DNA from: Chloroflexota bacterium
Lineage (GTDB): Bacteria; Chloroflexota; Anaerolineae; Promineifilales; Promineifilaceae
Direction: 5' to 3'
DNA length: 64,000 bases
Assembly (NCBI GenBank): GCA_018004935.1
Contig: JAGNBF010000015.1
Coordinates: forward strand, 1 to 64,000
Shown: positions 1 to 64,000 of the stretch, piece by piece
Position numbering within the stretch: position 1 is the first letter of the stretch
Layout of the letters: each line of letters begins with the position of its first letter
Translations under genes and position numbers: made by a program
The notes under the pieces: model-generated
What the model was told of the DNA's origin: nothing
The model's database searches: none
The model's input: only the letters and a program-made list of their open reading frames with translations

Positions 1-98
1 GCCTCGTTATCCCCACCCGGCCCACCCGCCGGGCCACCCCCACAGGCCACCAGCACCAGGGCCAGTAGCAAAAGCCATAACAAACGTGTTTTGTTCAT
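1..98 (-). CDS. PotD-like substrate-binding lipoprotein, N-terminus only
   Basis: Only the first 32 codons are in the window; the rest lies beyond base 1. The visible part is a classic lipoprotein signal: MNKTR, a run of Leu/Ala/Val, then the lipobox LVAC followed by a Gly/Pro-rich linker. An AGGAG-type ribosome site lies just upstream of the ATG at 98. It is the fourth gene in a potA-potB-potC order on the same strand. That is the standard place of the spermidine/putrescine-binding protein, so the role is inferred from context and not from its own ligand domain. Confidence 0.65.
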   Translation of the reverse strand, partial: MNKTRLLWLLLLALVLVACGGGPAGGPGGDNE

Positions 99-121
99 GT
101 TCTCCTCCGAAAGATAAGAAA

Positions 122-247
122 GGTTCTTTCGGGATTCGCGGGATGTGGCTACATGGTGGGGCTGGCCTTGTGCCTGCCCCGCCAAGGGCAACCACAAGGG
201 TTGCCCCTACAGATGGTGTCAACCCCCTGAAATCCCGAAGACCCAGA
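122..247. repeat. Dispersed hairpin repeat, family R copy 1
   Basis: The left end (TCTTTCGGGATTCGCGG) and the right end (CCTGAAATCCCGAAGACC) are imperfect inverted repeats. Inside are two small hairpins, GGCCTTGTGCCTGCCC and GGGCAACCACAAGGGTTGCC. Relatives lie at 22473-22547, 35248-35422 and 54996-55119. Confidence 0.8.
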
Positions 248-255
248 TAAGAAAT

Positions 256-434
256 AGGGCGATTGCATACTCGGATTTCCCCCACCCCTAACCCCGCCCC
301 CAGGGGCGGGGAACTTTTTAAGAGCCGTTTTTCACGGGCGATGCCCGCGAAAAACGGCTCAAATTGGTTTTTTCCCCTTCAGGCCAGGAATTGTTAGAGT
401 GCTGGGTTCATTGGGGTGAGGATGCAATCGCCCT
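256..434. repeat. MITE-like element, family A copy 1 (179 bp)
   Basis: The ends are inverted repeats: AGGGCGATTGCATACTC on the left, GATGCAATCGCCCT on the right. Inside are a GC-rich hairpin (CCCCGCCC...GGGCGGGG) and a long near-perfect stem-loop at 322-360 with arms GAGCCGTTTTTC and GAAAAACGGCTC. Full-length relatives are at 4866-5048 and 56686-56867. No coding capacity is seen. Confidence 0.85.
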
Positions 435-450
435 GAGATAAGAAAGGGTG

Positions 451-543
451 TATTGGTGTATTGGTGTATTGGTGTATTGGTGTATTGGTGTATTGGTGTA
501 TTGGTGTACCAATATACTAATACACCAATATACTAATACACCC
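451..543. repeat. Short tandem repeat, seven TATTGGTG units plus inverted units
   Basis: Seven exact tandem copies of TATTGGTG (451-506) are followed at once by degenerate inverted units (TACCAATATACTAATACACC). The block can fold into a long AT-rich hairpin. It lies between potC and the potD-like gene. Similar hairpins, built on related short units, lie between many other genes of the window. Confidence 0.9.
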
Positions 544-556
544 CTCCCCCCTCCCC

Positions 557-1405
557 CTACCGCCGTTGCAACACCAGCGAGATCACCACCAAAACGGTTG
601 ATCCCAGTAACATCAGCGTAGAAATAGCGTTGATCTCTGGCGTAATGCCGAATTTGATCATTGAGTACACCTGCACCGGTAACGTCGTCGAACCGGGGCC
701 AGACACAAAAAAGGTGATGACAAAATCATCCAGGGAGAGGGTGAAAGCCATCAAAGCCCCGGAGATGATGCCCGGCATAAGCAAGGGCAGGGTAATGCGC
801 CGAAAAATTGTCCAGCCATCGGCTCCCAAGTCCGCGGCCGCTTCCTCTAACCGTTCATCCATATCCGCCAGCCGCGCCCGCACCACAATCGCCACAAAAG
901 CCACATTAAAGGCCACATGAATCACCAACACGGTATACCGGCTCAGGGCCACATTAAACATAACAAAAAAGAGCAGGCTAGACAGAGCCATAACAATATC
1001 GGGGATGATGACCGGCAGGTAAAGGATGGCGTCGTAGGTGAGCTTGCCCCAAAACCGATACCGCTCCAACACCAGAGCCGATAGGGTTCCCAGGATGGTA
1101 CTGAGCACGGTAGACCAGAAGGCGACCCACAAACTCACCTGCAAAGCCCGGCCCAACGCCCGATCCGTAAACAGTTCGCTGTACCACTGGGTACTGAACC
1201 CCTGCCACACCCCCACCACTTTGTTGGCGTTAAACGAATAGATGATGAGGATAAAAATGGGCAGGTAAAGGAACAAAAACACGCCAAGCGCCAGCCAGGT
1301 CAACACATGCTTGTTAAACGTCTGGCGCAGGTTGTGGCCGAACATCTGCCGGGGGATGGTGAAAGATTGCGGACGATTTGCGGTTGCGGTGGTCATAGTT
1401 GCCAT
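557..1405 (-). CDS. potC: Spermidine/putrescine-type ABC transporter permease PotC
   Basis: 282 residues, the usual length for PotC. This inner-membrane permease of an ABC importer has about six membrane segments. The cytoplasmic EAA loop, which docks on the ATPase, is visible at about residues 185-210 (EEAAADLGADGWTIF...LPLLMPGI); its Ala-Ala-Ala is encoded by a GCGGCCGC site at 834. The phrase FTLSLDDFVITFF is typical of PotC/PotI proteins. A second Met three codons in (MTTATAN) is an equally possible start because no strong ribosome site is seen. It lies downstream of potB and potA on the same strand. The substrate could be a polyamine or another small cation. Confidence 0.9.
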   Translation of the reverse strand: MATMTTATANRPQSFTIPRQMFGHNLRQTFNKHVLTWLALGVFLFLYLPIFILIIYSFNANKVVGVWQGFSTQWYSELFTDRALGRALQVSLWVAFWSTVLSTILGTLSALVLERYRFWGKLTYDAILYLPVIIPDIVMALSSLLFFVMFNVALSRYTVLVIHVAFNVAFVAIVVRARLADMDERLEEAAADLGADGWTIFRRITLPLLMPGIISGALMAFTLSLDDFVITFFVSGPGSTTLPVQVYSMIKFGITPEINAISTLMLLGSTVLVVISLVLQRR

Positions 1406-1462
1406 TGGGAGACTGAGAGATTGCGAGACTAAGGGTTCGTAAAAATATAACTTCCCGGTTTA

Positions 1463-1494
1463 GACCTGACAGGTTTCCGAAAACCTGTCAGGTC
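1463..1494. repeat. 32-bp palindrome, family P copy 1
   Basis: A nearly perfect palindrome with arms GACCTGACAGGTTT and AAACCTGTCAGGTC, set between potB and potC. The flanks (AACTTCCCGG on the left, GGAACTTAAT on the right) are shared with copies at 50343 and 54829, so the full repeat is about 95-100 bp. Weaker relatives form the core of the 84-bp elements at 14801 and 44471. Confidence 0.85.
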
Positions 1495-1530
1495 TTGACG
1501 GAACTTAATCTTTTACAGACCCTAAGAGAC

Positions 1531-1615
1531 TGGAAAACTGTGTGATCTAAACTCTGAACTCGAAACTCTGAACTACTTGAGTTTAGAGTTCAGAGCCAGA
1601 GCTAGAGGGTTTTCC
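1531..1615. repeat. Degenerate short-unit hairpin (AACTCTGAACT type)
   Basis: Units such as AAACTCTGAACT recur and are followed by their inverse, GAGTTTAGAGTTCAGAG. The outer arms are GGAAAAC and GTTTTCC. It belongs to the same class of intra-operon spacers as the block at 451-543, with another unit sequence. Confidence 0.7.
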
Positions 1616-1660
1616 AAAGTAATATCCTCTTGCTCTCCTCTCGCTCTAAACTCCAGTGAA

Positions 1661-3004
1661 CTACTTCAACTGTTGATTCCGGTTCAAGGTGCGGAAATAA
1701 AACAACGTCGCGGCCAGCATAATTGCCATCATAATGAAGCCAATGGCCGAACCAAACGGCCAGTCGCGCACGGTCATAAACTGTTGTTGGAGCAGGTTGC
1801 CCAGGAGAGCTACCCTGGCCCCACCCATTAAGTCCGGGGTGACATACGCCCCCAACGATGGGATGAAGACGATGATGGAACCGGCGACGATGCCGGGCAT
1901 GGTCAGGGGGATGAGAACCCGCACGGTACGCCAGAAGGTGTTGGCCCCCAGGTCCGCGGCCGCTTCCAATAATGTCCAATCCATCTTCTCCAACGCACTA
2001 TACAGGGGCAGGACCATAAACGGCAGGTAGCCATAAAACAGCCCCAACATCACCGCTGGCTGATTAAACAACAGGGGCAACTTTTGCTCCGTGATGGCGG
2101 CTATCCAGGCAAAAAAGCCGTTGCCATCGGCCAGCATCACCGCCTGATCATGCAAGGTAATCGTCCAGAAATTATTGATCAGCCCCGAATCGCGCAAAAT
2201 GAGCATCCAGGCGTAGGTTCGCACCAGAAAGTTAGTCCAGAATGGAATCATCACCAGAAAGATGTAAGCATTGCGGTACTTTTGCGGTTGCCGGGCGATC
2301 CAGTAAGCGAAGGGGTAACCAACCAGCAGGCAGATGAGGGTGTTGAAGATGGCGATCCCTAATGACCGCCAGAAAATCCGCAGGTAAAGGTATTCGCCCC
2401 CCACCGGGCTGAAAAAGCGAATGTAATCGTTGAAGTAGGCACCGATGTTGCCCAGGCTGAAGGCCGGGTAGGTGACAGTTCCTGACCGGGTACGCTCGCC
2501 CAGGCTGACAACAAAAACGATGAGAATCGGGGCGACAAAAAAGAGGCCCAACCAGAACCCGGCGGGATAAGCCAACGCTCCGGCAATATTGCGCCGGATG
2601 AGGATGAAGGCAAAACCGGAGAGGGCGATGAACGCGGCCGCGCCGTAAAACTCCCGTGTCAGCCCAAAATAGACCAGGCCCAACAGCACACCCGCGGCCG
2701 CACGTCCCACTCCCACCGTCGCCGCCAGCCGCTTCTCCCGCCACAGCCCCAGCCCTACAAACAAATCCACCGCCAGCAAAACACCATACACCAGATAACC
2801 GGTCAGGCCGCCCCCTTGCGCCAGGGCATTCTCAAACGGCGTCGCCGTCCAGCCAATGGCCCCAAACGTAGCCCAGCGGAAAAGCAAGACGCCCCACACC
2901 ACCCCCTGCGCTAAAAACAGAGTCGCGGCCGCACGCCAAAACGGATTCACCCCCGCCGTCATCATCGGCTCATCTGGCGAGGAAAGGGTTGTTGTTGCCA
3001 TCAT
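1661..3004 (-). CDS. potB: Spermidine/putrescine-type ABC permease PotB with long N-terminal membrane extension
   Basis: 447 residues, about 150 more than a normal PotB. The C-terminal two thirds is a standard permease: it starts near GFWLGLFFVAPILIVF, and its EAA loop reads LEAAADLGANTFWRT...LIPLTMPGI, encoded over a GCGGCCGC site at 1957. The extra N-terminal part (about residues 20-140) is hydrophobic and looks like four further membrane segments; I cannot assign it to a family. The start at 3004 (Met-Met-Ala-Thr) has GGAGAAC just upstream. It forms the transport channel with PotC, powered by PotA. Five GCGGCCGC sites lie in this gene. Confidence 0.88.
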   Translation of the reverse strand: MMATTTLSSPDEPMMTAGVNPFWRAAATLFLAQGVVWGVLLFRWATFGAIGWTATPFENALAQGGGLTGYLVYGVLLAVDLFVGLGLWREKRLAATVGVGRAAAGVLLGLVYFGLTREFYGAAAFIALSGFAFILIRRNIAGALAYPAGFWLGLFFVAPILIVFVVSLGERTRSGTVTYPAFSLGNIGAYFNDYIRFFSPVGGEYLYLRIFWRSLGIAIFNTLICLLVGYPFAYWIARQPQKYRNAYIFLVMIPFWTNFLVRTYAWMLILRDSGLINNFWTITLHDQAVMLADGNGFFAWIAAITEQKLPLLFNQPAVMLGLFYGYLPFMVLPLYSALEKMDWTLLEAAADLGANTFWRTVRVLIPLTMPGIVAGSIIVFIPSLGAYVTPDLMGGARVALLGNLLQQQFMTVRDWPFGSAIGFIMMAIMLAATLFYFRTLNRNQQLK

Positions 3005-3064
3005 GTTCTCCAGGGAAAGAGGTTGGTGGGTTAGTGTATGGGTGGATTGGTGGATTGGTGTATT

Positions 3065-3167
3065 GTAACTATTCAGACCCTAAAGGTTTTGACCTCTGGT
3101 GATTCTGGCCTCATGTTAATAAAAACCTTTAGGGTCTCTCTGGCAAAAGTGCCACCTGAATAGTTAC
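3065..3167. repeat. Long hairpin element with GTAACTATTCAG ends
   Basis: The outer arms GTAACTATTCAG (3065) and CTGAATAGTTAC (ending 3167) are exact inverses. Just inside are ACCCTAAAGGTTTT and AAAACCTTTAGGGT, also inverse. The ends resemble those of the 82-bp elements at 23202 and 59269 (GTAACTACT). It lies in the potA-potB spacer. Confidence 0.8.
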
Positions 3168-3292
3168 GGTGGATTGGTGGATTGGTTATTGATGCACTAA
3201 TTCACCAATCATCGCCCCTTCATCACCACACCAACAAGTCAATCGCACTAATACACTAATACACCAATATACCAATATACCAATAACCACCT
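3168..3292. repeat. Degenerate TATTGGTG-type short repeats with inverse
   Basis: GGATTGGTGGATTGG units at the left and CACTAATACACTAATACACC units at the right are inverse, so the spacer can fold on itself. It fills the gap between potA and the hairpin element at 3065-3167. The same unit is found at 451-543, 12138-12235 and 32628-32702. Confidence 0.75.
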
Positions 3293-3300
3293 CCCCCTCC

Positions 3301-4500
3301 TCAATCCAACAAAATCTGCGCATTCTCCGCCGCCCAATGGACATAAACATCATCACCCACACTGAACATGGTGTCATAACGGCTACCGAAATTTTGCACC
3401 CGGACAACCAGAGCCGTCTCGCCCTGGCCGAGGCCCACTTTATAGCGGGTATCGGTGCCAATGTAGATCGCTTCCTGCACGCGGCCGCGGACAACCACAC
3501 TATTCTTCTCCATCGCCAGGTACTCCCGCACATCCACCTCACCAGACGGGATTTTGTCGCCAAACAGGCTCGCGGCCGCTTCCACATCAATCCCCGTCTC
3601 CTTCTTCATCAAATCCACCTTCCCCACCGGGTACACATTAATCTTCTCCGGCCGAATCGCCAGCGTCACCAACTGCCCCTCGGCCAACACATGCCCTTCC
3701 GAACTGGCCATCACCGTCGCCCCCGGAATTGCCACCGTCGCCAAAGCCTTTACCTCTTGCACCCGCCCCTCCACAAAATTCGTCTCACCAATAAAATCGG
3801 CCACAAACCGGTTAGCCGGATGCTCATAAATACGGCGCGGCTCCCCAATCTGTTGCACCACCCCCTCATTCATCACCGCAATCCGATCCGACATCGTCAA
3901 CGCTTCTTCCTGATCATGGGTCACATAAATAAAAGTGATCCCCACTTCCACCTGGATTTGCTTCAACTCCAACTGCATCGCCTTACGCAACTTCAAATCC
4001 AGCGCCCCCAACGGCTCATCCAACAACAACACCTGGGGCTTATTCACCAATGCGCGAGCCAGAGCCACCCGCTGTTGTTGCCCCCCGGAAAGCTGTTTCG
4101 GGCGACGATCACTCAAATGGGGCAACTGCACCAACTCCAGCGCCTCACGCACCCGCTGATTAATTTCGGGCCGGGCAACCTTTTTCATTTCCAGGCCAAA
4201 AGCCACATTTTGGGCCACATTCATGTGGGGAAAGAGGGCATAACTTTGGAAAACGGTATTGACCGGGCGACGATGAGCCGGAATACCGGCCACTTGTTGC
4301 CCTTTGATATAAATCTCACCAATGGTGGGTTGTTCAAAACCGGCAATCATGCGCAGATTAGTCGTTTTGCCACAACCACTCGGCCCCAAAAGCGAGAAAA
4401 ACTCCCCATCCCGAATCTCTAAATCAATGTCATCCACAGCGACAAAATCGCCGAACTTTTTGGTGACGTTACGAAGTTCAACAGCAGGCGTTTTAGACAT
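3301..4500 (-). CDS. potA: Spermidine/putrescine-type ABC transporter ATPase PotA
   Basis: 399 residues. It hydrolyses ATP on the cytoplasmic side to drive import through PotB/PotC. Walker A GPSGCGKTT is at about residues 38-46, the signature LSGGQQQRVALARAL at about 134, Walker B LLLDEPLGALD at about 155, and the His switch in VTHDQEEA follows. The C-terminal 140 residues form the TOBE-type regulatory domain found in PotA and related importer ATPases. The start at 4500 has GGGAG upstream. It is the first gene of the potA-B-C-D set. Spacers of about 255-460 bp full of repeats separate the four genes, which is loose for such an operon. Confidence 0.93.
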   Translation of the reverse strand: MSKTPAVELRNVTKKFGDFVAVDDIDLEIRDGEFFSLLGPSGCGKTTNLRMIAGFEQPTIGEIYIKGQQVAGIPAHRRPVNTVFQSYALFPHMNVAQNVAFGLEMKKVARPEINQRVREALELVQLPHLSDRRPKQLSGGQQQRVALARALVNKPQVLLLDEPLGALDLKLRKAMQLELKQIQVEVGITFIYVTHDQEEALTMSDRIAVMNEGVVQQIGEPRRIYEHPANRFVADFIGETNFVEGRVQEVKALATVAIPGATVMASSEGHVLAEGQLVTLAIRPEKINVYPVGKVDLMKKETGIDVEAAASLFGDKIPSGEVDVREYLAMEKNSVVVRGRVQEAIYIGTDTRYKVGLGQGETALVVRVQNFGSRYDTMFSVGDDVYVHWAAENAQILLD

Positions 4501-4865
4501 CCTGACTCCCTATAACAACAGTGAACCATGAACAGTGAACAGTCGGGTTAGTGACGGTTCACGGCTTGTAAGCCAAAAACAATTGGCGAAAAAACGTTCA
4601 TCCGGGTCTTAAAACCCTGTGTGATCTGGCACGCTATGGGGGGCAGTGCCAGTGAGCCGGAAAACCAGGGCTGGTTTCCCGTCAGTGTTTTGCCGTGGTG
4701 GGGAGACCTTCCCTCACGCAAAAAGGACAACAAAACGACCGATTTGAGCCATTGGCTCAATCTCACCCAGCACAGTGTTCAGGGGGATCCCTGTTGATGT
4801 GATTGCCTGGGAGACGGTAGGGAGGATTTTATAACGGGGAGGGGGATCACGCAAAGTGTGGGGAC
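4501..4865. other. Intergenic stretch upstream of potA, no gene seen
   Basis: It begins with a short-unit repeat (GTGAACCATGAACAGTGAACAG, broken here by degeneracy, with a later GACGGTTCACGG). The rest shows no convincing coding frame, RNA or promoter. The potA promoter must lie here, but I cannot point to a clear -35/-10 pair. Confidence 0.5.
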
Positions 4866-5048
4866 AGAGCGATTGCATACTCACCAGAATGAACCCATCC
4901 CCCTGACGATTCCCGAAATCGGGAAGGGGGAACCTACTCGGCGGGCAAAATCGGGGGCCTTCTCCCCCGGATTTTGCCCGTCTTAAAAAACTCCCTGCCC
5001 CGGGAGACGGGATTGGGGGTGGGGGAACTCCGAGTAGGCAATCGCCCT
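4866..5048. repeat. MITE-like element, family A copy 2 (183 bp)
   Basis: The ends are AGAGCGATTGCATACTC and GAGTAGGCAATCGCCCT. The internal stem-loop at 4942-4980 has arms CGGGCAAAATC and GATTTTGCCCG, then G5/C5. The hairpin CCCTGCCCCGGGAG is the GC core. Compared with copy 1 the long stem has a different sequence but is still self-complementary. Confidence 0.85.
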
Positions 5049-5146
5049 TTGTGGAGTAGCGTAAACTCGGAGAATAATGTGCTGGTCTCCCAACCGTGCC
5101 ACTTCGTATCCACAAAAATGACGCGCACCCCTCAATTCAGAGAGGA

Positions 5147-5176
5147 TTGCGGCCGCGAACCCGATTTTGTTACAAT
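5147..5176 (+). promoter_or_regulatory. Possible promoter for the Uma2 gene
   Basis: TTGCGG (5147) and TACAAT (5171) are separated by 18 bp. The spacer and the -35 overlap one of the few intergenic GCGGCCGC sites (5149). This is weak evidence; the -35 matches the consensus only in part. Confidence 0.3.
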
Positions 5177-5184
5177 GTGTCATG

Positions 5185-5262
5185 TTGGGAGTTACGGGGT
5201 TGCTCGAGCCGGTCTCCTGACCGTGCTCGTTGTGGCTCGGTGGGGACACCGGCCACAGCGCG
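5185..5262. repeat. Dispersed repeat, family T (CACGGTCAGGAGACCGGCC core)
   Basis: GCTCGAGCCGGTCTCCTGAC recurs almost base for base at 15079. The core GGTCAGGAGACCGGCCACAG or its inverse also appears near 22395, 24700, 44415, 44595, 52440 and 54930. Confidence 0.75.
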
Positions 5263-5291
5263 TAAGTCCTAATGTACCAAAGAGGGACACC

Positions 5292-5969
5292 ATGACACCA
5301 GAATTACTCATCCAACAAGAACAAAACATCCTCCGCACCTTACAGCAATCACCACGCCTGCCTTTTTACTTGAAGGAGCTAAACGCACTCCTGGCCGATG
5401 AAAAACAACGTCGTCAGGCGTTTTATGCCCAGGTGCAGGAAGAGGATAAGGTGGAGTTTATTAACGGGGAAGTGATTTTCCAATCGCCAGTGAAGCTACA
5501 GCACAATGCAGCCAGTATGCGTGTGTTGATTCTGTTGCATACCTTTGTGAGTAAACACGATCTGGGCTTCGTCGGGCATGAGAAAATCATGGTTTCCCTG
5601 TCCCGCAACGATTACGAGCCGGATGTTTGTTATTTCCGTCAAGAGAAGGCCAAGAAGTTCACGCCGCGCCAGATGCAATTCCCTGCGCCGGATTTGGTGG
5701 TGGAAGTGTTATCGAACAGCACCGCCAAACTGGATCGGGGGGTGAAGTTTACCGATTATGCGGCACACGGGGTGGGAGAGTATTGGCTGGTAGACCCGGA
5801 GACGGAAACAGTTGAGCAATACCGCCTGGAAGAGGAGCGTTACACCCTGGTGATGAAAGGGCGCACCGGCCAGATTGAAAGTGTGATACTGCCCGGCTTC
5901 GTGGTTCCCGTCCGCGCCATTTTCGACACCGACGCCCACCGCACTGCACTGGCGGAGATGGTCAGGTAG
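5292..5969 (+). CDS. Uma2-family (DUF820) endonuclease-fold protein
   Basis: 225 residues. Uma2 proteins share the PD-(D/E)XK nuclease fold and are very common in Chloroflexota and cyanobacteria; what they cut, if anything, is not established. The core elements are visible: EFINGEVIF-like strand at about residue 57, EPDVCYF at about 106 and DLVVEVLSNST at about 135, followed by GVKFTDYAAHGVGEYWLVDP. The N-terminal 45 residues form a helical extension. The start at 5292 follows a GAGGG-like site. It stands alone, with repeats on both sides. Confidence 0.85.
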   Translation: MTPELLIQQEQNILRTLQQSPRLPFYLKELNALLADEKQRRQAFYAQVQEEDKVEFINGEVIFQSPVKLQHNAASMRVLILLHTFVSKHDLGFVGHEKIMVSLSRNDYEPDVCYFRQEKAKKFTPRQMQFPAPDLVVEVLSNSTAKLDRGVKFTDYAAHGVGEYWLVDPETETVEQYRLEEERYTLVMKGRTGQIESVILPGFVVPVRAIFDTDAHRTALAEMVR

Positions 5970-5979
5970 TGGAACAATA

Positions 5980-6042
5980 AGTGCCTGGCACGGGGCAGAA
6001 AAGCCTGGTCAGACCAAATGTTACCGCCCCGTGCCAGGCACT
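5980..6042. repeat. Hairpin with 17-bp arms after the Uma2 gene
   Basis: AGTGCCTGGCACGGGGC is followed, after a loop of about 29 bases, by its inverse GCCCCGTGCCAGGCACT. It lies 11 bp after the Uma2 stop codon, with no T-run, so it is not a typical terminator. Confidence 0.75.
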
Positions 6043-6105
6043 GAATGTACGCGCCACTGAAATGAAACACCCCTTGACCATTGGCTATTGACCATTGACC
6101 ATTTC

Positions 6106-7317
6106 TCAAGTTCCCCCAAGTTCCCCCAAATTCCTACCCCCCCCCAACACCCCTGACGCCCGCAACGCCTGAACCGCGGCCGCGTCCCACCCCATCTCTC
6201 CCAACACCTCAGCCGTATCCGCCCCCACCGCCCCGCCCACGTGCCGGTATTCCGGCTGGCTGGCCGAAAAATGGAACGGGCTGGCGATCTGTTTTTGCGT
6301 TGAGCCATCCGGTTTCGGTACATCTACCAGCAGTTGCCGCGCCTGGGTATGGGGGTGCGCCAACATCTCCTCAACCGTCAGCACCGGTTCCACACACACA
6401 TCCTGCTCTGCAAACAGTTCCAGCCAGGCCGCCAACGGCTTTTGGGCGATGATCTGGCGCAATTCGGCTTTGAGGTTGAACTGAATGGCCGCATCTTGCA
6501 CATGCCCCAGATTGATGAGATTGGGGCGGCCGATGGTCTGGCAGAATCCGGCCCAGAATTTCGGCTCCAGACTGCCAACGGAGAGGTAACGGCCATCGGC
6601 GGTGCGGTAGGTGTCGTAGAAACTGCCGCCGTTGAGCGTCCAGCTTTCGTAGGTGGGGTTACTGCCACCCACGACAAACTGGCTCACCGCCAGGCTGTTC
6701 CAGGCCACGCTCATATCGAACATACTGATGTCTACCCATTGCCCCACGCCGCTGACTTGCCGTTGGATGACCGCCGCCAGGATGCCCGTCACCGCCCCAA
6801 ACGAGCCACCGCCCACATCGGCCACCTGCACACCGAGGGGGGTGGGGCCGGACTGTTTGCGGCCGCTGTGCCCCAACACCCCCGCCAGCGCCAGATAGTT
6901 CAGGTCGTGCCCGGCGCGATCCCGGTAAGGGCCGGTCTGGCCGTAGCCGGTGATGGAACAGTAAATGAGATCCGGGCGGATGGCGCGTAAGGTTTCATAC
7001 CCCAGCCCCAGTCGTTCCATGACGCCGGGGCGGAACTGCTCCACTACAATGTCGTATTTTTGCAGGAGGCGGTGGATGATCGCGGCCGCGTCCCCATGCT
7101 TCAAATCCAATGCCAGCGAGCGTTTGTTCCGGCCCAACAGAGCGTGCCAGGCCGAAGTCGTGCCATCGAACGGCGGCGTGAAACGCACCATGTCAGGCCG
7201 GTTGGGGGCTTCGATGCGGAGCACATCCGCCCCCATATCCGCCAGCATCATCGTGGCAAACGGGCCAGGCAAGAGGGTGGTGAAGTCGAGGATGTTGAGG
7301 GAAGCCAGCGGTCTCAT
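6106..7317 (-). CDS. Class III CoA-transferase / alpha-methylacyl-CoA racemase family
   Basis: 403 residues, a normal length for the CaiB/BaiF family. These enzymes either move CoA between acids or, in the racemase branch, invert an alpha-methyl centre on an acyl-CoA. The N-terminus (LDFTTLLPGPFATMMLADMGADV) and the GYGQTGPYRDRAGHDLNYLALAG segment at about residue 145 fit. The His-Asp-x-Asn-Tyr in that segment is the catalytic pair of the racemase branch, which I favour. The acyl-CoA ligase just upstream on the same strand could supply its substrate. The last residues (GELGGT) are encoded by the first units of a short-unit repeat that fills the following spacer. Confidence 0.85.
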   Translation of the reverse strand: MRPLASLNILDFTTLLPGPFATMMLADMGADVLRIEAPNRPDMVRFTPPFDGTTSAWHALLGRNKRSLALDLKHGDAAAIIHRLLQKYDIVVEQFRPGVMERLGLGYETLRAIRPDLIYCSITGYGQTGPYRDRAGHDLNYLALAGVLGHSGRKQSGPTPLGVQVADVGGGSFGAVTGILAAVIQRQVSGVGQWVDISMFDMSVAWNSLAVSQFVVGGSNPTYESWTLNGGSFYDTYRTADGRYLSVGSLEPKFWAGFCQTIGRPNLINLGHVQDAAIQFNLKAELRQIIAQKPLAAWLELFAEQDVCVEPVLTVEEMLAHPHTQARQLLVDVPKPDGSTQKQIASPFHFSASQPEYRHVGGAVGADTAEVLGEMGWDAAAVQALRASGVLGGGRNLGELGGT

Positions 7318-7351
7318 ATTGGTTCGTTGCGGCTGGAGCCGAAAAATAATT

Positions 7352-7445
7352 AACAGGTGAATTGTTGAACTGTTGAATTGTTAATAAAAAAGCGATTGCC
7401 GCTTCGTTAATCATTCACCAATTCAACAATGCAACCATTAATTAT
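7352..7445. repeat. Short-unit hairpin (GAATTGTTGAACTGTTG type)
   Basis: AATTGTTGAACTGTTGAATTG and its inverse CACCAATTCAACAATGCAACC bracket AAAGCGATTGCCGCTTCG. It forms the spacer between the ligase and the CoA-transferase/racemase. Confidence 0.7.
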
Positions 7446-7478
7446 TCGATTCCTTGCCGGGCACTGAGTGTTAGAGCG

Positions 7479-9101
7479 TCAATTCAGCTTGCCGTCGGCA
7501 TACATCTGGCGCAGGGTGGCTTTGCTGAATTTGCCGACGCTGGTTTTGGGCAGTTCCGGGGCGAAGACGAAATGATCGGGCATCCAGAATTTGGCGATTT
7601 TGTCTTCCAGGAACCCTTTTAGCTCCGTTTCGCTGAGTTCTGCGCCGGGACGGATAACGACGACCGCCAGCGGCCGCTCCGACCACCGTTCATCCGGTAC
7701 GGCAATGACGGCGGCTTCCATGACGTTGGGGTGGCCCATGATGGCGTTTTCTAGCTCCACTGAGGAAATCCATTCACCACCGGATTTGACCAAATCTTTG
7801 GTGCGGTCAGTGATGGTCATGTAGCCATAGGGATCAATGGTACACACGTCGCCGGTGCGGAACCAGCCATCGGCGGTGAACTGCTCTTCGCTGTGTTCCC
7901 GTTTGAAATATTGGCGGATGATCCAGGGGCCGCGTACCTGTAGCTCGCCGACGGATTTGTTGTCCCAGGGCAGTTCGCGGCCGCTATCGTCCATAATCCG
8001 CATCTCCACCCCGGCAATGGCGTATCCCTGGCGGGCTTTCACGTCCCACTTTTCGGCGTTGCTCAAATGTTGGTGGTGTTTCTGCAAAACAGAAACCGTG
8101 CCCAACGGCGAAAGCTCGGTCATGCCCCAGGCGTGCAGGACGGAGACGCCCAAATCGCGCTCGTAGGCTTCGATGAGGCTACGCGGCATGGCGGAGCCGC
8201 CCACGATGAGGGCACGCACGCGGGAGATGTCCCGTTTGTTTTGCATCAGTTCCTGGTACAACCCCATCCAGATGGTGGGCACACCGGCGGCGACGGTGAC
8301 TTGTTCTTCTTCGATGAGGCGGGCCAGGGGTTCCGGTTTAAGGTGCAGGCCGGGCATGACGACATCGGAACCGGCCATGGCGCAGGCGTAGGGCAGGCCC
8401 CAGGCCATGGCGTGGAATTGGGGCACGACGGGTAACACGACATCTGATTCGAGGAGACCGAGCGCGGCCGCGGAGTTTTCCCCCATCGTGTGCAGATACA
8501 TGGAGCGGTGACTGTACAACGCCCCTTTGGGGTTGCCGGTGGTGCCGCTGGTGTAACACATCCCCATCGCCATGTTCTCATCCGTCGAAAGCCACTCAAA
8601 ATCCTCGTCCGAGTCGGCGATGAGGTCTTCGTAATGGACGACATTACGCAGGCGCGTCTCGATGTTGGCGGGGGCGTTGATGAGGACGTAATGTTTGACG
8701 CAGGTGACTTCGTGGGCGATGCGCTCATAAAGGGGGAGCAGGCTGGCTTCGATGAAGACGATTTGATCTTCGGCGTGGTCTACGATGTAGGCCAGTTGAT
8801 CGGGGAAGAGGCGGATGTTGAGGGTGTGACAGACCGCGGCCGCGCCGGGGATGGCAAAGTACAGTTCCATGTGCTGGTAATTGTTCCAGGCGAAGGTTCC
8901 GACCCGGTCGCCGGGCTGAATGCCCAGGTTGACGAGGGCTTTGGACAGCCGTTTGACCCGTTGGTACATGTCGGCGTAGGTATAGCGGTGCAGGGAACCG
9001 TTGGGCTGGAGGGTGGTGATGCGTTTGTGCGGGAACATGCGGTTGGCGTGTTCGAGGATGCGATCCATTGTGAGTTGGTAATTCATCATCAGGCCGTGCA
9101 T
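7479..9101 (-). CDS. Long-chain acyl-CoA ligase (AMP-binding superfamily)
   Basis: 540 residues. It activates a carboxylic acid with ATP to an acyl-adenylate and then to acyl-CoA. The AMP-binding signature [13 protein letters not shown] lies at about residue 180, AWGMTELSP at about 325, [19 protein letters not shown] at about 415, then [18 protein letters not shown]. The C-terminal catalytic Lys lies in [15 protein letters not shown]. The start at 9101 is chosen because AAGGAG precedes it at good spacing; an in-frame ATG 57 bases upstream has none. It resembles medium/long-chain and cinnamate-type ligases. The substrate cannot be told. It is probably co-transcribed with the CoA-transferase/racemase downstream. 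Confidence 0.9.
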
Positions 9102-9195
9102 GGGGGACTCCTTTAGTAGGTGAAGTGGGGAAAGAAAACAGGTGTATTTTAGCACCAATTACCTGGTTGTCCCTTCATATTTGGGAGACATGTTG

Positions 9196-9470
9196 ATGAC
9201 ATATGCCTAATCGAATTTCCCCAACCCACAACCCCGCCAAGAGGGGCGGGGATTTTTTTTGGGCGGGCAAAATCGGGGCATCTCCCCCCGATTTTACCCG
9301 CCGAGAGGGTTTCCCCTTCCCGAATTGTTGATTAAAAAATAGTCAGGTAATAGGGTTTCCCCCAACCCCGCCCCAGAGGCGGGGAACTATTTCTGGTGCG
9401 GTTTTCCCCCTTCCCTTTGGGAATCGTAGGGAGATGGGTTCATTTTGGGGCGTGTGCAATCGCCCTGGAG
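9196..9470. repeat. Family A element interrupted by a truncated family B end
   Basis: A stem-loop at 9264-9300 (CGGGCAAAATCGGGG...) is followed by CCTTCCCGAA. There the left end of a B element (TTGTTGATTAAAAAATAGTC, GGTAATAGGG) begins at about 9325. The family A right end (GGGAATCG...GTGCAATCGCCCT) resumes near 9417. The B end therefore sits inside the TTCCC...GGGAA palindrome of the A element. Confidence 0.7.
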
Positions 9471-9518
9471 ACCTGTTATGGCATAGGGGTGGGCAACCCA
9501 GGGGGGTGTTGGAATAAC

Positions 9519-9593
9519 AAGGCCTGAGCTTGTCGAAGGCCTTTGGTTGCGGCAGGCTCAAACAACGTCACCGCACTTTATTGAGAAGATACA
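9519..9593. repeat. Family F repeat, right half (GATAC/GTATC end)
   Basis: GGCCTGAGCTTGTCGAAGGC and ACTTTATTGAGAAGATAC match the copy between dctQ and dctM (57593-57693). The terminal GTATCTTCTCAATAA, read on the minus strand, encodes the last residues and the stop codon of the neighbouring gene. Confidence 0.8.
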
Positions 9594-12133
9594 GGTGGTG
9601 CATAAAAAAACTGATTACACACCCCCAATCCATGAGGTGTCCGCCACTCCAACCCCTCATACGGATTCACCAATAAAATCTCGACATCACTCACATTGAT
9701 CAACCATTGCCCATCATCCGACCAAATCGGGATACTGAAAAAAAGAATATCTCCCACCGTTACCGGAACTATCTGTATCGCTTCGGTTTCCCGGTTCAAA
9801 AACGCCAACTGCGACTGCAATTCCTCTGATCCCCCACTCAAATCAATGAACAGTTCAAACAAGCCGTCCGGCGAATAAGTAGGTAGGGACATGTTGTTGA
9901 TTGAACGTGGATCAATGGAAATCAGCGACTGCCAGCTTTCATCCCACACCAGGTCAAGTACAAAATATTGGGGGACATCATCCCCATGGGGCAACACCAA
10001 CACCGACAGATTATGGCTATCGCCAGGACGCGCCACCGCCCAAATCATGTAATAAGAATCATTGCCCACATCCTGAGGCAAAAGGCCGAGCATCTGCTCA
10101 TGGGTCAACAAGGGCTGTGGCGACGGGCCATAAGTTGTCTCACCTATATACAAATCAGTCGTGCTGATGAATTCCCCATCTACCATCTGGTATTGGAAGT
10201 AACCAAAATGGGTATTGTCAATCCAAAACGGCATCTGTCCCAGGCCAACCTCATTGATTATCTGGCCGTTGCGATCGGCCAGGCGAAGGTTGATGGTACT
10301 GTTTACCCCTTCGTAAAAATAATCATCAAGTAAGAGCATCAACTGTCTATCTGGCGACCAGATAGGCATCCCGGCAATCTGTTGTGGCTGGCACTGACCG
10401 CCGGAGCACTCATCCAGATTAACCAGCCAATGTTGTGGGCTTTCGTTGCCATCCCGGCGGTAACTCTGAAAATAGAAGTAGTTCTCTGGTGACTTGCCGC
10501 CCAGGAGTTGCAGGTAGGGATAGGGTGTGGTGAAAAGCACCTCGTTTAGGGGGGCCTGGGTAACGATGTTTGAGAGGCCATGACGCTCTACGACGAGTAC
10601 CCGGTCTGTGCCGATGAGTTGATCCATCACGTAACCGCCGGGAATGGCCTGGAAGAAATTAAGGGCGTCGGAAGAGGGGAATGTGGGTGTTTCGCGGGTG
10701 TCCAGCCGGGTGATGCTCCATTCGTCTGTTTGGGGTTGGTAGGTGTAGATGTTGAACGCACCGATGTTGTTGGTGCAGGCCAGGTATAGTTGACCGGTGG
10801 GTAGGGAGGGGATGCTCGCGGCCGCGGCCTGTCGCTGAACAAATTGCATCCATTCGGTATTAAACATTTCCTGGCTTTTGATTAGCCCCAGGACAGATTG
10901 TAGCCATTCCCAAAACGAGATCCCTGGTTGCATCCCTTGTTGCCACAAGGCCAGATCGACATCGGGGTATTCACGGGCCAGAAAATCCACCAGCGTGTAA
11001 AGCGAGATGGCATCTACCCCAGAGTCATAATTGATGCGGGAGCGAAGCCAGATGAAGGCTGTGTCAGTGGGTACATCCATTGGGGTGAGTTGGGCGTATT
11101 GTTCCGTTGTGAGCGGCCACGGTTGCAGGCCGAGAACGCTCAACTCTTTATCCAGAAAGGCGCGGAAAAAGAGGCCATGATCACAACATTCGTAGCCCAA
11201 AAAGCGGGCTATCGCCAGAGAAACCACCGGGGTAGCATAACCACGCATAATGGCCTGATAACCTGCTTCATCGGTGGGTAAACCCACAAGGGTGGGCGAA
11301 GGCAAGCGGAGAGTGCCTTCGGTGGTAATAATTTCTTCCATGTCCAGCAGGGTGAAGAAGGGTTGCGGGTTGCGGGTGAGAAGCAGGGTGATGGGGAGAT
11401 TGTCCCTACAGGTAACGCCAGGGAAGGTCTGGCACATTGCCAACAGTTGTTCGTTCAGGTCTTTGGCTAAACGGATGGCAATGGCTTCATCACGCTGGTT
11501 ATAGCGCACCGTCAGATATTGCTTCTTAATGTCTACCGTTTCGCCCCAGAATTCGTCGAGGGGATCGGCACGGAGCCAGCGGCCACTGCCGCGCCGGTAG
11601 ATGGCGGTGTGTTGCAGGCGGATGGTTTCGCTGGTGGTGGCACTGCCACTGAGCAAATATTCTTGTTCGTAGATGATTTCGGCGGAGAGCAGGTCGGGGG
11701 CGAGGGTAATGGTGATGGGTAGGGTGGGGGTCGCGGCCGCGTCACTCAGCAGGATGCCGCTTTCCTCCCACCAGCGCAAACCAAAAGCAGTACGATCCAT
11801 AAATAACCCTTCACTGACGAGTTGGCGTTGGACATCAGCCCAGTCAGGGGTACGGCGGGAAAGGTTGAGGCGGAAGAGATCGAGATCGCCACTCGCGGCC
11901 GCGTTCTGGCTCAACTGGTGGGCGGCCAATACGTCTTGCTCAGCGCGGGCGGTTGTTTCTTTGACCTGCTCCTGAATGCGGGTGTAAATGACGATGGTGA
12001 TGAGGAGCGCGGCCGCGAATAGCCCCAACACCCAACCCCACGGTAGTCGCCGCTGGGGTTTCGGTGGCGGTTGCGGAGGGGGATCATTCCACCCCCCTTC
12101 TTCATCAGTTTGCCAGGAAAAATTTTGTGACAT
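9578..12133 (-). CDS. Large membrane-anchored protein with propeller-like repeats, tandem paralogue 1
   Basis: 851 residues, function unknown. There is a short acidic/Pro-rich cytoplasmic head, one membrane segment at about residues 33-52 (GWVLGLFAAALLITIVIY), then a long outer part. Its middle (about 200-450) contains the phrase QRDEAIAIRLAKDLNEQL and cysteine pairs. The C-terminal half has PD40/TolB-like blade motifs (PIWSPDRQLMLLL, PTYSPDGLFELFI, PIWSDDGQWLINV). It is about as long as, and clearly homologous to, the next gene upstream. The Cys-Cys in GYECC and the phrase DEAGYQAIM are shared. No HExxH or other catalytic motif is seen. Its last codons (VSSQ-stop) come from a family F repeat. 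Four GCGGCCGC sites. Confidence 0.8.
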   Translation of the reverse strand: MSQNFSWQTDEEGGWNDPPPQPPPKPQRRLPWGWVLGLFAAALLITIVIYTRIQEQVKETTARAEQDVLAAHQLSQNAAASGDLDLFRLNLSRRTPDWADVQRQLVSEGLFMDRTAFGLRWWEESGILLSDAAATPTLPITITLAPDLLSAEIIYEQEYLLSGSATTSETIRLQHTAIYRRGSGRWLRADPLDEFWGETVDIKKQYLTVRYNQRDEAIAIRLAKDLNEQLLAMCQTFPGVTCRDNLPITLLLTRNPQPFFTLLDMEEIITTEGTLRLPSPTLVGLPTDEAGYQAIMRGYATPVVSLAIARFLGYECCDHGLFFRAFLDKELSVLGLQPWPLTTEQYAQLTPMDVPTDTAFIWLRSRINYDSGVDAISLYTLVDFLAREYPDVDLALWQQGMQPGISFWEWLQSVLGLIKSQEMFNTEWMQFVQRQAAAASIPSLPTGQLYLACTNNIGAFNIYTYQPQTDEWSITRLDTRETPTFPSSDALNFFQAIPGGYVMDQLIGTDRVLVVERHGLSNIVTQAPLNEVLFTTPYPYLQLLGGKSPENYFYFQSYRRDGNESPQHWLVNLDECSGGQCQPQQIAGMPIWSPDRQLMLLLDDYFYEGVNSTINLRLADRNGQIINEVGLGQMPFWIDNTHFGYFQYQMVDGEFISTTDLYIGETTYGPSPQPLLTHEQMLGLLPQDVGNDSYYMIWAVARPGDSHNLSVLVLPHGDDVPQYFVLDLVWDESWQSLISIDPRSINNMSLPTYSPDGLFELFIDLSGGSEELQSQLAFLNRETEAIQIVPVTVGDILFFSIPIWSDDGQWLINVSDVEILLVNPYEGLEWRTPHGLGVCNQFFYAPPVSSQ

Positions 12134-12137
12134 AGGA

Positions 12138-12235
12138 AGAAAGTTATTGGTGTATTGGTATATCAGTTAATTCGTTTTAGGCCAACGGACTGGCAATAAC
12201 CAATACACGTATAGACGAATACACCCTCGTTCTCC
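12138..12235. repeat. TATTGGTG-type short-unit hairpin
   Basis: GTTATTGGTGTATTGGTATA and, 40 bases on, AATAACCAATACACG are inverse. It separates the two large paralogues. Confidence 0.7.
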
Positions 12236-12243
12236 AACAGGCG

Positions 12244-14730
12244 CTACTCCGGTTCGGGCACATAGAAATAGCGATTACAAAAGGAGAAGGTGTGGGGAAT
12301 ACGGCGGATATATTGGGCAGAAGGGGCGACAAGTAAAATTTCGTTATTCGCCAGTTGAATGAGCCATTGACCGTCGTCTGACCAAAACGGAAAAGTGATA
12401 AATTCATTGAGGGTATAATTTTGTTCGGTTCCGGTCGCCAGATCAATAATAACCAGTTCCATGTCAGAAATGGGTGTGCCCAGCAAAATGAGATATTGGC
12501 CGTCGGGTGAATAGAAGGGAAACCAGGTGGCTCCGGTATCACGAATAACCTGGATGCCCTGAATGGTTTCCCAATTTTCATCCCAGGTTAGTAAAACGGG
12601 CACAAACTGTTCATTATCATCCTGACTGATAGCTAAGAGGACAGCGGAAGGGGGGCTAGAATGCGGCCGCACAACCAACCAGGCTAACAAAAGCGAACGA
12701 TTTATGAACCCTTCTAGTTGAGGCAGGATATCGGTACTGGTAAGATGAACCTTCGGCTCAGACTCACCCACAACGCCAATCCACATCTCTACAAACTGTA
12801 ATCCCTCATTTATCCGAAAGAAGCCATAATGGGTTTCGTCTAACCAGAAGGGCAAATAACCCGTTCCTAGCAGGGCAAGATGTTCCACCGTGTTATCAGT
12901 GAGATAAAGGAATGAATTAAGTTCTTCACTGCCATCATCAGCGGTGAGGAGTAGATGCTGACCATCAGGCGACCAGGTGGGTGTTCCCGATAGCGGCCGC
13001 AACATACACCCCTCCCCATCACATTGGTCCAAATCGGCCAGCCAATATTGAGCATTGGCCACACTATTTGCCTCAGAGCCATAAGTGGCAAAGGTGAAAA
13101 AACCCTCTGGGGGGGATCCGTTCAGATAAGAGATGAGGCTGTAATCTGGGGAATAGGTCAGATCACTATTGAAGGTGGTAGTAATCACTGTAGATTGGTT
13201 ATTACCATCTATAAACACCAACTGTTTTCCCTCGCCGACAAAATTCATCTCTACATGCCCGTCTGCCCACGGCTCATAAAAACCGGTACTGAGAAAGGTC
13301 GAATCCCAGGTTGCGGCATCAATATCGTAGGTGAATAGCGTAGGAATACCCAAATCGGAGTTACAACTCATCTGCACCTGTCCCCCTGGCAGGGGCAATG
13401 GGGGGGGGTCGTTCTGGTATTGTTGCTGACTGTTGTAAACCAGCCAGCGTGACTCCAACAAATTAGTGCCCGGATCATCGGGGAGAACGTTTTCCAGCCA
13501 CCCTATAAACGTAACATCGGACTTGAGTTCACGCAACCAGTCGAGGGGGATCAGCGGGGGCTGAACGCCTGTAGTAAGGTAATCTACCAGGCTATACAAG
13601 AGGGGTAGGTCGGCATAATCGGCATAGTCGAGGGTGTTTTGTCCCCAGGAGCGTACCACACGAGCCAGCAATTCGCTTTGGGAAAGCGCGGCATAACTAT
13701 CTGGGGTCATGGGCCAGGTTTGCAGTCCCAGTTCACTGAGTTGCTTATACATGAAGGCATGGTAAAAGTAACCCCGGTAACAACATTCATAAGCGATGAG
13801 GCGAGAGATCGCGGCCGCGGCCAACGGTGCCGCATACCCCTTCACTATCGCCTGATACCCAGCCTCATCCAGGGGTAATCCCACCAGGGTAGGGGCGGGC
13901 AGGATAAGCTCCGCCTCGGCAGTAATAACATCTTCCAGGTCTACCAGACTGAAAAAACTGGCCGGATCACGGGTCAGACGCAGGTTTAGGTGTAGATCGG
14001 TTGGGCATTCCAGCGCAGGTAAGGCCACACACAGCCGTATTAGTTCATCATTCAAATCATCAGCCAGCCGTAAAGCGATGGCTTCGTCTCGTTGGGAATA
14101 ACTGAGCGTCAGATGAGAGCGTGCGGTGCTGATTAAGTCACCCCAAAATTCGGGTAAGGGATCAGCCAAAAGCCAGCGACCACTCCCCCGCCGATAAACG
14201 GCTGTATGTTGCAGGCGCACCGTCTGGCTGATGGCGCTATGACTAAGGAGTAGATACTCCTGTTCATAAACAATTTCTGCCGAGAGTAAGTCGGGAGCCA
14301 GGGTAATGGTGATGGGACGGGTGGGGGTCGCGGCCGCGTCGCTGAGGGTTAAATCTGTTTCTCCCCACCAGCGCAGGCCAAAGGCAGAACGATCAAAAAA
14401 CAGGCCGGTCATCACCAAGGCACGTTGCGTATCAGACCACACCGGGTCGCGGCGGGATAGGTTAGAACGGAAAAGATCAAGGTCTTGGGTGGCGGCCGCT
14501 TGCTGATTGAGTTGGTGGGCGGCTAACAAATCTTCTTTGGCGGTGGTGGTGGCTTCTCGCACCTGCTGTTGCAGGCGCAGATAGAGGACGAGGCTGATAA
14601 GAAACGCGGCCGCGAACAGTGCAACAAACCAGGGCCAACGAAAATGTTTTGGGGGAGGCGTAGAACCTCTGGGCGTTAATTCATCCCAATCTTTATCCTC
14701 ATCTGTGTGCCAACTGAAGTTTTCTGCCAT
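12244..14730 (-). CDS. Large membrane-anchored protein with propeller-like repeats, tandem paralogue 2
   Basis: 828 residues, function unknown. It has the same plan as its downstream neighbour: an N-terminal ENFSWHTDED-like head, one membrane helix at about residues 33-52 (VALFAAAFLISLVLYL), a long outer domain and PD40-like blades near the C-terminus (PTWSPDGQHLLL, PFYSPDGQYLILL, PFWSDDGQWLIQL). Shared stretches such as FGLRWW, LLSAEI.YEQEYLL and YRRGSGRWL place it as a tandem duplicate that has diverged strongly in its second half. GCGGCCGC sites at 14330, 14492 and 14606 fall at the same protein positions as 11733, 11895 and 12009 in the other copy. The weak ribosome site leaves the start tentative. 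Confidence 0.8.
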   Translation of the reverse strand: MAENFSWHTDEDKDWDELTPRGSTPPPKHFRWPWFVALFAAAFLISLVLYLRLQQQVREATTTAKEDLLAAHQLNQQAAATQDLDLFRSNLSRRDPVWSDTQRALVMTGLFFDRSAFGLRWWGETDLTLSDAAATPTRPITITLAPDLLSAEIVYEQEYLLLSHSAISQTVRLQHTAVYRRGSGRWLLADPLPEFWGDLISTARSHLTLSYSQRDEAIALRLADDLNDELIRLCVALPALECPTDLHLNLRLTRDPASFFSLVDLEDVITAEAELILPAPTLVGLPLDEAGYQAIVKGYAAPLAAAAISRLIAYECCYRGYFYHAFMYKQLSELGLQTWPMTPDSYAALSQSELLARVVRSWGQNTLDYADYADLPLLYSLVDYLTTGVQPPLIPLDWLRELKSDVTFIGWLENVLPDDPGTNLLESRWLVYNSQQQYQNDPPPLPLPGGQVQMSCNSDLGIPTLFTYDIDAATWDSTFLSTGFYEPWADGHVEMNFVGEGKQLVFIDGNNQSTVITTTFNSDLTYSPDYSLISYLNGSPPEGFFTFATYGSEANSVANAQYWLADLDQCDGEGCMLRPLSGTPTWSPDGQHLLLTADDGSEELNSFLYLTDNTVEHLALLGTGYLPFWLDETHYGFFRINEGLQFVEMWIGVVGESEPKVHLTSTDILPQLEGFINRSLLLAWLVVRPHSSPPSAVLLAISQDDNEQFVPVLLTWDENWETIQGIQVIRDTGATWFPFYSPDGQYLILLGTPISDMELVIIDLATGTEQNYTLNEFITFPFWSDDGQWLIQLANNEILLVAPSAQYIRRIPHTFSFCNRYFYVPEPE

Positions 14731-14800
14731 AAAGGGGAAACGTTGCGCATTGCGCTAAGAAATCCTCTGGTTTAGCCAGCTCAACCGCCCACAATTTAAT

Positions 14801-14884
14801 GTATCTTTAACAAAGAGTTTGTGATAAACCTGACCGGTTTTCAGAAACCTGTCAGGTTTGTAAGCTCAACAACCTTGTTAAGAG
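14801..14884. repeat. 84-bp element, family Z copy 1
   Basis: It begins GTATCTTTAACAAAGAG and ends CAACAACCTTGTTAAGAG, with a family P palindrome in its middle (ACCTGACCGGTTTTC...). The second copy, 44471-44554, has the same length and few differences. Confidence 0.85.
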
Positions 14885-15218
14885 AGCATATTGTAGGCAT
14901 TACCAAGAGCAAGGGCAATCTCAATCCGAGGCCACCAGCAATTCTCGGTTTGACCTGAGCCTCTAAAATTGTAGCGGCCGCACGGCGGTTATTGTTGATT
15001 AAATGAGTAATCAGGCAATGAGTTGATTCGCCTATCCCCCGGCGATTTCCGGCGGTAAGGGGGAAACGGACTTATGGGGTCGCTCGAGCCGGTCTCCTGA
15101 CCGTGCTCAGTATGGCTCGGTGGAGACACCAGCCACAGCGCGTAAATCCTAAATTCTATTTTCTCCCCCATATATAGGGCGATTGTCTACCCCATACATT
15201 CATAATGTGCTTTCGGCT
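14885..15218. other. Intergenic stretch of repeats, no gene seen
   Basis: It holds an intergenic GCGGCCGC (14974), a family B-like end (TTGTTGATTAAATGAG, 14992) and a family T repeat (about 15075-15150) nearly identical to the one at 5185. No coding frame is convincing. Confidence 0.6.
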
Positions 15219-17405
15219 TTATACGTCCCCCACAGGCACCAGGGGCAAAGTAAAATAAAATGTAGCCCCCTGCGCCAAACCAACCGACTCAATCCAGATG
15301 CGGCCGCCATGCACTTCTATAATCCGCTTTACCAGGGCCAACCCCACCCCCGTTCCTTCACTGTGGGGATCCAACTTTTCAAATAAGCCAAACACCTTTT
15401 CATGGTACCGGGGATCAATCCCCAGGCCATTATCTCGCACAAAAAACACCCCCAAACCATCCTGCCGGGTAAACCCAATCTCAATACAGGGCTGAGGCTG
15501 ATCGCCCATATATTTACCCGCATTATCCAGCAAATTTTGCATCACCTCAACCAGGCGGGCCTCATCCCCATAAACGACCGGTAAATCGGGCGCGATCACT
15601 AACTCCACCTGATGCGAAATCAGTTGTCCGGAGGTTAAGGTGATCGCCTCTTGTACAACAGTAGCAAAAGGAATCATCTGCGGGGGGTTAATCTGCCGAC
15701 CAATACGTGATAATTCGAGGAGTTCGGCCAACAATGTTTGCATCCTATTCGTGGCTTCAATAATGCGGTTCATGTCCGCTTTAAACTGGGTATCATTCCC
15801 TATTTGTACATCTTTCTCCAAAAAACCCAGATACCCTCGAATGGTAATGAGTGGGGCTTTCAGATCATGGGAAACGGTGTAGGTAAATCGCTCCAATTCA
15901 GCATTTTTGGCTTCCAGTTCCTGGATAAGGGCTTCCCGTTCTCGTTCCATCTGTCGGCGGTGGGTCATATCCAGCACCATTCCTTCATACCCTATGTTTT
16001 GATTATGGGCATCGTAAATAACATGGGTATAGAGACTGACCGTAATCTGACGACCATCCTTCTTTTTCCAGTTAATCTCGACATTGGCAATTTTCTTCTG
16101 TTCCTCTAATTGCCGGAGCACAACATCCCGATCTGTGGGCACAACGTAAACGTCTTGAGCCAGATCCAGGTTCATAAGTTCTTCATCTGAGTCATACCCT
16201 AACATACGCACAAGGGCCGGATTCACCATAACAAATCGGCCTTGAACCACAGCACGGTAAATACCTTCCTGGGCATTTTCAAAAATTGAGCGGTAGCGAG
16301 CTTCATTTTCTTGCAAGGCCCGGCTGAGTTGTTCTAGTTCAGCCACTTTTTGTTGCAGGCCGTCTAAGGTAATCCGCAATTGATCGGCCATATCATTGAA
16401 CGCGGCCGCTAACTCCCCCACTTCATCCTCTTGCACCACCATCGCCCGCCGCGCCAGATCCCCCGTACGGATGGAACGAGCCGCGGCCGCTAAATCTTGT
16501 AGGGGAGACACCACATGCCCCACAGCCCGCACCCCCAAAACAGTCGCGACTACCCAGGTCAGCAGAAAAAGGCTGGCCGTAATAATGCCCGTTAAGATAG
16601 GTAAGGCTAAGGCATTCCAGGCCGCCCTTTCTGCCACAACGATGAGGTTTTGTCCACGTAAAAGGAGCTGTTGGCGTGCTAGAATGACCCAACGGCTATC
16701 CAACCCTACCGCCATCCCATCTTCTGGTGGCAGAGCAAAGGTCGCTTCGCGTAACACCACCGAGGGGTTACGATGCGCGACAACCCGTTCGGCTTCATTG
16801 ACAATATAAACCGATTCTCCGGTGCGCAGAGTCATAAGAGCGATGATATCCCACACCTGTTTTAACCGCGTATGGGCCACCAAAACGCCAGCCACCTGCC
16901 CATCACGAGGATTAACAATAGGCACAGCCATTGTAAGGATGGGTTCACCCGTGGATTCGGCAAAGGTGATGGGGCTGTAATAGGTATTTTGGGTAAAAAA
17001 CGGGGCCAGAAATTCGTCCGCGGCCGCATGACTTAGCGTCTCATCGGGCACTACCAACGCCAACCGGGCCACCCGCGTCAACTCCTGGCCCGTGTGATCT
17101 AACAAGATTAATTCCTCAAAATCATCATGATGCGAAAGAAGATTGAGAAGCATATTCGTCTGCTGTTCGTGATTAAGCCCAAACAGACCCAACTGAATCG
17201 TCAACTGCAATTCCCCCTCTACTTCACGTAAAAACGATTGCACATCATGGGCCACACGCTGAGCAACCAGGGATTCCTGCACTCGAGCTTGCTGTTCTTC
17301 CACAATGTACGCCAGCGTCGTCAGGATCACACCAACCACCAGAAGTGGTCCCAGCGAAAGGCCTATAAAAGTTTGATTTAAACGACGGCGCAGACTATAT
17401 CGCAT
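15219..17405 (-). CDS. Sensor histidine kinase with Cache-like, HAMP and PAS domains
   Basis: 728 residues. Order: membrane helix at about 12-35, an extracytoplasmic sensor domain (about 40-260, dCache-like), a second helix, HAMP (about 288-340, SIRTGDLARRAMVVQEDE), a coiled coil, PAS (about 365-480, FENAQEGIYRAVVQGRF), dimerisation/phosphoacceptor with His in SHDLKAP (about 511), and the ATPase domain with LLDNAGKYM, VRDNGLGIDP and GTGVGLALVKRI. This resembles phytochrome-like or ethylene-type kinases more than BaeS. The start at 17405 (MRYSLRRR) puts the helix in its usual place; longer in-frame starts have no better support. No response regulator is adjacent, so the partner is unknown. It lies 115 bp after folA. 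Confidence 0.88.
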   Translation of the reverse strand: MRYSLRRRLNQTFIGLSLGPLLVVGVILTTLAYIVEEQQARVQESLVAQRVAHDVQSFLREVEGELQLTIQLGLFGLNHEQQTNMLLNLLSHHDDFEELILLDHTGQELTRVARLALVVPDETLSHAAADEFLAPFFTQNTYYSPITFAESTGEPILTMAVPIVNPRDGQVAGVLVAHTRLKQVWDIIALMTLRTGESVYIVNEAERVVAHRNPSVVLREATFALPPEDGMAVGLDSRWVILARQQLLLRGQNLIVVAERAAWNALALPILTGIITASLFLLTWVVATVLGVRAVGHVVSPLQDLAAAARSIRTGDLARRAMVVQEDEVGELAAAFNDMADQLRITLDGLQQKVAELEQLSRALQENEARYRSIFENAQEGIYRAVVQGRFVMVNPALVRMLGYDSDEELMNLDLAQDVYVVPTDRDVVLRQLEEQKKIANVEINWKKKDGRQITVSLYTHVIYDAHNQNIGYEGMVLDMTHRRQMEREREALIQELEAKNAELERFTYTVSHDLKAPLITIRGYLGFLEKDVQIGNDTQFKADMNRIIEATNRMQTLLAELLELSRIGRQINPPQMIPFATVVQEAITLTSGQLISHQVELVIAPDLPVVYGDEARLVEVMQNLLDNAGKYMGDQPQPCIEIGFTRQDGLGVFFVRDNGLGIDPRYHEKVFGLFEKLDPHSEGTGVGLALVKRIIEVHGGRIWIESVGLAQGATFYFTLPLVPVGDV

Positions 17406-17520
17406 GATAGCTTTCAATGGACATTCTACATAAAGAGACGAGTTTCTCATCTCCAATCGCAAAATCGTTCCGTGAAAGGCGAACGATGAGCCGACTGAAA
17501 AAGGAACTGCCAAAACGTAA

Positions 17521-18036
17521 TTATTTCCGTTCTAAAATGACAAAGGTGTAAGCGTAGGGATTCTTCTCATCCATAGGAAAACGTTCATGGAGAACTTCTT
17601 GCCAATCCGAGTAATCAAACTCGGGGAAATAAGCGTCCCCCACAAAAGGTTCGTCCAGAATGGTAAGGTAAAGACGAGTGGCCTGGGGCAAAAACCGTTC
17701 ATACAGAGTAGCCCCACCAAAAATGATAATCTCCTGATCCGGGGCGTAAGCGTACGCGGCCGCGATTCCAGCCTCAACCGTTGCCACAACAACACACCCT
17801 TCCGCCCGATAATCGGGTTGGTGCGTCAACACAATATTTAACCGCCCCGGTAATGGTCGCCCAATAGACTCATAAGTTTTCCGACCCATCAACAATGCCT
17901 TACCGAGCGTTAGCTTTTTCACTCGCTGTAAATCTCCCGGTAATCGCCAGGGCAAACGATTCTCCCGACCAATCACCCGGTTGGCCGCCATCGCGGCCAT
18001 CATTGCCATCTGTCGGGGAAATTGAAGGGAATTCAT
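17521..18036 (-). CDS. folA: Dihydrofolate reductase
   Basis: 171 residues. It reduces dihydrofolate to tetrahydrofolate with NADPH for thymidylate and purine synthesis. Visible motifs: MAANRVIGRENRLPWRLPGDL near the start (the family's active-site loop), LLMGRKTYESIGRPLPGR, and IFGGATLYERFLP (NADPH site). The start is uncertain. 18036 gives a short N-terminal extension; Met-Ala-Met-Met nine codons on fits the family best. The longer frame from 18075 is rejected because its first codons come from a dispersed repeat that ends there. No thymidylate synthase is adjacent. Confidence 0.9.
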   Translation of the reverse strand: MNSLQFPRQMAMMAAMAANRVIGRENRLPWRLPGDLQRVKKLTLGKALLMGRKTYESIGRPLPGRLNIVLTHQPDYRAEGCVVVATVEAGIAAAYAYAPDQEIIIFGGATLYERFLPQATRLYLTILDEPFVGDAYFPEFDYSDWQEVLHERFPMDEKNPYAYTFVILERK

Positions 18037-18061
18037 AAAATTTTTGGGGTTCTTGCGGCGC

Positions 18062-18420
18062 AAGCGTTCAGTCATATAAATTCATCCGCCAAACCCGCCC
18101 GGTCGTAATTGTTGTTTAACAAAATAGTCAGGTAATAGGGTTTCCCCACCCCTAACCCCGTCCCCAGGGCAGGGAACTTTCTCGTGTGCCGGTCATGGAG
18201 CGCGGCCGCGCTCGATAACCGGCACGCCTGGTATTTCCCCCCTCCCGCCAGAAAGCGCCGGGGGAGGGGCAAATCAACTTATTACCCGCTTAATCCTTTA
18301 ATCAACAAAAATGACCGGGATATTATTACAAAGGCCGCAGGTCTGGGGTTTAGTCCACAGGGCTTCGTCTGTTTAGCCCAGTGGTTTAATGACCGCCGGG
18401 CGAGGGAACTGAACGCTTAC
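18062..18420. repeat. Family E element interrupted by a 200-bp family B element
   Basis: The ends AGCGTTCAGTCATAT and ACTGAACGCTTAC match the inverted ends of the uninterrupted E copy at 46755-46911. Removing the 200-bp insert leaves 159 bp against 157 bp there. The interruption falls at the centre of the CCCGGTCGTAAACGACCGGG palindrome of the intact copy. Confidence 0.88.
18109..18308. repeat. 200-bp MITE-like element, family B copy 1
   Basis: The ends TTGTTGTTTAAC...GGTAAT and ATTACCCGC...TTAATCAACAA are imperfect inverted repeats. Inside are the GC hairpin (CCCCGTCCCCAGGGCAGGG) and a long stem at 18186-18225, whose centre is GAGCGCGGCCGCGCTC. Copies 2 and 3 (42146-42345, 47025-47224) are also 200 bp. 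No coding frame. Confidence 0.88.
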
Positions 18421-18560
18421 CTTGCGGCATTCCTGGGGTTAGAGATAACCCCAGGAAATCCCCAAAAGCCATTTGAGGGCTTAACTATCTTGCATTAATC
18501 CCGAATAAAGCCACCCAATCTTATCACGCCTCACGCACGATGCATCACATTCTCTATTTT

Positions 18561-18572
18561 GAACAATCGTTC
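18561..18572. promoter_or_regulatory. SOS box (LexA operator) of recA
   Basis: GAACAATCGTTC matches the Gram-positive-type LexA operator GAAC-N4-GTTC exactly. It lies 11 bp before the -35 of the recA promoter, a position from which LexA could block RNA polymerase. Confidence 0.8.
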
Positions 18573-18582
18573 TATTTTGTTC

Positions 18583-18611
18583 TTGACAGAATCGAACGCC
18601 CGTGCTAAACT
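18583..18611 (+). promoter_or_regulatory. recA promoter
   Basis: A perfect -35 TTGACA (18583-18588), a 17-bp spacer, then TAAACT (18606-18611). Transcription would start about 100 bp before the recA start codon. Confidence 0.85.
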
Positions 18612-18715
18612 ACCGTCCATCATCAAGAACAAATGTACAGGGTCAAACACGTTACACGCAACACCAAAACGTTTACGATTCTCAACTCTTTATTCCCCCC
18701 TCAAGGAGGCACCTC

Positions 18716-19786
18716 ATGGCAAAAGCCAGTAGCAACAGTAGTAATGGGCGTGACAACACCCTCAAACAAACCATTGAGTCACTCACCAAAAAATATGGTG
18801 AAGGCACAATCATGCGTCTTGGAGACGCCCAGAATATGATCGTAGAAGCCATTCCTACTGGCTGTCTTTCATTAGACATTTGCCTGGGTGTAGGAGGTGT
18901 GCCTCGCGGCCGCGTTATCGAAATCTACGGTCCCGAATCATCCGGTAAAACAACCCTCTGTCTCCATATCGTCGCCGAAGCCCAAAAATTGGGTGGAGTC
19001 TGCGCCTTCGTAGATATGGAACATGCCCTTGATCCCTACTACGCCCAAAAGTTGGGCGTAGATGTAGAAAACCTTTACGTTTCTCAACCCGATACGGGCG
19101 AACAGGCTCTAGAAATTGCCGAAGCCCTCATCCGCTCCGGCACCATGGATGTCGTCGTCATAGACTCCGTCGCCGCCCTCGTACCCCGCGCCGAAATCGA
19201 AGGCGAAATGGGTGACAATCATCCAGGTTTGCAAGCTCGCCTCATGTCCCAGGCACTGCGCAAACTTTCCGGTGTCATCAAACAAACCAATACAGTCACC
19301 ATCTTCACCAACCAGATTCGCCACAAAATTGGCATCATGTTTGGCAACCCGGAAACCACCAGCGGGGGTAACGCCCTCAAATTTTATGCTTCCGTCCGGC
19401 TCGACATCCGCTCCATTCAATCCATTAAAGCGGGCGGTGATGTCATCGGCAACCGCACTCGCATCAAAGTCAAGAAAAACAAAGTGGCCCCTCCCTTCAA
19501 AGAATGCGAATTCGACATCATGTACAACCAGGGTATCTCCCGCAGTGGTGATGTCATTGACCTGGCTGTCACCATGAACATCGTAGACAAACGTGGGGCT
19601 TACTTCCGCTACAAAGACATGCTTCTTGGCCAGGGGCGTGAAAACGCCAAAGTATTCCTCGAAGAAAACAGTACTATCTTATACGAAATTGAAAACATCA
19701 TTCGCCAATCCATAGACAGCAACGCCTTCGTACCTGATTCCATCACCGCCGATGATTACGAAGAAGCGGAATTGGATGCGGTATGA
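18716..19786 (+). CDS. recA: RecA recombinase
   Basis: 356 residues. It forms filaments on single-stranded DNA, drives strand exchange and triggers LexA cleavage. Walker [10 protein letters not shown] is at about residue 71, followed by the conserved [46 protein letters not shown], the loop-2 region [28 protein letters not shown], and an acidic C-terminus. The start at 18716 has a strong AAGGAGG site; an earlier in-frame Met lies before the predicted promoter and is rejected. It is a single-gene transcript: own promoter with SOS box, own terminator. One GCGGCCGC (18906) is read as Gly-Arg in [11 protein letters not shown]. Confidence 0.98.
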
Positions 19787-19870
19787 TTCTCGTAGGGAGT
19801 GAATTGTAAACACCCGTTACTCTTCACCCCTGCTTCCTTCGCTTCCAACAGCTCTGCTCTGCTCTGCTTA

Positions 19871-19915
19871 AGCACCGCGCCAGGTAATAGACCATTACCT
19901 GGCGTGTGTGCTTTT
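19871..19915 (+). terminator. Rho-independent terminator of recA
   Basis: The stem AGCAC..CGCCAGGTAAT pairs with ATTACCTGGCG..GTGCT and is followed by TTTT. It lies 85 bp after the recA stop. Confidence 0.8.
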
Positions 19916-20004
19916 AGGGCAAAACAGATCCTTCACCGTCATCCACACCCCCTGATACTCCACCGCAAAATGTGAAAAATGGCACAATTGGCTACGGCAA
20001 AAGA

Positions 20005-20032
20005 TTGACACGTCTTGTTCACGGGCTATAAT
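20005..20032 (+). promoter_or_regulatory. Consensus promoter of the S1-domain gene
   Basis: TTGACA (20005-20010), a 16-bp spacer and TATAAT (20027-20032) are both perfect hexamers. The transcript would have a leader of about 115 bases, room for translational control. Confidence 0.88.
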
Positions 20033-20152
20033 TGTCCTCTGCTAAATACGTACTCATATTTGGCTCCCCATCGGGTAACAATAAGGGAATCAACATCCTC
20101 AACCCGCAGGTCGGGTGGGTCAAATGTGTGAATTGAATAGAGGAGAAAAGTC

Positions 20153-20929
20153 ATGAGTGAAGAATTAACGCCCACCGCTGAGTTAGCAATTGCCCCTGCG
20201 ACTCCCCAAAGCATCGGCGACTTGAAGCGGAAAACAAAACTCTCCGGCTCCGTCAAGCGGGTTGAGTTGTATGGGGCGTTTGTTGACCTTGGTCTCGGAA
20301 CTGACGGCATTTTACACATCTCCCAAATCGGTCAGGATCGTGTCAACCGGGTGTCTGATGTGTTACAAGTGGGGCAGGCAGTAGATGTATGGGTAGATCG
20401 GGTAAACCCGTCACAAAATCAAATTATCTTGACAATGGTCGAGCCGATTGGTGTGGAATGGGGCGACCTGGAAGAAAATCAAGTTTATACCGGTAAAGTT
20501 ATGCGCCTGGAAGCCTTCGGGGCCTTTGTGGATATTGGCGCAGAAAAAGAAGGTTTGGTTCATATTAGTGAACTCAGCCACGATTATGTAAAACATCCCT
20601 CAGAAGCGGTACGGGTTGGGGATGAGGTCAGTGTCAAGGTGCTGAATTTCAGTAAACGCAAACGTCGTATTAATCTAAGTATTAAAGCGTTGCTGGAGAA
20701 ACCGGTCCCCGAAACCCCAGTAAAAATGGAAGAGCCGGAAGAATATTACGATGAAGTGGAAGAACCGGAAGATGAACCTCTGACCGCCATGGAATTGGCT
20801 TTCCGTATGGCCTTAGGGGACAGTCACAAAATCGGTCGCAACAAGAAAGGTCAGAAGAAAACCAATTACCGGCAAAAAATGCGGACGCAACAGGAAGATA
20901 TCCTCAATCGTACGCTTCGTCACAGCTAA
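20153..20929 (+). CDS. RNA-binding protein with two S1 domains
   Basis: 258 residues. Two S1 (OB-fold) RNA-binding domains are visible at about residues 28-98 (GSVKRVELYGAFVDLGLGTDGILHIS) and 108-180 (GKVMRLEAFGAFVDIGAEKEGLVHIS). They are followed by an acidic stretch (EEPEEYYDEVEEPEDEP) and a basic tail. It resembles small S1-domain proteins related to ribosomal protein S1 but has only two repeats; full-length S1 has four to six. It probably binds mRNA at the ribosome, but the exact role is open. The start has a strong GAGGAG site. It has its own strong promoter and terminator, so it is likely highly expressed. No GCGGCCGC site. Confidence 0.88.
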   Translation: MSEELTPTAELAIAPATPQSIGDLKRKTKLSGSVKRVELYGAFVDLGLGTDGILHISQIGQDRVNRVSDVLQVGQAVDVWVDRVNPSQNQIILTMVEPIGVEWGDLEENQVYTGKVMRLEAFGAFVDIGAEKEGLVHISELSHDYVKHPSEAVRVGDEVSVKVLNFSKRKRRINLSIKALLEKPVPETPVKMEEPEEYYDEVEEPEDEPLTAMELAFRMALGDSHKIGRNKKGQKKTNYRQKMRTQQEDILNRTLRHS

Positions 20930-20975
20930 ACAAGTAAACTATAAATAGCGACCAGCAAATTGTGGTCAGATAAAC

Positions 20976-21005
20976 AAAAAGGCGCAAAACGCGCCTTTTT
21001 TGTTT
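20976..21005. terminator. Bidirectional terminator between the S1 gene and moeA
   Basis: AAAAAGGCGC-AAAAC-GCGCCTTTTTT forms a stem with a T-run in both directions. The two genes converge here, so it can serve both. Confidence 0.85.
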
Positions 21006-21105
21006 GGCTCTTCAGCAATTCTCAATTTGAAGGGTAAACATTCCCTTAATCCGCCTGGCGGTCAAACCGCCGGGCGGGGTAAATGAACGCTTGTGTGCGG
21101 CTTGA

Positions 21106-22362
21106 TCAAAATACCGTTTCCGGCCAATCAAGCATCAAAGCGTAAAGTGTATCTCCAGGGGTAACAAGGGTTACACCTTCTGGTACGACAACCAGGGCAT
21201 TGGCTTTTACCAGAGAGGTCATCATATGGGAACCCTGATTGCCAGTGGTGAGGGCGGTGTAATGGAGGCCATCCCGTTGCACAATGGCCCGTAGATAACT
21301 TTCGCGACCATCGGAGTGGATGGTTTCCTGGATAATAACGGGAACCTGCGGCCGCGCTAACACCCCTCTTCCCGCCATTTTTAGAATAGCGGGCCGGGCA
21401 AACCGTTCAAACGACACCATCGCCGAGACAGGGTTTCCTGGTAAACCCAGGTAAGGCACACCCCCATAGCGTCCATAAGCCAGGGGCTTCCCTGGACGCA
21501 TTCGCACTCGCCAAAAACCAATTGCTCCTTCTTGCTCCAAAACGGTCTTCACCACATCATACGCCCCCACCGACACCCCCGCCGAACTAATAAACAGATG
21601 AACACCAGCATCCAGACCCGCCTGGAGTTTTGCCCGGATATCGGTTTCGGTGTCACGGGCTACTCCCAGGGCAATGGGCAAAGCCCCAAGAGCCAGCACC
21701 TGGGCGTGTTGAGCATAACCGTTACTATTACGAATTTTGCCCGGTGTCAGGGCTTCTGCCACACCGATTAGTTCATCACCGGTAGCCAGGATGCCGACTC
21801 GCGGCCGCGCTACGACTTGCACGCGACTAACACCCAACGAAGCCATTACCCCGATTTCTTGCGGCCGCAACAAATGGCCCGCCGCCAACACCACCTGCCC
21901 GGCTCGGACATCTTCACCGGGCCAGCGCACGTAATCCCCTTTCTGCACAGACCGACGAATGAGTACGTTTGCGGGTTGCGGCCGCGACAGATCCCGCCAG
22001 GATTCGTTGGTGTCTTCTACAGGGATAACCGCATCAGCCCCAGCAGGGAGAGGCGCACCGGTCATAATCCGGGCGGCCGTCCCGGGAACGAGGGTAATGT
22101 CAGAAACGCTCCCCGCGGCAATATCACCAAGCACCTGCAAATTGACTGGATACTCCTGAGTAGCCGTCTGGCTATCGGCGGCTTGTAGGGCATAACCATC
22201 CATTGAGGAATTGGCAAACGGGGGCAGGCTGTCACGAGCCGTTACCGGCTCGGCCAAAACACGCCCCAAGGCATCCAGCAGATCAACCGTTTCGGCGGAT
22301 AGAACGTCTACCCCAGCCAAAACGGCAGTGAGAGCTTCATTGACGGTAAGATATTCTGCCAT
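21106..22362 (-). CDS. moeA: Molybdopterin molybdenumtransferase MoeA
   Basis: 418 residues. It inserts molybdate into adenylated molybdopterin, the last common step of Moco synthesis. Markers: N-terminal VNEALTAVL, SLPPFANSSMDGYAL, the TGAPLPAGADAVIPVEDT segment, the MogA-like domain with ILATGDELI, SNGYAQHAQ, ISSAGVSVGAYD and LPGNPVSAMVSFERFARP, and a C-terminal beta domain. Length is normal. It is monocistronic here; no other Moco synthesis gene is close, but a molybdenum hydroxylase lies 27 kb away. Four GCGGCCGC sites, mostly read as Arg-Pro. The start has no strong ribosome site. Confidence 0.95.
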   Translation of the reverse strand: MAEYLTVNEALTAVLAGVDVLSAETVDLLDALGRVLAEPVTARDSLPPFANSSMDGYALQAADSQTATQEYPVNLQVLGDIAAGSVSDITLVPGTAARIMTGAPLPAGADAVIPVEDTNESWRDLSRPQPANVLIRRSVQKGDYVRWPGEDVRAGQVVLAAGHLLRPQEIGVMASLGVSRVQVVARPRVGILATGDELIGVAEALTPGKIRNSNGYAQHAQVLALGALPIALGVARDTETDIRAKLQAGLDAGVHLFISSAGVSVGAYDVVKTVLEQEGAIGFWRVRMRPGKPLAYGRYGGVPYLGLPGNPVSAMVSFERFARPAILKMAGRGVLARPQVPVIIQETIHSDGRESYLRAIVQRDGLHYTALTTGNQGSHMMTSLVKANALVVVPEGVTLVTPGDTLYALMLDWPETVF

Positions 22363-22472
22363 TTTTCTACTTTAGTGAGCGTCTAAAAATAAGTTGGGTG
22401 ACGCGGTCAAGAGATCGGCCACAGCAAATCGGGAAGTTATTCTTGGACAGTTACTATAGACGTTAAGATAAT

Positions 22473-22547
22473 GATTTTGAGTAGGGGCTGGCCTTGTGCC
22501 TGCCCTGCACTGGGGCAACCACAAGGGTTGCCCGTACAGTCAAAATC
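22473..22547. repeat. Dispersed hairpin repeat, family R copy 2
   Basis: GATTTTGA (22473) and TCAAAATC (ending 22547) are inverse and enclose the R core (GGCCTTGTGCCTGCC, GGCAACCACAAGGGTTGCC). The left 75 bp of the same spacer (22372-22445) carry family T and family P-flank sequence (GTCTAAAAATAAGTT). Confidence 0.75.
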
Positions 22548-22590
22548 TTTTTCTTAAAAGCTACAAGTGTGTTAGCTGGCGGGCAAGCTA

Positions 22591-23181
22591 TCAAAGTGAA
22601 CCGTCGAGTTTAAGGTCTGCGGCCGCGTTCTGCATCGCTACCAGTACATTCCCCACATGTTGCCACAAATCTAACTGCCCATCAAAACATACCCGGCTAA
22701 AATCAGCCGTCACCTCTTCCACATGGTCTCGGTCTACCCCGGCGGCAAAAGCACGGTTCTTCCACTTTTTACGCACCGAGGCAAGTTCCACCTCGCGGAT
22801 GTCTTTCGTTGGACGTACAAGGGTTGTAGCAATAAGCAACCCGGTAATCTCATCACAGGCCAACAGCGCAAAGTCAATCGGTTTTTCCCGTTCCACGCCA
22901 CTCCCACCAGTGTAATGAGAGAGAATGACCCGGATGGTCTCTTCATCCCAACCCCGTTCGCGCAAAATTACCGAACCAGCCATGGGATGGCGATCCAGGT
23001 CAGGATGGATTTCCCAGTCAAAGTCATGTAGTAGGCCCACAGTGCGCCAATATTCGCTGTCGGCATTCAGGTGAGTGGCGTACCACCCCATCGCCGCACT
23101 AACGGACAACATATGCCGCCGCAACCCTTCATCTTGTACATATTCGCAAACAATATTCCAGGCGTCGTTCCGTGTCTTCAT
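22591..23181 (-). CDS. HD-domain protein (HDIG-type hydrolase family)
   Basis: 196 residues. HD-domain proteins are metal-dependent phosphohydrolases acting on nucleotides or phosphate esters. Metal ligands seen: an early His in RRHMLSVSAAMGWYA, the His-Asp pair in VGLLHDFDWEIHP (about residue 51), DRHPMAGSVIL and HYTGGSG. This order matches small uncharacterised HD proteins annotated as HDIG-domain hydrolases. It stands between moeA and ricT, same strand, without obvious co-regulation. Substrate unknown. Confidence 0.8.
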   Translation of the reverse strand: MKTRNDAWNIVCEYVQDEGLRRHMLSVSAAMGWYATHLNADSEYWRTVGLLHDFDWEIHPDLDRHPMAGSVILRERGWDEETIRVILSHYTGGSGVEREKPIDFALLACDEITGLLIATTLVRPTKDIREVELASVRKKWKNRAFAAGVDRDHVEEVTADFSRVCFDGQLDLWQHVGNVLVAMQNAAADLKLDGSL

Positions 23182-23201
23182 AGATTTATGATTGACGATT
23201 G

Positions 23202-23283
23202 GTAACTACTAAACCTGTTGCCTGAGCTTGGCGAAGGCAAACGGGCTTCGACAAGCTCAGCCCTCGAAACGGTTAGTAGTTAC
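23202..23283. repeat. 82-bp element with GTAACTACT ends, copy 1
   Basis: GTAACTACTAAAC and GGTTAGTAGTTAC are inverse. The core GCCTGAGCTTGGCGAAGGC / GGCTTCGACAAGCTCAG is itself an inverted pair. Copy 2 at 59269-59350 is also 82 bp. Short-unit repeats (GATTGACGATTGG) flank it on both sides. Confidence 0.85.
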
Positions 23284-23345
23284 AACGATTGTAGATTTGC
23301 GATTGGGTTTTTAATCGTCAATCGTTAATCTACCATCATCAAGGG

Positions 23346-24323
23346 TTATTCTTCCTCTTCATTCGGTGTGAGCGTAGCGGTTGGTTCTTCTGGCAGAACC
23401 TCTTCGAGGATGGGTTCGACTTGGGGTGCGCGATTAGCTCCACAGGTACAGCCGCCCCCTTCATGTTTGGAACAACCCGCGGCCGCTTTCTTTTCCAACG
23501 CTTCCAACTCTTCTAGCGGTTCAATCTGCTCTCGCTCCACCTCGATCCATTCCCCTTCCTTGCCCTCAATTTCCACCAAAACGGCGTCCCGTAGCGGCCG
23601 CACATCTTTGACGATGCCGATCCCGTGGGGAGTCCCGATCCGTTTGTTCTTTTTGGGCAGGGATTTACGGGCTTCCACGTATTGTTCATACTCATAAACG
23701 AGACAGCAGCGCAAGCGGCCGCACATCCCGGTTATCTCCTGAGGACTAAGCGAAATACCCTGCTCTTTGGCCATACGGATAGAAACCGGGCTAAATTCCG
23801 TCAGGAAGGTAGAGCAACAACGGGGTTGCCCACAAGCACCAAACCCACCTAGCATCTTGGCTACATCACGCGGGCCAATGAGTTGCATCTCTACGCGGGC
23901 GCGGGTAGCCCGTGCCAGGGTCGCTTGCAGGGGGTTAAGGTCTAACTTTTTGTTTTCTGTGGTGAAATAGATGATAAGCCAGGTTCCATCATAGCTATAT
24001 TCTGCTTTGACGAACTTAATCTCTTTCATCCCTTGTTGATGAGCTTGTTCACGGCAGAGAATGAGCGCACTCAGCTCTTTTTCTTGCCACACCTGGCGCA
24101 TCACCAGGTCACGGGGAGTTGCCAGCCGTTCAATAGGGCGCATCCCTTTGCGTTTGAGCGCCGGATCGGGTTCAACATAGGCGATAACCTGGCCCAATTG
24201 GCGGCCGCGTTTCGTTTCCACTATTACATGGTCACCCGGTTCAATCCCTTTCACAGATCCGGTTTTGAAATGGTATAGCTTCCCTAATTGTTGGAAGCGG
24301 ATACCGACGACATCATTAGCCAT
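23346..24323 (-). CDS. ricT: PSP1-domain protein RicT (YaaT)
   Basis: 325 residues. In Bacillus, RicT (YaaT) joins RicA and RicF in a complex that carries [4Fe-4S] clusters and promotes RNase Y-dependent mRNA processing. The PSP1 core is visible (MANDVVGIRFQQLGKLYHF; VETKRGRQLGQVI; LSALILCREQAHQQG). So is the cysteine set GACGQPRCCSTFL and GMCGRLRCCLVYE at about residues 165-215. The C-terminal 60 residues are an extra tail, acidic and Pro-rich, with a further cysteine cluster (GCSKHEGGGCTCG), unusual for the family. A GGAG site precedes the start. No ricA, ricF or DNA-replication partner (holB, often adjacent) is seen. Confidence 0.88.
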   Translation of the reverse strand: MANDVVGIRFQQLGKLYHFKTGSVKGIEPGDHVIVETKRGRQLGQVIAYVEPDPALKRKGMRPIERLATPRDLVMRQVWQEKELSALILCREQAHQQGMKEIKFVKAEYSYDGTWLIIYFTTENKKLDLNPLQATLARATRARVEMQLIGPRDVAKMLGGFGACGQPRCCSTFLTEFSPVSIRMAKEQGISLSPQEITGMCGRLRCCLVYEYEQYVEARKSLPKKNKRIGTPHGIGIVKDVRPLRDAVLVEIEGKEGEWIEVEREQIEPLEELEALEKKAAAGCSKHEGGGCTCGANRAPQVEPILEEVLPEEPTATLTPNEEEE

Positions 24324-24488
24324 AAATTACTCCCGATACGCCATGCATAAGGCATTTAACGTAAGGTGAAAATGCTTTGTTCGGTGATAAATGAAGGACA
24401 CGCTCGGTTCATCAGGTTATTAACCTGGAACTATTCATGCATTATGTAATTGTACCGTGAAATGGGACAAGAAAACGAATTGAACCCA

Positions 24489-24578
24489 CAGGGCGATTGC
24501 CTACTCGGAGTTCCCCGCCCCTGGGGCGGGGTTGGGGTGGAGAGAAGCTCCAGTAGGCATTATTCACCCTATGGGTTC
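24489..24578. repeat. Short family A element
   Basis: CAGGGCGATTGCCTACTCGG is followed by the GC hairpin CCCCGCCCCTGGGGCGGGG and a degenerate right end (AGTAGGCATTATTCACCCT). It lacks the long variable stem of the other copies. Confidence 0.7.
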
Positions 24579-24656
24579 ATATTACTCATTCAATTCTGGC
24601 GAATTTGTATGCGACCTCTGGACGTAATCTCTGGTAAAAACGAAAAAGACCAATGT

Positions 24657-24755
24657 CTAGTAGTGCGACAGACAAGATTTGTCGGTTGGAAGGTGGTGGC
24701 ACGGTCAGGAGACCGGCCACAGCTATTCGACGGAATAAGTTTGTTGAACTACTAG
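24657..24755. repeat. 99-bp element X copy 1, CTAGTAGT ends
   Basis: The ends CTAGTAGT and ACTACTAG are inverse. It contains the family T core (CACGGTCAGGAGACCGGCC). A second copy of identical length lies at 44371-44469. It abuts element Y, sharing the ACTAGT at the junction. Confidence 0.88.
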
Positions 24756-24865
24756 TACAGTACGGCGTAAGTAGAAACCAGGTTTTTATATCAAGTTCGG
24801 AAGCGATTTCAGGAGAAAAACCGGGTTTCTAAACCTGCTAGAGACTTCCGCCCAGATGTACTAGT
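24751..24865. repeat. 115-bp element Y copy 1, ACTAGTAC ends
   Basis: The ends ACTAGTAC and GTACTAGT are inverse. The body forms a long hairpin: GAAACCAGGTTTTTATATC...GAAAAACCGGGTTTC. Copy 2 (44261-44375) has the same length but the opposite orientation relative to X. Its last base overlaps the stop codon of the ABC permease gene. Confidence 0.88.
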
Positions 24866-26088
24866 TACTCATAACGGAAACGCCAGACACCAATTACCAT
24901 GAATACAACCCCATAGAGGAGTAAAACCCCGGCTTCGAGCAAAATATCTTGGGTCCCCAGACCCCGGGTGATGAGGTCGGTGAAGCCATCCATCGCCCAG
25001 GCGGTGGGGAAGAGGTGGCCGAAGGTCTGCATCCAGGGGGGAACGATGTCTAGCGGCCACCAGGCTCCTCCCAGGGCGGCCATGGGCAGGATGATGACGG
25101 TGCTGAGGGTATTGGCCTGGGCCGAGGTACGCACCAGGGCGGCCATAAGCATGCCTAAACTGGTAATGGCGAAGGAATAACAGAGGATGAGAATGGTCAA
25201 GCCTACCGGTTCGCGCCCCCAGTCGGCCCCAAAGGCGAAAGCTCCCACCAGGACCAGAATGGCAATTTGGACTATGCCAGCGATGTAGATGCCCAGCAGT
25301 TTGCCAAAGAGAATGGTGAATTTGGTGAGGGGGAGGACCAGCAGGCGGCGTAATGTGCCTTGTTCTCGTTCTACAACCAGCACAGCGACGCCGCCGAGGG
25401 TGAAGAACATGGCAAACATGACCATCATGCCGGGGGCGGATTGGTTGATGCCTACGGCGATGGCGTTTTCGTGGACTTCCAGGCGGGTGAGGCTGGCGGT
25501 TTGTACGATGACGGGCCGATTGTTTTGCCATTGTTGTTGGGCGGATTGGAAGGCGGTCTGGTAGTAGCTGTCTTCCGCGGCCGCGTCCCCCGCAAATCGT
25601 CCCAGTTCATCGGCTACGGCCAGGGTAAACTCCGCGGCCGCGACCGAGCCACTCATCTCTGTCAGGGCCGAATCAATAACTGCCTGCACAATCTGGGCTT
25701 CGTTGGCAACCTGATTTACATGGTATTCCAGCGTAACCGCTTGTCCGGCCAAAACCTGGGCGGAAAAATCGGCCGGGATGAGCAAAACGGCTACCGTCTC
25801 TTCATCCCGAAGGGCTTGCAGGGCGTCGGCTTGGTTTGCGGCCGCGACTTCCAACAAGTCACTCTCTTCTAAACGGTTGAACAGGTCAGCCCCCAATTCC
25901 CCCTCATCTTCGTTGACCAGTTGCAACGGCCACCTCGATGGCCCATCAATCTCAATGGGGCCTTGATTGGCCTGCGATAAGACAAAGGTGAAAACCAACG
26001 GCATGAGCAAATTAAAGATAAACACCGCCCGTTCCCGGTAAGTGTTGGTGATATAAAAAGTTGCCAGGTGAATGATTTTTGTCAACAT
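24865..26088 (-). CDS. ABC-2 type exporter permease (second permease)
   Basis: 407 residues. Architecture typical of ABC-2 exporters of the YhgE/NodJ kind: one N-terminal membrane helix (about 15-35, VFIFNLLMPLVFTFVLSQ), a large outer loop (about 40-220), then five or six helices in the C-terminal half (GMMVMFAMFFTLGGVAVL onwards). It contains the conserved EREQGTLRRLLVLPLTKFTILFGK coupling segment. The start at 26088 (MLTKIIHLATF) is chosen because the codons before it are part of a short-unit repeat (RNLKLETSNL is the translated repeat). It forms an exporter with the next permease and ATPase upstream. Substrate unknown; drugs, lipids or heme are possible. Three GCGGCCGC sites. Confidence 0.87.
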   Translation of the reverse strand: MLTKIIHLATFYITNTYRERAVFIFNLLMPLVFTFVLSQANQGPIEIDGPSRWPLQLVNEDEGELGADLFNRLEESDLLEVAAANQADALQALRDEETVAVLLIPADFSAQVLAGQAVTLEYHVNQVANEAQIVQAVIDSALTEMSGSVAAAEFTLAVADELGRFAGDAAAEDSYYQTAFQSAQQQWQNNRPVIVQTASLTRLEVHENAIAVGINQSAPGMMVMFAMFFTLGGVAVLVVEREQGTLRRLLVLPLTKFTILFGKLLGIYIAGIVQIAILVLVGAFAFGADWGREPVGLTILILCYSFAITSLGMLMAALVRTSAQANTLSTVIILPMAALGGAWWPLDIVPPWMQTFGHLFPTAWAMDGFTDLITRGLGTQDILLEAGVLLLYGVVFMVIGVWRFRYE

Positions 26089-26210
26089 GGTGGTGAGGTT
26101 TGAAGTTTCGAGTTTCAGGTTTCGGGTTGATCCGTGATGCCTGTGACAACTACTGGTCACTGATGACTGTTTACTGAGTTCCCAAAGTGCCCTTCAGTTC
26201 CTACGAGTTC

Positions 26211-27467
26211 CTATCGAGTCAGTCGCTTCTGGAACCGCCACACGGCCAGGGCAAAGGCGATCAGGGCGAAGAGAACCAGTGCGCCCACTTCTGGTAGGAT
26301 GTCAATCAGGCCGAGGCCGCGCCAGGTGAGGTCGGAGAATCCTTCTAGCCCCCAGTAGTTGAGGGTGAGTTTGCTAATGCTGATGAGCCAATCGGGGTAG
26401 TTGAAGCTGGTGGTGAAGTTGCCGCCCAGGATGCCAAAGAGCAAGATGATGGCCGAGCCGATGATGTTGGCCTGCACGTTGTCACGGGCAAAGGCGGCGA
26501 TCAACATGCCCAGGCTGGTCGCGGCCGCGACGAAGGCCACCACCAGGAGTAATATACCCAGTGGGGATTTGCCCCAATCCATGTTAAACAACAGGCGTGA
26601 TCCCACCAGGAGTACCGTAAACTGCAACACCCCGGTCAAAAAGACACCCCCCATTTTGCCCAATAAAATGGTGGAGGGGCGAGTCGGTGTACTCAGCAGG
26701 CGGGGCAACGTGCCTTCCTGATCTTCCACCAGAATCGAGCGGGTTCCTTCCATAACGGTAAACAGCAGGAAAAAGATAGCCATACTGGGGCCAAAAAAGG
26801 CCGCCGGGGTGAAGGTTGTCGTTTCTTCGTCTTGCCCTTCTATAACCTGGCGCAAGGTAATGCGTTGTTGACCCCGGTTGGCGGCAATCTCGTCTACCTG
26901 TGCCTGCACGACTGTTTCCAGATTGGCCAGGGCTGGCCCATACGCGGCCGCGTCGTCTACAATCTGGGCCACACCTACATCTACACTAATCAGGGCCGTG
27001 CTATAACCAGCGGAAACCCGATCCAGAATGCCGCGAATGATGTTGGGGGTAATGGATGCGGCCGCGTCTACGTACAGTTCTAGTGTCGTGGCTTCACCTT
27101 CTTCATCCCCTTGTACCTGCGCCCCAAACCCGGCGGGAATATATAACACCGCCCGTGACTCTCCCACCATCACCCGACGTTTGGCCGCATCCAGATCATC
27201 CATCTGCTCCGTCGCCAACAATTCAGTCAACGTTTCATCATCCGTGAATAATTCAATCAACTGCTCACTCGACTCCGTTTCATCCCCATCCACAATAATG
27301 AACGGAATCTCCGTAATGGGTACATCTCCATCATCATCAAAAAAACCGCTAAAAGCCGACCCAATAATCGCTGTAATCAGCAAAGGGGCCGCCAACATAA
27401 ACAACAACGCATTGACATCGCGGAAGCGAATCAATGTATCTTTCCAGGCAATCGTCCAGGCTTTCAT
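26211..27467 (-). CDS. ABC-2 type exporter permease (first permease)
   Basis: 418 residues, same fold as its downstream neighbour: an N-terminal helix (ALLFMLAAPLLITAIIGSAF), an outer loop rich in Asp/Glu (about 45-225), then helices from GPSMAIFFLLFTVMEGTRS. It carries the coupling motif VEDQEGTLPRLLSTPTRPSTILLGK. The two permeases probably form a heterodimer served by the ATPase upstream. A GAGGG site precedes the start. The spacers on either side are short-unit repeats (GAACT and GTCAACA units), and its last codons (LTR-stop) run into one. Confidence 0.88.
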   Translation of the reverse strand: MKAWTIAWKDTLIRFRDVNALLFMLAAPLLITAIIGSAFSGFFDDDGDVPITEIPFIIVDGDETESSEQLIELFTDDETLTELLATEQMDDLDAAKRRVMVGESRAVLYIPAGFGAQVQGDEEGEATTLELYVDAAASITPNIIRGILDRVSAGYSTALISVDVGVAQIVDDAAAYGPALANLETVVQAQVDEIAANRGQQRITLRQVIEGQDEETTTFTPAAFFGPSMAIFFLLFTVMEGTRSILVEDQEGTLPRLLSTPTRPSTILLGKMGGVFLTGVLQFTVLLVGSRLLFNMDWGKSPLGILLLVVAFVAAATSLGMLIAAFARDNVQANIIGSAIILLFGILGGNFTTSFNYPDWLISISKLTLNYWGLEGFSDLTWRGLGLIDILPEVGALVLFALIAFALAVWRFQKRLTR

Positions 27468-27522
27468 AGACCCTCACATACAGTGGATAGTGGACAGTCA
27501 ACAGTCAACAGTCTCTAGTCTC

Positions 27523-28473
27523 TCAGTCTCTCAACGCATGTCCTGTCAGGTGCAGGAACACCGCTTCCAGGTTTGGCTCCTGAATTTCTACCCCATGCAG
27601 GCGCAACCCCTGCCCATCCGTCCAACCCAATAAATGGGGCAGAACCTGTTTAGCATCATTGACCTGCACAACGAGATGATCCACTGTGCCATCGGCCTTA
27701 TGCACACCGGGTAATTGCGTTACGCCTGCCAACAATGCGGCCGCATCCATATCCCCATTCATCTGCACTGTAATTGTGTCAAACCGCCCTACGGTTTGCG
27801 TCAATTCATCTTGCGTACCCATCGCCACCAGTTGCCCATGGTCAATAATGCCGATCCGATGGCTCAACTCTTCCGCCTCTTCCATGTAGTGTGTGGTGTA
27901 CAGAACCGTCAACCCTTGCTGATTGAGTTCCTTAACCGTATCCAAAATGCGGCGGCGGCTTTGCGGATCAATACCCACCGTCGGCTCATCCATATACAGC
28001 ACCTTCGGCTCATGGAGCAACCCCACAGCAATATTCAACCGCCGCTTCATCCCCCCAGAAAAGGTTTTCACCTTATCCCCAGCCCGGTCTTCCAGGCCCG
28101 CGATTTTCAGGGTGACATTGATCCGTTCCTGTAATTTGCTCCCGGAGAGGCCATACATCCGCCCCCAAAACAGCAAATTCTCGCGGGCACTGATGGTGTC
28201 ATACAAGGCGATCTCTTGGGGCACAACCCCAATTACCTGCTTGACCTTCATCGGTTCCTGACGGATAGAATGTCCGGCAACTGTGGCATCCCCGGCCGTA
28301 GGCGAGAGGAGACAACTAATCATTGAGATGGTTGTGGTTTTACCGGCCCCATTTGGCCCCAGCAAACTAAAAATTTCCCCCTCTTTGATGGCAAATGAGA
28401 TACCTTTAACCGCTTTTTCGGCGGTAGGGGCATATTGCTTTTCCAGATTATGGACTTCAATAATCGTTGACAT
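27523..28473 (-). CDS. ABC-2 exporter ATPase
   Basis: 316 residues. Walker A GPNGAGKTT at about residue 40, signature FSGGMKRRLNIAVGLL at about 137, Walker B VLYMDEPTVGIDP at about 158, and His switch TTHYMEEAEEL. The C-terminal 90 residues are the accessory domain common in drug-exporter ATPases of the CcmA/DrrA type. It is first in the three-gene exporter operon. The final codons (ALRD-stop) are encoded by the first unit of a GAGAGACT short repeat, so its stop codon lies in the repeat. Confidence 0.9.
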   Translation of the reverse strand: MSTIIEVHNLEKQYAPTAEKAVKGISFAIKEGEIFSLLGPNGAGKTTTISMISCLLSPTAGDATVAGHSIRQEPMKVKQVIGVVPQEIALYDTISARENLLFWGRMYGLSGSKLQERINVTLKIAGLEDRAGDKVKTFSGGMKRRLNIAVGLLHEPKVLYMDEPTVGIDPQSRRRILDTVKELNQQGLTVLYTTHYMEEAEELSHRIGIIDHGQLVAMGTQDELTQTVGRFDTITVQMNGDMDAAALLAGVTQLPGVHKADGTVDHLVVQVNDAKQVLPHLLGWTDGQGLRLHGVEIQEPNLEAVFLHLTGHALRD

Positions 28474-28508
28474 GAATAACCTCGGTTGATGAGATGGTTT
28501 GCGTGAAG

Positions 28509-28644
28509 GTAAACGTTCAGTTCGGTTACATCAACGGATTAAAAAACAAACAGATTTTCCAGAGGTCGTCTTTAATCCGTACCTTTCTAAATCCGCTGAA
28601 GTAATCCCAAACGGCCTAAAATCGTCTCTGAACTGAACGGTTAC
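28509..28644. repeat. 136-bp element with GTAAACGTTCAG ends
   Basis: GTAAACGTTCAGTTCGG at the left and GAACTGAACGGTTAC at the right are inverse, as in family E. The interior (GGATTAAAAAAC...TTTAATCCG) is different from E. It lies upstream of the exporter operon. Confidence 0.7.
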
Positions 28645-28794
28645 GCGTGAAGTGTGTTACGTAAAAAAACACGGCAGACGCTATACGGGAAAACGATTCA
28701 GAAAGAGTAAGGTTCACGTTTCCCATTGACGGGGTGAGCATAACAGGAAGTGGGTCATATCAGGCAGTGACGAAGGTCATGCTTGAGGTCATGA

Positions 28795-28822
28795 AACAAA
28801 AAGCCCCGGAAACGGGGCTTTA
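28795..28822 (-). terminator. Terminator of the mrp / nuo block
   Basis: On the minus strand AAAGCCCCG-TTTC-CGGGGCTTTTTG forms a strong stem with a T-run, 38 bp after the mrp stop codon. Between them is a GTTCACTGCTCAC short-unit repeat. Confidence 0.85.
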
Positions 28823-28859
28823 CAACTGCTCACTGTTCACTGCTCACGGCTCACTACCC

Positions 28860-29927
28860 TTAGCCAATCATCTGAATGGGAATGAAATTGGGCTGGCTGG
28901 CGAGGTTGAGCAAACTGACCCGGGCGGCGATTTGTTTGGTGACAGCGGTGAACGCGGCCGCGGCCGCGCTTTCACGATGCACCACCACCACCGGCTCACC
29001 ACTATCCCCACCCACACGCACATTCGCATCCAACGGGATCGTCCCCAAGAATTCCAACTTATAATCCTGGGCTAACTTCTGTCCCGCCCCGGCCCCAAAG
29101 AAATCCCCACTCATATTCTCAATCACCCCAATAATCGGCACATTGAGCTTCTCAAACATCTTGAAACCGCGCAGGGCATCCATCACCGCCACTTCCATCG
29201 GTTGGGTAACGATCACCGCCCCGGTCAACGGTACAATTTGCGCCAGCGTCAACTGAGCATCCCCCGTTCCCGGCGGCAAATCCACAATCAAATAATCCAA
29301 TTCCCCCCAATCCACATCAGTAAAAAACTGACGGATGGCACTATGAAGCATCGGCCCCCGCCATACCAACGGCTCATCCGGTTTCGCCAAAAAAGCCATC
29401 GAAATCACCTTCACCCCATACCGTTCCGCCGGGATCAGTTTTCGGTCACGGGGGGGGGGCATCTTCTCAATGCCCATCATCTTGGGCACATTCGGGCCAA
29501 GGATGTCCGCATCCAACAACCCCACTTTGGCCCCCTGTTGCGCCAGCGACACGGCCAGGTTCACCGAAACGGTGGTTTTGCCCACCCCACCCTTACCACT
29601 AGAAACCGCAATAATGCTACGGCAATTCTGCCCAATCTGATCGCCAATACGCCGATCTTGAGGCACATTGGCATCCCACTTGATGGTAATCTTGCCAATA
29701 CCTTCCACATGAGCCAGAGCCGCCCGTGAATCCCCCTCCATCTTGCCGCGCAAGGGGCAGGCAGGTGTGGTCAGCATAATGGTAAAGGTGACATCATTGT
29801 CCTTGATTTCCAGGTTGCGAATCATATTCAAGGCGACCAGATCGCGATGCAGTTCTGGCTCAATCACTGTACTGAGCGCACGCATCACGACTTCTTCCGT
29901 CACCCCATTGTTTTTACGTCCAAACAT
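28860..29927 (-). CDS. Mrp/ApbC-type P-loop ATPase with N-terminal MIP18 (DUF59) domain
   Basis: 355 residues. Mrp/NBP35 proteins bind and deliver iron-sulfur clusters, including to complex I. Visible: MIP18 domain at about 1-90 (VIEPELHRDLVALNMIRNLEI, MLTTPACPLRGKM), the deviant Walker A SSGKGGVGKTT at about 109, LLDADILGPNVPKMMG, VDLPPGTGDAQLTL. The odd point is at about residue 280: the family usually has GVIENMS followed by CPxC, the cluster ligands. Here it reads IENMSGDFFGAGAGQKL, with no cysteine. Some bacterial Mrp proteins do lack these ligands. AAAAA near the C-terminus comes from two overlapping GCGGCCGC sites. It follows nuoI on the same strand. Confidence 0.88.
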   Translation of the reverse strand: MFGRKNNGVTEEVVMRALSTVIEPELHRDLVALNMIRNLEIKDNDVTFTIMLTTPACPLRGKMEGDSRAALAHVEGIGKITIKWDANVPQDRRIGDQIGQNCRSIIAVSSGKGGVGKTTVSVNLAVSLAQQGAKVGLLDADILGPNVPKMMGIEKMPPPRDRKLIPAERYGVKVISMAFLAKPDEPLVWRGPMLHSAIRQFFTDVDWGELDYLIVDLPPGTGDAQLTLAQIVPLTGAVIVTQPMEVAVMDALRGFKMFEKLNVPIIGVIENMSGDFFGAGAGQKLAQDYKLEFLGTIPLDANVRVGGDSGEPVVVVHRESAAAAAFTAVTKQIAARVSLLNLASQPNFIPIQMIG

Positions 29928-29944
29928 AGATCACCTATAAAAAA

Positions 29945-29986
29945 ATTGGGTAAGTGGGTAATTGTGTCATTACCCACTTACCCAAT
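29945..29986. repeat. Perfect short-unit hairpin between nuoI and mrp
   Basis: ATTGGGTAAGTGGGTAAT and ATTACCCACTTACCCAAT are exact 18-bp arms around a 6-base loop. It has no T-run after it; it is a candidate processing or stability element of the nuo-mrp transcript. Confidence 0.8.
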
Positions 29987-30030
29987 CACAAATCTCTACT
30001 GGTTATAGATCACTGATTACTGGTAACTGA

Positions 30031-30720
30031 CTAATACCCAGCCCCACGATACGGCAATTGCCGGGCAAATTCTTCACCCAACTTGTCTTCTTCGCCAGCC
30101 TCTTCACCCCGTTTCTTGGGTTTGGCCTTTTTGGCTTCGACAAAATCACGCGCGGCCGCTTCCGCCCCAGATTTCTTAGGCGCAACAGACTTCCAGTAAC
30201 TAATCGGTTTACTCAACCGGGCCTTGTCATGAATATGGGCTGTGGTGCGATCATAACTCGCCAGTTCGTAATCCTGATCCATCTTAATGGCATCAAACGG
30301 ACAAAACTCAGCACACAAACCACAGTTCATACAAATATCAATATCAATGAAAAACTTTTCCGGTTCCGGGTTGGGACGACCATTTGGTAACACCCCTCGC
30401 TGAATCCAGATACATTGTGGCGGGCACACCTTGGCGCAAATACCACAAGAGGTACACCAATCTTTCCCATACACCTGACCAGGAGTCGGTTCGTCTGTTA
30501 CCAGAAATGGCACAAAACGGAAACGCTCCGGCATAGAGAGTTTTTCTTCCGGATAGTTGATCGTAATAGCCCCACGCCCTTTCAGACTTTGCCGCACCTG
30601 CAAAGCCGCCGGGTTATAGTAGCGGCCACCTCGTGTCAACCAAAACAAATCATCTGTATACGTGGCGATAAAATGTCTTAGCGTAACGACCATACCTCGA
30701 AGGATACCGATTCCAAACAT
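30031..30720 (-). CDS. nuoI: NADH-quinone oxidoreductase subunit I (two 4Fe-4S clusters)
   Basis: 229 residues. It carries electrons between the hydrophilic arm and the quinone site. Two ferredoxin motifs are intact: CTSCGICAKVCP (about residues 88-99) and CMNCGLCAEFCP (about 133-144). The N-terminus (MFGIGILRGMVVTLRHF) is the usual membrane-facing helix. The C-terminal 60 residues (from about 170) are a Lys/Glu-rich tail that standard NuoI lacks. A GAGG site precedes the start. It lies downstream of nuoCD on the same strand. Confidence 0.92.
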   Translation of the reverse strand: MFGIGILRGMVVTLRHFIATYTDDLFWLTRGGRYYNPAALQVRQSLKGRGAITINYPEEKLSMPERFRFVPFLVTDEPTPGQVYGKDWCTSCGICAKVCPPQCIWIQRGVLPNGRPNPEPEKFFIDIDICMNCGLCAEFCPFDAIKMDQDYELASYDRTTAHIHDKARLSKPISYWKSVAPKKSGAEAAARDFVEAKKAKPKKRGEEAGEEDKLGEEFARQLPYRGAGY

Positions 30721-30801
30721 AATTGCCTCAAAAGAGGTTATTGGTTAGTGGTTATTTGTAAACCGTCTCACCCATAACCCATACGAATAACCAATAACGC
30801 C

Positions 30802-32610
30802 TTAGCGATCTACCTCACCCAACACGATGTCAATACTACCCAACACCGCTACGACATCGGCCACTTTATGACCAACACTCATTTTTTCCAGTGGAGTCAG
30901 GTTAATGAAGGATGGCGCACGCACGTGATAACGTTCCGGGTTTCCTGAACGTCGCTTGGCAGTGACATAATAACCCAGTTCACCCTTCGGATTTTCTACG
31001 CGACCATAGGCTTCACCAGCATTAGGCGAACGCAGAGAGTATTGGGGCTTTTCGGAATTGATCGACATCCCCTGGGTTTCTTGTAAATGGGGTAATACCT
31101 GGCGCAGAATTTTCAGGCTTTGCCAGATCTCATCCAGACGAACCAGATAACGGTCGTAAATATCACCGTTATAACGAACCGCTACATCAAAATCCAGATG
31201 GGGGTAAAAAGAATACGGTTCGGCTTTACGCACATCGTACTTTACCCCGCTGGCGCGAAGGAGTGGGCCAGCGGCGCTGTAGGCAATGGCTTCTTCAGCA
31301 GAGAGGCGACCAATACCGATGGAGCGGGCTTTCACGATTTCGTTATTGGTGACGAGATCGTCAAATTCAGTGATAGTACGAGGCAAGCGGTTGTGGATCA
31401 GGTCATGCAAAAAGGCCATCGTGGATTGACCGCGTATCTCATCTGGTAGGTCATAAGCAACTCCACCAAACCGCATGTAGTTACACATCATACGGGAACC
31501 AGCCGTAGCTTCAAAAAGGTCAAGGATGAGTTCCCGTTCCACGTAAAGGTAAAGCATGGGGGTTTGTAATGCACCCAGGTCATTAAGCAGGAAGCCCAAT
31601 GCCCAAAAATGGTTACACAAACGGGTTAGCTCCACCATGAGGATACGAATCCATTCGGCTCGTTCGGAGACCTGTAAACCCATTAGTTTTTCTATGGCTA
31701 AGACATAACCATGATTATTACCCATTGATGAGATGTAATCCAGGCGGTCAGTGTAGGGAATGTTTTGGATGAAGGTGTTACGTTCGCCGATTTTTTCGTG
31801 GTTACGATGCAAGTAGCCCATAACCGGTTTAAGCGCCAAAATCGTCTCACCGTCCAGGGTGATAACCATACGGAACACGCCATGGGTAGAGGGATGTTGC
31901 GGCCCCATATTGACAGTGACCTTATCCGTTCTGAGACCAGGGGTAGCATCCCGGCTGATGGTGACACCTTCGTACATCTCTGTTTCAACTTCGTACTCTT
32001 CACCTGTGGGTAACCAACCAGCAGGGTATTGCACATTTTTGCCGTAAGGATTCATTTCCTCGGCGCGTCGTATCTCGCCCCCAGGCCAACGAGTGCCAAA
32101 TGGTTTGTTGGCCTCTTCGTAAAATGGTTCGTGCCAGTCTTTCCGCAGAGGAAAACCCTGGAAACCCTCCCACATAAGAATACGGCGCAAATCAGGGTGG
32201 CCGTCAAACTGAATGCCGATCATGTCGTAGGCTTCGCGTTCTTGAAAATCGGCACCGGGCCAGACAGGAACAAGGGAAGGGATGAGGGGGTTGTTACGGT
32301 CTGTCTGTGCATGGAGGACAACGGCACTACCACCTTTATCAATGCTGTAGATGTGGTATACCGCTTCCAGTTTATTTTCTTCAATGAGGTCTACCCCGGT
32401 AACGCTGGAAAGGTAATTAAAACCGAGTTCATCGCGTAGGGTTGTGGCAACTTCCACAAGTTTGTCCGGGGCAACGACGAGGCCACTGTAACCAGGACGG
32501 CTGTCGGCGGTGACGTGTTCTGGGTAGAGGGCGGTCAGTTTCGCCAGGGCTTCATCTACCGGGTTGTCATAGGTGACGGGGTGTTCCATTTCGGCAGTCA
32601 TGTCACTCAT
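30802..32610 (-). CDS. nuoCD: NADH-quinone oxidoreductase fused subunit C/D
   Basis: 602 residues. The N-terminal about 185 residues are NuoC (30-kDa subunit), with the signature EREAYDMIGIQFDGHPDLRR at about 125-143. A linker follows, then NuoD (49-kDa) from about 225 with NMGPQHPSTHGVFRM, GYLHRNHEKI and YMRFGGVAYDLP. NuoD forms the quinone pocket. The fusion is known from Escherichia and some other groups. No GCGGCCGC site occurs in its 1.8 kb, one of the longest gaps in the window. The spacers to its neighbours are short-unit hairpins. Confidence 0.95.
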   Translation of the reverse strand: MSDMTAEMEHPVTYDNPVDEALAKLTALYPEHVTADSRPGYSGLVVAPDKLVEVATTLRDELGFNYLSSVTGVDLIEENKLEAVYHIYSIDKGGSAVVLHAQTDRNNPLIPSLVPVWPGADFQEREAYDMIGIQFDGHPDLRRILMWEGFQGFPLRKDWHEPFYEEANKPFGTRWPGGEIRRAEEMNPYGKNVQYPAGWLPTGEEYEVETEMYEGVTISRDATPGLRTDKVTVNMGPQHPSTHGVFRMVITLDGETILALKPVMGYLHRNHEKIGERNTFIQNIPYTDRLDYISSMGNNHGYVLAIEKLMGLQVSERAEWIRILMVELTRLCNHFWALGFLLNDLGALQTPMLYLYVERELILDLFEATAGSRMMCNYMRFGGVAYDLPDEIRGQSTMAFLHDLIHNRLPRTITEFDDLVTNNEIVKARSIGIGRLSAEEAIAYSAAGPLLRASGVKYDVRKAEPYSFYPHLDFDVAVRYNGDIYDRYLVRLDEIWQSLKILRQVLPHLQETQGMSINSEKPQYSLRSPNAGEAYGRVENPKGELGYYVTAKRRSGNPERYHVRAPSFINLTPLEKMSVGHKVADVVAVLGSIDIVLGEVDR

Positions 32611-32627
32611 AGTGTTATTCCAGAGAA

Positions 32628-32702
32628 GTGTATTAATATATTGGTTATTGGTGTATTGGTTCTATTTAATAGACTAATACACCAATAGACTAATATACCT
32701 TT
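32628..32702. repeat. TATTGGTG-type hairpin between nuoB and nuoCD
   Basis: TATTGGTTATTGGTGTATTG and, inverse, CTAATACACCAATAGACTAA. It is the best folded example of this unit inside an operon. Confidence 0.8.
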
Positions 32703-32712
32703 ATCTTATCGT

Positions 32713-33363
32713 TTAAGATTCGACCGCTTGGGCTTTCTGGGCCTGGGCGCGGATAACGTCCAATTGGCGCACGTCTACGAGATCGGGGCCGAGGACGGGA
32801 ACAGGGACGAGATCAACCGTTTCATCATGCACCTTGTTGAAGGGATACCAGGGGGCGGTGAGGATGGATTGGTTGTCAATTTTTTGTTGTAGGGCGATGA
32901 GACCGTGAATGAGGGCCTGGGGAGTGGGGGGGCATCCGGGTACGTAAACGTCCACGGGGATGAATTTGTCAATGCCGTCCACGACGTTGTACCCTTCTTT
33001 GAAGGGGCCACCACCGGAAGCGCAAGCACCCATGGCCATCACGTAACGGGGTTCGGGCATCTGGTTGTAGAGCCGGACGATGGTGGGAACCATTTTTTTA
33101 GTGACGGTTCCGGAGACGATCATCAGGTCGGCCTGGCGGGGGGAAGCGCGGAACACTTCCATACCGAAGCGGGCCAGGTCGTAGCGGCTGGCGGCGGTGC
33201 AGATCATTTCGATGGCACAGCAGGCAAGGCCGAAAACCATGGGCCAAATGGAATTGCGCCGGGTCCAGTTGTATATTTTGTCCAGGCTGGTGATGAAGAT
33301 ATTGTTTTGTAATTCACTGGGAATGGGAATGTCGGACTCTAAGGCTTTCGCGGCCGCAGTCAT
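32713..33363 (-). CDS. nuoB: NADH-quinone oxidoreductase subunit B (cluster N2)
   Basis: 216 residues. It carries the last 4Fe-4S cluster before quinone. Cluster ligands are visible: the Cys-Cys pair in GLACCAIEM (about residue 50), Cys in [11 protein letters not shown] (about 115) and Cys in [10 protein letters not shown] (about 145). The start is set at 33363, where AAGGAG stands at good spacing; an ATG 24 bases upstream would encode that ribosome site. The C-terminal extension after residue 170 is longer than usual. iscX precedes it by 27 bp. Confidence 0.94.
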
Positions 33364-33390
33364 ACGCTTCTCCTTAAGTAAGGTCACTGG

Positions 33391-33594
33391 TTACTGAGTT
33401 TCCTCGTACCAGGTAATTTGAATATCCAATAACATGCGTTCGGTTGCCAGGGCAGGATCATCCACAAAGCCGGGTAAATTTTCTACCATGTCAGTTAATT
33501 CATCCAGGCCAACCATTTCTGGTTGTAGGTGGGGAAATCGCGCCATCAGGGCAACAACAATGGCGTAGGTTGAGTCCCAGTACAACTCGTGCAT
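33391..33594 (-). CDS. iscX: IscX-like Fe-S assembly regulator
   Basis: 67 residues, the same size as Escherichia IscX (YfhJ), an acidic helical protein that binds IscS and iron and tunes cluster synthesis. The match is direct: YWDSTYAIVVALMARFPHLQ at the start, LDELTDMVENLPGFVDDP in the middle, and EETQ at the end parallel the W-D-[ST]..I...L...PD.DP...RF...P.F.DDP pattern of IscX. Here it heads the nuoB-CD-I-mrp block and not an isc operon, which suggests a link to cluster supply for complex I. Confidence 0.83.
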   Translation of the reverse strand: MHELYWDSTYAIVVALMARFPHLQPEMVGLDELTDMVENLPGFVDDPALATERMLLDIQITWYEETQ

Positions 33595-34031
33595 TATCTA
33601 TCTATGGCGTCATTCGTAACGGTAATTTATCTACGGGTTAATCTTGAGAAAAGTACAGCTTACGGAGGACGTATTAACGGGCGAAATTACTCAACCTGCT
33701 TGACATATGATACAACATTGTCAGTAGAGCGTCGAATGAACTGATGATATTTTTCACAAAGCGGGTTATCAGGGCTTAGGGGGGAGATGGCCGATATTGT
33801 GTCTGCCTGGTCGAGGGTGATCCCAAGCGTGCCCTCTTCCAGGGGGTGTCAACCCTCTGGGTCCCCTCAGAACTTACAAGGTTTGGGTAGGGGATAGGAT
33901 GGGGAGAGGGGATAGTTTGAGTGGGCGATGACTCCCGATCACGGGCAATCAATTGGTCAGGATATGTTGGCTGTTGCCGGTGCCCTCAAGGGGTTTTACC
34001 GGGTAGAGCCAAAAAATCGGATCGAGCGAGC
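33595..34031. other. Divergent intergenic region, no gene seen
   Basis: It lies between iscX/nuo (leftward) and the glycosyltransferase (rightward), so both promoters should be here. A TTGACA at 33700 has no -10 at 16-18 bp in the plus direction. No known repeat family is seen in most of it, which sets it apart from other spacers. Confidence 0.5.
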
Positions 34032-35303
34032 ATGAAATTATTGTTGATTTCGCCTTATCATACGGGAAGCCACAAAGCCTGGGCCGAGGGATATACCCGG
34101 AATAGTCAGCATGAGGTACGGCTGCTTACTTTGCCGGGGCGGTTTTGGAAGTGGCGGTTGCAGGGGGGGGCCGTGGCGTTGGCGCGGCTATTGGGGGAAG
34201 GGGATTTTGTGCCCGAGGCGGTGCTGGCCACTTCGATGTTGGATGTGGCGACGTGGTTAGGGTTGGTTCGCGGCCGCGTCTCTCCCCACATTCCTGTCTT
34301 CCTCTACATGCACGAAAATCAGCTCACTTACCCCTTGCCCGAAGACGGTGCCACAGGGCCAATGCGCCGTCAACTGGGCGAACGCGACCGCCACTATGCC
34401 CTCATCAATTACAAATCTATGTTAGTCGCCAATCAGGTGTTCTTTAACTCCCATTACCATCGGGAGAGTTTCTTCGCCGCTTTGCCTAACCTGCTCAAAC
34501 ATTTTCCCGACTATAACGAGCTAGAAACCATCCCTTCATTGGTTGCCAGGAGCCAGGTGTTGCCGGTAGGAATTGATCTGCGACGCTTTGATAGGGTGAA
34601 CGATGAACAGTCAATAGGGGGAAGTCAACTTTTAGCAGTTAGTAGTGGAACGGAGCCGGGGGAGGAAGTGATCCCCACGACACAGCCTACGTCCCAGCCT
34701 CTATCTCCCCCTCTCATCCTTTGGAATCAGCGATGGGAATATGATAAGAATCCACCCGCATTTTTTCGGGTGTTGTATCGGCTCATGGATGCGGGGCTGG
34801 ATTTTACGGTGGCTTTATGTGGGGAAAATTTTCGGCTCAAACCTCAGGAGTTTGACATGGCCATTGCCCGCCTGGGGAAGCGGGTTATCCATGCGGGTTA
34901 TGCCGATGAGGCCACGTATAAACGGCTATTATGGGCGGCGACGGTGACAGTTTCAACGGCCCATCACGAGTTTTTTGGTATCAGTATTTTGGAAGCCCTT
35001 TATTGTCATACATTTCCTGTTTTGCCTTACCGTTTGAGCTACCCAGAGTTGATTCCAGAAGTGTATCATCTACGCTGTTTGTATGAGAATGACAGTGGTC
35101 TGGAACAACGTTTACGGTGGGCGATTTTACACCCTACCGAAGCCAGGCAAATCGGGAGAGAATTAGCCAGAATCGCGGCCGCGTATGATTGGTCTATTGT
35201 CACATCCCAGTACGACAGGGCCATCAGCCAACAAACAGAGGCTCTTTGGGAATTCCGGGGGTTGACACCAGATGTACGGGCTGGCCTTGTGCCTGCCCAG
35301 TAA
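34032..35303 (+). CDS. QTMAN/GTDC1-family glycosyltransferase (DUF3524)
   Basis: 423 residues. The N-terminal DUF3524 domain is clear: MKLLLISPYHTGSHKAWAEG, then HEVRLLTLPGRFWKWRLQGG, FLYMHENQLTYP (about residue 92) and NSHYHRESFFAALPNLLKHFPD. A GT4-like C-terminal half follows (ILWNQRWEYDKNPPAFFRVL; STAHHEFFGISILEALYC). The animal member is the mannosyltransferase that glycosylates queuosine in tRNA-Asp. Bacterial members are usually unannotated; the tRNA role here is inference. An insertion of about 40 low-complexity residues (about 195-235) separates the two halves. The last 17 residues (EFRGLTPDVRAGLVPAQ) are translated from a family R repeat that also supplies the stop codon. The upstream in-frame extension to 33921 has no support. 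Confidence 0.82.
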   Translation: MKLLLISPYHTGSHKAWAEGYTRNSQHEVRLLTLPGRFWKWRLQGGAVALARLLGEGDFVPEAVLATSMLDVATWLGLVRGRVSPHIPVFLYMHENQLTYPLPEDGATGPMRRQLGERDRHYALINYKSMLVANQVFFNSHYHRESFFAALPNLLKHFPDYNELETIPSLVARSQVLPVGIDLRRFDRVNDEQSIGGSQLLAVSSGTEPGEEVIPTTQPTSQPLSPPLILWNQRWEYDKNPPAFFRVLYRLMDAGLDFTVALCGENFRLKPQEFDMAIARLGKRVIHAGYADEATYKRLLWAATVTVSTAHHEFFGISILEALYCHTFPVLPYRLSYPELIPEVYHLRCLYENDSGLEQRLRWAILHPTEARQIGRELARIAAAYDWSIVTSQYDRAISQQTEALWEFRGLTPDVRAGLVPAQ

Positions 35304-35422
35304 AGTACAGATAACTAAATGCAAGTATGATGGTTGACACCAGATGTACGGACTGGCCTTGTGCCTGCCCAGTGTGGGGCAACCACAAGGGTTGCCCGTA
35401 CCCCACGAAATCCTGAAGACCC
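35248..35422. repeat. Family R repeats, partial tandem (two copies)
   Basis: GTTGACACCAGATGTACGG is followed by GGCCTTGTGCCTGCCC twice, at about 35263 and 35333. The second copy continues to GGTTGCCCGTACC and CCTGAAGACCCC. The first copy overlaps the 3' end of the glycosyltransferase gene. Confidence 0.85.
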
Positions 35423-35466
35423 CAAACAGATTAATCCATCCTCTCATGATTCGGATGAATGAACCA

Positions 35467-38412
35467 ATGAAAACACGTAATTGGAATACCGCCTCAACCG
35501 ATGAAACGCAGAGACGGATCTCCCAACTTCTCAATACCATCCTGGGTGTGAGTTTTATCGCCACCATTATTTATGGTCTGGTTTTGCTCGTTTTATCACC
35601 TACCTTTTATATGAGTCTGGTGATGATCCTTTTTATCCTGATACACCTGGGTTTGACCTGGGCTTTGGGCAGTCGTGGTTATTTAACCGTAGCCAGTCTG
35701 TCTATCACGATTGGTTTATGGATAGCATTGACCATTTCCTTTTATTTTACCGGTGGTGTCACCAATCCCAGCATTAGTGGCTACATGCTCATTATCGTTA
35801 TGGCCGGATTGTTACTGGGGGGGCGAGCCAGTCTGGCCTTCGCGGCCGCGACCTTTCTCGCCCTCACCCTACTTCTTTCTCTGGAAATCAACGGGCGGTT
35901 ACCTTTTTTCCCCCAAGAAGCCTCCCTCTTGTGGGAATCCTATACCATTCAAAACCTTTATAGCCTGGTCATGGCTACCCTTCTGCACCTCACAACCCAC
36001 AGTATTGAGCAGGGTTTTCAGCGCGACAAAGAGATCACCGCAACCTTACGCACCACCAACACCCACCTGGAACATGAAATTGAGGCAAAACAGTTCATTG
36101 AAAAAGCCCTACGCGAAAGCGAAACCCGCTACCGCATCCTGGTTGAACATGCCCCAGATGCCATTCTCGTGGTAGATGTGGATAGCGGCCGCATCATAGA
36201 CGTTAATCAGAGTGCGATAAAACTCTTTGGCTACAGCCGCAACGAATTACTCAACACCACACCCCTCACCCTGATCGCTCCCCATCAAGCAGAAGGCCTC
36301 CCTGCCACTGAAATCGTCACCACCCTCATAACACGCGCCCTACAAGGTGAACTCCCCGTCGTTGAATGGTTAGCCCACAATCGCAACCAGGTCCCTTTCT
36401 TCTGTGAAGTACGCCTGGCCCTTCTAACCACTTCTCCACGACGGTTACTCCGCTACAGCATTCTGGATATTCAGGAACGCAAACAGGCTGAAGAACGGGA
36501 ACATCAGGAAAAGCAACGACTGGAACAGATTATCAGTGCCATTCCAGCGGCGGTTATCATCAGCGCCCAGGATGATCGCCAAACCATTCTCTGGTTGAAT
36601 GAATTGGGTGCCCGTTATGCGGGTCTCCCGGCGGAACAATTGATTGGGCAAAGTGCGCTCGATTATTACGCCGATGATGAGATCAAAATAGAAATGTTCT
36701 CTCATCTCCTCAAAATAGGGCACTTGCATCATTTTGAAATTCGTCTGCGCAATGCGCTGGGCCTTATCACCTGGAACAGAGTCTCCATTGCCCCCTTTGC
36801 CTATCTGGGGCAACCCGCCCATCTGAGTATCATCATCAATACCCAAAAGCTAAAAATAGCCGAGGAAGCGTTGCGCGAAAGTGAAGAGCGTTTCCGCATT
36901 TTTGCCGAAACTTCATTTAATGGGATTGTCATCACGATAAACGGCAAGGCGGTAGAGATGAATGAATCGTTTGCCCATATGTTTGGTTATACCCGAGAGG
37001 AATTGCTCGGGAAAACACCTGCGGATGTGTTCACGGCAGAATCAGCGCAACGGGTCTATGCTTACATGAAGCACAATCATGAAGGAGTCTTGGAAGTCAC
37101 AGGGGTGCGCAAAGATGGCTCCACCCTGCCTGTGGAAGTGACAGCCAAGACGATTGTTTACAAAGGGCAAGCGGCCCGTCTGGCTGGTATTCGGGATTTG
37201 ACACAACGAGAACTACAGGCGGAAGCGTTACGGCAGATGCAGAAGATTGAGAGTTTGGGCTTACTGGCCGGGGGGGTCGCTCATGATTTTAACAATTTGC
37301 TGGTGGCGATATTAGGTCAGGCTTCTGTGGCCCTGGCAAAAATGCGCTATGAGGAAGCCGCGCGGCCGCATATCGAAAAAATGAAAAAGGCGGCTGAACG
37401 TGCGGCCGCGCTGACCCACCAGCTTTTAGCTTACTCAGGAGGGGGCCAGTTCAATATGCAAACCGTTCAACTCAACGACCTCATCCAGGAAAATATTCAC
37501 CTGTTTGAAGTAGCCCTACCTCCTTCCGTCCGCCTCGAAACCAATCTGGATCCCCACTTGCCCCCCATCGAAGCCGATGCCGGTCAGATGCAACAGGTGC
37601 TTATGAACCTGATTATCAACGGAGCCGAAGCGATTCAAAACGATGATGGCTATGTCCATCTTTCAACTCAAATCCTCTGGTTAGAGGGAGAAGAAAAAGA
37701 ACGTCACTATTGGCGGCTCACCGGTCAGCCTCTGTCGCCCGGCCCTTATGTCTGTTTACAAGCTGAAGATAATGGCATTGGCATGGATGAGGCCTTGCTG
37801 GCACGCATATTTGATCCATTCTTCACCACCAAAGCCACTGGCCGGGGGTTGGGTCTGGCCGCCGTCCTGGGTATTATGCGCGGTCATCAGGGAGGAATTA
37901 GTGTAACCAGCCAACTCGGACGAGGTACTCGCTATTCTTTACTTTTCCCAGCTCTGATATCACCCTCCACCCAGATAGAGGAACTGGCCGAAATGCCAGC
38001 CCCGCCCCCAGAAACGCAGACGATTCTGGTGATTGATGATGAAAGGTGGGTGCGTGAAGCGATGGATGATATTTTGAGCCTGGATGGTTTTACCGTATTC
38101 GCGGCCGCGGACGGTCAGACCGGTCTCAGGCTTTTCCAGGAACACCACACCAGTATCAATCTCGTCATTCTCGATCTCTCAATGCCTGGTCTAAGTGGTG
38201 AAGCTACCTACAAACGGTTCCGCCAGATTGAACCCCAGATTAAAATCGTTCTCTCTTCTGGTTACAGCGAAAAAGAGGTTATCCCTCGCTTCCAAAATGA
38301 TGTGCTAACCACCTTCTTACAAAAACCTTATGACCAGCACCAACTTATCCGCACCGTCAGGCAGGCCCTCACCGCTCAGCCCCCGCCACCGGCACCACCA
38401 GATGAAAAATAG
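35467..38412 (+). CDS. Hybrid sensor kinase: membrane module, three PAS domains, kinase and receiver
   Basis: 981 residues from the chosen start. Order: five or six membrane helices (about 20-170), a coiled coil, PAS 1 (about 221, VEHAPDAILVVDVDSGR), PAS 2 (about 353), PAS 3 (about 474, FAETSFNGIVITINGK), phosphoacceptor His in GGVAHDFNNLLVAILG (about 603), ATPase domain (NLIINGAEAIQ; AEDNGIGMDEALLARIFDPF; GRGLGLAAVLGI), and a receiver domain (from about 852, ILVIDDERWVREAM) with phospho-Asp in VILDLSMPG (about 902). An output partner is not visible. The HDFNN motif marks the NtrB-like kinase class. The start is uncertain because ATGs at 35446, 35455 and 35467 have equally poor ribosome sites. 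The 3' end overlaps the next, convergent gene by 44 bp. Confidence 0.87.
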   Translation: MKTRNWNTASTDETQRRISQLLNTILGVSFIATIIYGLVLLVLSPTFYMSLVMILFILIHLGLTWALGSRGYLTVASLSITIGLWIALTISFYFTGGVTNPSISGYMLIIVMAGLLLGGRASLAFAAATFLALTLLLSLEINGRLPFFPQEASLLWESYTIQNLYSLVMATLLHLTTHSIEQGFQRDKEITATLRTTNTHLEHEIEAKQFIEKALRESETRYRILVEHAPDAILVVDVDSGRIIDVNQSAIKLFGYSRNELLNTTPLTLIAPHQAEGLPATEIVTTLITRALQGELPVVEWLAHNRNQVPFFCEVRLALLTTSPRRLLRYSILDIQERKQAEEREHQEKQRLEQIISAIPAAVIISAQDDRQTILWLNELGARYAGLPAEQLIGQSALDYYADDEIKIEMFSHLLKIGHLHHFEIRLRNALGLITWNRVSIAPFAYLGQPAHLSIIINTQKLKIAEEALRESEERFRIFAETSFNGIVITINGKAVEMNESFAHMFGYTREELLGKTPADVFTAESAQRVYAYMKHNHEGVLEVTGVRKDGSTLPVEVTAKTIVYKGQAARLAGIRDLTQRELQAEALRQMQKIESLGLLAGGVAHDFNNLLVAILGQASVALAKMRYEEAARPHIEKMKKAAERAAALTHQLLAYSGGGQFNMQTVQLNDLIQENIHLFEVALPPSVRLETNLDPHLPPIEADAGQMQQVLMNLIINGAEAIQNDDGYVHLSTQILWLEGEEKERHYWRLTGQPLSPGPYVCLQAEDNGIGMDEALLARIFDPFFTTKATGRGLGLAAVLGIMRGHQGGISVTSQLGRGTRYSLLFPALISPSTQIEELAEMPAPPPETQTILVIDDERWVREAMDDILSLDGFTVFAAADGQTGLRLFQEHHTSINLVILDLSMPGLSGEATYKRFRQIEPQIKIVLSSGYSEKEVIPRFQNDVLTTFLQKPYDQHQLIRTVRQALTAQPPPPAPPDEK

Positions 38413-39730
38413 CTCCCTCACCGGAGCGACCATCCACCCATACTCGCCCTTTGTGCGCTTCTACAAGAGAACGCACAATCGCCAGCCCTAACCCAGACCC
38501 CCCTTCAGCCCGGTGACGGGATTTGTCGCCGCGATAGAAACGGTCAAACAGGTGGGGCACTTCTTCTACAGCAATGCCAGGGCCGTTATCCTGTACCTGC
38601 CACTCAACACCATCGGCATGGAGGAGAGCACGCAGGGTAACGCGGCCGCGTTCCGGCGTATAACGGAGTGCATTAGCCAACAAATTCGTCAACACCTGCG
38701 CCATTCGGTCAGGATCTACCTGTACCTCTGGTAAATCCGGCGCGATTTCTGTGCGTAGTTCCACCTGTTTTTGTTGGGCCTGGGGGCGAAAAGACGCGGC
38801 CGCGTTCGTGAGCAACTCTTGTGACGCCACCGGGCGTACCAACAGGGTCAATTCTCCGGCATCAGCCAGGGAAAGGGTACGCAAATCATCCACCAGCCGG
38901 TTCAAGCGGCGGGCCTCATCATGAATAATGGCTAATGTGTCCGGTGTAGGCGGCAAAATACCATCCTGCATGGCTTCCGCATGGCCCAAAATAAGGCTCA
39001 AGGGGGTGCGCAATTCATGGGCAATATCGGCTGTCATCTGCCGCCGAAGCTGGCGACCACGCGCCAATTCGACATTCATCTGGTTAAATGCCTGAGCCAG
39101 TTCCCCGATTTCATCCTGCGAACGGACGGGTACTGTCTGACCCCACTCCCCTCTGGCGACAGCACGGGTGGCGCTGGTGAGTTCTTGTAACGGGCGGGTG
39201 AGATTGCGGGCCAACAGAACCCCTAACACGAGGGCAATCGCGGCCGCGCCCAAGGCCGCCAAAATTAACCCGGTGCGTAAGCGTGTGGCAAACAGGGTAC
39301 GCTGTTGTGTTGCCATCATCCCCGTGTGTTCCTGCCCACTGGTTACTAATAAGGTACCCACCCGCTCACCATCCAGGGTAATAGCCACTCCTGAAGCCAG
39401 CGTCGCCGCTGTTAAATTGGTATTACGGGAAAAGCCAGCACCAGGCACGATGATGTGGCCGGTGGCGTCTGCCAGAGCCGTTCGCCGCATTTGCCCACTC
39501 CCTGAAGCAAAACCATCCAGAGTGCCCACAAATTGCTCTACCCCACTCCAATCTCTATTACGGGCATAATAATCAGCCAGATTGGCCGCGGCCGCGGTTA
39601 CAGCCTGGGACTCCAACGCCGTATCATATGCCCTGGCAGAAATGCCCCCAGCCAAAATCGCCACCAGGAGAATACCGGTTAGACTAACAACGAGAAAGGA
39701 GAGAGTAAGTTTATAGGTAAGCGGCCGCAT
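38369..39730 (-). CDS. BaeS-like sensor histidine kinase
   Basis: 453 residues. N-terminal helix (about 5-28), outer domain (30-160), second helix (about 157-180, LILAALGAAAIALVLGVLLA), HAMP (about 180-230), phosphoacceptor in DIAHELRTPLSLILGH (His at about 236), ATPase domain with NLLANALRYTPERG, VQDNGPGI, LFDRFYRGDKSR and GGSGLGLAIVRSL. It pairs with the OmpR-type regulator encoded upstream on the same strand (gap 232 bp, filled by a repeat). The start at 39730 overlaps a GCGGCCGC (the codons after ATG read CGG CCG C); GAGA upstream gives modest support. It converges on the hybrid kinase with a 44-bp overlap. Confidence 0.92.
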   Translation of the reverse strand: MRPLTYKLTLSFLVVSLTGILLVAILAGGISARAYDTALESQAVTAAAANLADYYARNRDWSGVEQFVGTLDGFASGSGQMRRTALADATGHIIVPGAGFSRNTNLTAATLASGVAITLDGERVGTLLVTSGQEHTGMMATQQRTLFATRLRTGLILAALGAAAIALVLGVLLARNLTRPLQELTSATRAVARGEWGQTVPVRSQDEIGELAQAFNQMNVELARGRQLRRQMTADIAHELRTPLSLILGHAEAMQDGILPPTPDTLAIIHDEARRLNRLVDDLRTLSLADAGELTLLVRPVASQELLTNAAASFRPQAQQKQVELRTEIAPDLPEVQVDPDRMAQVLTNLLANALRYTPERGRVTLRALLHADGVEWQVQDNGPGIAVEEVPHLFDRFYRGDKSRHRAEGGSGLGLAIVRSLVEAHKGRVWVDGRSGEGAIFHLVVPVAGAER

Positions 39731-39792
39731 AATTTTCTCAACACAATTGAATACAGGAGACATTCTAAACACTTAGACAGGTTTAGACAGAA

Positions 39793-39925
39793 ACCCATCC
39801 CCCTGCCCCCTTCCCACGGGGAAGGGGGAAAACCCACAGCGCAGTTTTTCGGGGCCTTTGCCCCGAAAAACTGCGCTCAGAAAAATTCCCCGCCCCTGGG
39901 GGCGGGGTTAGGGGTGGGGGCCTCT
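39793..39925. repeat. A/C-type repeat core with variable stem
   Basis: CTTCCCACGGGGAAG hairpin, then a stem-loop at 39838-39877 (AGCGCAGTTTTTCGGGGC and its inverse), then CCCCGCCCCTGGGGGCGGGG. The same three modules occur in the elements at 42053 and 4866. It lies between the response regulator and kinase genes. Confidence 0.8.
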
Positions 39926-39962
39926 GGCAACAAATTGCTACATTGATCACATTGCCGCACAC

Positions 39963-40646
39963 TCACGATTCACTTACCCGATACCCCACTCCATAAACCG
40001 TCTCAATATAACGAGGCTGGCGTGGATCATCCCCTAATTTGGCCCGCAAATTCTTAATATGCGCATCTACCGTACGTTCCAACCCTTCCAGATTGTCACC
40101 AGGCAATTGCTCCAGCAACTCACTCCGGCTAAATACCTTACCCGGCGAGGCTAACATCGTTGCCAACAAGGCAAACTCAGAGGGAGTCAAATCTAACACC
40201 TGCTCCCCTATTTTCGCCACATGCCCCACCCGATCTACCATCATCTCCCCTACCCGCAAAATATCTGACACCAATGGCTCGGCTACCGCCCGGCGCAACA
40301 AAGCTCGCACCCTGGCCGTCAGTTCTCTCGGGCTAAAAGGTTTGGTCACATAATCATCCGCCCCCAACTCCAGGCCAACCACCTTATCTTCTTCCTCAAC
40401 TCTGGCAGTCAGTAGAATAATCGGGGTATTTCGTTCGCGGCGGTGCAGACGCATAAATTCATAACCATCCATCTCCGGCATCATAATATCAAGCAATACC
40501 AGATCGGGTTTTTCCTGGCGGGAAATAAGCAACGCTTCACGCCCATTATTGGCAGTCAGCACCCGATAACCACCCTGTACCAGATATGCTTTGACAAGGG
40601 AGAGCAAACGGGGTTCATCATCAACAAGAAGAATAGTATGAGACAT
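39963..40646 (-). CDS. OmpR/PhoB-family response regulator
   Basis: 227 residues. Receiver domain: ILLVDDEP (acidic pocket), phospho-Asp in LVLLDIMMPEMDG at about residue 52, Thr in IILLTA, Lys in VTKPFSPREL. The C-terminal winged helix (about 130-227) has the usual DLTPSEFALLATMLASPGKVFSRSELLEQL and VDAHIKNLRAKLGDDPRQPRYIETVYGVGYR. It binds DNA when phosphorylated by the adjacent BaeS-like kinase. The start at 40646 has GGGAG at a longish distance. The secreted DUF2680-like gene lies upstream on the same strand and is a reasonable candidate target. Confidence 0.93.
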   Translation of the reverse strand: MSHTILLVDDEPRLLSLVKAYLVQGGYRVLTANNGREALLISRQEKPDLVLLDIMMPEMDGYEFMRLHRRERNTPIILLTARVEEEDKVVGLELGADDYVTKPFSPRELTARVRALLRRAVAEPLVSDILRVGEMMVDRVGHVAKIGEQVLDLTPSEFALLATMLASPGKVFSRSELLEQLPGDNLEGLERTVDAHIKNLRAKLGDDPRQPRYIETVYGVGYRVSES

Positions 40647-40742
40647 AAAGATATGACTCCCATGAATCTTTAGGATCAAGGATGAAATAACCTACGGAAC
40701 TGAGACGAGAGCGTCGTACAACTTTACCTAAGCTTTCGTAGA

Positions 40743-40930
40743 TTTATACTTACCACGGTCATAAAGTGACATTTTGTTAGCGGCCACAGCCTGAGTAGGT
40801 TTATGCTGAAAACCCATCCCCTAGCGATCCCAGAGGGAAAGGGGAGAAACCTACTGGCGGGGTTAGGGTGGCCTCGGATATTTCCCACGCGGCAATAAAA
40901 CGACACGGCGGGAAAATGTCAGCTTATGTC
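40743..40930. repeat. Family C element copy 1
   Basis: It begins CCACGGTCATAAAGTGACATTTTG (given here only as the start of a shared 40-bp end) and finishes GGGAAAATGTCAGCTTATGTCC, an imperfect inverse. Its larger relative is at 42053-42522, same orientation, on the other side of the DUF2680-like gene. Confidence 0.78.
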
Positions 40931-40933
40931 CTT

Positions 40934-41041
40934 CGCCAGGCTCGCCCGGCCGTAAAACGGACCGGGCTATGGCTACGAAGGCCGTTGGCCTGGTAGGTTT
41001 CGCCCGGCGGTTTGACCACCAGACGGGGCTATTAAACGTTT
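40934..41041. repeat. Family E-like element (partial)
   Basis: Palindromes GCCCGGCCGTAAAACGGACCGGGC and GCCCGGCGGTTTGACCACC as in family E (46755-46911), ending AAACGTTTAG. Confidence 0.7.
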
Positions 41042-41091
41042 AGAAGGGCAGTTACCGGAAGGGTAACTGCCCTTGATAAAGTAAGCAAGGA

Positions 41092-41934
41092 TCAGGCTTC
41101 GTCAGTGGGGACGGTGTTGTCAGTGGGTGGGGTCATATTGGGGCAGTTGCCCCCATTACCACCACCACGGTGTCCCTGACCACCTCCGTAGCCCATACCA
41201 GCATGACCCCCATGACTCAGCAACCAATCGGCCTGCTCCTGAGTAATAAGTCCATCGGCCAGGGCCTGGTTAATGGCCGCTTCCCGTTCGGCCTGGATGT
41301 CTGCCTGGACCGTCGCCAGGTCTAAACCCAGTTCATCCACCAGTTCTGGTAGATATTGACCATCGGCATGGGCGGCTAATAGATCTTCCACCGTGATACC
41401 CAGAGCATCGGCTACGATAGCCTGCATGTCAATGAGGTCATGGGCCAGGGTGCGCATTTCTAACCGCGCCAACATCAGGTCGGCCTGTTCCTGGGTGATG
41501 GTTCCCTCAGTTACAGCCTGGTTGATAGCTTCGCTCAGGCCAGCGACGATATTGGCCTGAACGGTGTCCATATCTAACCCCAATTCGGCCACAAGTTCGG
41601 GTAGACGTTGCCCGGCGGCCTGAGCCGTATCTAACTCCTCGACAGTGATACCGAGGGCTTCGGCGATGATGCTTTTCATGTCAATGAGGCCCATTCCCCG
41701 GCCAAAACCAGGACTGCCGTTGGCCATCATCCCTTGCCCGCCATTGGCCATCATGCCCTGACCGCCATTACCCATCATGGATCCCCGGGGGCTGTTCATC
41801 TGGCCGGGAACCATGCCTGTGGTGGGGGAAGCAGGGGTGTTGACTGACTGCGCGGCCGCGAATCCGGCCCCTACCGCCGCTACCAACGCGACAACAAAAA
41901 GGGTGATAGCCACAATTTTCAGAAAGGTTTTCAT
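41092..41934 (-). CDS. Secreted protein with two DUF2680-like repeats
   Basis: 280 residues, function unknown. Signal peptide at 1-28 (FLKIVAITLFVVALVAAVGAGFAAAQS), then a Met/Gly/Asn-rich linker with the unit GGQGMMAN. Two homologous repeats of about 75 residues follow (about 85-160 and 169-243), each with ALGITVEEL, LPEL(V)xELGLD, AINQA and the GxITQEQADxxL motif. The tail is Gly/His-rich (HGGHAGMGYGGGQGHRGGG). DUF2680-type proteins are small helical envelope proteins of Gram-positives and Chloroflexota. The His/Met-rich parts could bind metal, but this is only a guess. A good AAAGGAG site. It stands upstream of the OmpR-type regulator and between two family C repeats. Confidence 0.8.
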   Translation of the reverse strand: MKTFLKIVAITLFVVALVAAVGAGFAAAQSVNTPASPTTGMVPGQMNSPRGSMMGNGGQGMMANGGQGMMANGSPGFGRGMGLIDMKSIIAEALGITVEELDTAQAAGQRLPELVAELGLDMDTVQANIVAGLSEAINQAVTEGTITQEQADLMLARLEMRTLAHDLIDMQAIVADALGITVEDLLAAHADGQYLPELVDELGLDLATVQADIQAEREAAINQALADGLITQEQADWLLSHGGHAGMGYGGGQGHRGGGNGGNCPNMTPPTDNTVPTDEA

Positions 41935-42052
41935 GATATTTCTCCTTTGGTTTTCATGTTCCCGCTTAATCGGTTGTGTTCATATTTAGAGCTTACTCAG
42001 CGGTTGTGTAGAAGTTGTGAAGAAAAGATCACATATTTGTAAAAGAGAAGGT

Positions 42053-42522
42053 AACTATACTTGCCACGGTCATAAAGTGACATTTTGTTAGCGGCAACAG
42101 ATTGGTAGGTTTGGACTGAAGACCCATCCCCCTTCCCCTTCCCAGTTGTCGTTTAAAAAATTAATCAGGTAATGGAATCCCCCTACCCCTAACCCCGCCC
42201 CCAGGGGCGGGGAACTTTTCTAAGGGGCATTTTTCGGGGCGAATGCCCCGAAAAATGCCCCATGGGAATTCCCCCCTTTCCTCGGGAATCGGCAGGGGGA
42301 ATGGGGTCAATGAAGGCGTTACCCAATTAAAAATTTAATGAACAAGAGGGAAGGGGGGGAAACCCAACGGCGCGGTTTGGCGAGCGTCCGCTCGCCAAAC
42401 CGCGCCGAAAATAGTTCCCCGCCCCCAGGGGCGGGGTTAGGGGTGGGGGTGGCCTTGGATAAACCCAACACGACGATAAAGTGAGACGGCGACAGGGGAA
42501 AAAATGTCAGATTATGCCCTTT
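42053..42522. repeat. Family C element copy 2, interrupted by a 200-bp B element
   Basis: The ends match copy 1 (GGTCATAAAGTGACATTTTG; AAAATGTCAGATTATGCCC). The B element (42146-42345) sits in the TTCCC...GGGAA hairpin. Further right are the stem at 42369-42406 with perfect 18-bp arms (GGCGCGGTTTGGCGAGCG) and the CCCCGCCCCCAGGGGCGGGG hairpin. Confidence 0.83.
42146..42345. repeat. 200-bp MITE-like element, family B copy 2
   Basis: The ends TTGTCGTTTAAAAAATTAATC and AATTTAATGAACAA are as in copies 1 and 3. The internal stem at 42224-42261 is GGGGCATTTTTCGGGGC and its inverse. It is inverted relative to copy 3 and nearly identical to it over most of its length. Confidence 0.88.
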
Positions 42523-42524
42523 GA

Positions 42525-42684
42525 CAGTATATACACATTCTCTCCCGCCCGGTGGTCAAACCACCGGGCTAAACATACGAAGCCCTATGGGCTAAAACCC
42601 CAGGCCAGTGACCTTTGTAACCATAGCCCGGTTATTTACGACCGGGCGAGTCTGGCGGACAAATATATATGACTGAACGCTTAC
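42525..42684. repeat. Family E element copy, reverse orientation
   Basis: CGCCCGGTGGTCAAACCACCGG hairpin, GCCCTATGGGCTAAAACCC, CCCGGTTATTTACGACCGGG, ending in TATATGACTGAACGCTTAC. The left terminal repeat is missing or degenerate. Confidence 0.75.
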
Positions 42685-42718
42685 TGCCCGGCGGACACGT
42701 GGTAACACGGGCCGTCTC

Positions 42719-42727
42719 TGCTATAAT
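42719..42727 (+). promoter_or_regulatory. Extended -10 element upstream of the LysM gene
   Basis: TGCTATAAT is a perfect -10 with the TGn extension. The -35 position (about 42699) is poor. It would give a leader of about 110 bases. Confidence 0.5.
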
Positions 42728-42843
42728 GCCCGGCGCAGTGCAACATGTGGGTTTTATTCCACCTGACCTCTGGGAAGAAAAACGGATCATGACATACCAG
42801 CGGTAATTTTTGCACCCAAAAGTGGGTTTTAATTTAACGGTTT

Positions 42844-44265
42844 ATGAGCGAGCAAGAAATAAAAACGGAGCCGATACGTTGCCCTCACTGCGATTCTGTG
42901 GTGCGGTCAGGGGCAACCCGTTGTTTAATGTGTGGCAAACCACTCCCTAAAACCAGGGTTGCCCCGGTTCCTTCTACCCCTCCACCTGTCCCTCCACCCG
43001 TACCCGCCTCTCAGCCGGAGCCGGAGCCAGTGCTTGTCTCTCCACCGGTTCCGCCAATTACCCCCGTCGCGGCCGCGTCTCCCCCAGATACACCTATCAT
43101 AGACAAGGAACCGGTTGCCACACCTGAACCCTTACCACAAACACCCATTGTCCCTGAGGATAAACCCCCTCTTGTCATCCTCAAACCCTCGGCTGTGCAT
43201 ACGCCTGTGCCGGTACGCGGCCGCAAACGCCCCCTCCCCTTAGGCCCTATTTTTGGTGTTGTGTTAGTGCTGGTGGTTTTGCTGGCAGTATTTGTCATCC
43301 CTTATCCTGGGACAGAAACAGAGGGAACATCGGTCGCGGCCGCGGGTTCACCCACCGTACCTATCATCCCTACCTTTACCCCTACCATCACCCTCATCCC
43401 CACCGAAACAACCACTCCCACGGACGCCCCCACCACTACCCTTACCCCAGCCCCCACCCCGACCTTACAACCACCGCAAAACCATGTCGTGGCCGAAGGG
43501 GAAACCCTCTTCACCCTGGGCTTCCGTTACAACGTCACCTCCGACAGTATCGCCGAACTCAATGGTCTGGGCACTAATGCCAATATCATTATCAACCAAA
43601 CATTACTCATTCCCTGGCCCACCGCCACTCCCCCCTTAGAGCCAGTTCTGGTCGAGATTGATGGGCAATTTTTCGCCGCCGATGCCAGCGCCTGTACCAA
43701 TCCTTATATCATTCAAGAGGGAGATTCATTGGTGGGTATTGGCAACACACAAGGGGTAGACTTCCGCGTCATCATTGCCGCCAATCGGCTCACCGAAACA
43801 TCCGTTATTCAGCCAGGGGATTCCCTGTGCCTGCCCGAGGTGGAATTCTTGGGCAGTGAAGCTCCAGCAACGCCCGGCCCCTCCCCTACCCCAGGCCCCA
43901 CACCCATTCCAGATGGGCCACAACTGCTTTACCCGATTGATGAAACAGCCATCAGTGACCCGGAAACAGTTATTGCTCTACAATGGGTTACGGTGAAAGA
44001 TTTAGCCAGCAATGAGTGGTATATGGTGGAAATTGTGGATCTGACGGATGTGGATAGCCATCCCCATCGGGCATTTACTCGCCACACCTCATTCCAATTA
44101 CCCGGAGAATGGCGCCCTTTAGACGATGGTGCTCACCGTTATCAGTGGCGCGTAACGATTGTAAACGTCAGCGGCCGCAGAGATGACGGTGGTTTTATTT
44201 ATGCCCCTATTGGGGCCAGCAGTGCGCCCGAACATTTCACCTGGCAAATCACAAGCACAAACTAG
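42844..44265 (+). CDS. Membrane protein with zinc ribbon, Pro-rich linkers and LysM domains
   Basis: 473 residues. N-terminal zinc ribbon with CPHC and CLMC (about residues 13-32), a Pro-rich linker (35-125), one membrane helix (about 132-152, GPIFGVVLVLVVLLAVFVI), a Thr/Pro-rich outer linker (160-215), a LysM domain (about 217-262, HVVAEGETLFTLGFRYNVT), a second LysM-like domain (about 282-330, YIIQEGDSLVGIGNTQGVD), a Pro-rich joint, and a C-terminal beta domain (from about 355). LysM domains bind peptidoglycan, so the outer part probably sits in the wall while the zinc ribbon stays in the cytoplasm. The stop codon TAG is inside the ACTAGT end of repeat Y copy 2. Confidence 0.85.
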   Translation: MSEQEIKTEPIRCPHCDSVVRSGATRCLMCGKPLPKTRVAPVPSTPPPVPPPVPASQPEPEPVLVSPPVPPITPVAAASPPDTPIIDKEPVATPEPLPQTPIVPEDKPPLVILKPSAVHTPVPVRGRKRPLPLGPIFGVVLVLVVLLAVFVIPYPGTETEGTSVAAAGSPTVPIIPTFTPTITLIPTETTTPTDAPTTTLTPAPTPTLQPPQNHVVAEGETLFTLGFRYNVTSDSIAELNGLGTNANIIINQTLLIPWPTATPPLEPVLVEIDGQFFAADASACTNPYIIQEGDSLVGIGNTQGVDFRVIIAANRLTETSVIQPGDSLCLPEVEFLGSEAPATPGPSPTPGPTPIPDGPQLLYPIDETAISDPETVIALQWVTVKDLASNEWYMVEIVDLTDVDSHPHRAFTRHTSFQLPGEWRPLDDGAHRYQWRVTIVNVSGRRDDGGFIYAPIGASSAPEHFTWQITSTN

Positions 44266-44375
44266 TACATCTGGGCGGAAGTCTCTAGCAGGTTTAGAAA
44301 CCCGGTTTTTCTCCTGAAATCGCTTCCGAACTTGATATAAAAACCTGGTTTCTACTTACGCCGTACTGTACTAGT
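44261..44375. repeat. 115-bp element Y copy 2 (inverted)
   Basis: The reverse complement of 24751-24865, same length, ends ACTAGTAC and GTACTAGT. It is followed at once by X in the same orientation as at 24657, so Y alone is flipped between the loci. Confidence 0.9.
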
Positions 44376-44469
44376 AGTGCGACAGACAAGATTTGTCGGT
44401 TGGAAGATGGTGGCACGGTCAGGAGACCGGCCACAGCTATTCGACGGAATAAGTTTGTTGAACTACTAG
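44371..44469. repeat. 99-bp element X copy 2
   Basis: It matches 24657-24755 almost base for base, with ends CTAGTAGT and ACTACTAG. It shares ACTAGT with Y on its left. Confidence 0.9.
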
Positions 44470-44470
44470 T

Positions 44471-44554
44471 GTATCTTTAACAAAGAGCTTGTGATAACCC
44501 TGACAGCTTTTCAGAAACCTGTCAGGGTTGTAAGTCCAACAACCTTATTAAGAG
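44471..44554. repeat. 84-bp element, family Z copy 2
   Basis: It starts GTATCTTTAACAAAGAG directly after X and ends CAACAACCTTATTAAGAG. The central palindrome is CCTGACAGCTTTTCAG...CTGTCAGG. Copy 1 at 14801-14884. Confidence 0.85.
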
Positions 44555-44623
44555 GGTAATAGCCACCGTTCGCAATTAATTTAGCGATTTGCTAGGGCCG
44601 GTCTCCCGACCGTGCCACCCCGC

Positions 44624-45259
44624 TTACCACTCCTGCAAAAACGGATTATTCTCCCGTTCATCGCCAATCGTAGTGGGACTGCCATGTCCAGAGAGAACAT
44701 GGGTTACATCAGGCAGGGTCAGTAGTTTTTCCCGGATCGTTTTCAGCAATGTGGCCTGATCACCACCCGGCAGATCTGTCCGACCAATACTCTGCTGGAA
44801 TAATACATCCCCATCAAACACCACATGGTAATCAGGTAAATAAAAACTGACATGACCGGGGGCGTGTCCCGGTGTGTAAAGGACACGCAACTGGAGTTTA
44901 CCCACTTCAATCCAGTCCCCTTCCTGAATCATTACATCAGGGGGCGGCACGGAGGGTATCTTCAGGCCAAACATGGCGGCCGACATACTCGCATTCCGTA
45001 ACATCTCTACGGCATCGGGATGCATATAAATGGGCGCATTGGTTTCCTCTTTCAGCTGGCCCAGACCCCCGACATGATCAAAATGGCTATGGGTGAGAAG
45101 AATGTGGGTGATTTCCCAACCATTTTCGTCCGCGGCCGCGTAAATATTGCGCCCATCCCAGGCCGGATCAATGACGGCCGCCTTCATCGTTTGCTCACAG
45201 CCTAAGAGATAACAATTAGTTTGCAACGGCCCCAGGGGGAATTGATGGATTTGAATCAT
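44624..45259 (-). CDS. MBL-fold hydrolase (glyoxalase II-like, YcbL type)
   Basis: 211 residues. Zinc ligands in order: THSHFDHVGG (HxHxDH, about residue 55), the third His in TPGHAPGHVSFYL (about 130), Asp in VVFDGDVLF and His in VLSGHGSPT. This is the short form of the glyoxalase II superfamily; such proteins hydrolyse thioesters, but the substrate is unproven. The start at 45259 (MIQIHQFPLGPLQTNCYLL) matches the family N-terminus; the longer frame adds 22 unsupported residues. It lies 40 bp after the MATE-like gene and is probably co-transcribed with it. Confidence 0.9.
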   Translation of the reverse strand: MIQIHQFPLGPLQTNCYLLGCEQTMKAAVIDPAWDGRNIYAAADENGWEITHILLTHSHFDHVGGLGQLKEETNAPIYMHPDAVEMLRNASMSAAMFGLKIPSVPPPDVMIQEGDWIEVGKLQLRVLYTPGHAPGHVSFYLPDYHVVFDGDVLFQQSIGRTDLPGGDQATLLKTIREKLLTLPDVTHVLSGHGSPTTIGDERENNPFLQEW

Positions 45260-45299
45260 AAACACCTGCTTCAGAATAGTATATGTCTTGTGTATCAGG

Positions 45300-46628
45300 C
45301 TACATTGTAGGTCGGGCTTTGACAAACTTCAACAGAGGGAAGGAAAAAGCCAATTTTTGCCGCACCCGCCAGAACAGATAAATCAATTCCACCAAAAGCG
45401 CCATATCGAGGGCGATTGCGGCCGCGATAAGCCCCGTCCATCGTTGCCACACCGCCAACACCAAAATCAGCCCCGTTATTCCCAGGTTCACAAACATCCC
45501 TTCATTCACCGTTCGCGTAAATTGGTGAGCAATCAACATCCCCCGAAGCCAGGAAACCAACACCATCATCCCTGGCAGAGGTAAAAGAAAAATCATGCCC
45601 GCCTGCGCCAGCGCGGCCACTTCTGGGGCGGCATCCTGTAAATTTACCAGATACCAATGGGAAAATGGGGTCAACACAAATCCCGCCATGATGAACGTCA
45701 CCAAAACCACCAAAGAAAGGGTAAAACGCTGGAGGGGTTGACCGTCTTGCCTGTTTTTCATCAGGGCAATGACGACTTCGGGCAGGGCGAAGGCGGGCGA
45801 ACGGGCCATCAAAGAGACCTGAAAAACAAGCGGCCAGGCGGCCAGATTTAAGGTGGCATTGTCCAGGCGAGAAAGGCTAGATGTGACCATTGGTTGGAGC
45901 ATTAACACGAGCACCGAAGTCAGGGCCAGAGGCAAATGGAACCAGAAGAGGTTTCGGTAGGTCAGTGGCTCACCTTTGGCAGGGGGATTGGTGGGGGCAA
46001 GTTCGTGTTGGAGTTGCGGCCGCACCGCCCAGGTTGCATAACCCGCTTCCGCAATCACCCCGGCCATCAGCGCCATAGCCCCAATAATGATACCCGGCCA
46101 ATCCGTGAACCAGGCCAGCCCTACCACCGCCCCCACCGAAAAACTCAGACGCACCATCGTTCCCCAGGCCACATTCCGCGTCTGCTTAAACCGAATCATG
46201 ACTCCCTGTTGAAAACGTCGCCAGGCAATCGCCGCACTCCACAAAAGCATAATCTGCATCCCCGGACGCACCCAGTAAGCCACATCTGGCTCTACACCCA
46301 GCCACTGCTCCACAACCACCGTAAATAAGGGGGTAAAACTTACAACCGCCGTTATGATGGTCAACACAAGGGCCATATGAAGGGTAAACCGTCGTATCAG
46401 GCGAAACGACGCCCAATCTTTGCTCAAGGCTGTAGAGGTCGCCAGGATATTGATAATGGGGCTTTCGATCATGACCGATAGCCCCATGACGACACCTTGG
46501 GCCGCCAGCATAATGACCTCATTCGGGAGGCGGTTAATGACAGCACTGATAATCGGCCCTTCGGCGGTCATCAACAACCAACTGGCAAACAAGGGAAGCC
46601 AGAACCAGAAAATATCTCTTTGACGCAT
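45300..46628 (-). CDS. MATE/ANKH-like multi-pass transporter
   Basis: 442 residues, about twelve membrane helices in two similar halves (WLPLFASWLLMTAEGPIISAVINRL and FHLPLALTSVLVLMLQPMVTSSLSRL), as in the MATE/MOP flippase superfamily. The phrase pattern (APLLM...PIISA.INRLPN, LAAWPLVFQ) is closest to bacterial ANKH-like proteins. The substrate is unknown. The start at 46628 has CTGGAG in good position. Two GCGGCCGC sites. Confidence 0.72.
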   Translation of the reverse strand: MRQRDIFWFWLPLFASWLLMTAEGPIISAVINRLPNEVIMLAAQGVVMGLSVMIESPIINILATSTALSKDWASFRLIRRFTLHMALVLTIITAVVSFTPLFTVVVEQWLGVEPDVAYWVRPGMQIMLLWSAAIAWRRFQQGVMIRFKQTRNVAWGTMVRLSFSVGAVVGLAWFTDWPGIIIGAMALMAGVIAEAGYATWAVRPQLQHELAPTNPPAKGEPLTYRNLFWFHLPLALTSVLVLMLQPMVTSSLSRLDNATLNLAAWPLVFQVSLMARSPAFALPEVVIALMKNRQDGQPLQRFTLSLVVLVTFIMAGFVLTPFSHWYLVNLQDAAPEVAALAQAGMIFLLPLPGMMVLVSWLRGMLIAHQFTRTVNEGMFVNLGITGLILVLAVWQRWTGLIAAAIALDMALLVELIYLFWRVRQKLAFSFPLLKFVKARPTM

Positions 46629-46754
46629 GGGGTACTCCAGGGGAAGAAAAAACCGGGGAATCACACCTGATGTGCGCCCCGGTTTAGCAAGTAGAGGGAT
46701 AGCTTATGCCGTAAGTTGGGTAGAGTAAGGAATGACCGTATTTTTGATTCTTAC

Positions 46755-46911
46755 GTAAACGTTCAGTCATATATATCCATCCGCCAGACCCGCCCGGTCG
46801 TAAACGACCGGGCTATGGTTACAAAGGGCGCTGGCCTGGGCTTTTAGCCCGCAAAGCCCCGCATGTTTAGCCCGGCGGTTTGACCGCCGGGCGGGGTAAC
46901 TGAACGTTTAC
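46755..46911. repeat. Family E element, intact copy (157 bp)
   Basis: Perfect inverted ends GTAAACGTTCAGT and ACTGAACGTTTAC. Inside are three hairpins: CCCGGTCGTAAACGACCGGG, GGCCTGGGCTTTTAGCCC and CCCGGCGGTTTGACCGCCGGG. It is the uninterrupted reference for the copy at 18062-18420. Confidence 0.9.
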
Positions 46912-47024
46912 CTTCTTACACAATTACTCACGGCGATCATAACAAATAACGTAAAATTGGGTAGCTGGTCCCGCAAAAATAAGCAATTCCCACGAAAAAT
47001 GGTCCAAGCCGTAGGACAGCCTTT

Positions 47025-47224
47025 TTGTTCATTAAATTTTTAATCGGGTAACGCCTTCATTGACCCCATCCCCCCTGCCGATTCCCGAGGGATTGGGGGA
47101 ATTCTAAGGGGCATTTTTCGGGGCATTCGCCCCGAAAAATGCCCCTTAGAAAAGTTCCCCGCCCCTGGGGGCGGGGTTAGGGGCGGGGGGGATTCCATTA
47201 CCTGATTAATTTTTTAAACGACAA
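47025..47224. repeat. 200-bp MITE-like element, family B copy 3
   Basis: The ends TTGTTCATTAAATTTTTAATC and TTAATTTTTTAAACGACAA. Stem at 47104-47149 (CTAAGGGGCATTTTTCGGGG and inverse). The flanks GTAGGACAGCCTTT and GGCTGTTCGCCCTCTCG are joined without interruption at 60962-60995, which gives an empty-site comparison. Confidence 0.9.
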
Positions 47225-47286
47225 TCAGGCTGTTCGCCCTCTCGTGAAAACAAAACCCGATAAACGCCTGGAGTAAGCCCTTAGAT

Positions 47287-48420
47287 TTACCCCACCCCCA
47301 AAAACGTGCTCAAATAGCCCGCGGCCGCGCCCAGGCCTATCAGCCACGTCGTATTTACCTTAAAACGAAATAACAAAATCCCTGTCACCAACGCCAGGAG
47401 TACCACGTATTTATCAACGAAAGCTGTCACGCCCAACTGCCCCGTCACCGCCGCCATTAGCACCAGGGAAGCCAGATTTACCCCATCCAAAAACCCCCGC
47501 GCCCAGGGGGAGTGCTGTATACGGGGGATTAGTGGACTGCTAATTGCCACAAAGATAAAGGCCGGTAAAAAAATACCGACAGTGGCCAGCAGTGCTCCCG
47601 GCACACCGCCTAACACATAACCAATAAATGTCGCCGCCGTAAAGACCGGCCCTGGTGTTACCTGCCCGACCGCCACGGCATCAATTAGCTGTTGATTGGT
47701 AAGCCAGTGGAGATTTTCGACAAAATCGGCCCGCAGGAAGGCAAGTAAAACGTATCCGCTACCATAAAGCACCGAACCAATTTTGAGAAAAATCAGAAAT
47801 AGGGTGATGAGTTGGCTAGAGGCGAGGGGGACAAGGGGCAGGGGAGATAGGGTGAAAAAGGGCCAAATCATTGTTTTTAGCCCAGGGAGTTGGGTGCGGT
47901 TTTGCCATAAGGCAAAAATCAGACCCACCATCAATAACAAGGGTATCTCCCCAATGGGGGTGAGGAGGTAGAGAAGTAGGATGAGAATCGCGGCCGCGAT
48001 CTCCCCCCCTTTTTTGATGACCTTCCGCCCCATTGTCCATAGTGCATGGGCCACAATCACCACAACAACCGGTTTAATGCCGTAAAGGAGCCACGCGGCC
48101 GCGGGTGTTGTGCCATAACGAACATAAGCCCAGGCCAACCCCAACACAAGCAACAACGCAGGCAAAATAAAACCCACCCCTCCCACAATCAATCCCGGCC
48201 AACCCGCCCGTACATACCCCACATGAATCAACATTTCCGTCGAATTAGGGCCGGGAATCAGATTCGTTGCTCCCAACAAATCCAAAAAATGTTTCTCATC
48301 CAACCATTTACGCCGATTTACCACCTCATCATGCAACATAGCAATGTGCGCCGCTGGCCCCCCAAAACCTGTCACTCCCAACTTCAACGCCAACCAGGCC
48401 ACTTCCCGTAATTCACTCAT
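47287..48420 (-). CDS. chrA: Chromate-transporter (ChrA) family, two-domain
   Basis: 377 residues with two homologous halves, as in long-chain ChrA proteins. The first half has the family motif LGVTGFGGPAAHIAML and LLGATNLIPGPNSTEM; the second has KIGSVLYGSGYVLLAFLRADF and VGQVTPGPVFTAATFIGYVLGG. ChrA exports chromate by proton antiport; in many environmental genomes the true substrate is untested. The start at 48420 has AGGAG. No chrB regulator is adjacent. Three GCGGCCGC sites. Confidence 0.9.
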   Translation of the reverse strand: MSELREVAWLALKLGVTGFGGPAAHIAMLHDEVVNRRKWLDEKHFLDLLGATNLIPGPNSTEMLIHVGYVRAGWPGLIVGGVGFILPALLLVLGLAWAYVRYGTTPAAAWLLYGIKPVVVVIVAHALWTMGRKVIKKGGEIAAAILILLLYLLTPIGEIPLLLMVGLIFALWQNRTQLPGLKTMIWPFFTLSPLPLVPLASSQLITLFLIFLKIGSVLYGSGYVLLAFLRADFVENLHWLTNQQLIDAVAVGQVTPGPVFTAATFIGYVLGGVPGALLATVGIFLPAFIFVAISSPLIPRIQHSPWARGFLDGVNLASLVLMAAVTGQLGVTAFVDKYVVLLALVTGILLFRFKVNTTWLIGLGAAAGYLSTFLGVG

Positions 48421-48437
48421 TTCATCTCCTACAAAAA

Positions 48438-48490
48438 TGTAGGGCGATTTTTTAAATCGCCCGGTGGACAATTTACAAAATTGTCCTACA
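48438..48490. repeat. Twin hairpin with TGTAGG / CCTACA ends
   Basis: GGGCGATTTTTTAAATCGCCC and GGACAATTTACAAAATTGTCC are two perfect hairpins inside inverted ends. It lies 17 bp upstream of the chrA start codon, in its leader. Confidence 0.8.
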
Positions 48491-48491
48491 A

Positions 48492-48660
48492 ATTTTCATC
48501 CCTCTTGGTGCGCCGTAGGCTTATGGGGAACTCCTACGAAAATAGCCACTGATGGTGGAAACACGGATAGGAAAGAACACGGATGGGGATGAAAAATGGT
48601 GGCGTTATTTTCATTCCTCTTGGTGTGCGTTCCGTCCATGGGGAACTCCTACGAAAATAA
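48492..48660. repeat. Imperfect direct repeat (two units of about 55 bp)
   Basis: TTTTCATCCCTCTTGGTG...GGGGAACTCCTACGAAAATA occurs at 48494-48545 and again at 48609-48659. Between them is unrelated sequence. No coding frame. Confidence 0.75.
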
Positions 48661-48687
48661 GTTTGTGTGTCTGTGTGTTTGCGTGTG

Positions 48688-48742
48688 AACGCCACTCGCC
48701 CACTCGCCACTCACCCACTCGCAAACTCGCTACTCGCCTACT
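48688..48742. repeat. Short tandem repeat of CGCCACTCGCC type
   Basis: The unit ACTCGCC (or ACTCACC, ACTCGCA) recurs about seven times upstream of the molybdenum hydroxylase genes. Confidence 0.8.
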
Positions 48743-48817
48743 CATAGTCACGAACCCTGATTACAGGTAAACTAATGGGTAAAGAACAATCCCTATGTTA
48801 TACAGAAAGGTGAACCC

Positions 48818-50263
48818 ATGACCGCCCCATTCTCCCCTCCGCGACAGATTGTGCAACAGTATGAAACCCCCACAACCGTAGCCCAGGCGCTAGATTTACT
48901 GGCCCATTATAGCCCGCGCGCCCGCCTTATTGCCGGGGGTACTGATCTCATCCTGGAATTGGAACGTGCCCAACGCCCTGATGTGGAGATCCTCATTGAT
49001 CTTACACGCATCCCTGGCCTGGATGAGATTACCCACGGTGACGATGGCTTCATTGAAATTGGGCCTCTCGTTACCCACAACCAGGTAGTGGCTTCTGCTA
49101 TCATCGTCAACCATGCCTTACCCCTGGCCCAGGCCTGCTGGGAAGTGGGTTCGCCTCAGCTACGCAATCGGGCCACCGTTGTGGGCAATGTGGTAACAGC
49201 CAGCCCGGCCAACGATACCATCACGCCCCTGTGGGCCTTGGGTGCGGAACTCCGTCTGGCCTCCATACGGGGCGAACGAACTGTTCCCCTGAGTACCTTC
49301 TACACGGGTGTGCGTAAAACAGTCCTGCAACCGGATGAAATGGTTCTGGCTATCCGGTTCCCGGCTATGAAAGCAAATGCACGCGGAATTTTTACCAAAT
49401 TGGGCTTGCGTCAGGCTCAGGCCATTTCGGTGGTGCATCTGGCCTTTATTCTGGAATTTGAGGGGGATGTGGTGACAACGGCCAGTATCACGCAAGGGAG
49501 TGTAGCCCCCACGATTATTCCTACCCCCATCGCGGAGTCTTATCTGGTAGGTAAAACATTGACGGATGAGGTGATTGAGCACGCGGCCGCACGCACCGCC
49601 GCCACCGCTACCCCCATTGATGACATCCGGGGACCCGCCCGCTATCGCACCGAAATGGTCCGCATCCTCACCAAACGCGCCCTGACCGCCCTACGGGATG
49701 GGCAAGAACGCGCCACCTGGCCCGAATATCCCATCATGCTATGGGGAGACACCGCCGGTCATTGGCCCACGGGTGACGCTTTCGCTACCACCCACACCAC
49801 CAACACCCCGATTGTGGCTACCGTCAACGGTCAGACCCTTAGCACCACCAGCGGCCACCATAAAACCCTGCTCCGCTGGTTGCGCGAAGAAGGTCTATTG
49901 ATCGGCACCAAAGAAGGGTGCGCCGAAGGTGAGTGCGGGGCCTGTACCGTCTATCTGGATGGGCTGGCAGTGATGGCCTGTCTGGTTCCTGCACCACGGG
50001 CGCATGGGGCCACGATCACCACCATTGAAGGACTAGGCACAGCGGAAGCGTTACATCCTTTGCAAGAAGCGTTTATCCAGACTGGGGCCGTACAATGTGG
50101 CTACTGTATACCCGGTTTTATCATGTCTGGGGCCAAATTGTTGGCAGAGCGGCCGCGACCCAGCCTCAACGACATTCAACAGGCCTTCGCTGGCAATCTA
50201 TGCCGTTGTACGGGTTATTACAAAATCATCGAAGCCGTAGAAAAAGTGGCCCAATCCCACTAA
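48818..50263 (+). CDS. Molybdenum hydroxylase FAD subunit fused to [2Fe-2S] subunit
   Basis: 481 residues. The N-terminal about 290 residues are the FAD-binding (CoxM/XdhB-like) subunit: [21 protein letters not shown] and [23 protein letters not shown]. The C-terminal about 155 residues are the two-cluster ferredoxin (CoxS/XdhC-like) subunit: [21 protein letters not shown] (about 366-387), QCGYCIPGF (about 425) and [11 protein letters not shown] (about 460). Electrons run from the Mo site over the two [2Fe-2S] clusters to FAD. The order FAD then FeS is the reverse of eukaryotic xanthine dehydrogenase. A good ribosome site (AAAGGTG). The Mo subunit gene is 2.3 kb downstream, beyond a peptidase gene. 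Confidence 0.93.
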
Positions 50264-50287
50264 TTTTCCCCCTCAAAGTGAGTTCTC

Positions 50288-52354
50288 ATGATGCGTCCGC
50301 GCCCTTCCCTTAGTGAATACCTGAAAATGATTTCCCGATTTAGACCTGACAGGTTTTCAGAAACCCGTCAGGTCTGGGCGGCACTTATTTTTGGACGCCT
50401 ACTTAGCTTTGTTACCGCCCTCAGTCTGACTACCCTGCTCCTGTATGTCTTGTTGGCCGGACAAAATGCCCAGGCTCAGGCGGATCTACCAGCAGACCCA
50501 TTTGTGGTGCGTATTTACTACAATCAAAGTAGCGACATCAGCCGTTTGCAGGCGTATGATGTTTGGGAATACAACAATTCGGTTGAAAAATATGTATTGG
50601 CACTGGTAGACAAAGCCGCCTATGCCCAACTTCAGGCCGAAGGGTGGCGGCTGAGTGTGGACACTCAGGCCACATCCCAGGTACAGGCAAATGATGGACT
50701 TGTACCACCGGGGTATCGGTCAGTTGATCAGTTATATGCGGATATGCAGACGCTCGCGGCCGCGTACCCAACCCTCGCCACCGTTTTTGATTATGGGGAT
50801 AGTTATTGCAAAACCATTAACTCCTGTACCATGCCAAACAGCCAGGTCACAACCGGGTACGATCTATTGGCTTTACGGATTACCAATGAAACCATTGCCG
50901 GTAGTTCTACCATTAGTGGCACTAGCGTCATCTCGGGAACCAAACCCGTCCTTTTTCTCATGGCCAACATCCATGCCCGTGAAGTAACCACCCCAGAACT
51001 GATGATGCGTTTTATGAGCTGGTTATTAGATGGTTACGGCACAAACCCTGAGGCCACCTGGTTAGTAGATTGGCACGAAATCTGGATTATTCCCACTTCT
51101 AACCCGGATGGACGCTGGATTGTTGACCTGGGCGGGGATGCCAACCCTTATTACCAGCGCAAAAATGCCCGCACCAATGGATGTGCTACCTGGCCCCCCA
51201 ATAGCACATCCCATTTTGGCACCGATTTAAACCGCAACCATGATTTTGGCTGGGGGGGAGCCAGTAACACCCCCTGTAGCCAGACTTACCAGGGAACCGC
51301 GGCCGCGTCCGAGCCAGAATCGCACGCCCTTCAAGACCTGATGCTGGCCCTCATCCCTGACCAGAAAGGCCCGAATCGTAACGATCCCGCGCCCGCCGAT
51401 ACCACAGGTGTGATGATTACCGTCCATAGTTCAGGGGAGTGGGTGCTCTACCCCTGGGGGGATACAACAGCCACAGCCCCCAACTACACTCAGCTTAAAG
51501 CCCTCAGCGACAAAATGGCAACCTATAATGGGTACACGTCTTGTCAATCCGGCGCAACGAACTGTCTTTATCCCACCACCGGAGCCACCGATGATTGGGC
51601 GTATGGCATTTTAGGCATTCCCGCCTATACCATTGAAGTGGGCACCCAATTTATGCCTCCCTATAGCCAGGTGGACTCTATCCAATGGCCGGAAAATCGC
51701 CCGGCGTTTATCTATGCCGCCAAAGTAGCCCGCACCCCTTATTTGACATCCTTCGGCCCAGATGCGCTTAATGTGCAGACGATGGTTTACACACAAACAC
51801 AAACCGCCTCGCTCACGGCGACCATTAATGATGTGTACAATGGCAACCAGAGTATCGCGGCCGCAGAGTATTATCTAGACCTTCCCCCCTGGGCAGATGG
51901 AGCCGTGGCCCACCCCCTGGCCGCTACCGATGGCACGTTTAACAGCACCAACGAGGCCACCAACGCCACTCTGGATCTCAGTATGCTACCAGTCGGCCAA
52001 CATCTGGTATATGTACGCGGCCGCGATGGGGGCAACAATTGGGGTCCCGTCACCGCCGCTTTCCTGGAAGTATCCAGCCTGGCCGCCCCCCAGGCCAGTT
52101 TCACCTCTTCCAGCCCTGATTACCTGGGGCAGATCACCTCTTTTACTGACAGTTCTATCGGGGCCAATCTAACCTACGCCTGGGATTTTGACGATGGCAG
52201 TGGGAGCACCGACGCCAACCCGACACATGAGTACGCGGCCGCGGGCACCTATACCGTCACGCTCACCGTCACCAATCTATCAGGCAATGATATCTACAGC
52301 GCCCCAGTGGAAATCATGCCTGATAACATTTACATACCGGTTGTCTTCAAATGA
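50288..52354 (+). CDS. Secreted M14 zinc carboxypeptidase with PKD domain
   Basis: 688 residues. M14 catalytic domain at about 140-480: zinc ligands His-x-x-Glu in NIHAREVTTPE (about 229-232) and His in MITVHSSGEW (about 380), substrate Arg region TDLNRNHDFGW, catalytic Glu in YTIEVGTQF (about 450). A linker domain and a PKD domain follow (about 597-670, AWDFDDGSGSTDANPTHEY). The C-terminus is DNIYIPVVFK. A hydrophobic segment (about 38-58, LSFVTALSLTTLLLYVLLAG, then AQAQA) looks like a signal peptide but is preceded by about 37 residues translated from a family P repeat. It sits 24 bp after the FAD/FeS gene, between the two hydroxylase genes. Confidence 0.88.
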   Translation: MMRPRPSLSEYLKMISRFRPDRFSETRQVWAALIFGRLLSFVTALSLTTLLLYVLLAGQNAQAQADLPADPFVVRIYYNQSSDISRLQAYDVWEYNNSVEKYVLALVDKAAYAQLQAEGWRLSVDTQATSQVQANDGLVPPGYRSVDQLYADMQTLAAAYPTLATVFDYGDSYCKTINSCTMPNSQVTTGYDLLALRITNETIAGSSTISGTSVISGTKPVLFLMANIHAREVTTPELMMRFMSWLLDGYGTNPEATWLVDWHEIWIIPTSNPDGRWIVDLGGDANPYYQRKNARTNGCATWPPNSTSHFGTDLNRNHDFGWGGASNTPCSQTYQGTAAASEPESHALQDLMLALIPDQKGPNRNDPAPADTTGVMITVHSSGEWVLYPWGDTTATAPNYTQLKALSDKMATYNGYTSCQSGATNCLYPTTGATDDWAYGILGIPAYTIEVGTQFMPPYSQVDSIQWPENRPAFIYAAKVARTPYLTSFGPDALNVQTMVYTQTQTASLTATINDVYNGNQSIAAAEYYLDLPPWADGAVAHPLAATDGTFNSTNEATNATLDLSMLPVGQHLVYVRGRDGGNNWGPVTAAFLEVSSLAAPQASFTSSSPDYLGQITSFTDSSIGANLTYAWDFDDGSGSTDANPTHEYAAAGTYTVTLTVTNLSGNDIYSAPVEIMPDNIYIPVVFK
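50308..50408. repeat. Family P repeat inside the M14 peptidase reading frame
   Basis: AGTGAATACCTGAAAATG to GGACGCCTACTTAG, centred on GACCTGACAGGTTTTC (50343-50374). A matching repeat outside genes lies at 54790-54900. Here it is translated as about 33 residues at the peptidase N-terminus. Confidence 0.85.
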
Positions 52355-52530
52355 TCAGCGCAACCATTCAGTTGTGTCAATTCACCCGCCCGCCCAGGCG
52401 CAAAACGACCGGGCTACAGGATGGGGCCAGGAGTGGCGTGGTCAGAAGACCGGCCACAACAGAGATCGCAATTCAGGTCTTATCGGGTTCAAATTGTTCT
52501 GTTTGACGTTCATCACACACGAGGTATCTC

Positions 52531-54774
52531 ATGTCTATCTCTACCACCATTCCCAAAATTGACGCTCCGGCTAAAGTGACCGGGCAGGCCCTCTACGCTG
52601 GCGATATCACACCGGAAAACCTGCTCCACGCCAGGGTACTTTTCAGTGGTCAGCCCCATGCCCGTATGCTCTCAATGGATTTAAGCGAAGCGGAAAAGGT
52701 TCCTGGTGTGGTAGCCATTTTTACCGCCAAAGATGTGCCAGTGAATGAATATGGTCTGACTATCTTTGATCAGCCGGTACTGGTAGGGCTGGGCAGTAGC
52801 AAACCGTATTGTGATCTGAGCCTGTGGGAAGGGGATCAGGTAGCCATGATTGTGGCAGAAAGTGAAGACGCGGCCGCGGCCGCCCAACACAAAATCAAAA
52901 TTGAATGGGAACCCCTCCCCGTAGTTGATAACGTCTTTGAAGCCATGCGCGACGCCCAGATTCTACACCCCCGTCATGGCACTAACTTTCGCCAAAAATA
53001 CCACATTCGCAAGGGGGATATTGAGGCCGGTTTCGCGGCCGCGGATGTCATCATTGAAGGTCATTACCACCTGCCAATGCAAGAACACGCCTACCTACAG
53101 CCAGAAGCCGGGTTAGGTTATATTGATAACGAAGGTCGAGTGACAGTTGTTGTTGGTGGGCAATGGGTCCATGAAGATCAGATGCAAATCGCCCATGCCC
53201 TCGATCTACCAGACGAACGGGTACGGGTGATTTATCCGGCCATTGGGGGAGCTTTCGGCGGCCGCGAAGATATGTCGGTGCAAATTGTGTTAGGGTTGGC
53301 CGCCATGCGTCTCCACCAACAAGGCATTAACCGACCCATCCGCATCATTTGGTCACGAGAAGAAAGCATCCTTGGACACCACAAACGGCATCAGGGCAAT
53401 ATCCATGCACGGTGGGGTGCCACGCGTGACGGCAAAATAACGGCCATCAAGACAGAATTGGTGTTAGATGCAGGCGCATACAATTACACCAGCAATAAGG
53501 TATTAGGCAATGCCCACATGAGTGTTTGTGGCCCTTATGAAGTCCCCAACGCCTGGGTAGATAGTTACGCCGTCTACACCAACAACACGCCCGGCGGCGC
53601 GTTCCGTGGGTTCGGATCACCCCAGGGGGCCTTTGTCGCCGAGAATCAGATGAACAAACTGGCTCAGGCATTGGGCCTTGATCCGGTAGAAATCCGGCGG
53701 CGCAATGTATTACGCGAAGGCAGTGAGTCTATTGTGCAATCAGCGATGCCCCCCGGCGTGAGTATGCCAGAGGTAATTGAGGCATGTGCCGCGGCCGCAA
53801 ATTGGCAAAGTGAACTATCTGCCGTCACTGGCCCACCATCTCAACCATTTAACAGTATAAAAACGCTAAAAACGAACCCGGCCATGCTTCGTCGCGGCCG
53901 CGGGTTTGCCTGTGCCTTCAAAAATGTCGGTTTCTCTTTTGGTTTTCCCGAACGATGCGAGGCCACCATTGAGTTACGCGGTGCGGCCGATATTGAACAG
54001 GTAACACTCTACCACGCCGGAGCCGATGTGGGGCAGGGTTCCCACACCGTTTTTAAACAGATGACCGCCGAAGCCATTGGGGTTCCAGTAGATTGTGTCA
54101 AGCTGGTAGCCTCAGATACCGCTACCGCTGGTGATTCCGGGTCAGTTTCGGCCTCGCGGATGACGTGGATGGCGGGAAATGCAATTCGGGGCGCGGCCGC
54201 ATTAGCCCTGGAAGCGTGGCACAATGAAGAGCGCCCGGCCCGTGGGCATTTACGCTTCACCCCTCCCGCCACCACCGCTCTAAACCCGGTTACCGGGCAA
54301 TCAGATTTCCCGAACTTCACCTATGGCTATGTTGCCGAGGCGGTTGAGGTCACGGTAGACATTGAAACCGGCCACATCCATGTAGATCGGGTCGTGTGTG
54401 CTGATGATGTCGGCAAAGCCATCAACCCCCAACTGGTCATAGGCCAGATAGAAGGAGCGGTTGTACAGGCCCATGGCTACAGCATCACCGAGCATTTACA
54501 AACAAAAAACGGCCACATCCTCAACCCCCGCCTCAGCACCTATCTGATGCCAGGCATCATGGACATACCCACCCAGGTGGAATCGGTGCTGGTAGAACAT
54601 CCTGACCCGTTAGGCCCTTGGGGCGCACGGGGTATGGCCGAAATGCCCTTGATACCGTATGCCCCGGCCGTTACAGCCGCCATCCATGATGCCACAGGTG
54701 TCTGGTTTGAGGAAATCCCCCTCACCCCCGCCCGCGTCATCGCTAAATTACGAGAACACGGTTTGGGGCACTAA
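52531..54774 (+). CDS. Molybdenum hydroxylase Mo-binding subunit (xanthine dehydrogenase family)
   Basis: 747 residues. The Moco-binding large subunit. Marks: PKIDAPAKVTGQALYAGDI at the start, QEHAYLQPEAGLG, GGAFGGREDMSV (about 243), NNTPGGAFRGFGSPQ (about 350), DVGQGSHTVFKQMTAEAIG, and GARGMAEMPLIP (about 695) with the probable catalytic Glu. It lacks the Cys loop (CSFR) of CO dehydrogenase, so it is a hydroxylase of N-heterocycles or aldehydes and not a CO dehydrogenase; the substrate is not fixed. GAGG precedes the start. Seven GCGGCCGC sites, including an overlapping pair at 52870. The 177-bp spacer before it holds an E-like fragment and a T-like fragment. Confidence 0.93.
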   Translation: MSISTTIPKIDAPAKVTGQALYAGDITPENLLHARVLFSGQPHARMLSMDLSEAEKVPGVVAIFTAKDVPVNEYGLTIFDQPVLVGLGSSKPYCDLSLWEGDQVAMIVAESEDAAAAAQHKIKIEWEPLPVVDNVFEAMRDAQILHPRHGTNFRQKYHIRKGDIEAGFAAADVIIEGHYHLPMQEHAYLQPEAGLGYIDNEGRVTVVVGGQWVHEDQMQIAHALDLPDERVRVIYPAIGGAFGGREDMSVQIVLGLAAMRLHQQGINRPIRIIWSREESILGHHKRHQGNIHARWGATRDGKITAIKTELVLDAGAYNYTSNKVLGNAHMSVCGPYEVPNAWVDSYAVYTNNTPGGAFRGFGSPQGAFVAENQMNKLAQALGLDPVEIRRRNVLREGSESIVQSAMPPGVSMPEVIEACAAAANWQSELSAVTGPPSQPFNSIKTLKTNPAMLRRGRGFACAFKNVGFSFGFPERCEATIELRGAADIEQVTLYHAGADVGQGSHTVFKQMTAEAIGVPVDCVKLVASDTATAGDSGSVSASRMTWMAGNAIRGAAALALEAWHNEERPARGHLRFTPPATTALNPVTGQSDFPNFTYGYVAEAVEVTVDIETGHIHVDRVVCADDVGKAINPQLVIGQIEGAVVQAHGYSITEHLQTKNGHILNPRLSTYLMPGIMDIPTQVESVLVEHPDPLGPWGARGMAEMPLIPYAPAVTAAIHDATGVWFEEIPLTPARVIAKLREHGLGH

Positions 54775-54789
54775 CATGCGGCGATAGTT

Positions 54790-54900
54790 CTCATTCCTTA
54801 GTAATCGTCCAAGAATAAGTTCCGCGCAGACCTGACAGGTTTCCGAAAACCTGTCAGGTCTAAACCGGGAAGTTATTTTTAGATGTTCACTTAGTAATCG
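54790..54900. repeat. Family P repeat, intergenic copy
   Basis: Palindrome at 54829-54860 (GACCTGACAGGTTTCC...) with flanks CTTATTCTTGGACG on one side (minus strand) and AACTTCCCGG on the other. It is the non-coding counterpart of 50308-50408, in reverse orientation. Confidence 0.85.
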
Positions 54901-54917
54901 TTCGTTTTTAACTTGGC

Positions 54918-54978
54918 GGCTTGCTGTGGCCGGTCCCCTGATCGCGCCACCCACGTTATTTTTAGACACTCACTAAAC
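54918..54978. repeat. Family T repeat copy
   Basis: GCTTGCTGTGGCCGGTCCCC through GCGCCACC and TTTTTAGACACTCAC. It is the inverse of the copy at 22372-22430. Confidence 0.7.
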
Positions 54979-54995
54979 GTTATCAAAAAAATTGG

Positions 54996-55119
54996 GATCT
55001 TTCGGAATTCGTGGGGTGCGGCTAGATGTAGGGGCAGGCCTTGTGCCTGCCCCGCCGAGGGCAACCACAAGGGTTGCCCCTACAGATGGGGGTCAACTCC
55101 CTGAAATCCCAAAGACCCA
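54996..55119. repeat. Dispersed hairpin repeat, family R copy 5
   Basis: GGATCTTTCGGAATTCG at the left, CCTGAAATCCCAAAGACCC at the right, with GGGGCAGGCCTTGTGCC and GGGCAACCACAAGGGTTGCC inside. Almost the same length as copy 1 (122-247). Confidence 0.83.
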
Positions 55120-55206
55120 AAATTTGACCCCTGCTCCCATAATTGTGTACCTTTTCCTTTTTAACAATGGTATTGGACATACAAACCTGACAGGTTTATC
55201 TACCCC

Positions 55207-55656
55207 ATGATTGAACCATCCGATGATAACCGCCTCGCGATCAATAATGAACTGACAATTCCGTTGGCGGAATTGAATTTTCGTTTTGCCGCCAGCAGTG
55301 GCCCGGGGGGTCAACATGTCAACAAGGCAGAAACAAAGGTGGTCGTTCTGTTTGATGTGGCCCATTCGCCTAGTTTGAGTGAGTGGCAACGCGGCCGCAT
55401 CCTCACCCAGCTTGCCTCACGCCTGGACAAAGATGGTATCCTGGCTGTCACTTCACAAATCCATCGCAGTCAGCACCAAAACCGGGCCGAAGCGCTCCAG
55501 CGTCTGCAAACGTTGTTGGCTGAGGCGCTGAAGGTACAAAAAAAGCGACACCCCACGAAGCCCTCACTGGCCTCGCAAGAACGTCGCCATGTAGCTAAGA
55601 AAAAACGGGGTGAGATCAAGCGGGGACGCGGCCGCAATTGGCTACGCGAGGAATAA
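55207..55656 (+). CDS. arfB: ArfB-like peptidyl-tRNA hydrolase (alternative ribosome rescue)
   Basis: 149 residues, the ArfB/ICT1 size. It frees stalled ribosomes by hydrolysing peptidyl-tRNA. The GGQ motif lies in SSGPGGQHVNKAETKV (about residues 29-44); the basic tail that enters the empty mRNA channel is plain (KKKRGEIKRGRGRNWLREE). It lacks the codon-recognition domains of true release factors. No clear ribosome site; a half P-palindrome (CCTGACAGGTTT) lies 10 bp upstream of the start. Confidence 0.93.
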   Translation: MIEPSDDNRLAINNELTIPLAELNFRFAASSGPGGQHVNKAETKVVVLFDVAHSPSLSEWQRGRILTQLASRLDKDGILAVTSQIHRSQHQNRAEALQRLQTLLAEALKVQKKRHPTKPSLASQERRHVAKKKRGEIKRGRGRNWLREE

Positions 55657-55778
55657 TCTCCCGCCACATCGGCGGCAAAAATTGCCTGCACCCCTACCAG
55701 TGAATATCCGTCAGTGAAAAACCTGGTTTCTGTTCTGAACGGTCACGGGTAAAGGTAAGGAACAATGAATGAGGGACT

Positions 55779-56681
55779 ATGTTTTTTATAGGTGCAGAAG
55801 GTTTGGTTCTGAATCAGTTTGGGCAGGTGCTGTTGATTCAGCGGGATGATAGTCGTACCTGGGCATTGCCTGGGGGGGGATTGGATGCGAATGAATTGCC
55901 CCCGGTGGGCATGGTACGAGAGGTTTTTGAGGAAACGGGGTTTAAGGTGCACCCGGTGCGACTGGTAGAGGTGAGTTATATCCGCGGCCGCGACCTTTCC
56001 CTACTTATTTTTCTCTTCCGGGGCATATTACGCGGCGGCACCGCTACCCCTTCCGCCGAATCACTCCAGGTTGGTTTTGTCAAAACGGATCACCTGCCCA
56101 TCATGGCTCGGTCACACCGAGAACGGCTACAGGCGGGGTTATATCACACGGGTGGCCCAGCCCTTTTGGTTGAACAAGAGCGTCACCCCTGGCTATGGCA
56201 ACTTGTACGCCAACTCGTTTATCGGTGGAAAGATGTGAAACGGTATTGGCACGGCTCTCCGCCTTACCAACCTATGCGTGCCTGGATGGTGGATACGGTG
56301 GTACTGATTCGGAATGAACAGGGACAATTGTTATGGCGAGAGGGGCAGACCGGGTGGGAATTGCCCGGTGGGCCATGTGATAGGATGCAAGCCCCTTGGG
56401 TCGCGGCCGCAACGTTGGCTGAGGCACAAATCGGTCAGGCGGTAAAAATCATAGATTTAGCTGGGGTTTATGTAACCCCAGAAAACTTGTTGACCTTTTG
56501 TTTTGTAGGCGCAATAAACGGCGTAACAAGCCAGGGAAGATGGGCCACAGGAGCAGAGATAGGCGAAGCGGCCGCGAGTTCCAGCCATCGTTATCTTCAC
56601 GATACCCTTCTCCCCTCTGAAATTACCCAATTCCACATCTTACCTTCATCACCCCCTTCCGCACCCGGTAATCAGCCATAA
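55779..56681 (+). CDS. Tandem Nudix protein, second domain degenerate
   Basis: 300 residues. The first Nudix domain (about 2-115) has a complete box: GGGLDANELPPVGMVREVFE then ETGF, matching Gx5Ex7REUxEExGU, so it should hydrolyse a nucleoside-diphosphate compound. The second (about 165-285) keeps the fold pattern (VDTVVLIRNEQGQLLWREGQTGWELPGGP, written here in two parts) but has lost the RE.xEE residues: VAAATLAEAQIG stands in their place. Its Ala-Ala-Ala comes from a GCGGCCGC at 56403. The second half may be structural or regulatory. GAGGG precedes the start. Confidence 0.85.
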   Translation: MFFIGAEGLVLNQFGQVLLIQRDDSRTWALPGGGLDANELPPVGMVREVFEETGFKVHPVRLVEVSYIRGRDLSLLIFLFRGILRGGTATPSAESLQVGFVKTDHLPIMARSHRERLQAGLYHTGGPALLVEQERHPWLWQLVRQLVYRWKDVKRYWHGSPPYQPMRAWMVDTVVLIRNEQGQLLWREGQTGWELPGGPCDRMQAPWVAAATLAEAQIGQAVKIIDLAGVYVTPENLLTFCFVGAINGVTSQGRWATGAEIGEAAASSSHRYLHDTLLPSEITQFHILPSSPPSAPGNQP

Positions 56682-56685
56682 AACG

Positions 56686-56867
56686 AGGGCGAGTGCATAC
56701 TCATCAGAATGAACCCATCCCCCTACCCCCCTTCCCGAAATCGGGAAGGGGGAACCCACTCGGCGGGTAAAATCGGGGCGAAGCCCCGATTTTACCCGCC
56801 TTAAAAAACTCCCCGCCCCTGGGGGCGGGGTTGGGGGTGGGGGAAAATCCGAATATGCAATCGCCCT
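56686..56867. repeat. MITE-like element, family A copy (182 bp)
   Basis: The ends AGGGCGAGTGCATACTC and GAATATGCAATCGCCCT. Stem-loop at 56762-56800 (GGCGGGTAAAATCGGGGC and inverse), GC hairpin CCCCGCCCCTGGGGGCGGGG. It starts 5 bp after the Nudix gene stop. Confidence 0.87.
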
Positions 56868-56986
56868 GGCCATAAAACCGGGCCAACAACCTGGGTAATG
56901 ATTACATTTTTTGCGAAAAACGAGACACAGGTTATTATCTAAACGCTTTACTCGTGCTCCTGTTCCTATTCTAGGAGGACAGCCTG

Positions 56987-57583
56987 ATGCGTTTTCTCCT
57001 GAAATACACACACCTCATTGATTGGATCAGCGAATGGTCGGGCCATCTGTCAACCGGTCTGGTATTAATAACCATTAGCGTTGGTTTTTATAACGTCGTT
57101 GCCCGCTATGTGGGACGCGAAATTGGTGTTACCCTCTCCTCTAACATCTTCATCGAAATCCAGTGGTATCTGTTTTCCCTCGTCTTTTTCCTGGGTTTTG
57201 CTTACGCCCTGAAACACAGCGTTAATGTGCGGGTAGATTTTTATTTTTCCCACTACACCTTAAAACGCAAGGCATGGGTTGATTTTATCGGCCACATCCT
57301 CTTTTTGATTCCATTCTGTTTTATTGGCATTTACGTCACCATCCAACCTGTGCTTTCATCATGGGGTCGCCTACCCAATGGATCATATGGCTTGTGGGAA
57401 CTCTCCCCAGACCCCAATGGTCTGCCCCGCGCCCCCATCAAAACGATGATTATTGTGGCTTTTGTGCTCTTGTTGCTACAGACGATTGCGGAAGTCATTA
57501 AAGCCTATGCGGTTATTCGTGGACACACAGAAGTAAAAATCGCCCTTGCGGTTGATGAACTGAAAGAAAGACCCGTTGAATAA
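56987..57583 (+). CDS. TRAP transporter small permease (DctQ-type)
   Basis: 198 residues, four membrane helices (about 20-42, 60-85, 100-125, 150-175), as in the small subunit of sodium-driven TRAP importers. The phrases [21 protein letters not shown] and [20 protein letters not shown] match the mannitol/chloroaromatic (FcbT2-like) branch, which also includes 2-oxo acid carriers. A strong TAGGAGG site. The large permease follows after 149 bp, the spacer holding a family F repeat. Confidence 0.88.
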
Positions 57584-57592
57584 GGAATACCC

Positions 57593-57693
57593 GTATTTTC
57601 TCAATATTTCAGGGCAAACGAGGCCTGAGCTTGTCGAAGACCGTTGGTTTCGAGAAGCTCAACCAACTTCACCACACTTTATTGAGAAGATAC
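57593..57693. repeat. Family F element (101 bp)
   Basis: The ends GTATTTTCTCAATA and TATTGAGAAGATAC are nearly inverse. Core GCCTGAGCTTGTCGAAGAC and GAGAAGCTCAACC. It lies between dctQ and dctM. Half copies at 9519-9593 and 59118-59180. Confidence 0.85.
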
Positions 57694-57732
57694 AATACTC
57701 CATCCCCCCTACTGCAATTCCGGGAGTTCCCC

Positions 57733-59082
57733 ATGGATTTTGAATGGTTAGCCCTGGTCATGTTCGTTTTTTTCTTCATTTTAATCCTGATCGGCTATCC
57801 GGTTGCTTTTTCTTTTGCCGGTACAGCGGTGGCTTTTGGGACCTTGGGGCTGGCCCTGGGGGCATTTGATACCCGGCTCTTGCTCTTGTTACCCAATCGG
57901 TGGTTTGGCACGATGTCAGACTTTACGCTGTTGGCCATTATTTTCTTTGTTTTTATGGGCGCGGTTTTTGAAAAATCAGGACTGGCGGAGCAGTTGTTGG
58001 AGACGATTGGTATTTTGTTAGGTCCGTTGCGGGGAGGGCTGGCATTGGCTGTCGTCATTGTAGGCACATTGCTCGCGGCCGCGACCGGGGTTGTCGCCGC
58101 TACTGTCATCACCATGGGGCTACTCTCCCTACCGATTATGCTCCGTTACGGTTATGACCATAAACTAGCCACCGGGACCATTGTCGCCTCTGGCACCCTG
58201 GCCCAACTCATCCCCCCCAGCCTGGTACTTGTTGTATTGAGCGATCAGATTGGCGTATCTGTGGGCGATCTGTTTCTGGGAGCCTTAATTCCGGGTTTGA
58301 TGCTGGCCGGTTTTTATGCCGCGTATGTCGTAATTTATGCCTATTTGCGGCCGCAGGTAGCCCCCGCCCTCCCCCTGGAAGCCCGTAACATTAAAGGAGC
58401 CAAACTGGCCCGGCTTGTTCTCATCTCTGTCGTTCCCCCAGTTTTTCTCATCTTTGTTGTTTTAGGAAGTATCTTCACCGGCTTTGCCACCCCCACCGAA
58501 GCAGGAGCCGTTGGTGCCATGGGGGCATGCCTGTTAGCCATCCTTAACCGCCAGCTTTCCTGGAAAACACTCAAAAGTGCCGCCAACTCCACCGTTCGCA
58601 TCACCTCGCTGGTAATCATGATTGTCTTTGCTTCCTCCATGTTCAGCCTCGTCTTCGATGGTCTGGGCGGACAAGATTACATCACCAACCTGCTCACCGA
58701 CCTGCCCGGCGGCCAGTTAGGTTTTATGATTATCGCCAATATTGCCATCTTCTTATTAGGCGTCAACCTGGAATTTCTAGAAATCTGCTTCATTGCTATG
58801 CCTCTGTTTGTACCAGCGGCCGAAGCCCTAAACATCAATATGGTCTGGTTTGGCGTTGTCGCGGCCATTAACCTCAACATGGCATTCATCTCCCCACCAG
58901 TTGGTTTTTCTCTGTTTTACCTGCAAAGTGTCGCCCCCAAAGAGGTAGATACCATAGATATTCACAAAGGGGCCTTGCCTTTTATGGGATTACAAGGCCT
59001 GGCGCTCATTGTCACAATGGCTTTCCCTCAACTTGTGCTCTGGCTGGTAGAGGTGGCTCGTGCCGCCCAACTAGCGAATTAA
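57733..59082 (+). CDS. TRAP transporter large permease (DctM-type)
   Basis: 449 residues with about twelve membrane helices. It forms the ion-coupled channel with the small permease. Family marks: [72 protein letters not shown] and [18 protein letters not shown]. The start at 57733 has GGGAG; the longer frame begins inside the family F repeat and is rejected. The 2-oxo acid/mannitol-type branch fits this set. It converges on the gene for the binding protein, with a shared terminator. Confidence 0.93.
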
Positions 59083-59195
59083 ACCTACCCCCCTCAAGCG
59101 TGTGCCGATTATTGAACGTATCTTCTCCATATTTCGGGGCAAACGAGGCCTGAGTTAGTCGAAGGCCGTTGGTACTGTTGCTCCATCCGCATAAC

Positions 59196-59232
59196 AAAAA
59201 AGGCGGGTCTGGCTAACCAGACCCGCCTTTTC
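59196..59232. terminator. Bidirectional terminator between dctM and dctP
   Basis: AAAAAAGGCGGGTCTGG-CTAA-CCAGACCCGCCTTTT: a 13-bp stem with A/T runs on both sides. Confidence 0.9.
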
Positions 59233-59268
59233 TGTTACTCATCTCTTTGCCCAAAAACGAACGATTTC

Positions 59269-59350
59269 GTAACTACTAAGCCTGTTGCCTGAGCTTGTCG
59301 AAGGCAAACGGGCTTTGACAAGCTCAGCCCTTGAGAGGGTTAATCGTTAC
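59269..59350. repeat. 82-bp element with GTAACTACT ends, copy 2
   Basis: GTAACTACTAAGCC at the left and GGTTAATCGTTAC at the right. Core GCCTGAGCTTGTCGAAGGC / GGCTTTGACAAGCTCAGC. Same length as 23202-23283. Confidence 0.85.
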
Positions 59351-59392
59351 CAGGTTTCAGGTAAAGAGGTCCACTTATTTTGTTCGCCACTC

Positions 59393-60571
59393 TTATTGGT
59401 TGACAAAACGATTGAAACTGCCTTCGTTGAGGTTGTTCCAGTCGCGCACACGGGAGCGGAACGCGTTCCACTGCTCATAGATGGTTTTGAAAGTAGCATC
59501 GCTGGCTGAAAATTCGGCGTATAACTCTTCTGCGGCCGCAGACGCGGCCGCGAGAATCTCATCACTATATGCCCGCAACTGGGTCCCCGCATCCACCAAC
59601 CGTTGTAACGCCTCATTATTCCGGGCATCATACCGCGCCAACATAATCATATTGGCTTCAAAAGCCGCCGTCTTCACTACCTCCTGGTATTCTGGTGGCA
59701 ATTTATTCCATTCATCCAAATTGATTTCCACTTCCAGAGTCGGACCTGGTTCCCACCACCCAGGATAATAGTAATAGTCCGCTACCGTATTCAGGCCTAG
59801 CTTCTCATCATCATATGGGCCAACCCACTCAGCGGCATCAACCGCCCCCGTCTCCAAAGCGGCAAAGATTTCTCCACCGGCCAGAACCTGCACGGTCACT
59901 CCCAACTTCGCCATCACCTGCCCTCCCAGGCCAGGAATACGCATCTTCAGCCCTTGCAAATCAGCTACTGTGTTGATTTCCTTACGAAACCAGCCACCCA
60001 TCTGCGCCCCAGTATTACCTGCCGGGAATTGGATGACATTGAAGGTATCCGCATAAAATTGTTGCAACAACGCCAAACCACCCCCCTCATACAACCAGGC
60101 ATTTTGCTGTTGCGCCGTCAGGCCAAAGGGTAATGCCGTACCAAAAGCGGTTACCGGGCTTTTCCCTACATAATAATAAGAGGCTGTATGCCCACAGGGC
60201 ACTGCCCCCTGTGAAACCACATCCAGAACCTGCGTTCCGGGGGCTAATTCACCGGCCGCACGGGGCGTAATCGCAAACTTCCCCCCCGTCATAGCCGAAA
60301 CCCGTTGCGCAAACACCTCTGCCCCACCAAAAATAGTGTCCAGACTAACGGGCCAACTTGTCGCCATATCCCACTCGATAACCGGGAGATCAGACGACTG
60401 GGCCGCCGTGGCACTGGCGGTATTGGCGGCATTGTTAGCGGCATTGTTAGCGATAACATTGTTGTTTTCAGCGGCATTATTGCCATTCTGGTTCTGACAC
60501 CCAACCAGACCAACGGCGGCACTACCAAGAGCGCCTTTAGTCACCAATTCTAAAAACTCTCGTCGCTTCAT
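59393..60571 (-). CDS. TRAP transporter substrate-binding lipoprotein (DctP/TakP-type)
   Basis: 392 residues. A twin-arginine-like signal ([20 protein letters not shown]) ends in a lipobox LVGC, so it is probably exported and lipid-anchored. A linker of Asn/Ala repeats follows (about 27-58). The binding domain has [67 protein letters not shown] and [17 protein letters not shown], phrases typical of the TakP (2-oxo acid) and chloroaromatic branch. The start at 60571 has AAGGAGG. It is encoded convergent to its permeases, not in their operon. Confidence 0.92.
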
Positions 60572-61353
60572 GATGCGGTCCTCCTTACTATGAAATTGGG
60601 GTTGTAGGGGTAAACAATTCTGACTGACAAAACAAGTGGATGACTGGCGATTGTATAGAAACTTTAACCGATCAACAATGGGCAAAATAGTGTACTGTGT
60701 GGGTCAAATCTGGGGATGGCTGGTAAAGCTTTATGGAAGTAGGATGTATGTTGTTTGAGGGCGTACGTCCTCAAACAATAACACAACGGGTTTTCCCCAC
60801 CCCTAATCCCGCCCCCAGGGGCGGGAAACTTTTTAAGGGCCGTTTTTCGCAGGCATTCGCCCACGAAAAACGGCGGGAAGGGGTTTCTCCCAGCAATTCT
60901 CAATTTAGCCAACGGTTAAAACGGTTGGACTCCAGAAGCACGCTCGGAAAATGGCCCAACCCGTAGAACAGCCTTTCCGGCTGTTCGCCCTCTCGTGAAA
61001 ACAAAAAATGGGCGTAACGATACACGTCCTCAAGGGCTGAGCTTTGCCGAAGCCCGGCTCTGCCTGTATAGAGAGTGCACAGCCTGGAAAGGCTCTGCTA
61101 CGCCCAATTGAACCGCCGGGCTATCCATAATACCAGGTCTTACGGACTAAAACAGCAGGCCAACGGCCTTCGTAACCATAGCCCGGCCCGTTTTACGGCC
61201 GGGCGGCCTCGGCACTTTTAGACGTTCAGGCCAAATTGAGAATTGCTGGGTTTCTCCTTTTCCGCTTGTCGTTAAAAAGCAGTCAGATAACATGGTGTGG
61301 GGTGTACGTCGTATTTACAAAAATGACGCACACCCCGTAATTCAGAGCGATTT
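60572..61353. other. 782-bp repeat cluster, no gene seen
   Basis: It contains a perfect hairpin TTGTTTGAGG/CCTCAAACAA (60751-60778), a family A-type core with stem at 60839-60874 (GCCGTTTTTCG...), the uninterrupted sequence GTAGAACAGCCTTTCCGGCTG and GTTCGCCCTCTCGTGAAAAC (60962-61003) that a B element splits elsewhere, a family E-like copy (about 61105-61230) and a B-type end (TTGTCGTTAAAAAGCAGTC, 61267). No coding frame is convincing. Confidence 0.7.
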
Positions 61354-62733
61354 TTACGCTCCCTGTGCCATCATCTTATCAATCGCTGTCGCCAACTGTG
61401 CCAGATTATGGATGATAAGCACTTCATCAGCACCTGATTCATACTCTTCCATAATACTGTCACCTGTACCCCATTGCCCCCGAGGTTCCGGGTTGAACCA
61501 GAGAAGCCGCTTGGCCCGGCGCTGAATGTCTTTAAGCAAATCTAGTCGTGAGGGGTTGTAATTGTTACGCCCATCTCCTAATACAATCACCGTTGTCCGT
61601 GAATCTACTGTACTCAGGTAGCGCGTGTGAAAAGTTTGTAAACTTTGCCCCAGGTCAGTGCGATAACTGCCACCAGGCACGGCCTTATAGGCCGCCTGAA
61701 TCGCATCCTCAACGCGCAAGTTAGCCATATCCACGGTGATTTCGGAGAGGTCGCCATAAAAGGCAAAACTGCGCACCCGATGCACCTGATCATGCAATTC
61801 ATAGACCATCTGTAACATGAATTCCAGGACATGGTGCATGGAACGGGACACATCACAAATGAGAACCAGGCTGGGTTTGAGTTTGTTTTTCTTGAAGCGG
61901 ATTTCTACGGGCACACCCCCATACCGCAAGTTGGTACGAATCGTCCCTTTGGCATCAAACTTGCCTTTGTTACCCCGTTTGCGCCGTAAAGCGGCCCGAC
62001 TACGTAATTGCGTCACCAGCCGTTGTACTTCTTTACGCAAAATATCGGTCTCGGCCGCGCTAAGGGATTCAAAGGGTTTGTGCATCAGGTCGGAGCCATA
62101 TAGCTCATCTGGGCGTGCCGCCCGATCTTGGGCAATTTGTAAGCCGATCTGTTGGGCGATCTGTTCCGTGAGGGCTTCCTGGTTGGCCCTGACAACACCC
62201 ATTAACTTCTCCATTGCTTCCTGGCTCATGCCCATCTCCTGCAATTTTTGCATGAGTTGTTGCATTTGCTCTTCCAGGTGGGCAAACCCCATCTGGCGGA
62301 GCATGCGCCGGGTAATATATTGGGCTTCTCCAGGATTATTAGCCCACCGGATACCGGCTTGCCGTGCCAGGTCTTCTAATTCTTCTTTGGTGGGGGGGTT
62401 GCCACTAGTAAGCCAATCGAGAAGTTGTTGCATGCGGCCGCTTAATGCCGACATCGCCGCCTGCAACATCGCCTGTTCATCTTCTGTCAAATCATCCGAC
62501 GCATTTTGCAGGGGCGGCCCCCCACTACCAAAGTACAGCGGGAATAATTGCTCAAACGCACCAAAATCATCTGACTTTTTGACGAGCGTACTTTTGAGCG
62601 AGGCTTTAAATAGATCCTTCTCGCTAATGCCCATTACCCCTGTAGCGTTTAACGCATCCACCGATTCGGCTACAGAAACGCGCACCCCGGCGGCACGCAA
62701 CCCACGAATGAACTCAACTATTCGGTCGTCCAT
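61354..62733 (-). CDS. CoxE-like von Willebrand A domain protein
   Basis: 459 residues. The N-terminal part is helical and Gln/Met-rich (about 60-260). The VWA domain starts near 285 with the metal-binding DVSRSM motif (about 292) and ends with VIVLGDGRNNYNP, all as in CoxE-family proteins. VWA proteins of this kind work with a MoxR ATPase to load metal or remodel enzyme complexes; CoxD/CoxE do this for the CuMo site of CO dehydrogenase. The start at 62733 has GGGAGGAGG. It overlaps the MoxR gene by 20 bp, indicating translational coupling. The link to the molybdenum hydroxylase 7 kb away is inference. Confidence 0.9.
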   Translation of the reverse strand: MDDRIVEFIRGLRAAGVRVSVAESVDALNATGVMGISEKDLFKASLKSTLVKKSDDFGAFEQLFPLYFGSGGPPLQNASDDLTEDEQAMLQAAMSALSGRMQQLLDWLTSGNPPTKEELEDLARQAGIRWANNPGEAQYITRRMLRQMGFAHLEEQMQQLMQKLQEMGMSQEAMEKLMGVVRANQEALTEQIAQQIGLQIAQDRAARPDELYGSDLMHKPFESLSAAETDILRKEVQRLVTQLRSRAALRRKRGNKGKFDAKGTIRTNLRYGGVPVEIRFKKNKLKPSLVLICDVSRSMHHVLEFMLQMVYELHDQVHRVRSFAFYGDLSEITVDMANLRVEDAIQAAYKAVPGGSYRTDLGQSLQTFHTRYLSTVDSRTTVIVLGDGRNNYNPSRLDLLKDIQRRAKRLLWFNPEPRGQWGTGDSIMEEYESGADEVLIIHNLAQLATAIDKMMAQGA

Positions 62734-63661
62734 AACTGCTGCCTCCTCCCTTGCGACGGCTACCACCATCACCCATCATGCGTTTGGCTTTTTGCACGTC
62801 GGTTTCGTATTTGAGTAGAACGGTCAGCGTGTTAGTCAATGTTTCCTGGTCAATATCTTTGGCATTGAGTGTGACCAAGGCCCGCGCCCAGTCCAATGTT
62901 TCACTGATGCTGGGTACTTTGCGGAGATCCATATTGCGTAGTTGTTGGACAACCGTAACTGCCTGGCGGGCCAGTTCCGGTGTCAGGTTGGGCACCTTCA
63001 GCCGAACTATGTTCAGTTCGCTTTCCAGGTTGGGATAATCCACATACAGGTAAAGACAACGACGCTTGAGGGCTTCGCTGAGTTCACGGGTATTGTTGCT
63101 GGTTAGTAAAACCATCGGCTGGAATTTGGCGGAGATGGTACCCAATTCGGGAACACTGACCTGAAAATCGCTGAGCACTTCAAGCAGGAAGGCTTCAAAT
63201 TCGACATCGGCCCGGTCAATTTCGTCTATGAGCAGGACGACCGGTTCGTCAGAGGTGAGGGCCATGAGTAGGGGGCGGGGGAGCAGGAAGTTTTCGGAGA
63301 AGAAGACGTTTTCTTCCTGAGCAATACGTTGTGCGGCTTCAGCCAGGGTGTTGATACCTTCAAGGGATGTGCGCAGGGTATCACGCAGGAGTTGGGTATA
63401 CAACATTTGCTTGGCATATTCCCACTCATAAAGGGCTTTGCTTTCGTCTAGACCTTCATAACATTGCAGGCGAATGAGGGGGCGACCAAGGGCCGTCGCC
63501 CACACTTTAGCCAGTTCGGTTTTGCCCACACCGGCAGGGCCTTCAGCCAGAATCGGTTTACACAGGTTTTGGGCCAGATAAACAACCGTGGCAATCTCAT
63601 CAGAGGTGATATATTGCTGTTCTTGTAGGCGTTGGCGAACGTCAGTGATGTTTTTAAACAT
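62714..63661 (-). CDS. MoxR-family AAA+ ATPase (CoxD-like)
   Basis: 315 residues. AAA+ core: Walker A GPAGVGKTELAK (about 41), Walker B VVLLIDEIDRAD (about 140), sensor 1 MVLLTSNNTRELSEALKRRC (about 180), C-terminal lid to about 270, then a basic Gly/Ser tail. MoxR proteins are hexameric chaperones acting with VWA-domain partners, here the overlapping gene. GAGGA precedes the start at 63661; the longer frame lies in a short-unit repeat (GGGAACT). It contains no GCGGCCGC site. Confidence 0.93.
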   Translation of the reverse strand: MFKNITDVRQRLQEQQYITSDEIATVVYLAQNLCKPILAEGPAGVGKTELAKVWATALGRPLIRLQCYEGLDESKALYEWEYAKQMLYTQLLRDTLRTSLEGINTLAEAAQRIAQEENVFFSENFLLPRPLLMALTSDEPVVLLIDEIDRADVEFEAFLLEVLSDFQVSVPELGTISAKFQPMVLLTSNNTRELSEALKRRCLYLYVDYPNLESELNIVRLKVPNLTPELARQAVTVVQQLRNMDLRKVPSISETLDWARALVTLNAKDIDQETLTNTLTVLLKYETDVQKAKRMMGDGGSRRKGGGSSYGRPNS

Positions 63662-64000
63662 AGTATTCCTCACAGGAACTCGGGGAATTCCAGGAATTGG
63701 GGGACCTATGGGAACTACGCATACGTTCCAATGAGTTCCGGCTCTTCCTAAGAGTTCCTCTTGAAACAAAAACCGGGTTAAGGCGATTAAACTATGTGGT
63801 TAAAATGCCTGAACCCGGTAGCAATGACGTAATTGGGCGATACGCCCAACTTGTTAAAGGACAAAAAGATTGTAACCGGAAAAAAGCAAAAGTAAACTGC
63901 ACCATCGGGTAGGTTGGGGAGGATTTACGATTTGCGATTTGCGTCTTCGGGGGATGGGCGAATCAACTCATTCCCCGATTCATCATTTGTATCTATTCAG
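63662..64000. other. Short-unit repeats at the right edge, no gene seen
   Basis: GGAACTCGGGGAATTCCAGG and CCAATGAGTTCCGGCTC / AGAGTTCCTC are degenerate inverse units (63671-63760). GATTTACGATTTGCGATTTG repeats lie at 63929. Nothing coding is convincing. Confidence 0.6.

Follow-up and report, generated by a model that had tools for sequence, protein, structure and literature searches.

The octamer GCGGCCGC behaves as a highly iterated palindrome (HIP) in this Chloroflexota genome, probably one of the Promineifilaceae, and most genomes of the family enrich the CGGCCG core of the same palindrome, each with its own outer pair. We read GCGGCCGC as the local dialect of a family-wide palindrome whose likeliest recogniser would be a methyltransferase domesticated from a NotI-type system, a reading to which, from comparative genome data, we give a probability of about 0.55.

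Abundance of the palindrome

Within the window (the whole 64-kb stretch of DNA analysed) GCGGCCGC occurs 100 times, or 1.56 times per kb, against a mean of 1.54 copies in dinucleotide-preserving shuffles. It is the top palindrome in a 401-kb sample consisting of the window and 20 further stretches (L001-L020), where dinucleotide frequencies predict 10.3 copies and 592 are observed, and 21 of the 21 sampled stretches carry it, at 0.7-2.04 per kb. The genome as a whole holds 12,040 copies in 7,977,649 bases (1.5 per kb), the highest number in a comparison with 59 relatives and 400 genomes of the phylum, the next of which holds 2,136. The density falls inside the ~0.5-2.5 copies per kb typical of HIPs, and the count stands far above composition both in the whole sample and in its coding sequence, where 541 copies compare with a mean of 61 and a maximum of 75 in 20 synonymous-codon shuffles. 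Coding (56.4×) and non-coding DNA (53.6×) are equally enriched, and the spacing of the sites is near random (CV 1.06; 0.86-1.12 in a second analysis). One-mismatch forms occur at 0.06-1.74× of expectation with no enrichment as a group, and those altered at an outer position at 0.61-0.91×. The top 8-mers listed for the 401-kb sample do not include the sequence of the cyanobacterial HIP1, GCGATCGC. Since this genome avoids GCCGGC, a reversed-pattern control, CGCCGGCG (2 copies), made a poor null, and the dinucleotide and synonymous-codon nulls were used.

Among the 541 coding sites 335 encode Ala-Ala-Ala, the other 206 lying in other frames. Of all Ala-Ala-Ala tripeptides in the sampled genes, 317 of 371 are written GCG GCC GCN, where codon use predicts 10%. 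The tripeptide itself is 4.2-4.4× above expectation in this genome, and from this excess (4.4×) we conclude that protein composition follows from the DNA motif rather than giving rise to it.

Outer-pair dialects across the family

Most of the 52 family genomes are rich in the CGGCCG core, with outer pairs that differ between them. Dialects were typed from sampled stretches in 44 of the 52: 27 genomes from 13 genera use ACGGCCGT (the A dialect, weak in G030), two use TCGGCCGA (the T dialect) and the present genome alone uses GCGGCCGC, whilst ten enrich CGGCCG with any flank and four show no enrichment of it. One of these four, G011, has 38 copies of TGCCGGCA against 2.3 expected, with CGGCCG at 0.13×. 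Dialects can differ inside one genus, as with G031, which uses TCGGCCGA, and G016, whose core, at 5.6 per kb, takes any flank. Among public records ranked by rpoB, CGGCCG is enriched 2.4-10.4× in 18 of the 18 nearest named ones (Chloroflexota MAGs, 80-84% identical, with labels including Anaerolineae, Ardenticatenaceae and Promineifilum sp.) and reaches at least 2× in 4 of 62 more distant ones. No prior report of such a palindrome in Chloroflexota was found in the open-access literature searched.

Each dialect enriches the tripeptides that it encodes, which shows an effect on protein sequence. A genomes have Thr-Ala-Val at 7.0×, Asp-Gly-Arg at 3.8× and Tyr-Gly-Arg at 3.4×, and T genomes have Ser-Ala-Glu at 4.7× and Ser-Ala-Asp at 2.8×.

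Dialect-specific maintenance of sites

We demonstrate genome-wide, dialect-specific maintenance of the sites, which within a dialect outlast matched words by far and between dialects are retained at about background. The comparison within a dialect used six genomes of genus g22 (ACGGCCGT), with 117 reciprocal gene pairs and control words matched for frame and degeneracy. Pairs less than 70% identical retained 186 of 303 octamers; by frame, retention was 66, 61 and 44% for octamers vs. 6, 0 and 6% for matched words. Where the encoded residues were identical, 160 of 167 octamers were retained vs. 82 of 329 matched words, and the residues were themselves more often identical at octamers than at controls (in frame 0, for example, 69% vs. 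24%). Polarised triples showed loss of the octamer in 3 of 89 cases vs. 96 of 444 for words of the same composition; gain of the octamer from one-off forms was seen in 0 of 13, a number too small to judge.

For the comparison between genera 989 reciprocal pairs were found and 981 aligned, in identity classes of 35-55%, 55-75% and ≥75%, the last probably dominated by rpoB. From A genome to A genome the core was retained at 392/1,111, 41/151 and 813/1,090 sites in the three classes (control hexamers 7, 12 and 18%), and from A genomes to the present genome at 3/60, 6/71 and 15/55 (control hexamers 3, 8 and 9%), these retention counts not being independent because sites recur in many pairs. The corresponding counts were 0/97, 2/54 and 42/208 from A genomes to genomes without enrichment, and 3/57, 27/100 and 46/246 to any-flank genomes, where the 55-75% class equals that between A genomes and speaks against our reading for that class. 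In-place flips between dialects were few: by best hits to A genomes, the core stood at 16 of 128 sites of this genome, 11 of them ACGGCCGT to the letter, with 118 of 1,219 hexamers retained in the control, and by reciprocal hits own-site core retention was 3/45, 7/50 and 1/2.

For sites whose nearest neighbour lay 60-600 bp away, retention was independent of that distance (0.67, 0.62 and 0.61), and it was lower (0.22) at the 18 sites with a neighbour less than 60 bp away. The octamer stands 74-fold above its one-off forms in this genome, equivalent to a per-site bias of ~ln 74 = 4.3, and such a bias predicts loss at ~6% of neutral, which fits the observed conservation. Selection and biased repair or conversion are indistinguishable here, both giving the constant per-site bias observed.

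Sites common to a pair of tandem paralogues

The genome-wide palindrome accounts for NotI sites common to two diverged paralogues in the window. Gene a (9578..12133, minus strand; 851 aa, with an N-terminal hydrophobic segment in its sequence) carries four octamers and its tandem paralogue, gene b (12244..14730, minus strand; 828 aa), carries six; gene a has a weak PD40 beta-propeller match (PF07676, E 1.9e-4) and gene b matches PF07676 at E 5.9e-7. An earlier note on this DNA had described the two as strongly diverged, with three octamers at matching alignment positions, and both descriptions hold: the proteins are 43% identical (353/819 aligned residues) and all three pairs align exactly. 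The octamer at 12009..12016 in gene a (LFAAALL) aligns with that at 14606..14613 in gene b (LFAAAFL), 11895..11902 (QNAAASG) with 14492..14499 (QQAAATQ), and 11733..11740 (SDAAATP) with 14330..14337 (SDAAATP), octamers being given here without strand. The residues that the note had assigned to the outer two pairs, LFAAA and SDAAATP, are those found, but the LFAAA context that its wording also suggests for 11895/14492 has to be corrected to QNAAASG/QQAAATQ. The other octamers occur in one gene only, at 10818..10825 in gene a (QAAAASI, where gene b has QQYQNDP) and in gene b at 13811..13818 (LAAAAIS) and, in frame 2, at 12993..13000 (LRPL) and 12663..12670 (VRPH).

The three octamer pairs are the only Ala-Ala-Ala tripeptides common to the two proteins. 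The note had proposed comparing codons inside and outside the octamers, and the two are unequal: Ala codons are identical at 8 of 9 positions in the shared octamers and at 6 of 16 shared alanines elsewhere (Fisher p 0.033), and 66 of 189 fourfold or sixfold codons are identical outside the octamers. Three double octamer matches in independent gene copies have a probability of ~0.39, and the paralogue match alone is weak evidence, given that the octamer writes 317 of the 371 Ala-Ala-Ala tripeptides in the sampled genes. The gene pair is not special, and its three matches are what genome-wide Ala-Ala-Ala writing predicts. The suggestion of DNA-level selection or biased repair accordingly draws its support from the genome- and family-wide data and none from the gene pair alone. 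Its extension to orthologues was carried out on full-length rows only (about half of all rows), and at these places other genera, which have other dialects, showed different residues and no GCGGCCGC.

A candidate writer

From gene neighbourhood and distribution we infer that a methyltransferase writes the octamer sites. The candidate gene (676 aa) lies outside the window, on contig C49 (locus L042, 8794-10824), and encodes a DUF1156-like protein with Cys-rich insertions, in which motif I is followed by a long Cys-rich insert and then by motif IV (DPPY). Orthologues at E < 1e-60 were found in 40 of the 52 family genomes, and the 29 full or long ones with loci are 48-64% identical. Of the octamer-dialect genomes, 28 of 30 have the methyltransferase, vs. 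6 of 14 others, with G027 counted on a fragment and G004 on a partial hit (p 5.5e-4 by genome; p 0.045 by genus, uncorrected for phylogeny).

NotI cuts GCGGCCGC, and EagI cuts CGGCCG. Directly upstream of the methyltransferase in this genome is a gene for a NotI-like endonuclease of 267 aa (same locus, 10860-11663; PF12183, E 5.5e-11, 42.7 bits, cut-off 22), and the two genes are adjacent, on the same strand and in the same order, in this genome (G000), G028 and G029. Six NotI-family proteins could be aligned, with four invariant Cys and a common acidic core, and a profile of the six matches the solved NotI structure (3bvq, E 3.1e-4), the Cys motifs falling in register; phmmer searches of solved structures with single NotI-like proteins gave no NotI match, the profile alone finding it. 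PF12183 occurs in only 4 of 52 family genomes, so that in most relatives the methyltransferase persists with no such endonuclease, and the NotI gene was for this reason rejected as a universal writer. In five genomes, which cover three dialects (G000, G001, G013, G031 and G007), the methyltransferase is followed by a NurA-like nuclease gene (7575-8780 at the same locus here).

Several observations run against the link between methyltransferase and dialect. The methyltransferase went undetected in two octamer-dialect genomes, G002 and G012, the latter with strong ACGGCCGT (60 vs. 0.5 expected); genera g4 (8/8) and g20 (2/3) have it with no flank preference in their typed genomes; and strong CGGCCG enrichment occurs in g6 and G016, which lack it. 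The methyltransferase of this genome falls among those of A-dialect genomes, and an alignment with a single G and a single T member yielded no residues that clearly determine the dialect. Since NotI-family enzymes elsewhere adjoin other methyltransferase classes, adjacency does not establish which sequence is recognised. Motif IV of the form DPPY is more usual for adenine enzymes, and GCGGCCGC has no adenine. DPPY does not, however, exclude cytosine, because a GGCC methyltransferase exists inside the Dam-like Pfam family, as Elhai notes (PMC4390886).

Other candidate writers were rejected. For Dam, the PF02086 protein of the present genome (C20) is Dam-like (TIGR00571), but G452 and G005 enrich the core without a strong match. 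Five enriched genomes (G005, G003, G001, G002 and G018) have no C5 methyltransferase (PF00145), and other PF01555 enzymes form a patchwork in which no single orthologue runs through the dialect genomes examined. G005 has CGGCCG at 6.5× without a match to PF00145, PF01555 or PF02086. Vsr (PF03852) was found in 0 of 10 genomes.

Discussion

In the explanation we favour, a sequence-specific DNA-recognising system would act on every genomic copy, coding and non-coding, with losses rarely fixed and gains favoured; its effect would be a constant per-site bias (~ln 74 = 4.3) with no demand for even coverage. After a change of specificity, old sites would decay and new ones accumulate elsewhere, which would give ACGGCCGT in most genera, TCGGCCGA in two genomes and GCGGCCGC here. 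The recogniser would be the methyltransferase, apparently domesticated from a NotI-type restriction-modification system, and methylation of the octamer may act through biased mismatch repair or through a selected function for the site. More tentatively, and with the balance tilting slightly against it, we suggest that this enzyme, by changing only its outer base-pair specificity, may several times have rewritten thousands of sites in entire genomes of this one family, and with them the proteome. If true, a modification enzyme would here exert a genome-wide drive in favour of the sites it recognises and not towards their depletion, and Thr-Ala-Val, Ser-Ala-Glu/Asp or Ala-Ala-Ala would have replaced ordinary protein sequence.

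The strongest competitor, itself unlikely, is a non-methylating protein (a nucleoid, segregation or repair factor) that binds the sites and selects them, the methyltransferase association being incidental. Such a binder would suit the exceptions to that association (G012, G002, g4, g20 and g6), the per-site conservation would fit any selected binding site, and the NurA-like gene beside the methyltransferase hints at DNA repair; typical binding sites are graded, however, unlike the one-mismatch forms here (0.06-1.74×), and an exact palindromic octamer with a clean switch of its outer pair resembles restriction-modification specificity. Less probable again is a DNA uptake sequence, in which transformation favours the local dialect and recombination spreads it. 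Dialects round a constant core and a similar density (1-2.5 per kb) would be in keeping with uptake, and molecular drive would hit coding and non-coding DNA alike, but one-mismatch forms are enriched in uptake sequences, according to PMC1939737, and not here, and the uptake sequences quoted there are not palindromic.

Slightly lower still we rank the model of Elhai, by which repair directed by G-methyl-C accumulates palindromes to about one per kb as a mark of coverage. The density near 1.5 per kb agrees with it, as does the co-occurrence of cyanobacterial HIPs with matching methyltransferases described in PMC4390886. The model, however, needs a G before the methylated C where most relatives have A or T, and the internal G-C of the core would not account for the choice of flank; retention is no lower with a second site near (60-600 bp) and spacing is uneven, G016 reaches 5.6 cores per kb, and outer-position one-off forms stand at 0.61-0.91×. 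As an account of these sites the coverage model is disfavoured. An accident of codon or amino-acid bias, by which Ala-rich proteins and GC-rich codons would make the octamer, is refuted: it would explain why 335 of 541 coding sites are Ala-Ala-Ala, but synonymous shuffles give 61 sites where 541 are observed, non-coding DNA is equally enriched, 206 of the 541 sites lie in other frames and Ala-Ala-Ala is itself 4.4× over expectation.

New here are the family dialects, the dialect-specific persistence of sites, the dialect tripeptides and the candidate writer. Why HIP1 is abundant in cyanobacteria is a long-standing question, and a second, unrelated family with one core, at least three outer-pair dialects, conservation that follows the dialect and a candidate enzyme makes a comparative test possible. 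For models of codon usage, alignment and phylogeny it also matters that a force acting on DNA can determine how often tripeptides occur in a proteome.

Comparison with known systems

Like Dam and CcrM, the orphan methyltransferases, the candidate is a solitary, conserved chromosomal enzyme without a restriction partner, though the targets of Dam and CcrM are not known to reach such enrichment, and the candidate differs from them as a DUF1156-like enzyme with Cys-rich insertions. The likeness to NotI restriction-modification lies in the recognition octamer, which is this genome's palindrome, and in the NotI-family gene that immediately precedes the candidate methyltransferase in this genome and two relatives; the difference is that in most relatives the methyltransferase stands with no endonuclease beside it. 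Restriction sites are, moreover, usually avoided, not enriched. With the uptake sequences of Neisseriaceae and Pasteurellaceae, whose dialects differ between lineages round a common core, the palindrome shares the character of a short word at ~1 per kb, but theirs are not palindromic and have enriched one-mismatch forms.

The closest parallel is with HIP1 (GCGATCGC) and the alternate HIPs of cyanobacteria, likewise described as palindromic octamers at 0.5-2.5 per kb in coding sequence, a density well beyond what is expected. Different cyanobacterial lineages carry different palindromes, and matching methyltransferases are suspected there too (Elhai 2015, PMC4390886). The present palindrome differs in its host, a member of the Chloroflexota, and in its core, GGCC where theirs is GATC. 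Its one-off forms are not biased to the outer positions, whereas those of HIP1 are biased to the first and last. Unlike the cyanobacterial HIPs, it belongs to a whole family that shares one core while the outer pairs switch, and in which maintenance of the sites is shown to be dialect-specific.

Sequence context and distribution of the octamer

Across the window and 20 further stretches of the same genome (L001-L020), C..G is favoured as an additional flank outside the octamer, with CGCGGCCGCG accounting for 263 of the 592 sites. GCGGCCGC is absent from the sampled 3.6 kb part of rpoB in this genome (L171), although the density in coding sequence predicts about six copies there (P = 0.0025), and genes under strong constraint may resist the motif. 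Within g22, a genus of six genomes, octamers lying less than 60 bp from another octamer were retained at 0.22 (n = 18), below the remaining octamers, as computed on contigs L151-L170 and L099. The tandem paralogues at 9578-14730 of the window are members of a large, divergent family with weak matches to PD40 propellers, which is represented in 50 of the 52 family genomes, often as tandem copies.

Avoided and replacement palindromes

Many palindromes other than the octamer are strongly depleted in the window and L001-L020: GAGCTC and CTGCAG have 0 copies each, GGGCCC has 6 (280 expected), GCCGGC 6 (170 expected) and GTCGAC 2 (59 expected). Such strong avoidance is a sign of numerous restriction-modification systems in this genome. 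The family member G011, sampled in L324-L327 and L108, avoids CGGCCG (0.13×) and carries TGCCGGCA 38 times against 2.3 expected; TGCCGGCA is a replacement palindrome, built on another core, in a genome without the CGGCCG core.

Methyltransferase and NotI-like genes

The candidate methyltransferase of G007, a T-dialect genome, lies in two overlapping reading frames (L320, contig C1), so that the gene is frameshifted or else split. A phage-like stretch on contig C62 of the window's genome (L031) carries the octamer at 1.95 per kb, matching host density, and its C5 methyltransferase has 37 relatives among viral contigs. On contig C180 of the same genome (L029:7210-9421), a gene for another C5 methyltransferase overlaps one for a 421-aa protein, which shows weak similarity to the NotI-like protein (E = 3e-8) and contains a Cys motif; this pair is perhaps a second NotI-like system.

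Follow-up and report, generated by a model that had tools for sequence, protein, structure and literature searches.

Results

A 200-bp element in split palindromes

The window, by which we mean the whole 64,000-nucleotide stretch of Chloroflexota DNA analyzed here, contains three full copies of a repeat of exactly 200 bp that has TTGT...ACAA ends and about 28 bp of imperfect inverted repeat at its termini (Table 1). Copies 2 and 3, with 95% identity, belong to the same subfamily (B). Copy 1 represents a second subfamily (A), which is about 82% identical to the other two copies over the first 73 bp only, and the subfamilies have in common mainly the ends and the adjoining 40 bp. Each of the three copies splits a palindrome at its axis, and uninterrupted relatives of all three split palindromes are present in the genome. 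The original prediction had described the three copies with the same positions, ends and inverted repeats, all of which held. Its claim that four of four copies lie in hairpin centers held only in part, as this is true of all three intact copies but the truncated copy near 9325 shows one arm only. The prediction had also missed the truncated copy at 14992-15066 and another just beyond the window, which ends at C88:64264.

Table 1. Elements, palindrome arms and uninterrupted reference palindromes in the window
Feature	Position	Strand	Remarks
Truncated subfamily A copy, left end only	9325..9398	+	Follows CCCCTTCCCGAA; right end lost, only left arm checkable
Truncated subfamily A copy, right end only	14992..15066	+	Preceded by CGGCGGTTA, which makes up one half of a hairpin present elsewhere
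Left arm, split palindrome of E repeat, CCCGGTCGTAA	18098..18108	.	Empty form CCCGGTCGTAAACGACCGGG
Miniature element, subfamily A, 200 bp, TTGTTG...CAACAA (copy 1)	18109..18308	+	Full-length copies elsewhere in the genome mostly 85-89% identical to this copy
Right arm, split E-repeat palindrome, AAATGACCGGG	18309..18319	.	
Left arm, copy 2, CCCCTTCCCAG	42135..42145	.	Empty form CCTTCCCAGAGGGAAGG; G duplicated
Miniature element, subfamily B, 200 bp, TTGTCG...GAACAA (copy 2)	42146..42345	+	Full-length copies genome-wide 94-98% identical to this copy
Right arm, copy 2, GAGGGAAGGGG	42346..42356	.	
Uninterrupted palindrome CCCGGTCGTAAACGACCGGG in E repeat (46755-46911)	46793..46812	.	Empty-site reference
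Left arm, copy 3, GGACAGCCTTT	47014..47024	.	Empty form AACAGCCTTTCAGGCTGTT; T duplicated
Miniature element, subfamily B, 200 bp (copy 3)	47025..47224	-	
Right arm, copy 3, TCAGGCTGTTC	47225..47235	.	
Uninterrupted palindrome GAACAGCCTTTCCGGCTGTTC	60967..60987	.	Empty-site reference for copy 3

Inside the elements, the large central palindromes differ between A and B (GGGGCATTTTTCGGGGCGAATGCCCCGAAAAATGCCCC; GTGCCGGTCATGGAGCGCGGCCGCGCTCGATAACCGGCAC) and are flanked by similar CCCCGCCCC hairpins; it is possible from their appearance that hairpin modules were swapped or inserted.

Genome-wide copy number and centering

The genome containing the window comprises 8 Mb in 229 contigs. A 28-bp end pattern, with up to two mismatches allowed, matched it 305 times and the reversed-pattern control gave no matches; the 305 terminal repeats therefore correspond to roughly 150 or more elements. 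The A and B repeats meet the criteria for MITEs, being short and non-coding, with terminal inverted repeats, high copy number and defined insertion sites.

Some candidates of unusual length were rejected. A 1,970-bp end-to-end candidate (C113:15914-17883) is really two separate MITEs that flank a DEAD-box helicase, a 312-bp copy (C116:4919-5230) is a B element carrying an unrelated repeat inside, the 660 bp of a copy in L050 are due to repeats nested within an A element, and isolated ends next to unusual interiors (L185, L186, L189) have the appearance of truncated copies. One of the nested repeats, at L050:1841-2088, is a different inverted-repeat element of about 235 bp with AGGGTGTGTTTCA ends, which is nested within an A element at the palindrome GGGCGATTTGCCAAATCGCCC. 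Landing in palindromes might thus extend to other mobile repeats of this genome. One B copy is interrupted in its right end by a foldback repeat of about 106 bp (L064:4946-5053), which seems to have duplicated 8 bp, GGTAACGC.

For the analysis of insertion sites we used 63 intact copies with both flanks, taken from about 1.6 Mb of the genome; these are a sample and not a census, and were partly picked by similarity to the window copies. A perfect stem of at least 6 bp, and up to 23 bp, lies directly at the insertion point in 43 of the 63, compared to a mean of 4.8 copies (maximum 11) in 1000 permutations of the flanks, and such stems occur at only 0.67% of random non-coding positions (277,538 tests). 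When mismatches are allowed, 52 copies have at least 8 of 10 pairs, versus 7.3 with permuted flanks. Moreover, the junction is equally distant from the stem on both sides in 40 of the 43 perfect-stem copies. Given these controls, placement at palindrome centers by chance is excluded, and we regard this choice of target as demonstrated by the sequences, whereas the enzyme and the DNA shape involved are inferred. The prediction of a mobile, non-autonomous element that targets hairpin loops is therefore supported genome-wide and, as described below, in other genera: most copies lie inside palindromes, the 52 above in near-perfect ones. A convincing stem is absent from the remaining 11 copies, of which some may have been rearranged or may represent off-target insertion.

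The palindromes themselves have little in common. The 43 perfect stems have 21 different, unrelated tops, 12 of which were used once, and those most often used are CTTCCC (9 copies), AGGCTG (6) and CCACGC (4). Across these 21 families the information content stays at or below 0.7 bit at every position and is nil at the junction bases. The sole trend is for pyrimidines on the 5′ side of the loop and purines on the 3′ side (5′-YY...RR), which could reflect either a sequence preference or the make-up of the available hairpins.

Empty sites and target duplications

The genome also contains uninterrupted palindromes of these families, at up to 18 places. Target duplications were accordingly read by comparing filled with empty sibling repeats within one genome; no orthologous strain pairs were used, and the empty sites found are not orthologous loci in a close relative. 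At 3-nt loops (TTC, GGT, AGA/TCT, GTT, TTG and CTA) the middle base is duplicated, a gain of 1 bp. For example, with [] marking the element, AACAGCCT-TTC-AGGCTGTT becomes TT[]TC, GACGATTT-GGT-AAATCGTC becomes GG[]GT, CCTTCCC-AGA-GGGAAGG becomes AG[]GA (likewise TCT becomes TC[]CT and GTT becomes GT[]TT), CCACGC-TCT-GCGTGG becomes TC[]CT, and CGGTGGT-TTG-ACCACCG becomes TT[]TG. Even palindromes (with the centers AACGGTT-AA-AACCGTT, CGGTCGT-AA-ACGACCG and CTCTCCC-TG-GGGAGAG) gain nothing: both CAACGGTT-AA-AACCGTTG and CCCGGTCGT-AA-ACGACCGGG become A[]A, and CTCTCCC-TG-GGGAGAG becomes T[]G. A few copies (L007, the L061 copy at 3101, and L094) break this odd/even rule. At asymmetric loops the element is found in both orientations, in line with a symmetric target.

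When folded as single-stranded DNA, two odd empty sites form 3-nt loops and two even ones form 4-nt loops. A single rule covers both kinds of site, namely that each strand would be cut two nucleotides into the loop, although this is an inference from sequence alone. The TA insertion with 2-bp TA duplication that is typical of IS630 is not observed, as duplications of 0 or 1 bp, without TA, emerge from the comparison of filled and empty sites; reading the flanks as TA duplications fails for most copies.

Related elements in other genera

Within the bacterial family to which this genome belongs, a degenerate form of the end pattern matched 13 of 52 genomes, with 3 hits in the controls; a scan of viral contigs with the end pattern gave no matches. 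The elements in these relatives have unrelated interiors (110-216 bp) and the same kind of ends, and they lie in the centers of hairpins of other sequences, such as GAAGCGTGATGCG-TA[]AG-CGCATCACGCTTC and CCAGGGGAT-T[]T-ATCCCCTGG. A perfect stem of at least 6 bp is present at 20 of 33 delimited elements, compared to 2.1 with permuted flanks.

In several relatives (L197, L200, L201, L208, L214, L243), AGATTGGNCCAATCT palindromes are arranged as inverted pairs that have repeatedly been split by MITEs, and an uninterrupted AGATTGGNCCAATCT inverted pair is found in the USCA_metabat.78 MAG.

Autonomous IS630-like elements

Scanning the genome collection with the end pattern also revealed a 1,232-bp element in MAG RI_153 (L237, 1152-2383) with perfect 28-bp ends, TTGAACATTAACAAATTAATCTGGTAAC. 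Its coding region consists of two frames, of which one covers the N-terminal helix-turn-helix and the other the DDE region; the latter matches the IS630 transposase family (NF033545, E=6e-30; Pfam DDE_3, 1e-15). The element lies at TCACGCT-AA[]AT-AGCGTGA, the empty form of which, TCACGCT-AAT-AGCGTGA (TCACGCTAATAGCGTGA), is present in the same MAG, and the insertion obeys the 3-nt rule with a 1-bp duplication. Two MITEs of RI_153 (L230 and L232) have ends in common with this autonomous element, and L230 matches it at 25 of 28 positions.

The genome of the window has one relative of this element, at C205:7325-8509 (1,185 bp; NF033545, E=4e-45), which is 39% identical to it in the DDE part. Its site is ACGACTT[]TAGTCGT and the empty form ACGACTTTAGTCGT (ACGACT-TT-AGTCGT) occurs elsewhere in the genome, in agreement with the 0-bp rule (T[]T). 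Further relatives lie in the stems GTGCGTT/AACGCAC (G023), GGGCT/AGCCC (G239) and GGCGCT/AGCGCC (G199), with all copies in G023 and G239 falling within one repeat; that of G306 has an imperfect stem, and no palindrome was seen at the insertion site of that of G166. Distant relatives in G398 and G008 resemble ordinary TA/CTAG insertions, in palindromes. In a tree the lineage is far from the enterobacterial IS630 transposases (branch 2.7), its inner order being unresolved. IS630 transposases of enterobacterial plasmids are about 27% identical and serve as a loose outgroup only; the flanks read as TA/CTAG in one case (L284) and were ambiguous in the other.

The 229-contig assembly yielded no autonomous element that carries the ends of A or B. 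Those of the C205 element agree with the left end of B at just 18 of 28 positions, and the best partners for the A and B ends of this genome reach 18-21 of 28, compared to 25 of 28 in RI_153. The enzyme that mobilizes A and B is thus not proven to be that of C205 or any other transposase, although an IS630-like enzyme is identified as the likely kind. A second IS630-type transposase fragment in this genome (C71, L306) belongs to another subgroup and was ruled out as a partner, having no related ends.

A slippery run, TTTTTCCCCCT, is conserved at the passage from ORF1 (GRGRKPAF-SPS) to ORF2 (LFPP) in seven divergent elements (L237 near 1472, L257 near 1454, and also L255, L256, L272, L269 and L288). 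A fused transposase would probably be made there by programmed +1 frameshifting or transcript slippage, to judge from sequence alone.

Discussion

Insertion at the palindrome axis

The best explanation, which we consider likely, is that the A and B repeats are MITEs of a Chloroflexota lineage of IS630/Tc1-mariner elements whose transposase inserts at the dyad axis of palindromes and not at TA. It rests on what is shown above, that is, the copy number, the exact centering on unrelated stems, the odd/even rule, the ends and target behavior in other genera, and the autonomous IS630-like elements in palindrome centers. That an IS630-like transposase moves the A and B MITEs is an inference. That the object recognized may be a folded hairpin instead of duplex symmetry is also inferred, and no experiment supports structure recognition.

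In the mechanism we propose, the palindrome would be extruded as a hairpin, either in a cruciform or where a fork exposes single-stranded DNA. Each of the two 3′ ends of the transposon would then attack one of two hairpin tips, at a point two nucleotides inside the loop. With a 3-nt loop the cuts would be one base apart, giving a 1-bp duplication, and with a 4-nt loop they would be flush, giving none. The cuts in the two strands appear to be symmetric, staggered by 0-1 nt, and a cruciform (or two hairpins) therefore fits more simply than a one-strand reaction. Nevertheless, the distance between the two cruciform tips is a difficulty for the cruciform model.

During Mos1 integration the target is strongly bent and unpaired target bases are flipped, with TA picked via the flipped adenine (PMC5481204). 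We therefore propose the hairpin tip as a ready-made equivalent, which would offer bent, unpaired DNA without the need for TA. The bacterial IS630 element ISY100 uses TA almost exclusively, and the titles of two older IS630 papers refer to site-specific transposition and to a preference for TA in CTAG (PMC2170065 and its reference list). As CTAG is a 4-bp palindrome, one could speculate that hairpin targeting grew from an older taste for symmetric sites. A bolder reading, toward which we lean by a narrow margin, is that this DDE lineage reads DNA shape and not sequence, attacking hairpin tips two nucleotides in, with the duplication of 0 or 1 bp set by loop parity.

Alternative explanations

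The main rival is that palindromes are recognized as B-form duplex, a two-fold symmetric transpososome simply preferring symmetric targets without any hairpin being extruded. Many DDE recombinases do prefer targets with a weak palindromic consensus (PMC5481204), and the stems, many of them no more than 7-10 bp long, are short for cruciforms to extrude spontaneously. However, with unrelated stems and no common letters at the center, symmetry itself would need to be read. Moreover, the 0-1 bp stagger tracks loop parity and falls below the 2-9 bp range of DDE enzymes (PMC5481204), and it is the distance from the stem, not that between the strands, that stays constant. We consider this explanation unlikely.

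Two others are very unlikely. Particular repeat families might be targeted by sequence, as REP-specific insertion sequences do, the palindromes being incidental. Many targets do fall in the few families listed above, as do all G023 and G239 copies in their single repeat, but one genome offers 21 distinct stems, more than half of them used once, with a consensus of only YY/RR, and relatives use other stems. Alternatively, another enzyme, such as a Y1 enzyme of the IS200/IS605 type or a tyrosine recombinase that works on hairpins in single-stranded DNA, might move the MITEs, with the IS630-like elements as bystanders. The exact cognate transposase of A and B was indeed not found in the assembly, and 0-bp insertions are typical of single-strand transposition. 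However, the MITEs have 28-bp terminal inverted repeats in common with IS630-like elements (in RI_153, L230 and L237) and match them in target behavior, and the real 1-bp duplication at odd loops would be unexpected of one-strand insertion.

The remaining two can be all but dismissed. The flanking arms, present at most intact insertions, might have been made by insertion or be outer parts of the element, but the same palindromes stand uninterrupted at up to 18 places, and the arms vary where the element does not. Random intergenic insertion, with only insertions in hairpins such as terminators or REP-like repeats surviving selection, might be entertained as this genome has abundant hairpins between its genes, but it would not have put 40 of 43 copies on the exact dyad axis when random non-coding positions give 0.67%.

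Comparison with known transposons

Elements of the IS630/Tc1-mariner group (IS630, ISY100, Mos1) resemble those described here in their DDE transposase (NF033545, DDE_3) with an N-terminal helix-turn-helix, length of about 1.2 kb, ends of about 28 bp and MITE derivatives, and the autonomous partners meet the DDE criterion for membership. In contrast to that family, which uses and duplicates TA (PMC2170065, PMC5481204), the present elements enter the centers of palindromes that are unrelated in sequence, and duplicate 0-1 bp. Insertion sequences that enter REP palindromes, including IS1397, ISKpn1, IS621, ISPpu9 and ISRm22, are similar in lying inside palindromic repeats. However, they belong to IS3, IS110, IS4, IS256 and IS5, none to IS630, and target host REP sequences (PMC1525189), whereas the stems here are unrelated, 21 being too many for one specific REP target.

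Hairpins are also central to IS200/IS605 elements and TnpA-REP (RAYT) systems, which insert without conventional target duplication. Unlike the present elements, with their long terminal inverted repeats (28-bp ends) and a DDE enzyme as candidate partner, these have subterminal hairpins at their own ends, no terminal inverted repeats and an HUH Y1 nuclease (PMC6006769, PMC8266576); the criteria for this group are not fulfilled. IS110/IS1111 elements, some of which enter REP palindromes (PMC1525189), differ in their DEDD enzyme, RNA-guided sequence match and ends (PMC11208160, PMC11187229); with a DDE_3/IS630 enzyme as candidate partner, membership is not supported here either. In the literature searched, mostly non-subscription, we found no report of IS630/mariner elements aimed at palindromes of arbitrary sequence.

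Targeting of TA is treated as a defining habit of IS630/Tc1-mariner, with base flipping in Mos1 as its structural basis (PMC5481204). The Chloroflexota lineage probably exchanged this letter-based target for one based on shape, as far as can be inferred. If the clade has dropped TA for hairpin tips, target choice in a major transposase superfamily would become directly testable. The elements would then be structure-directed transposons, with possible use as a tool for mapping or tagging hairpins. Their insertions would record which palindromes extrude, as hairpins or cruciforms, in living cells, and this targeting habit would also explain the nested repeats of these genomes.
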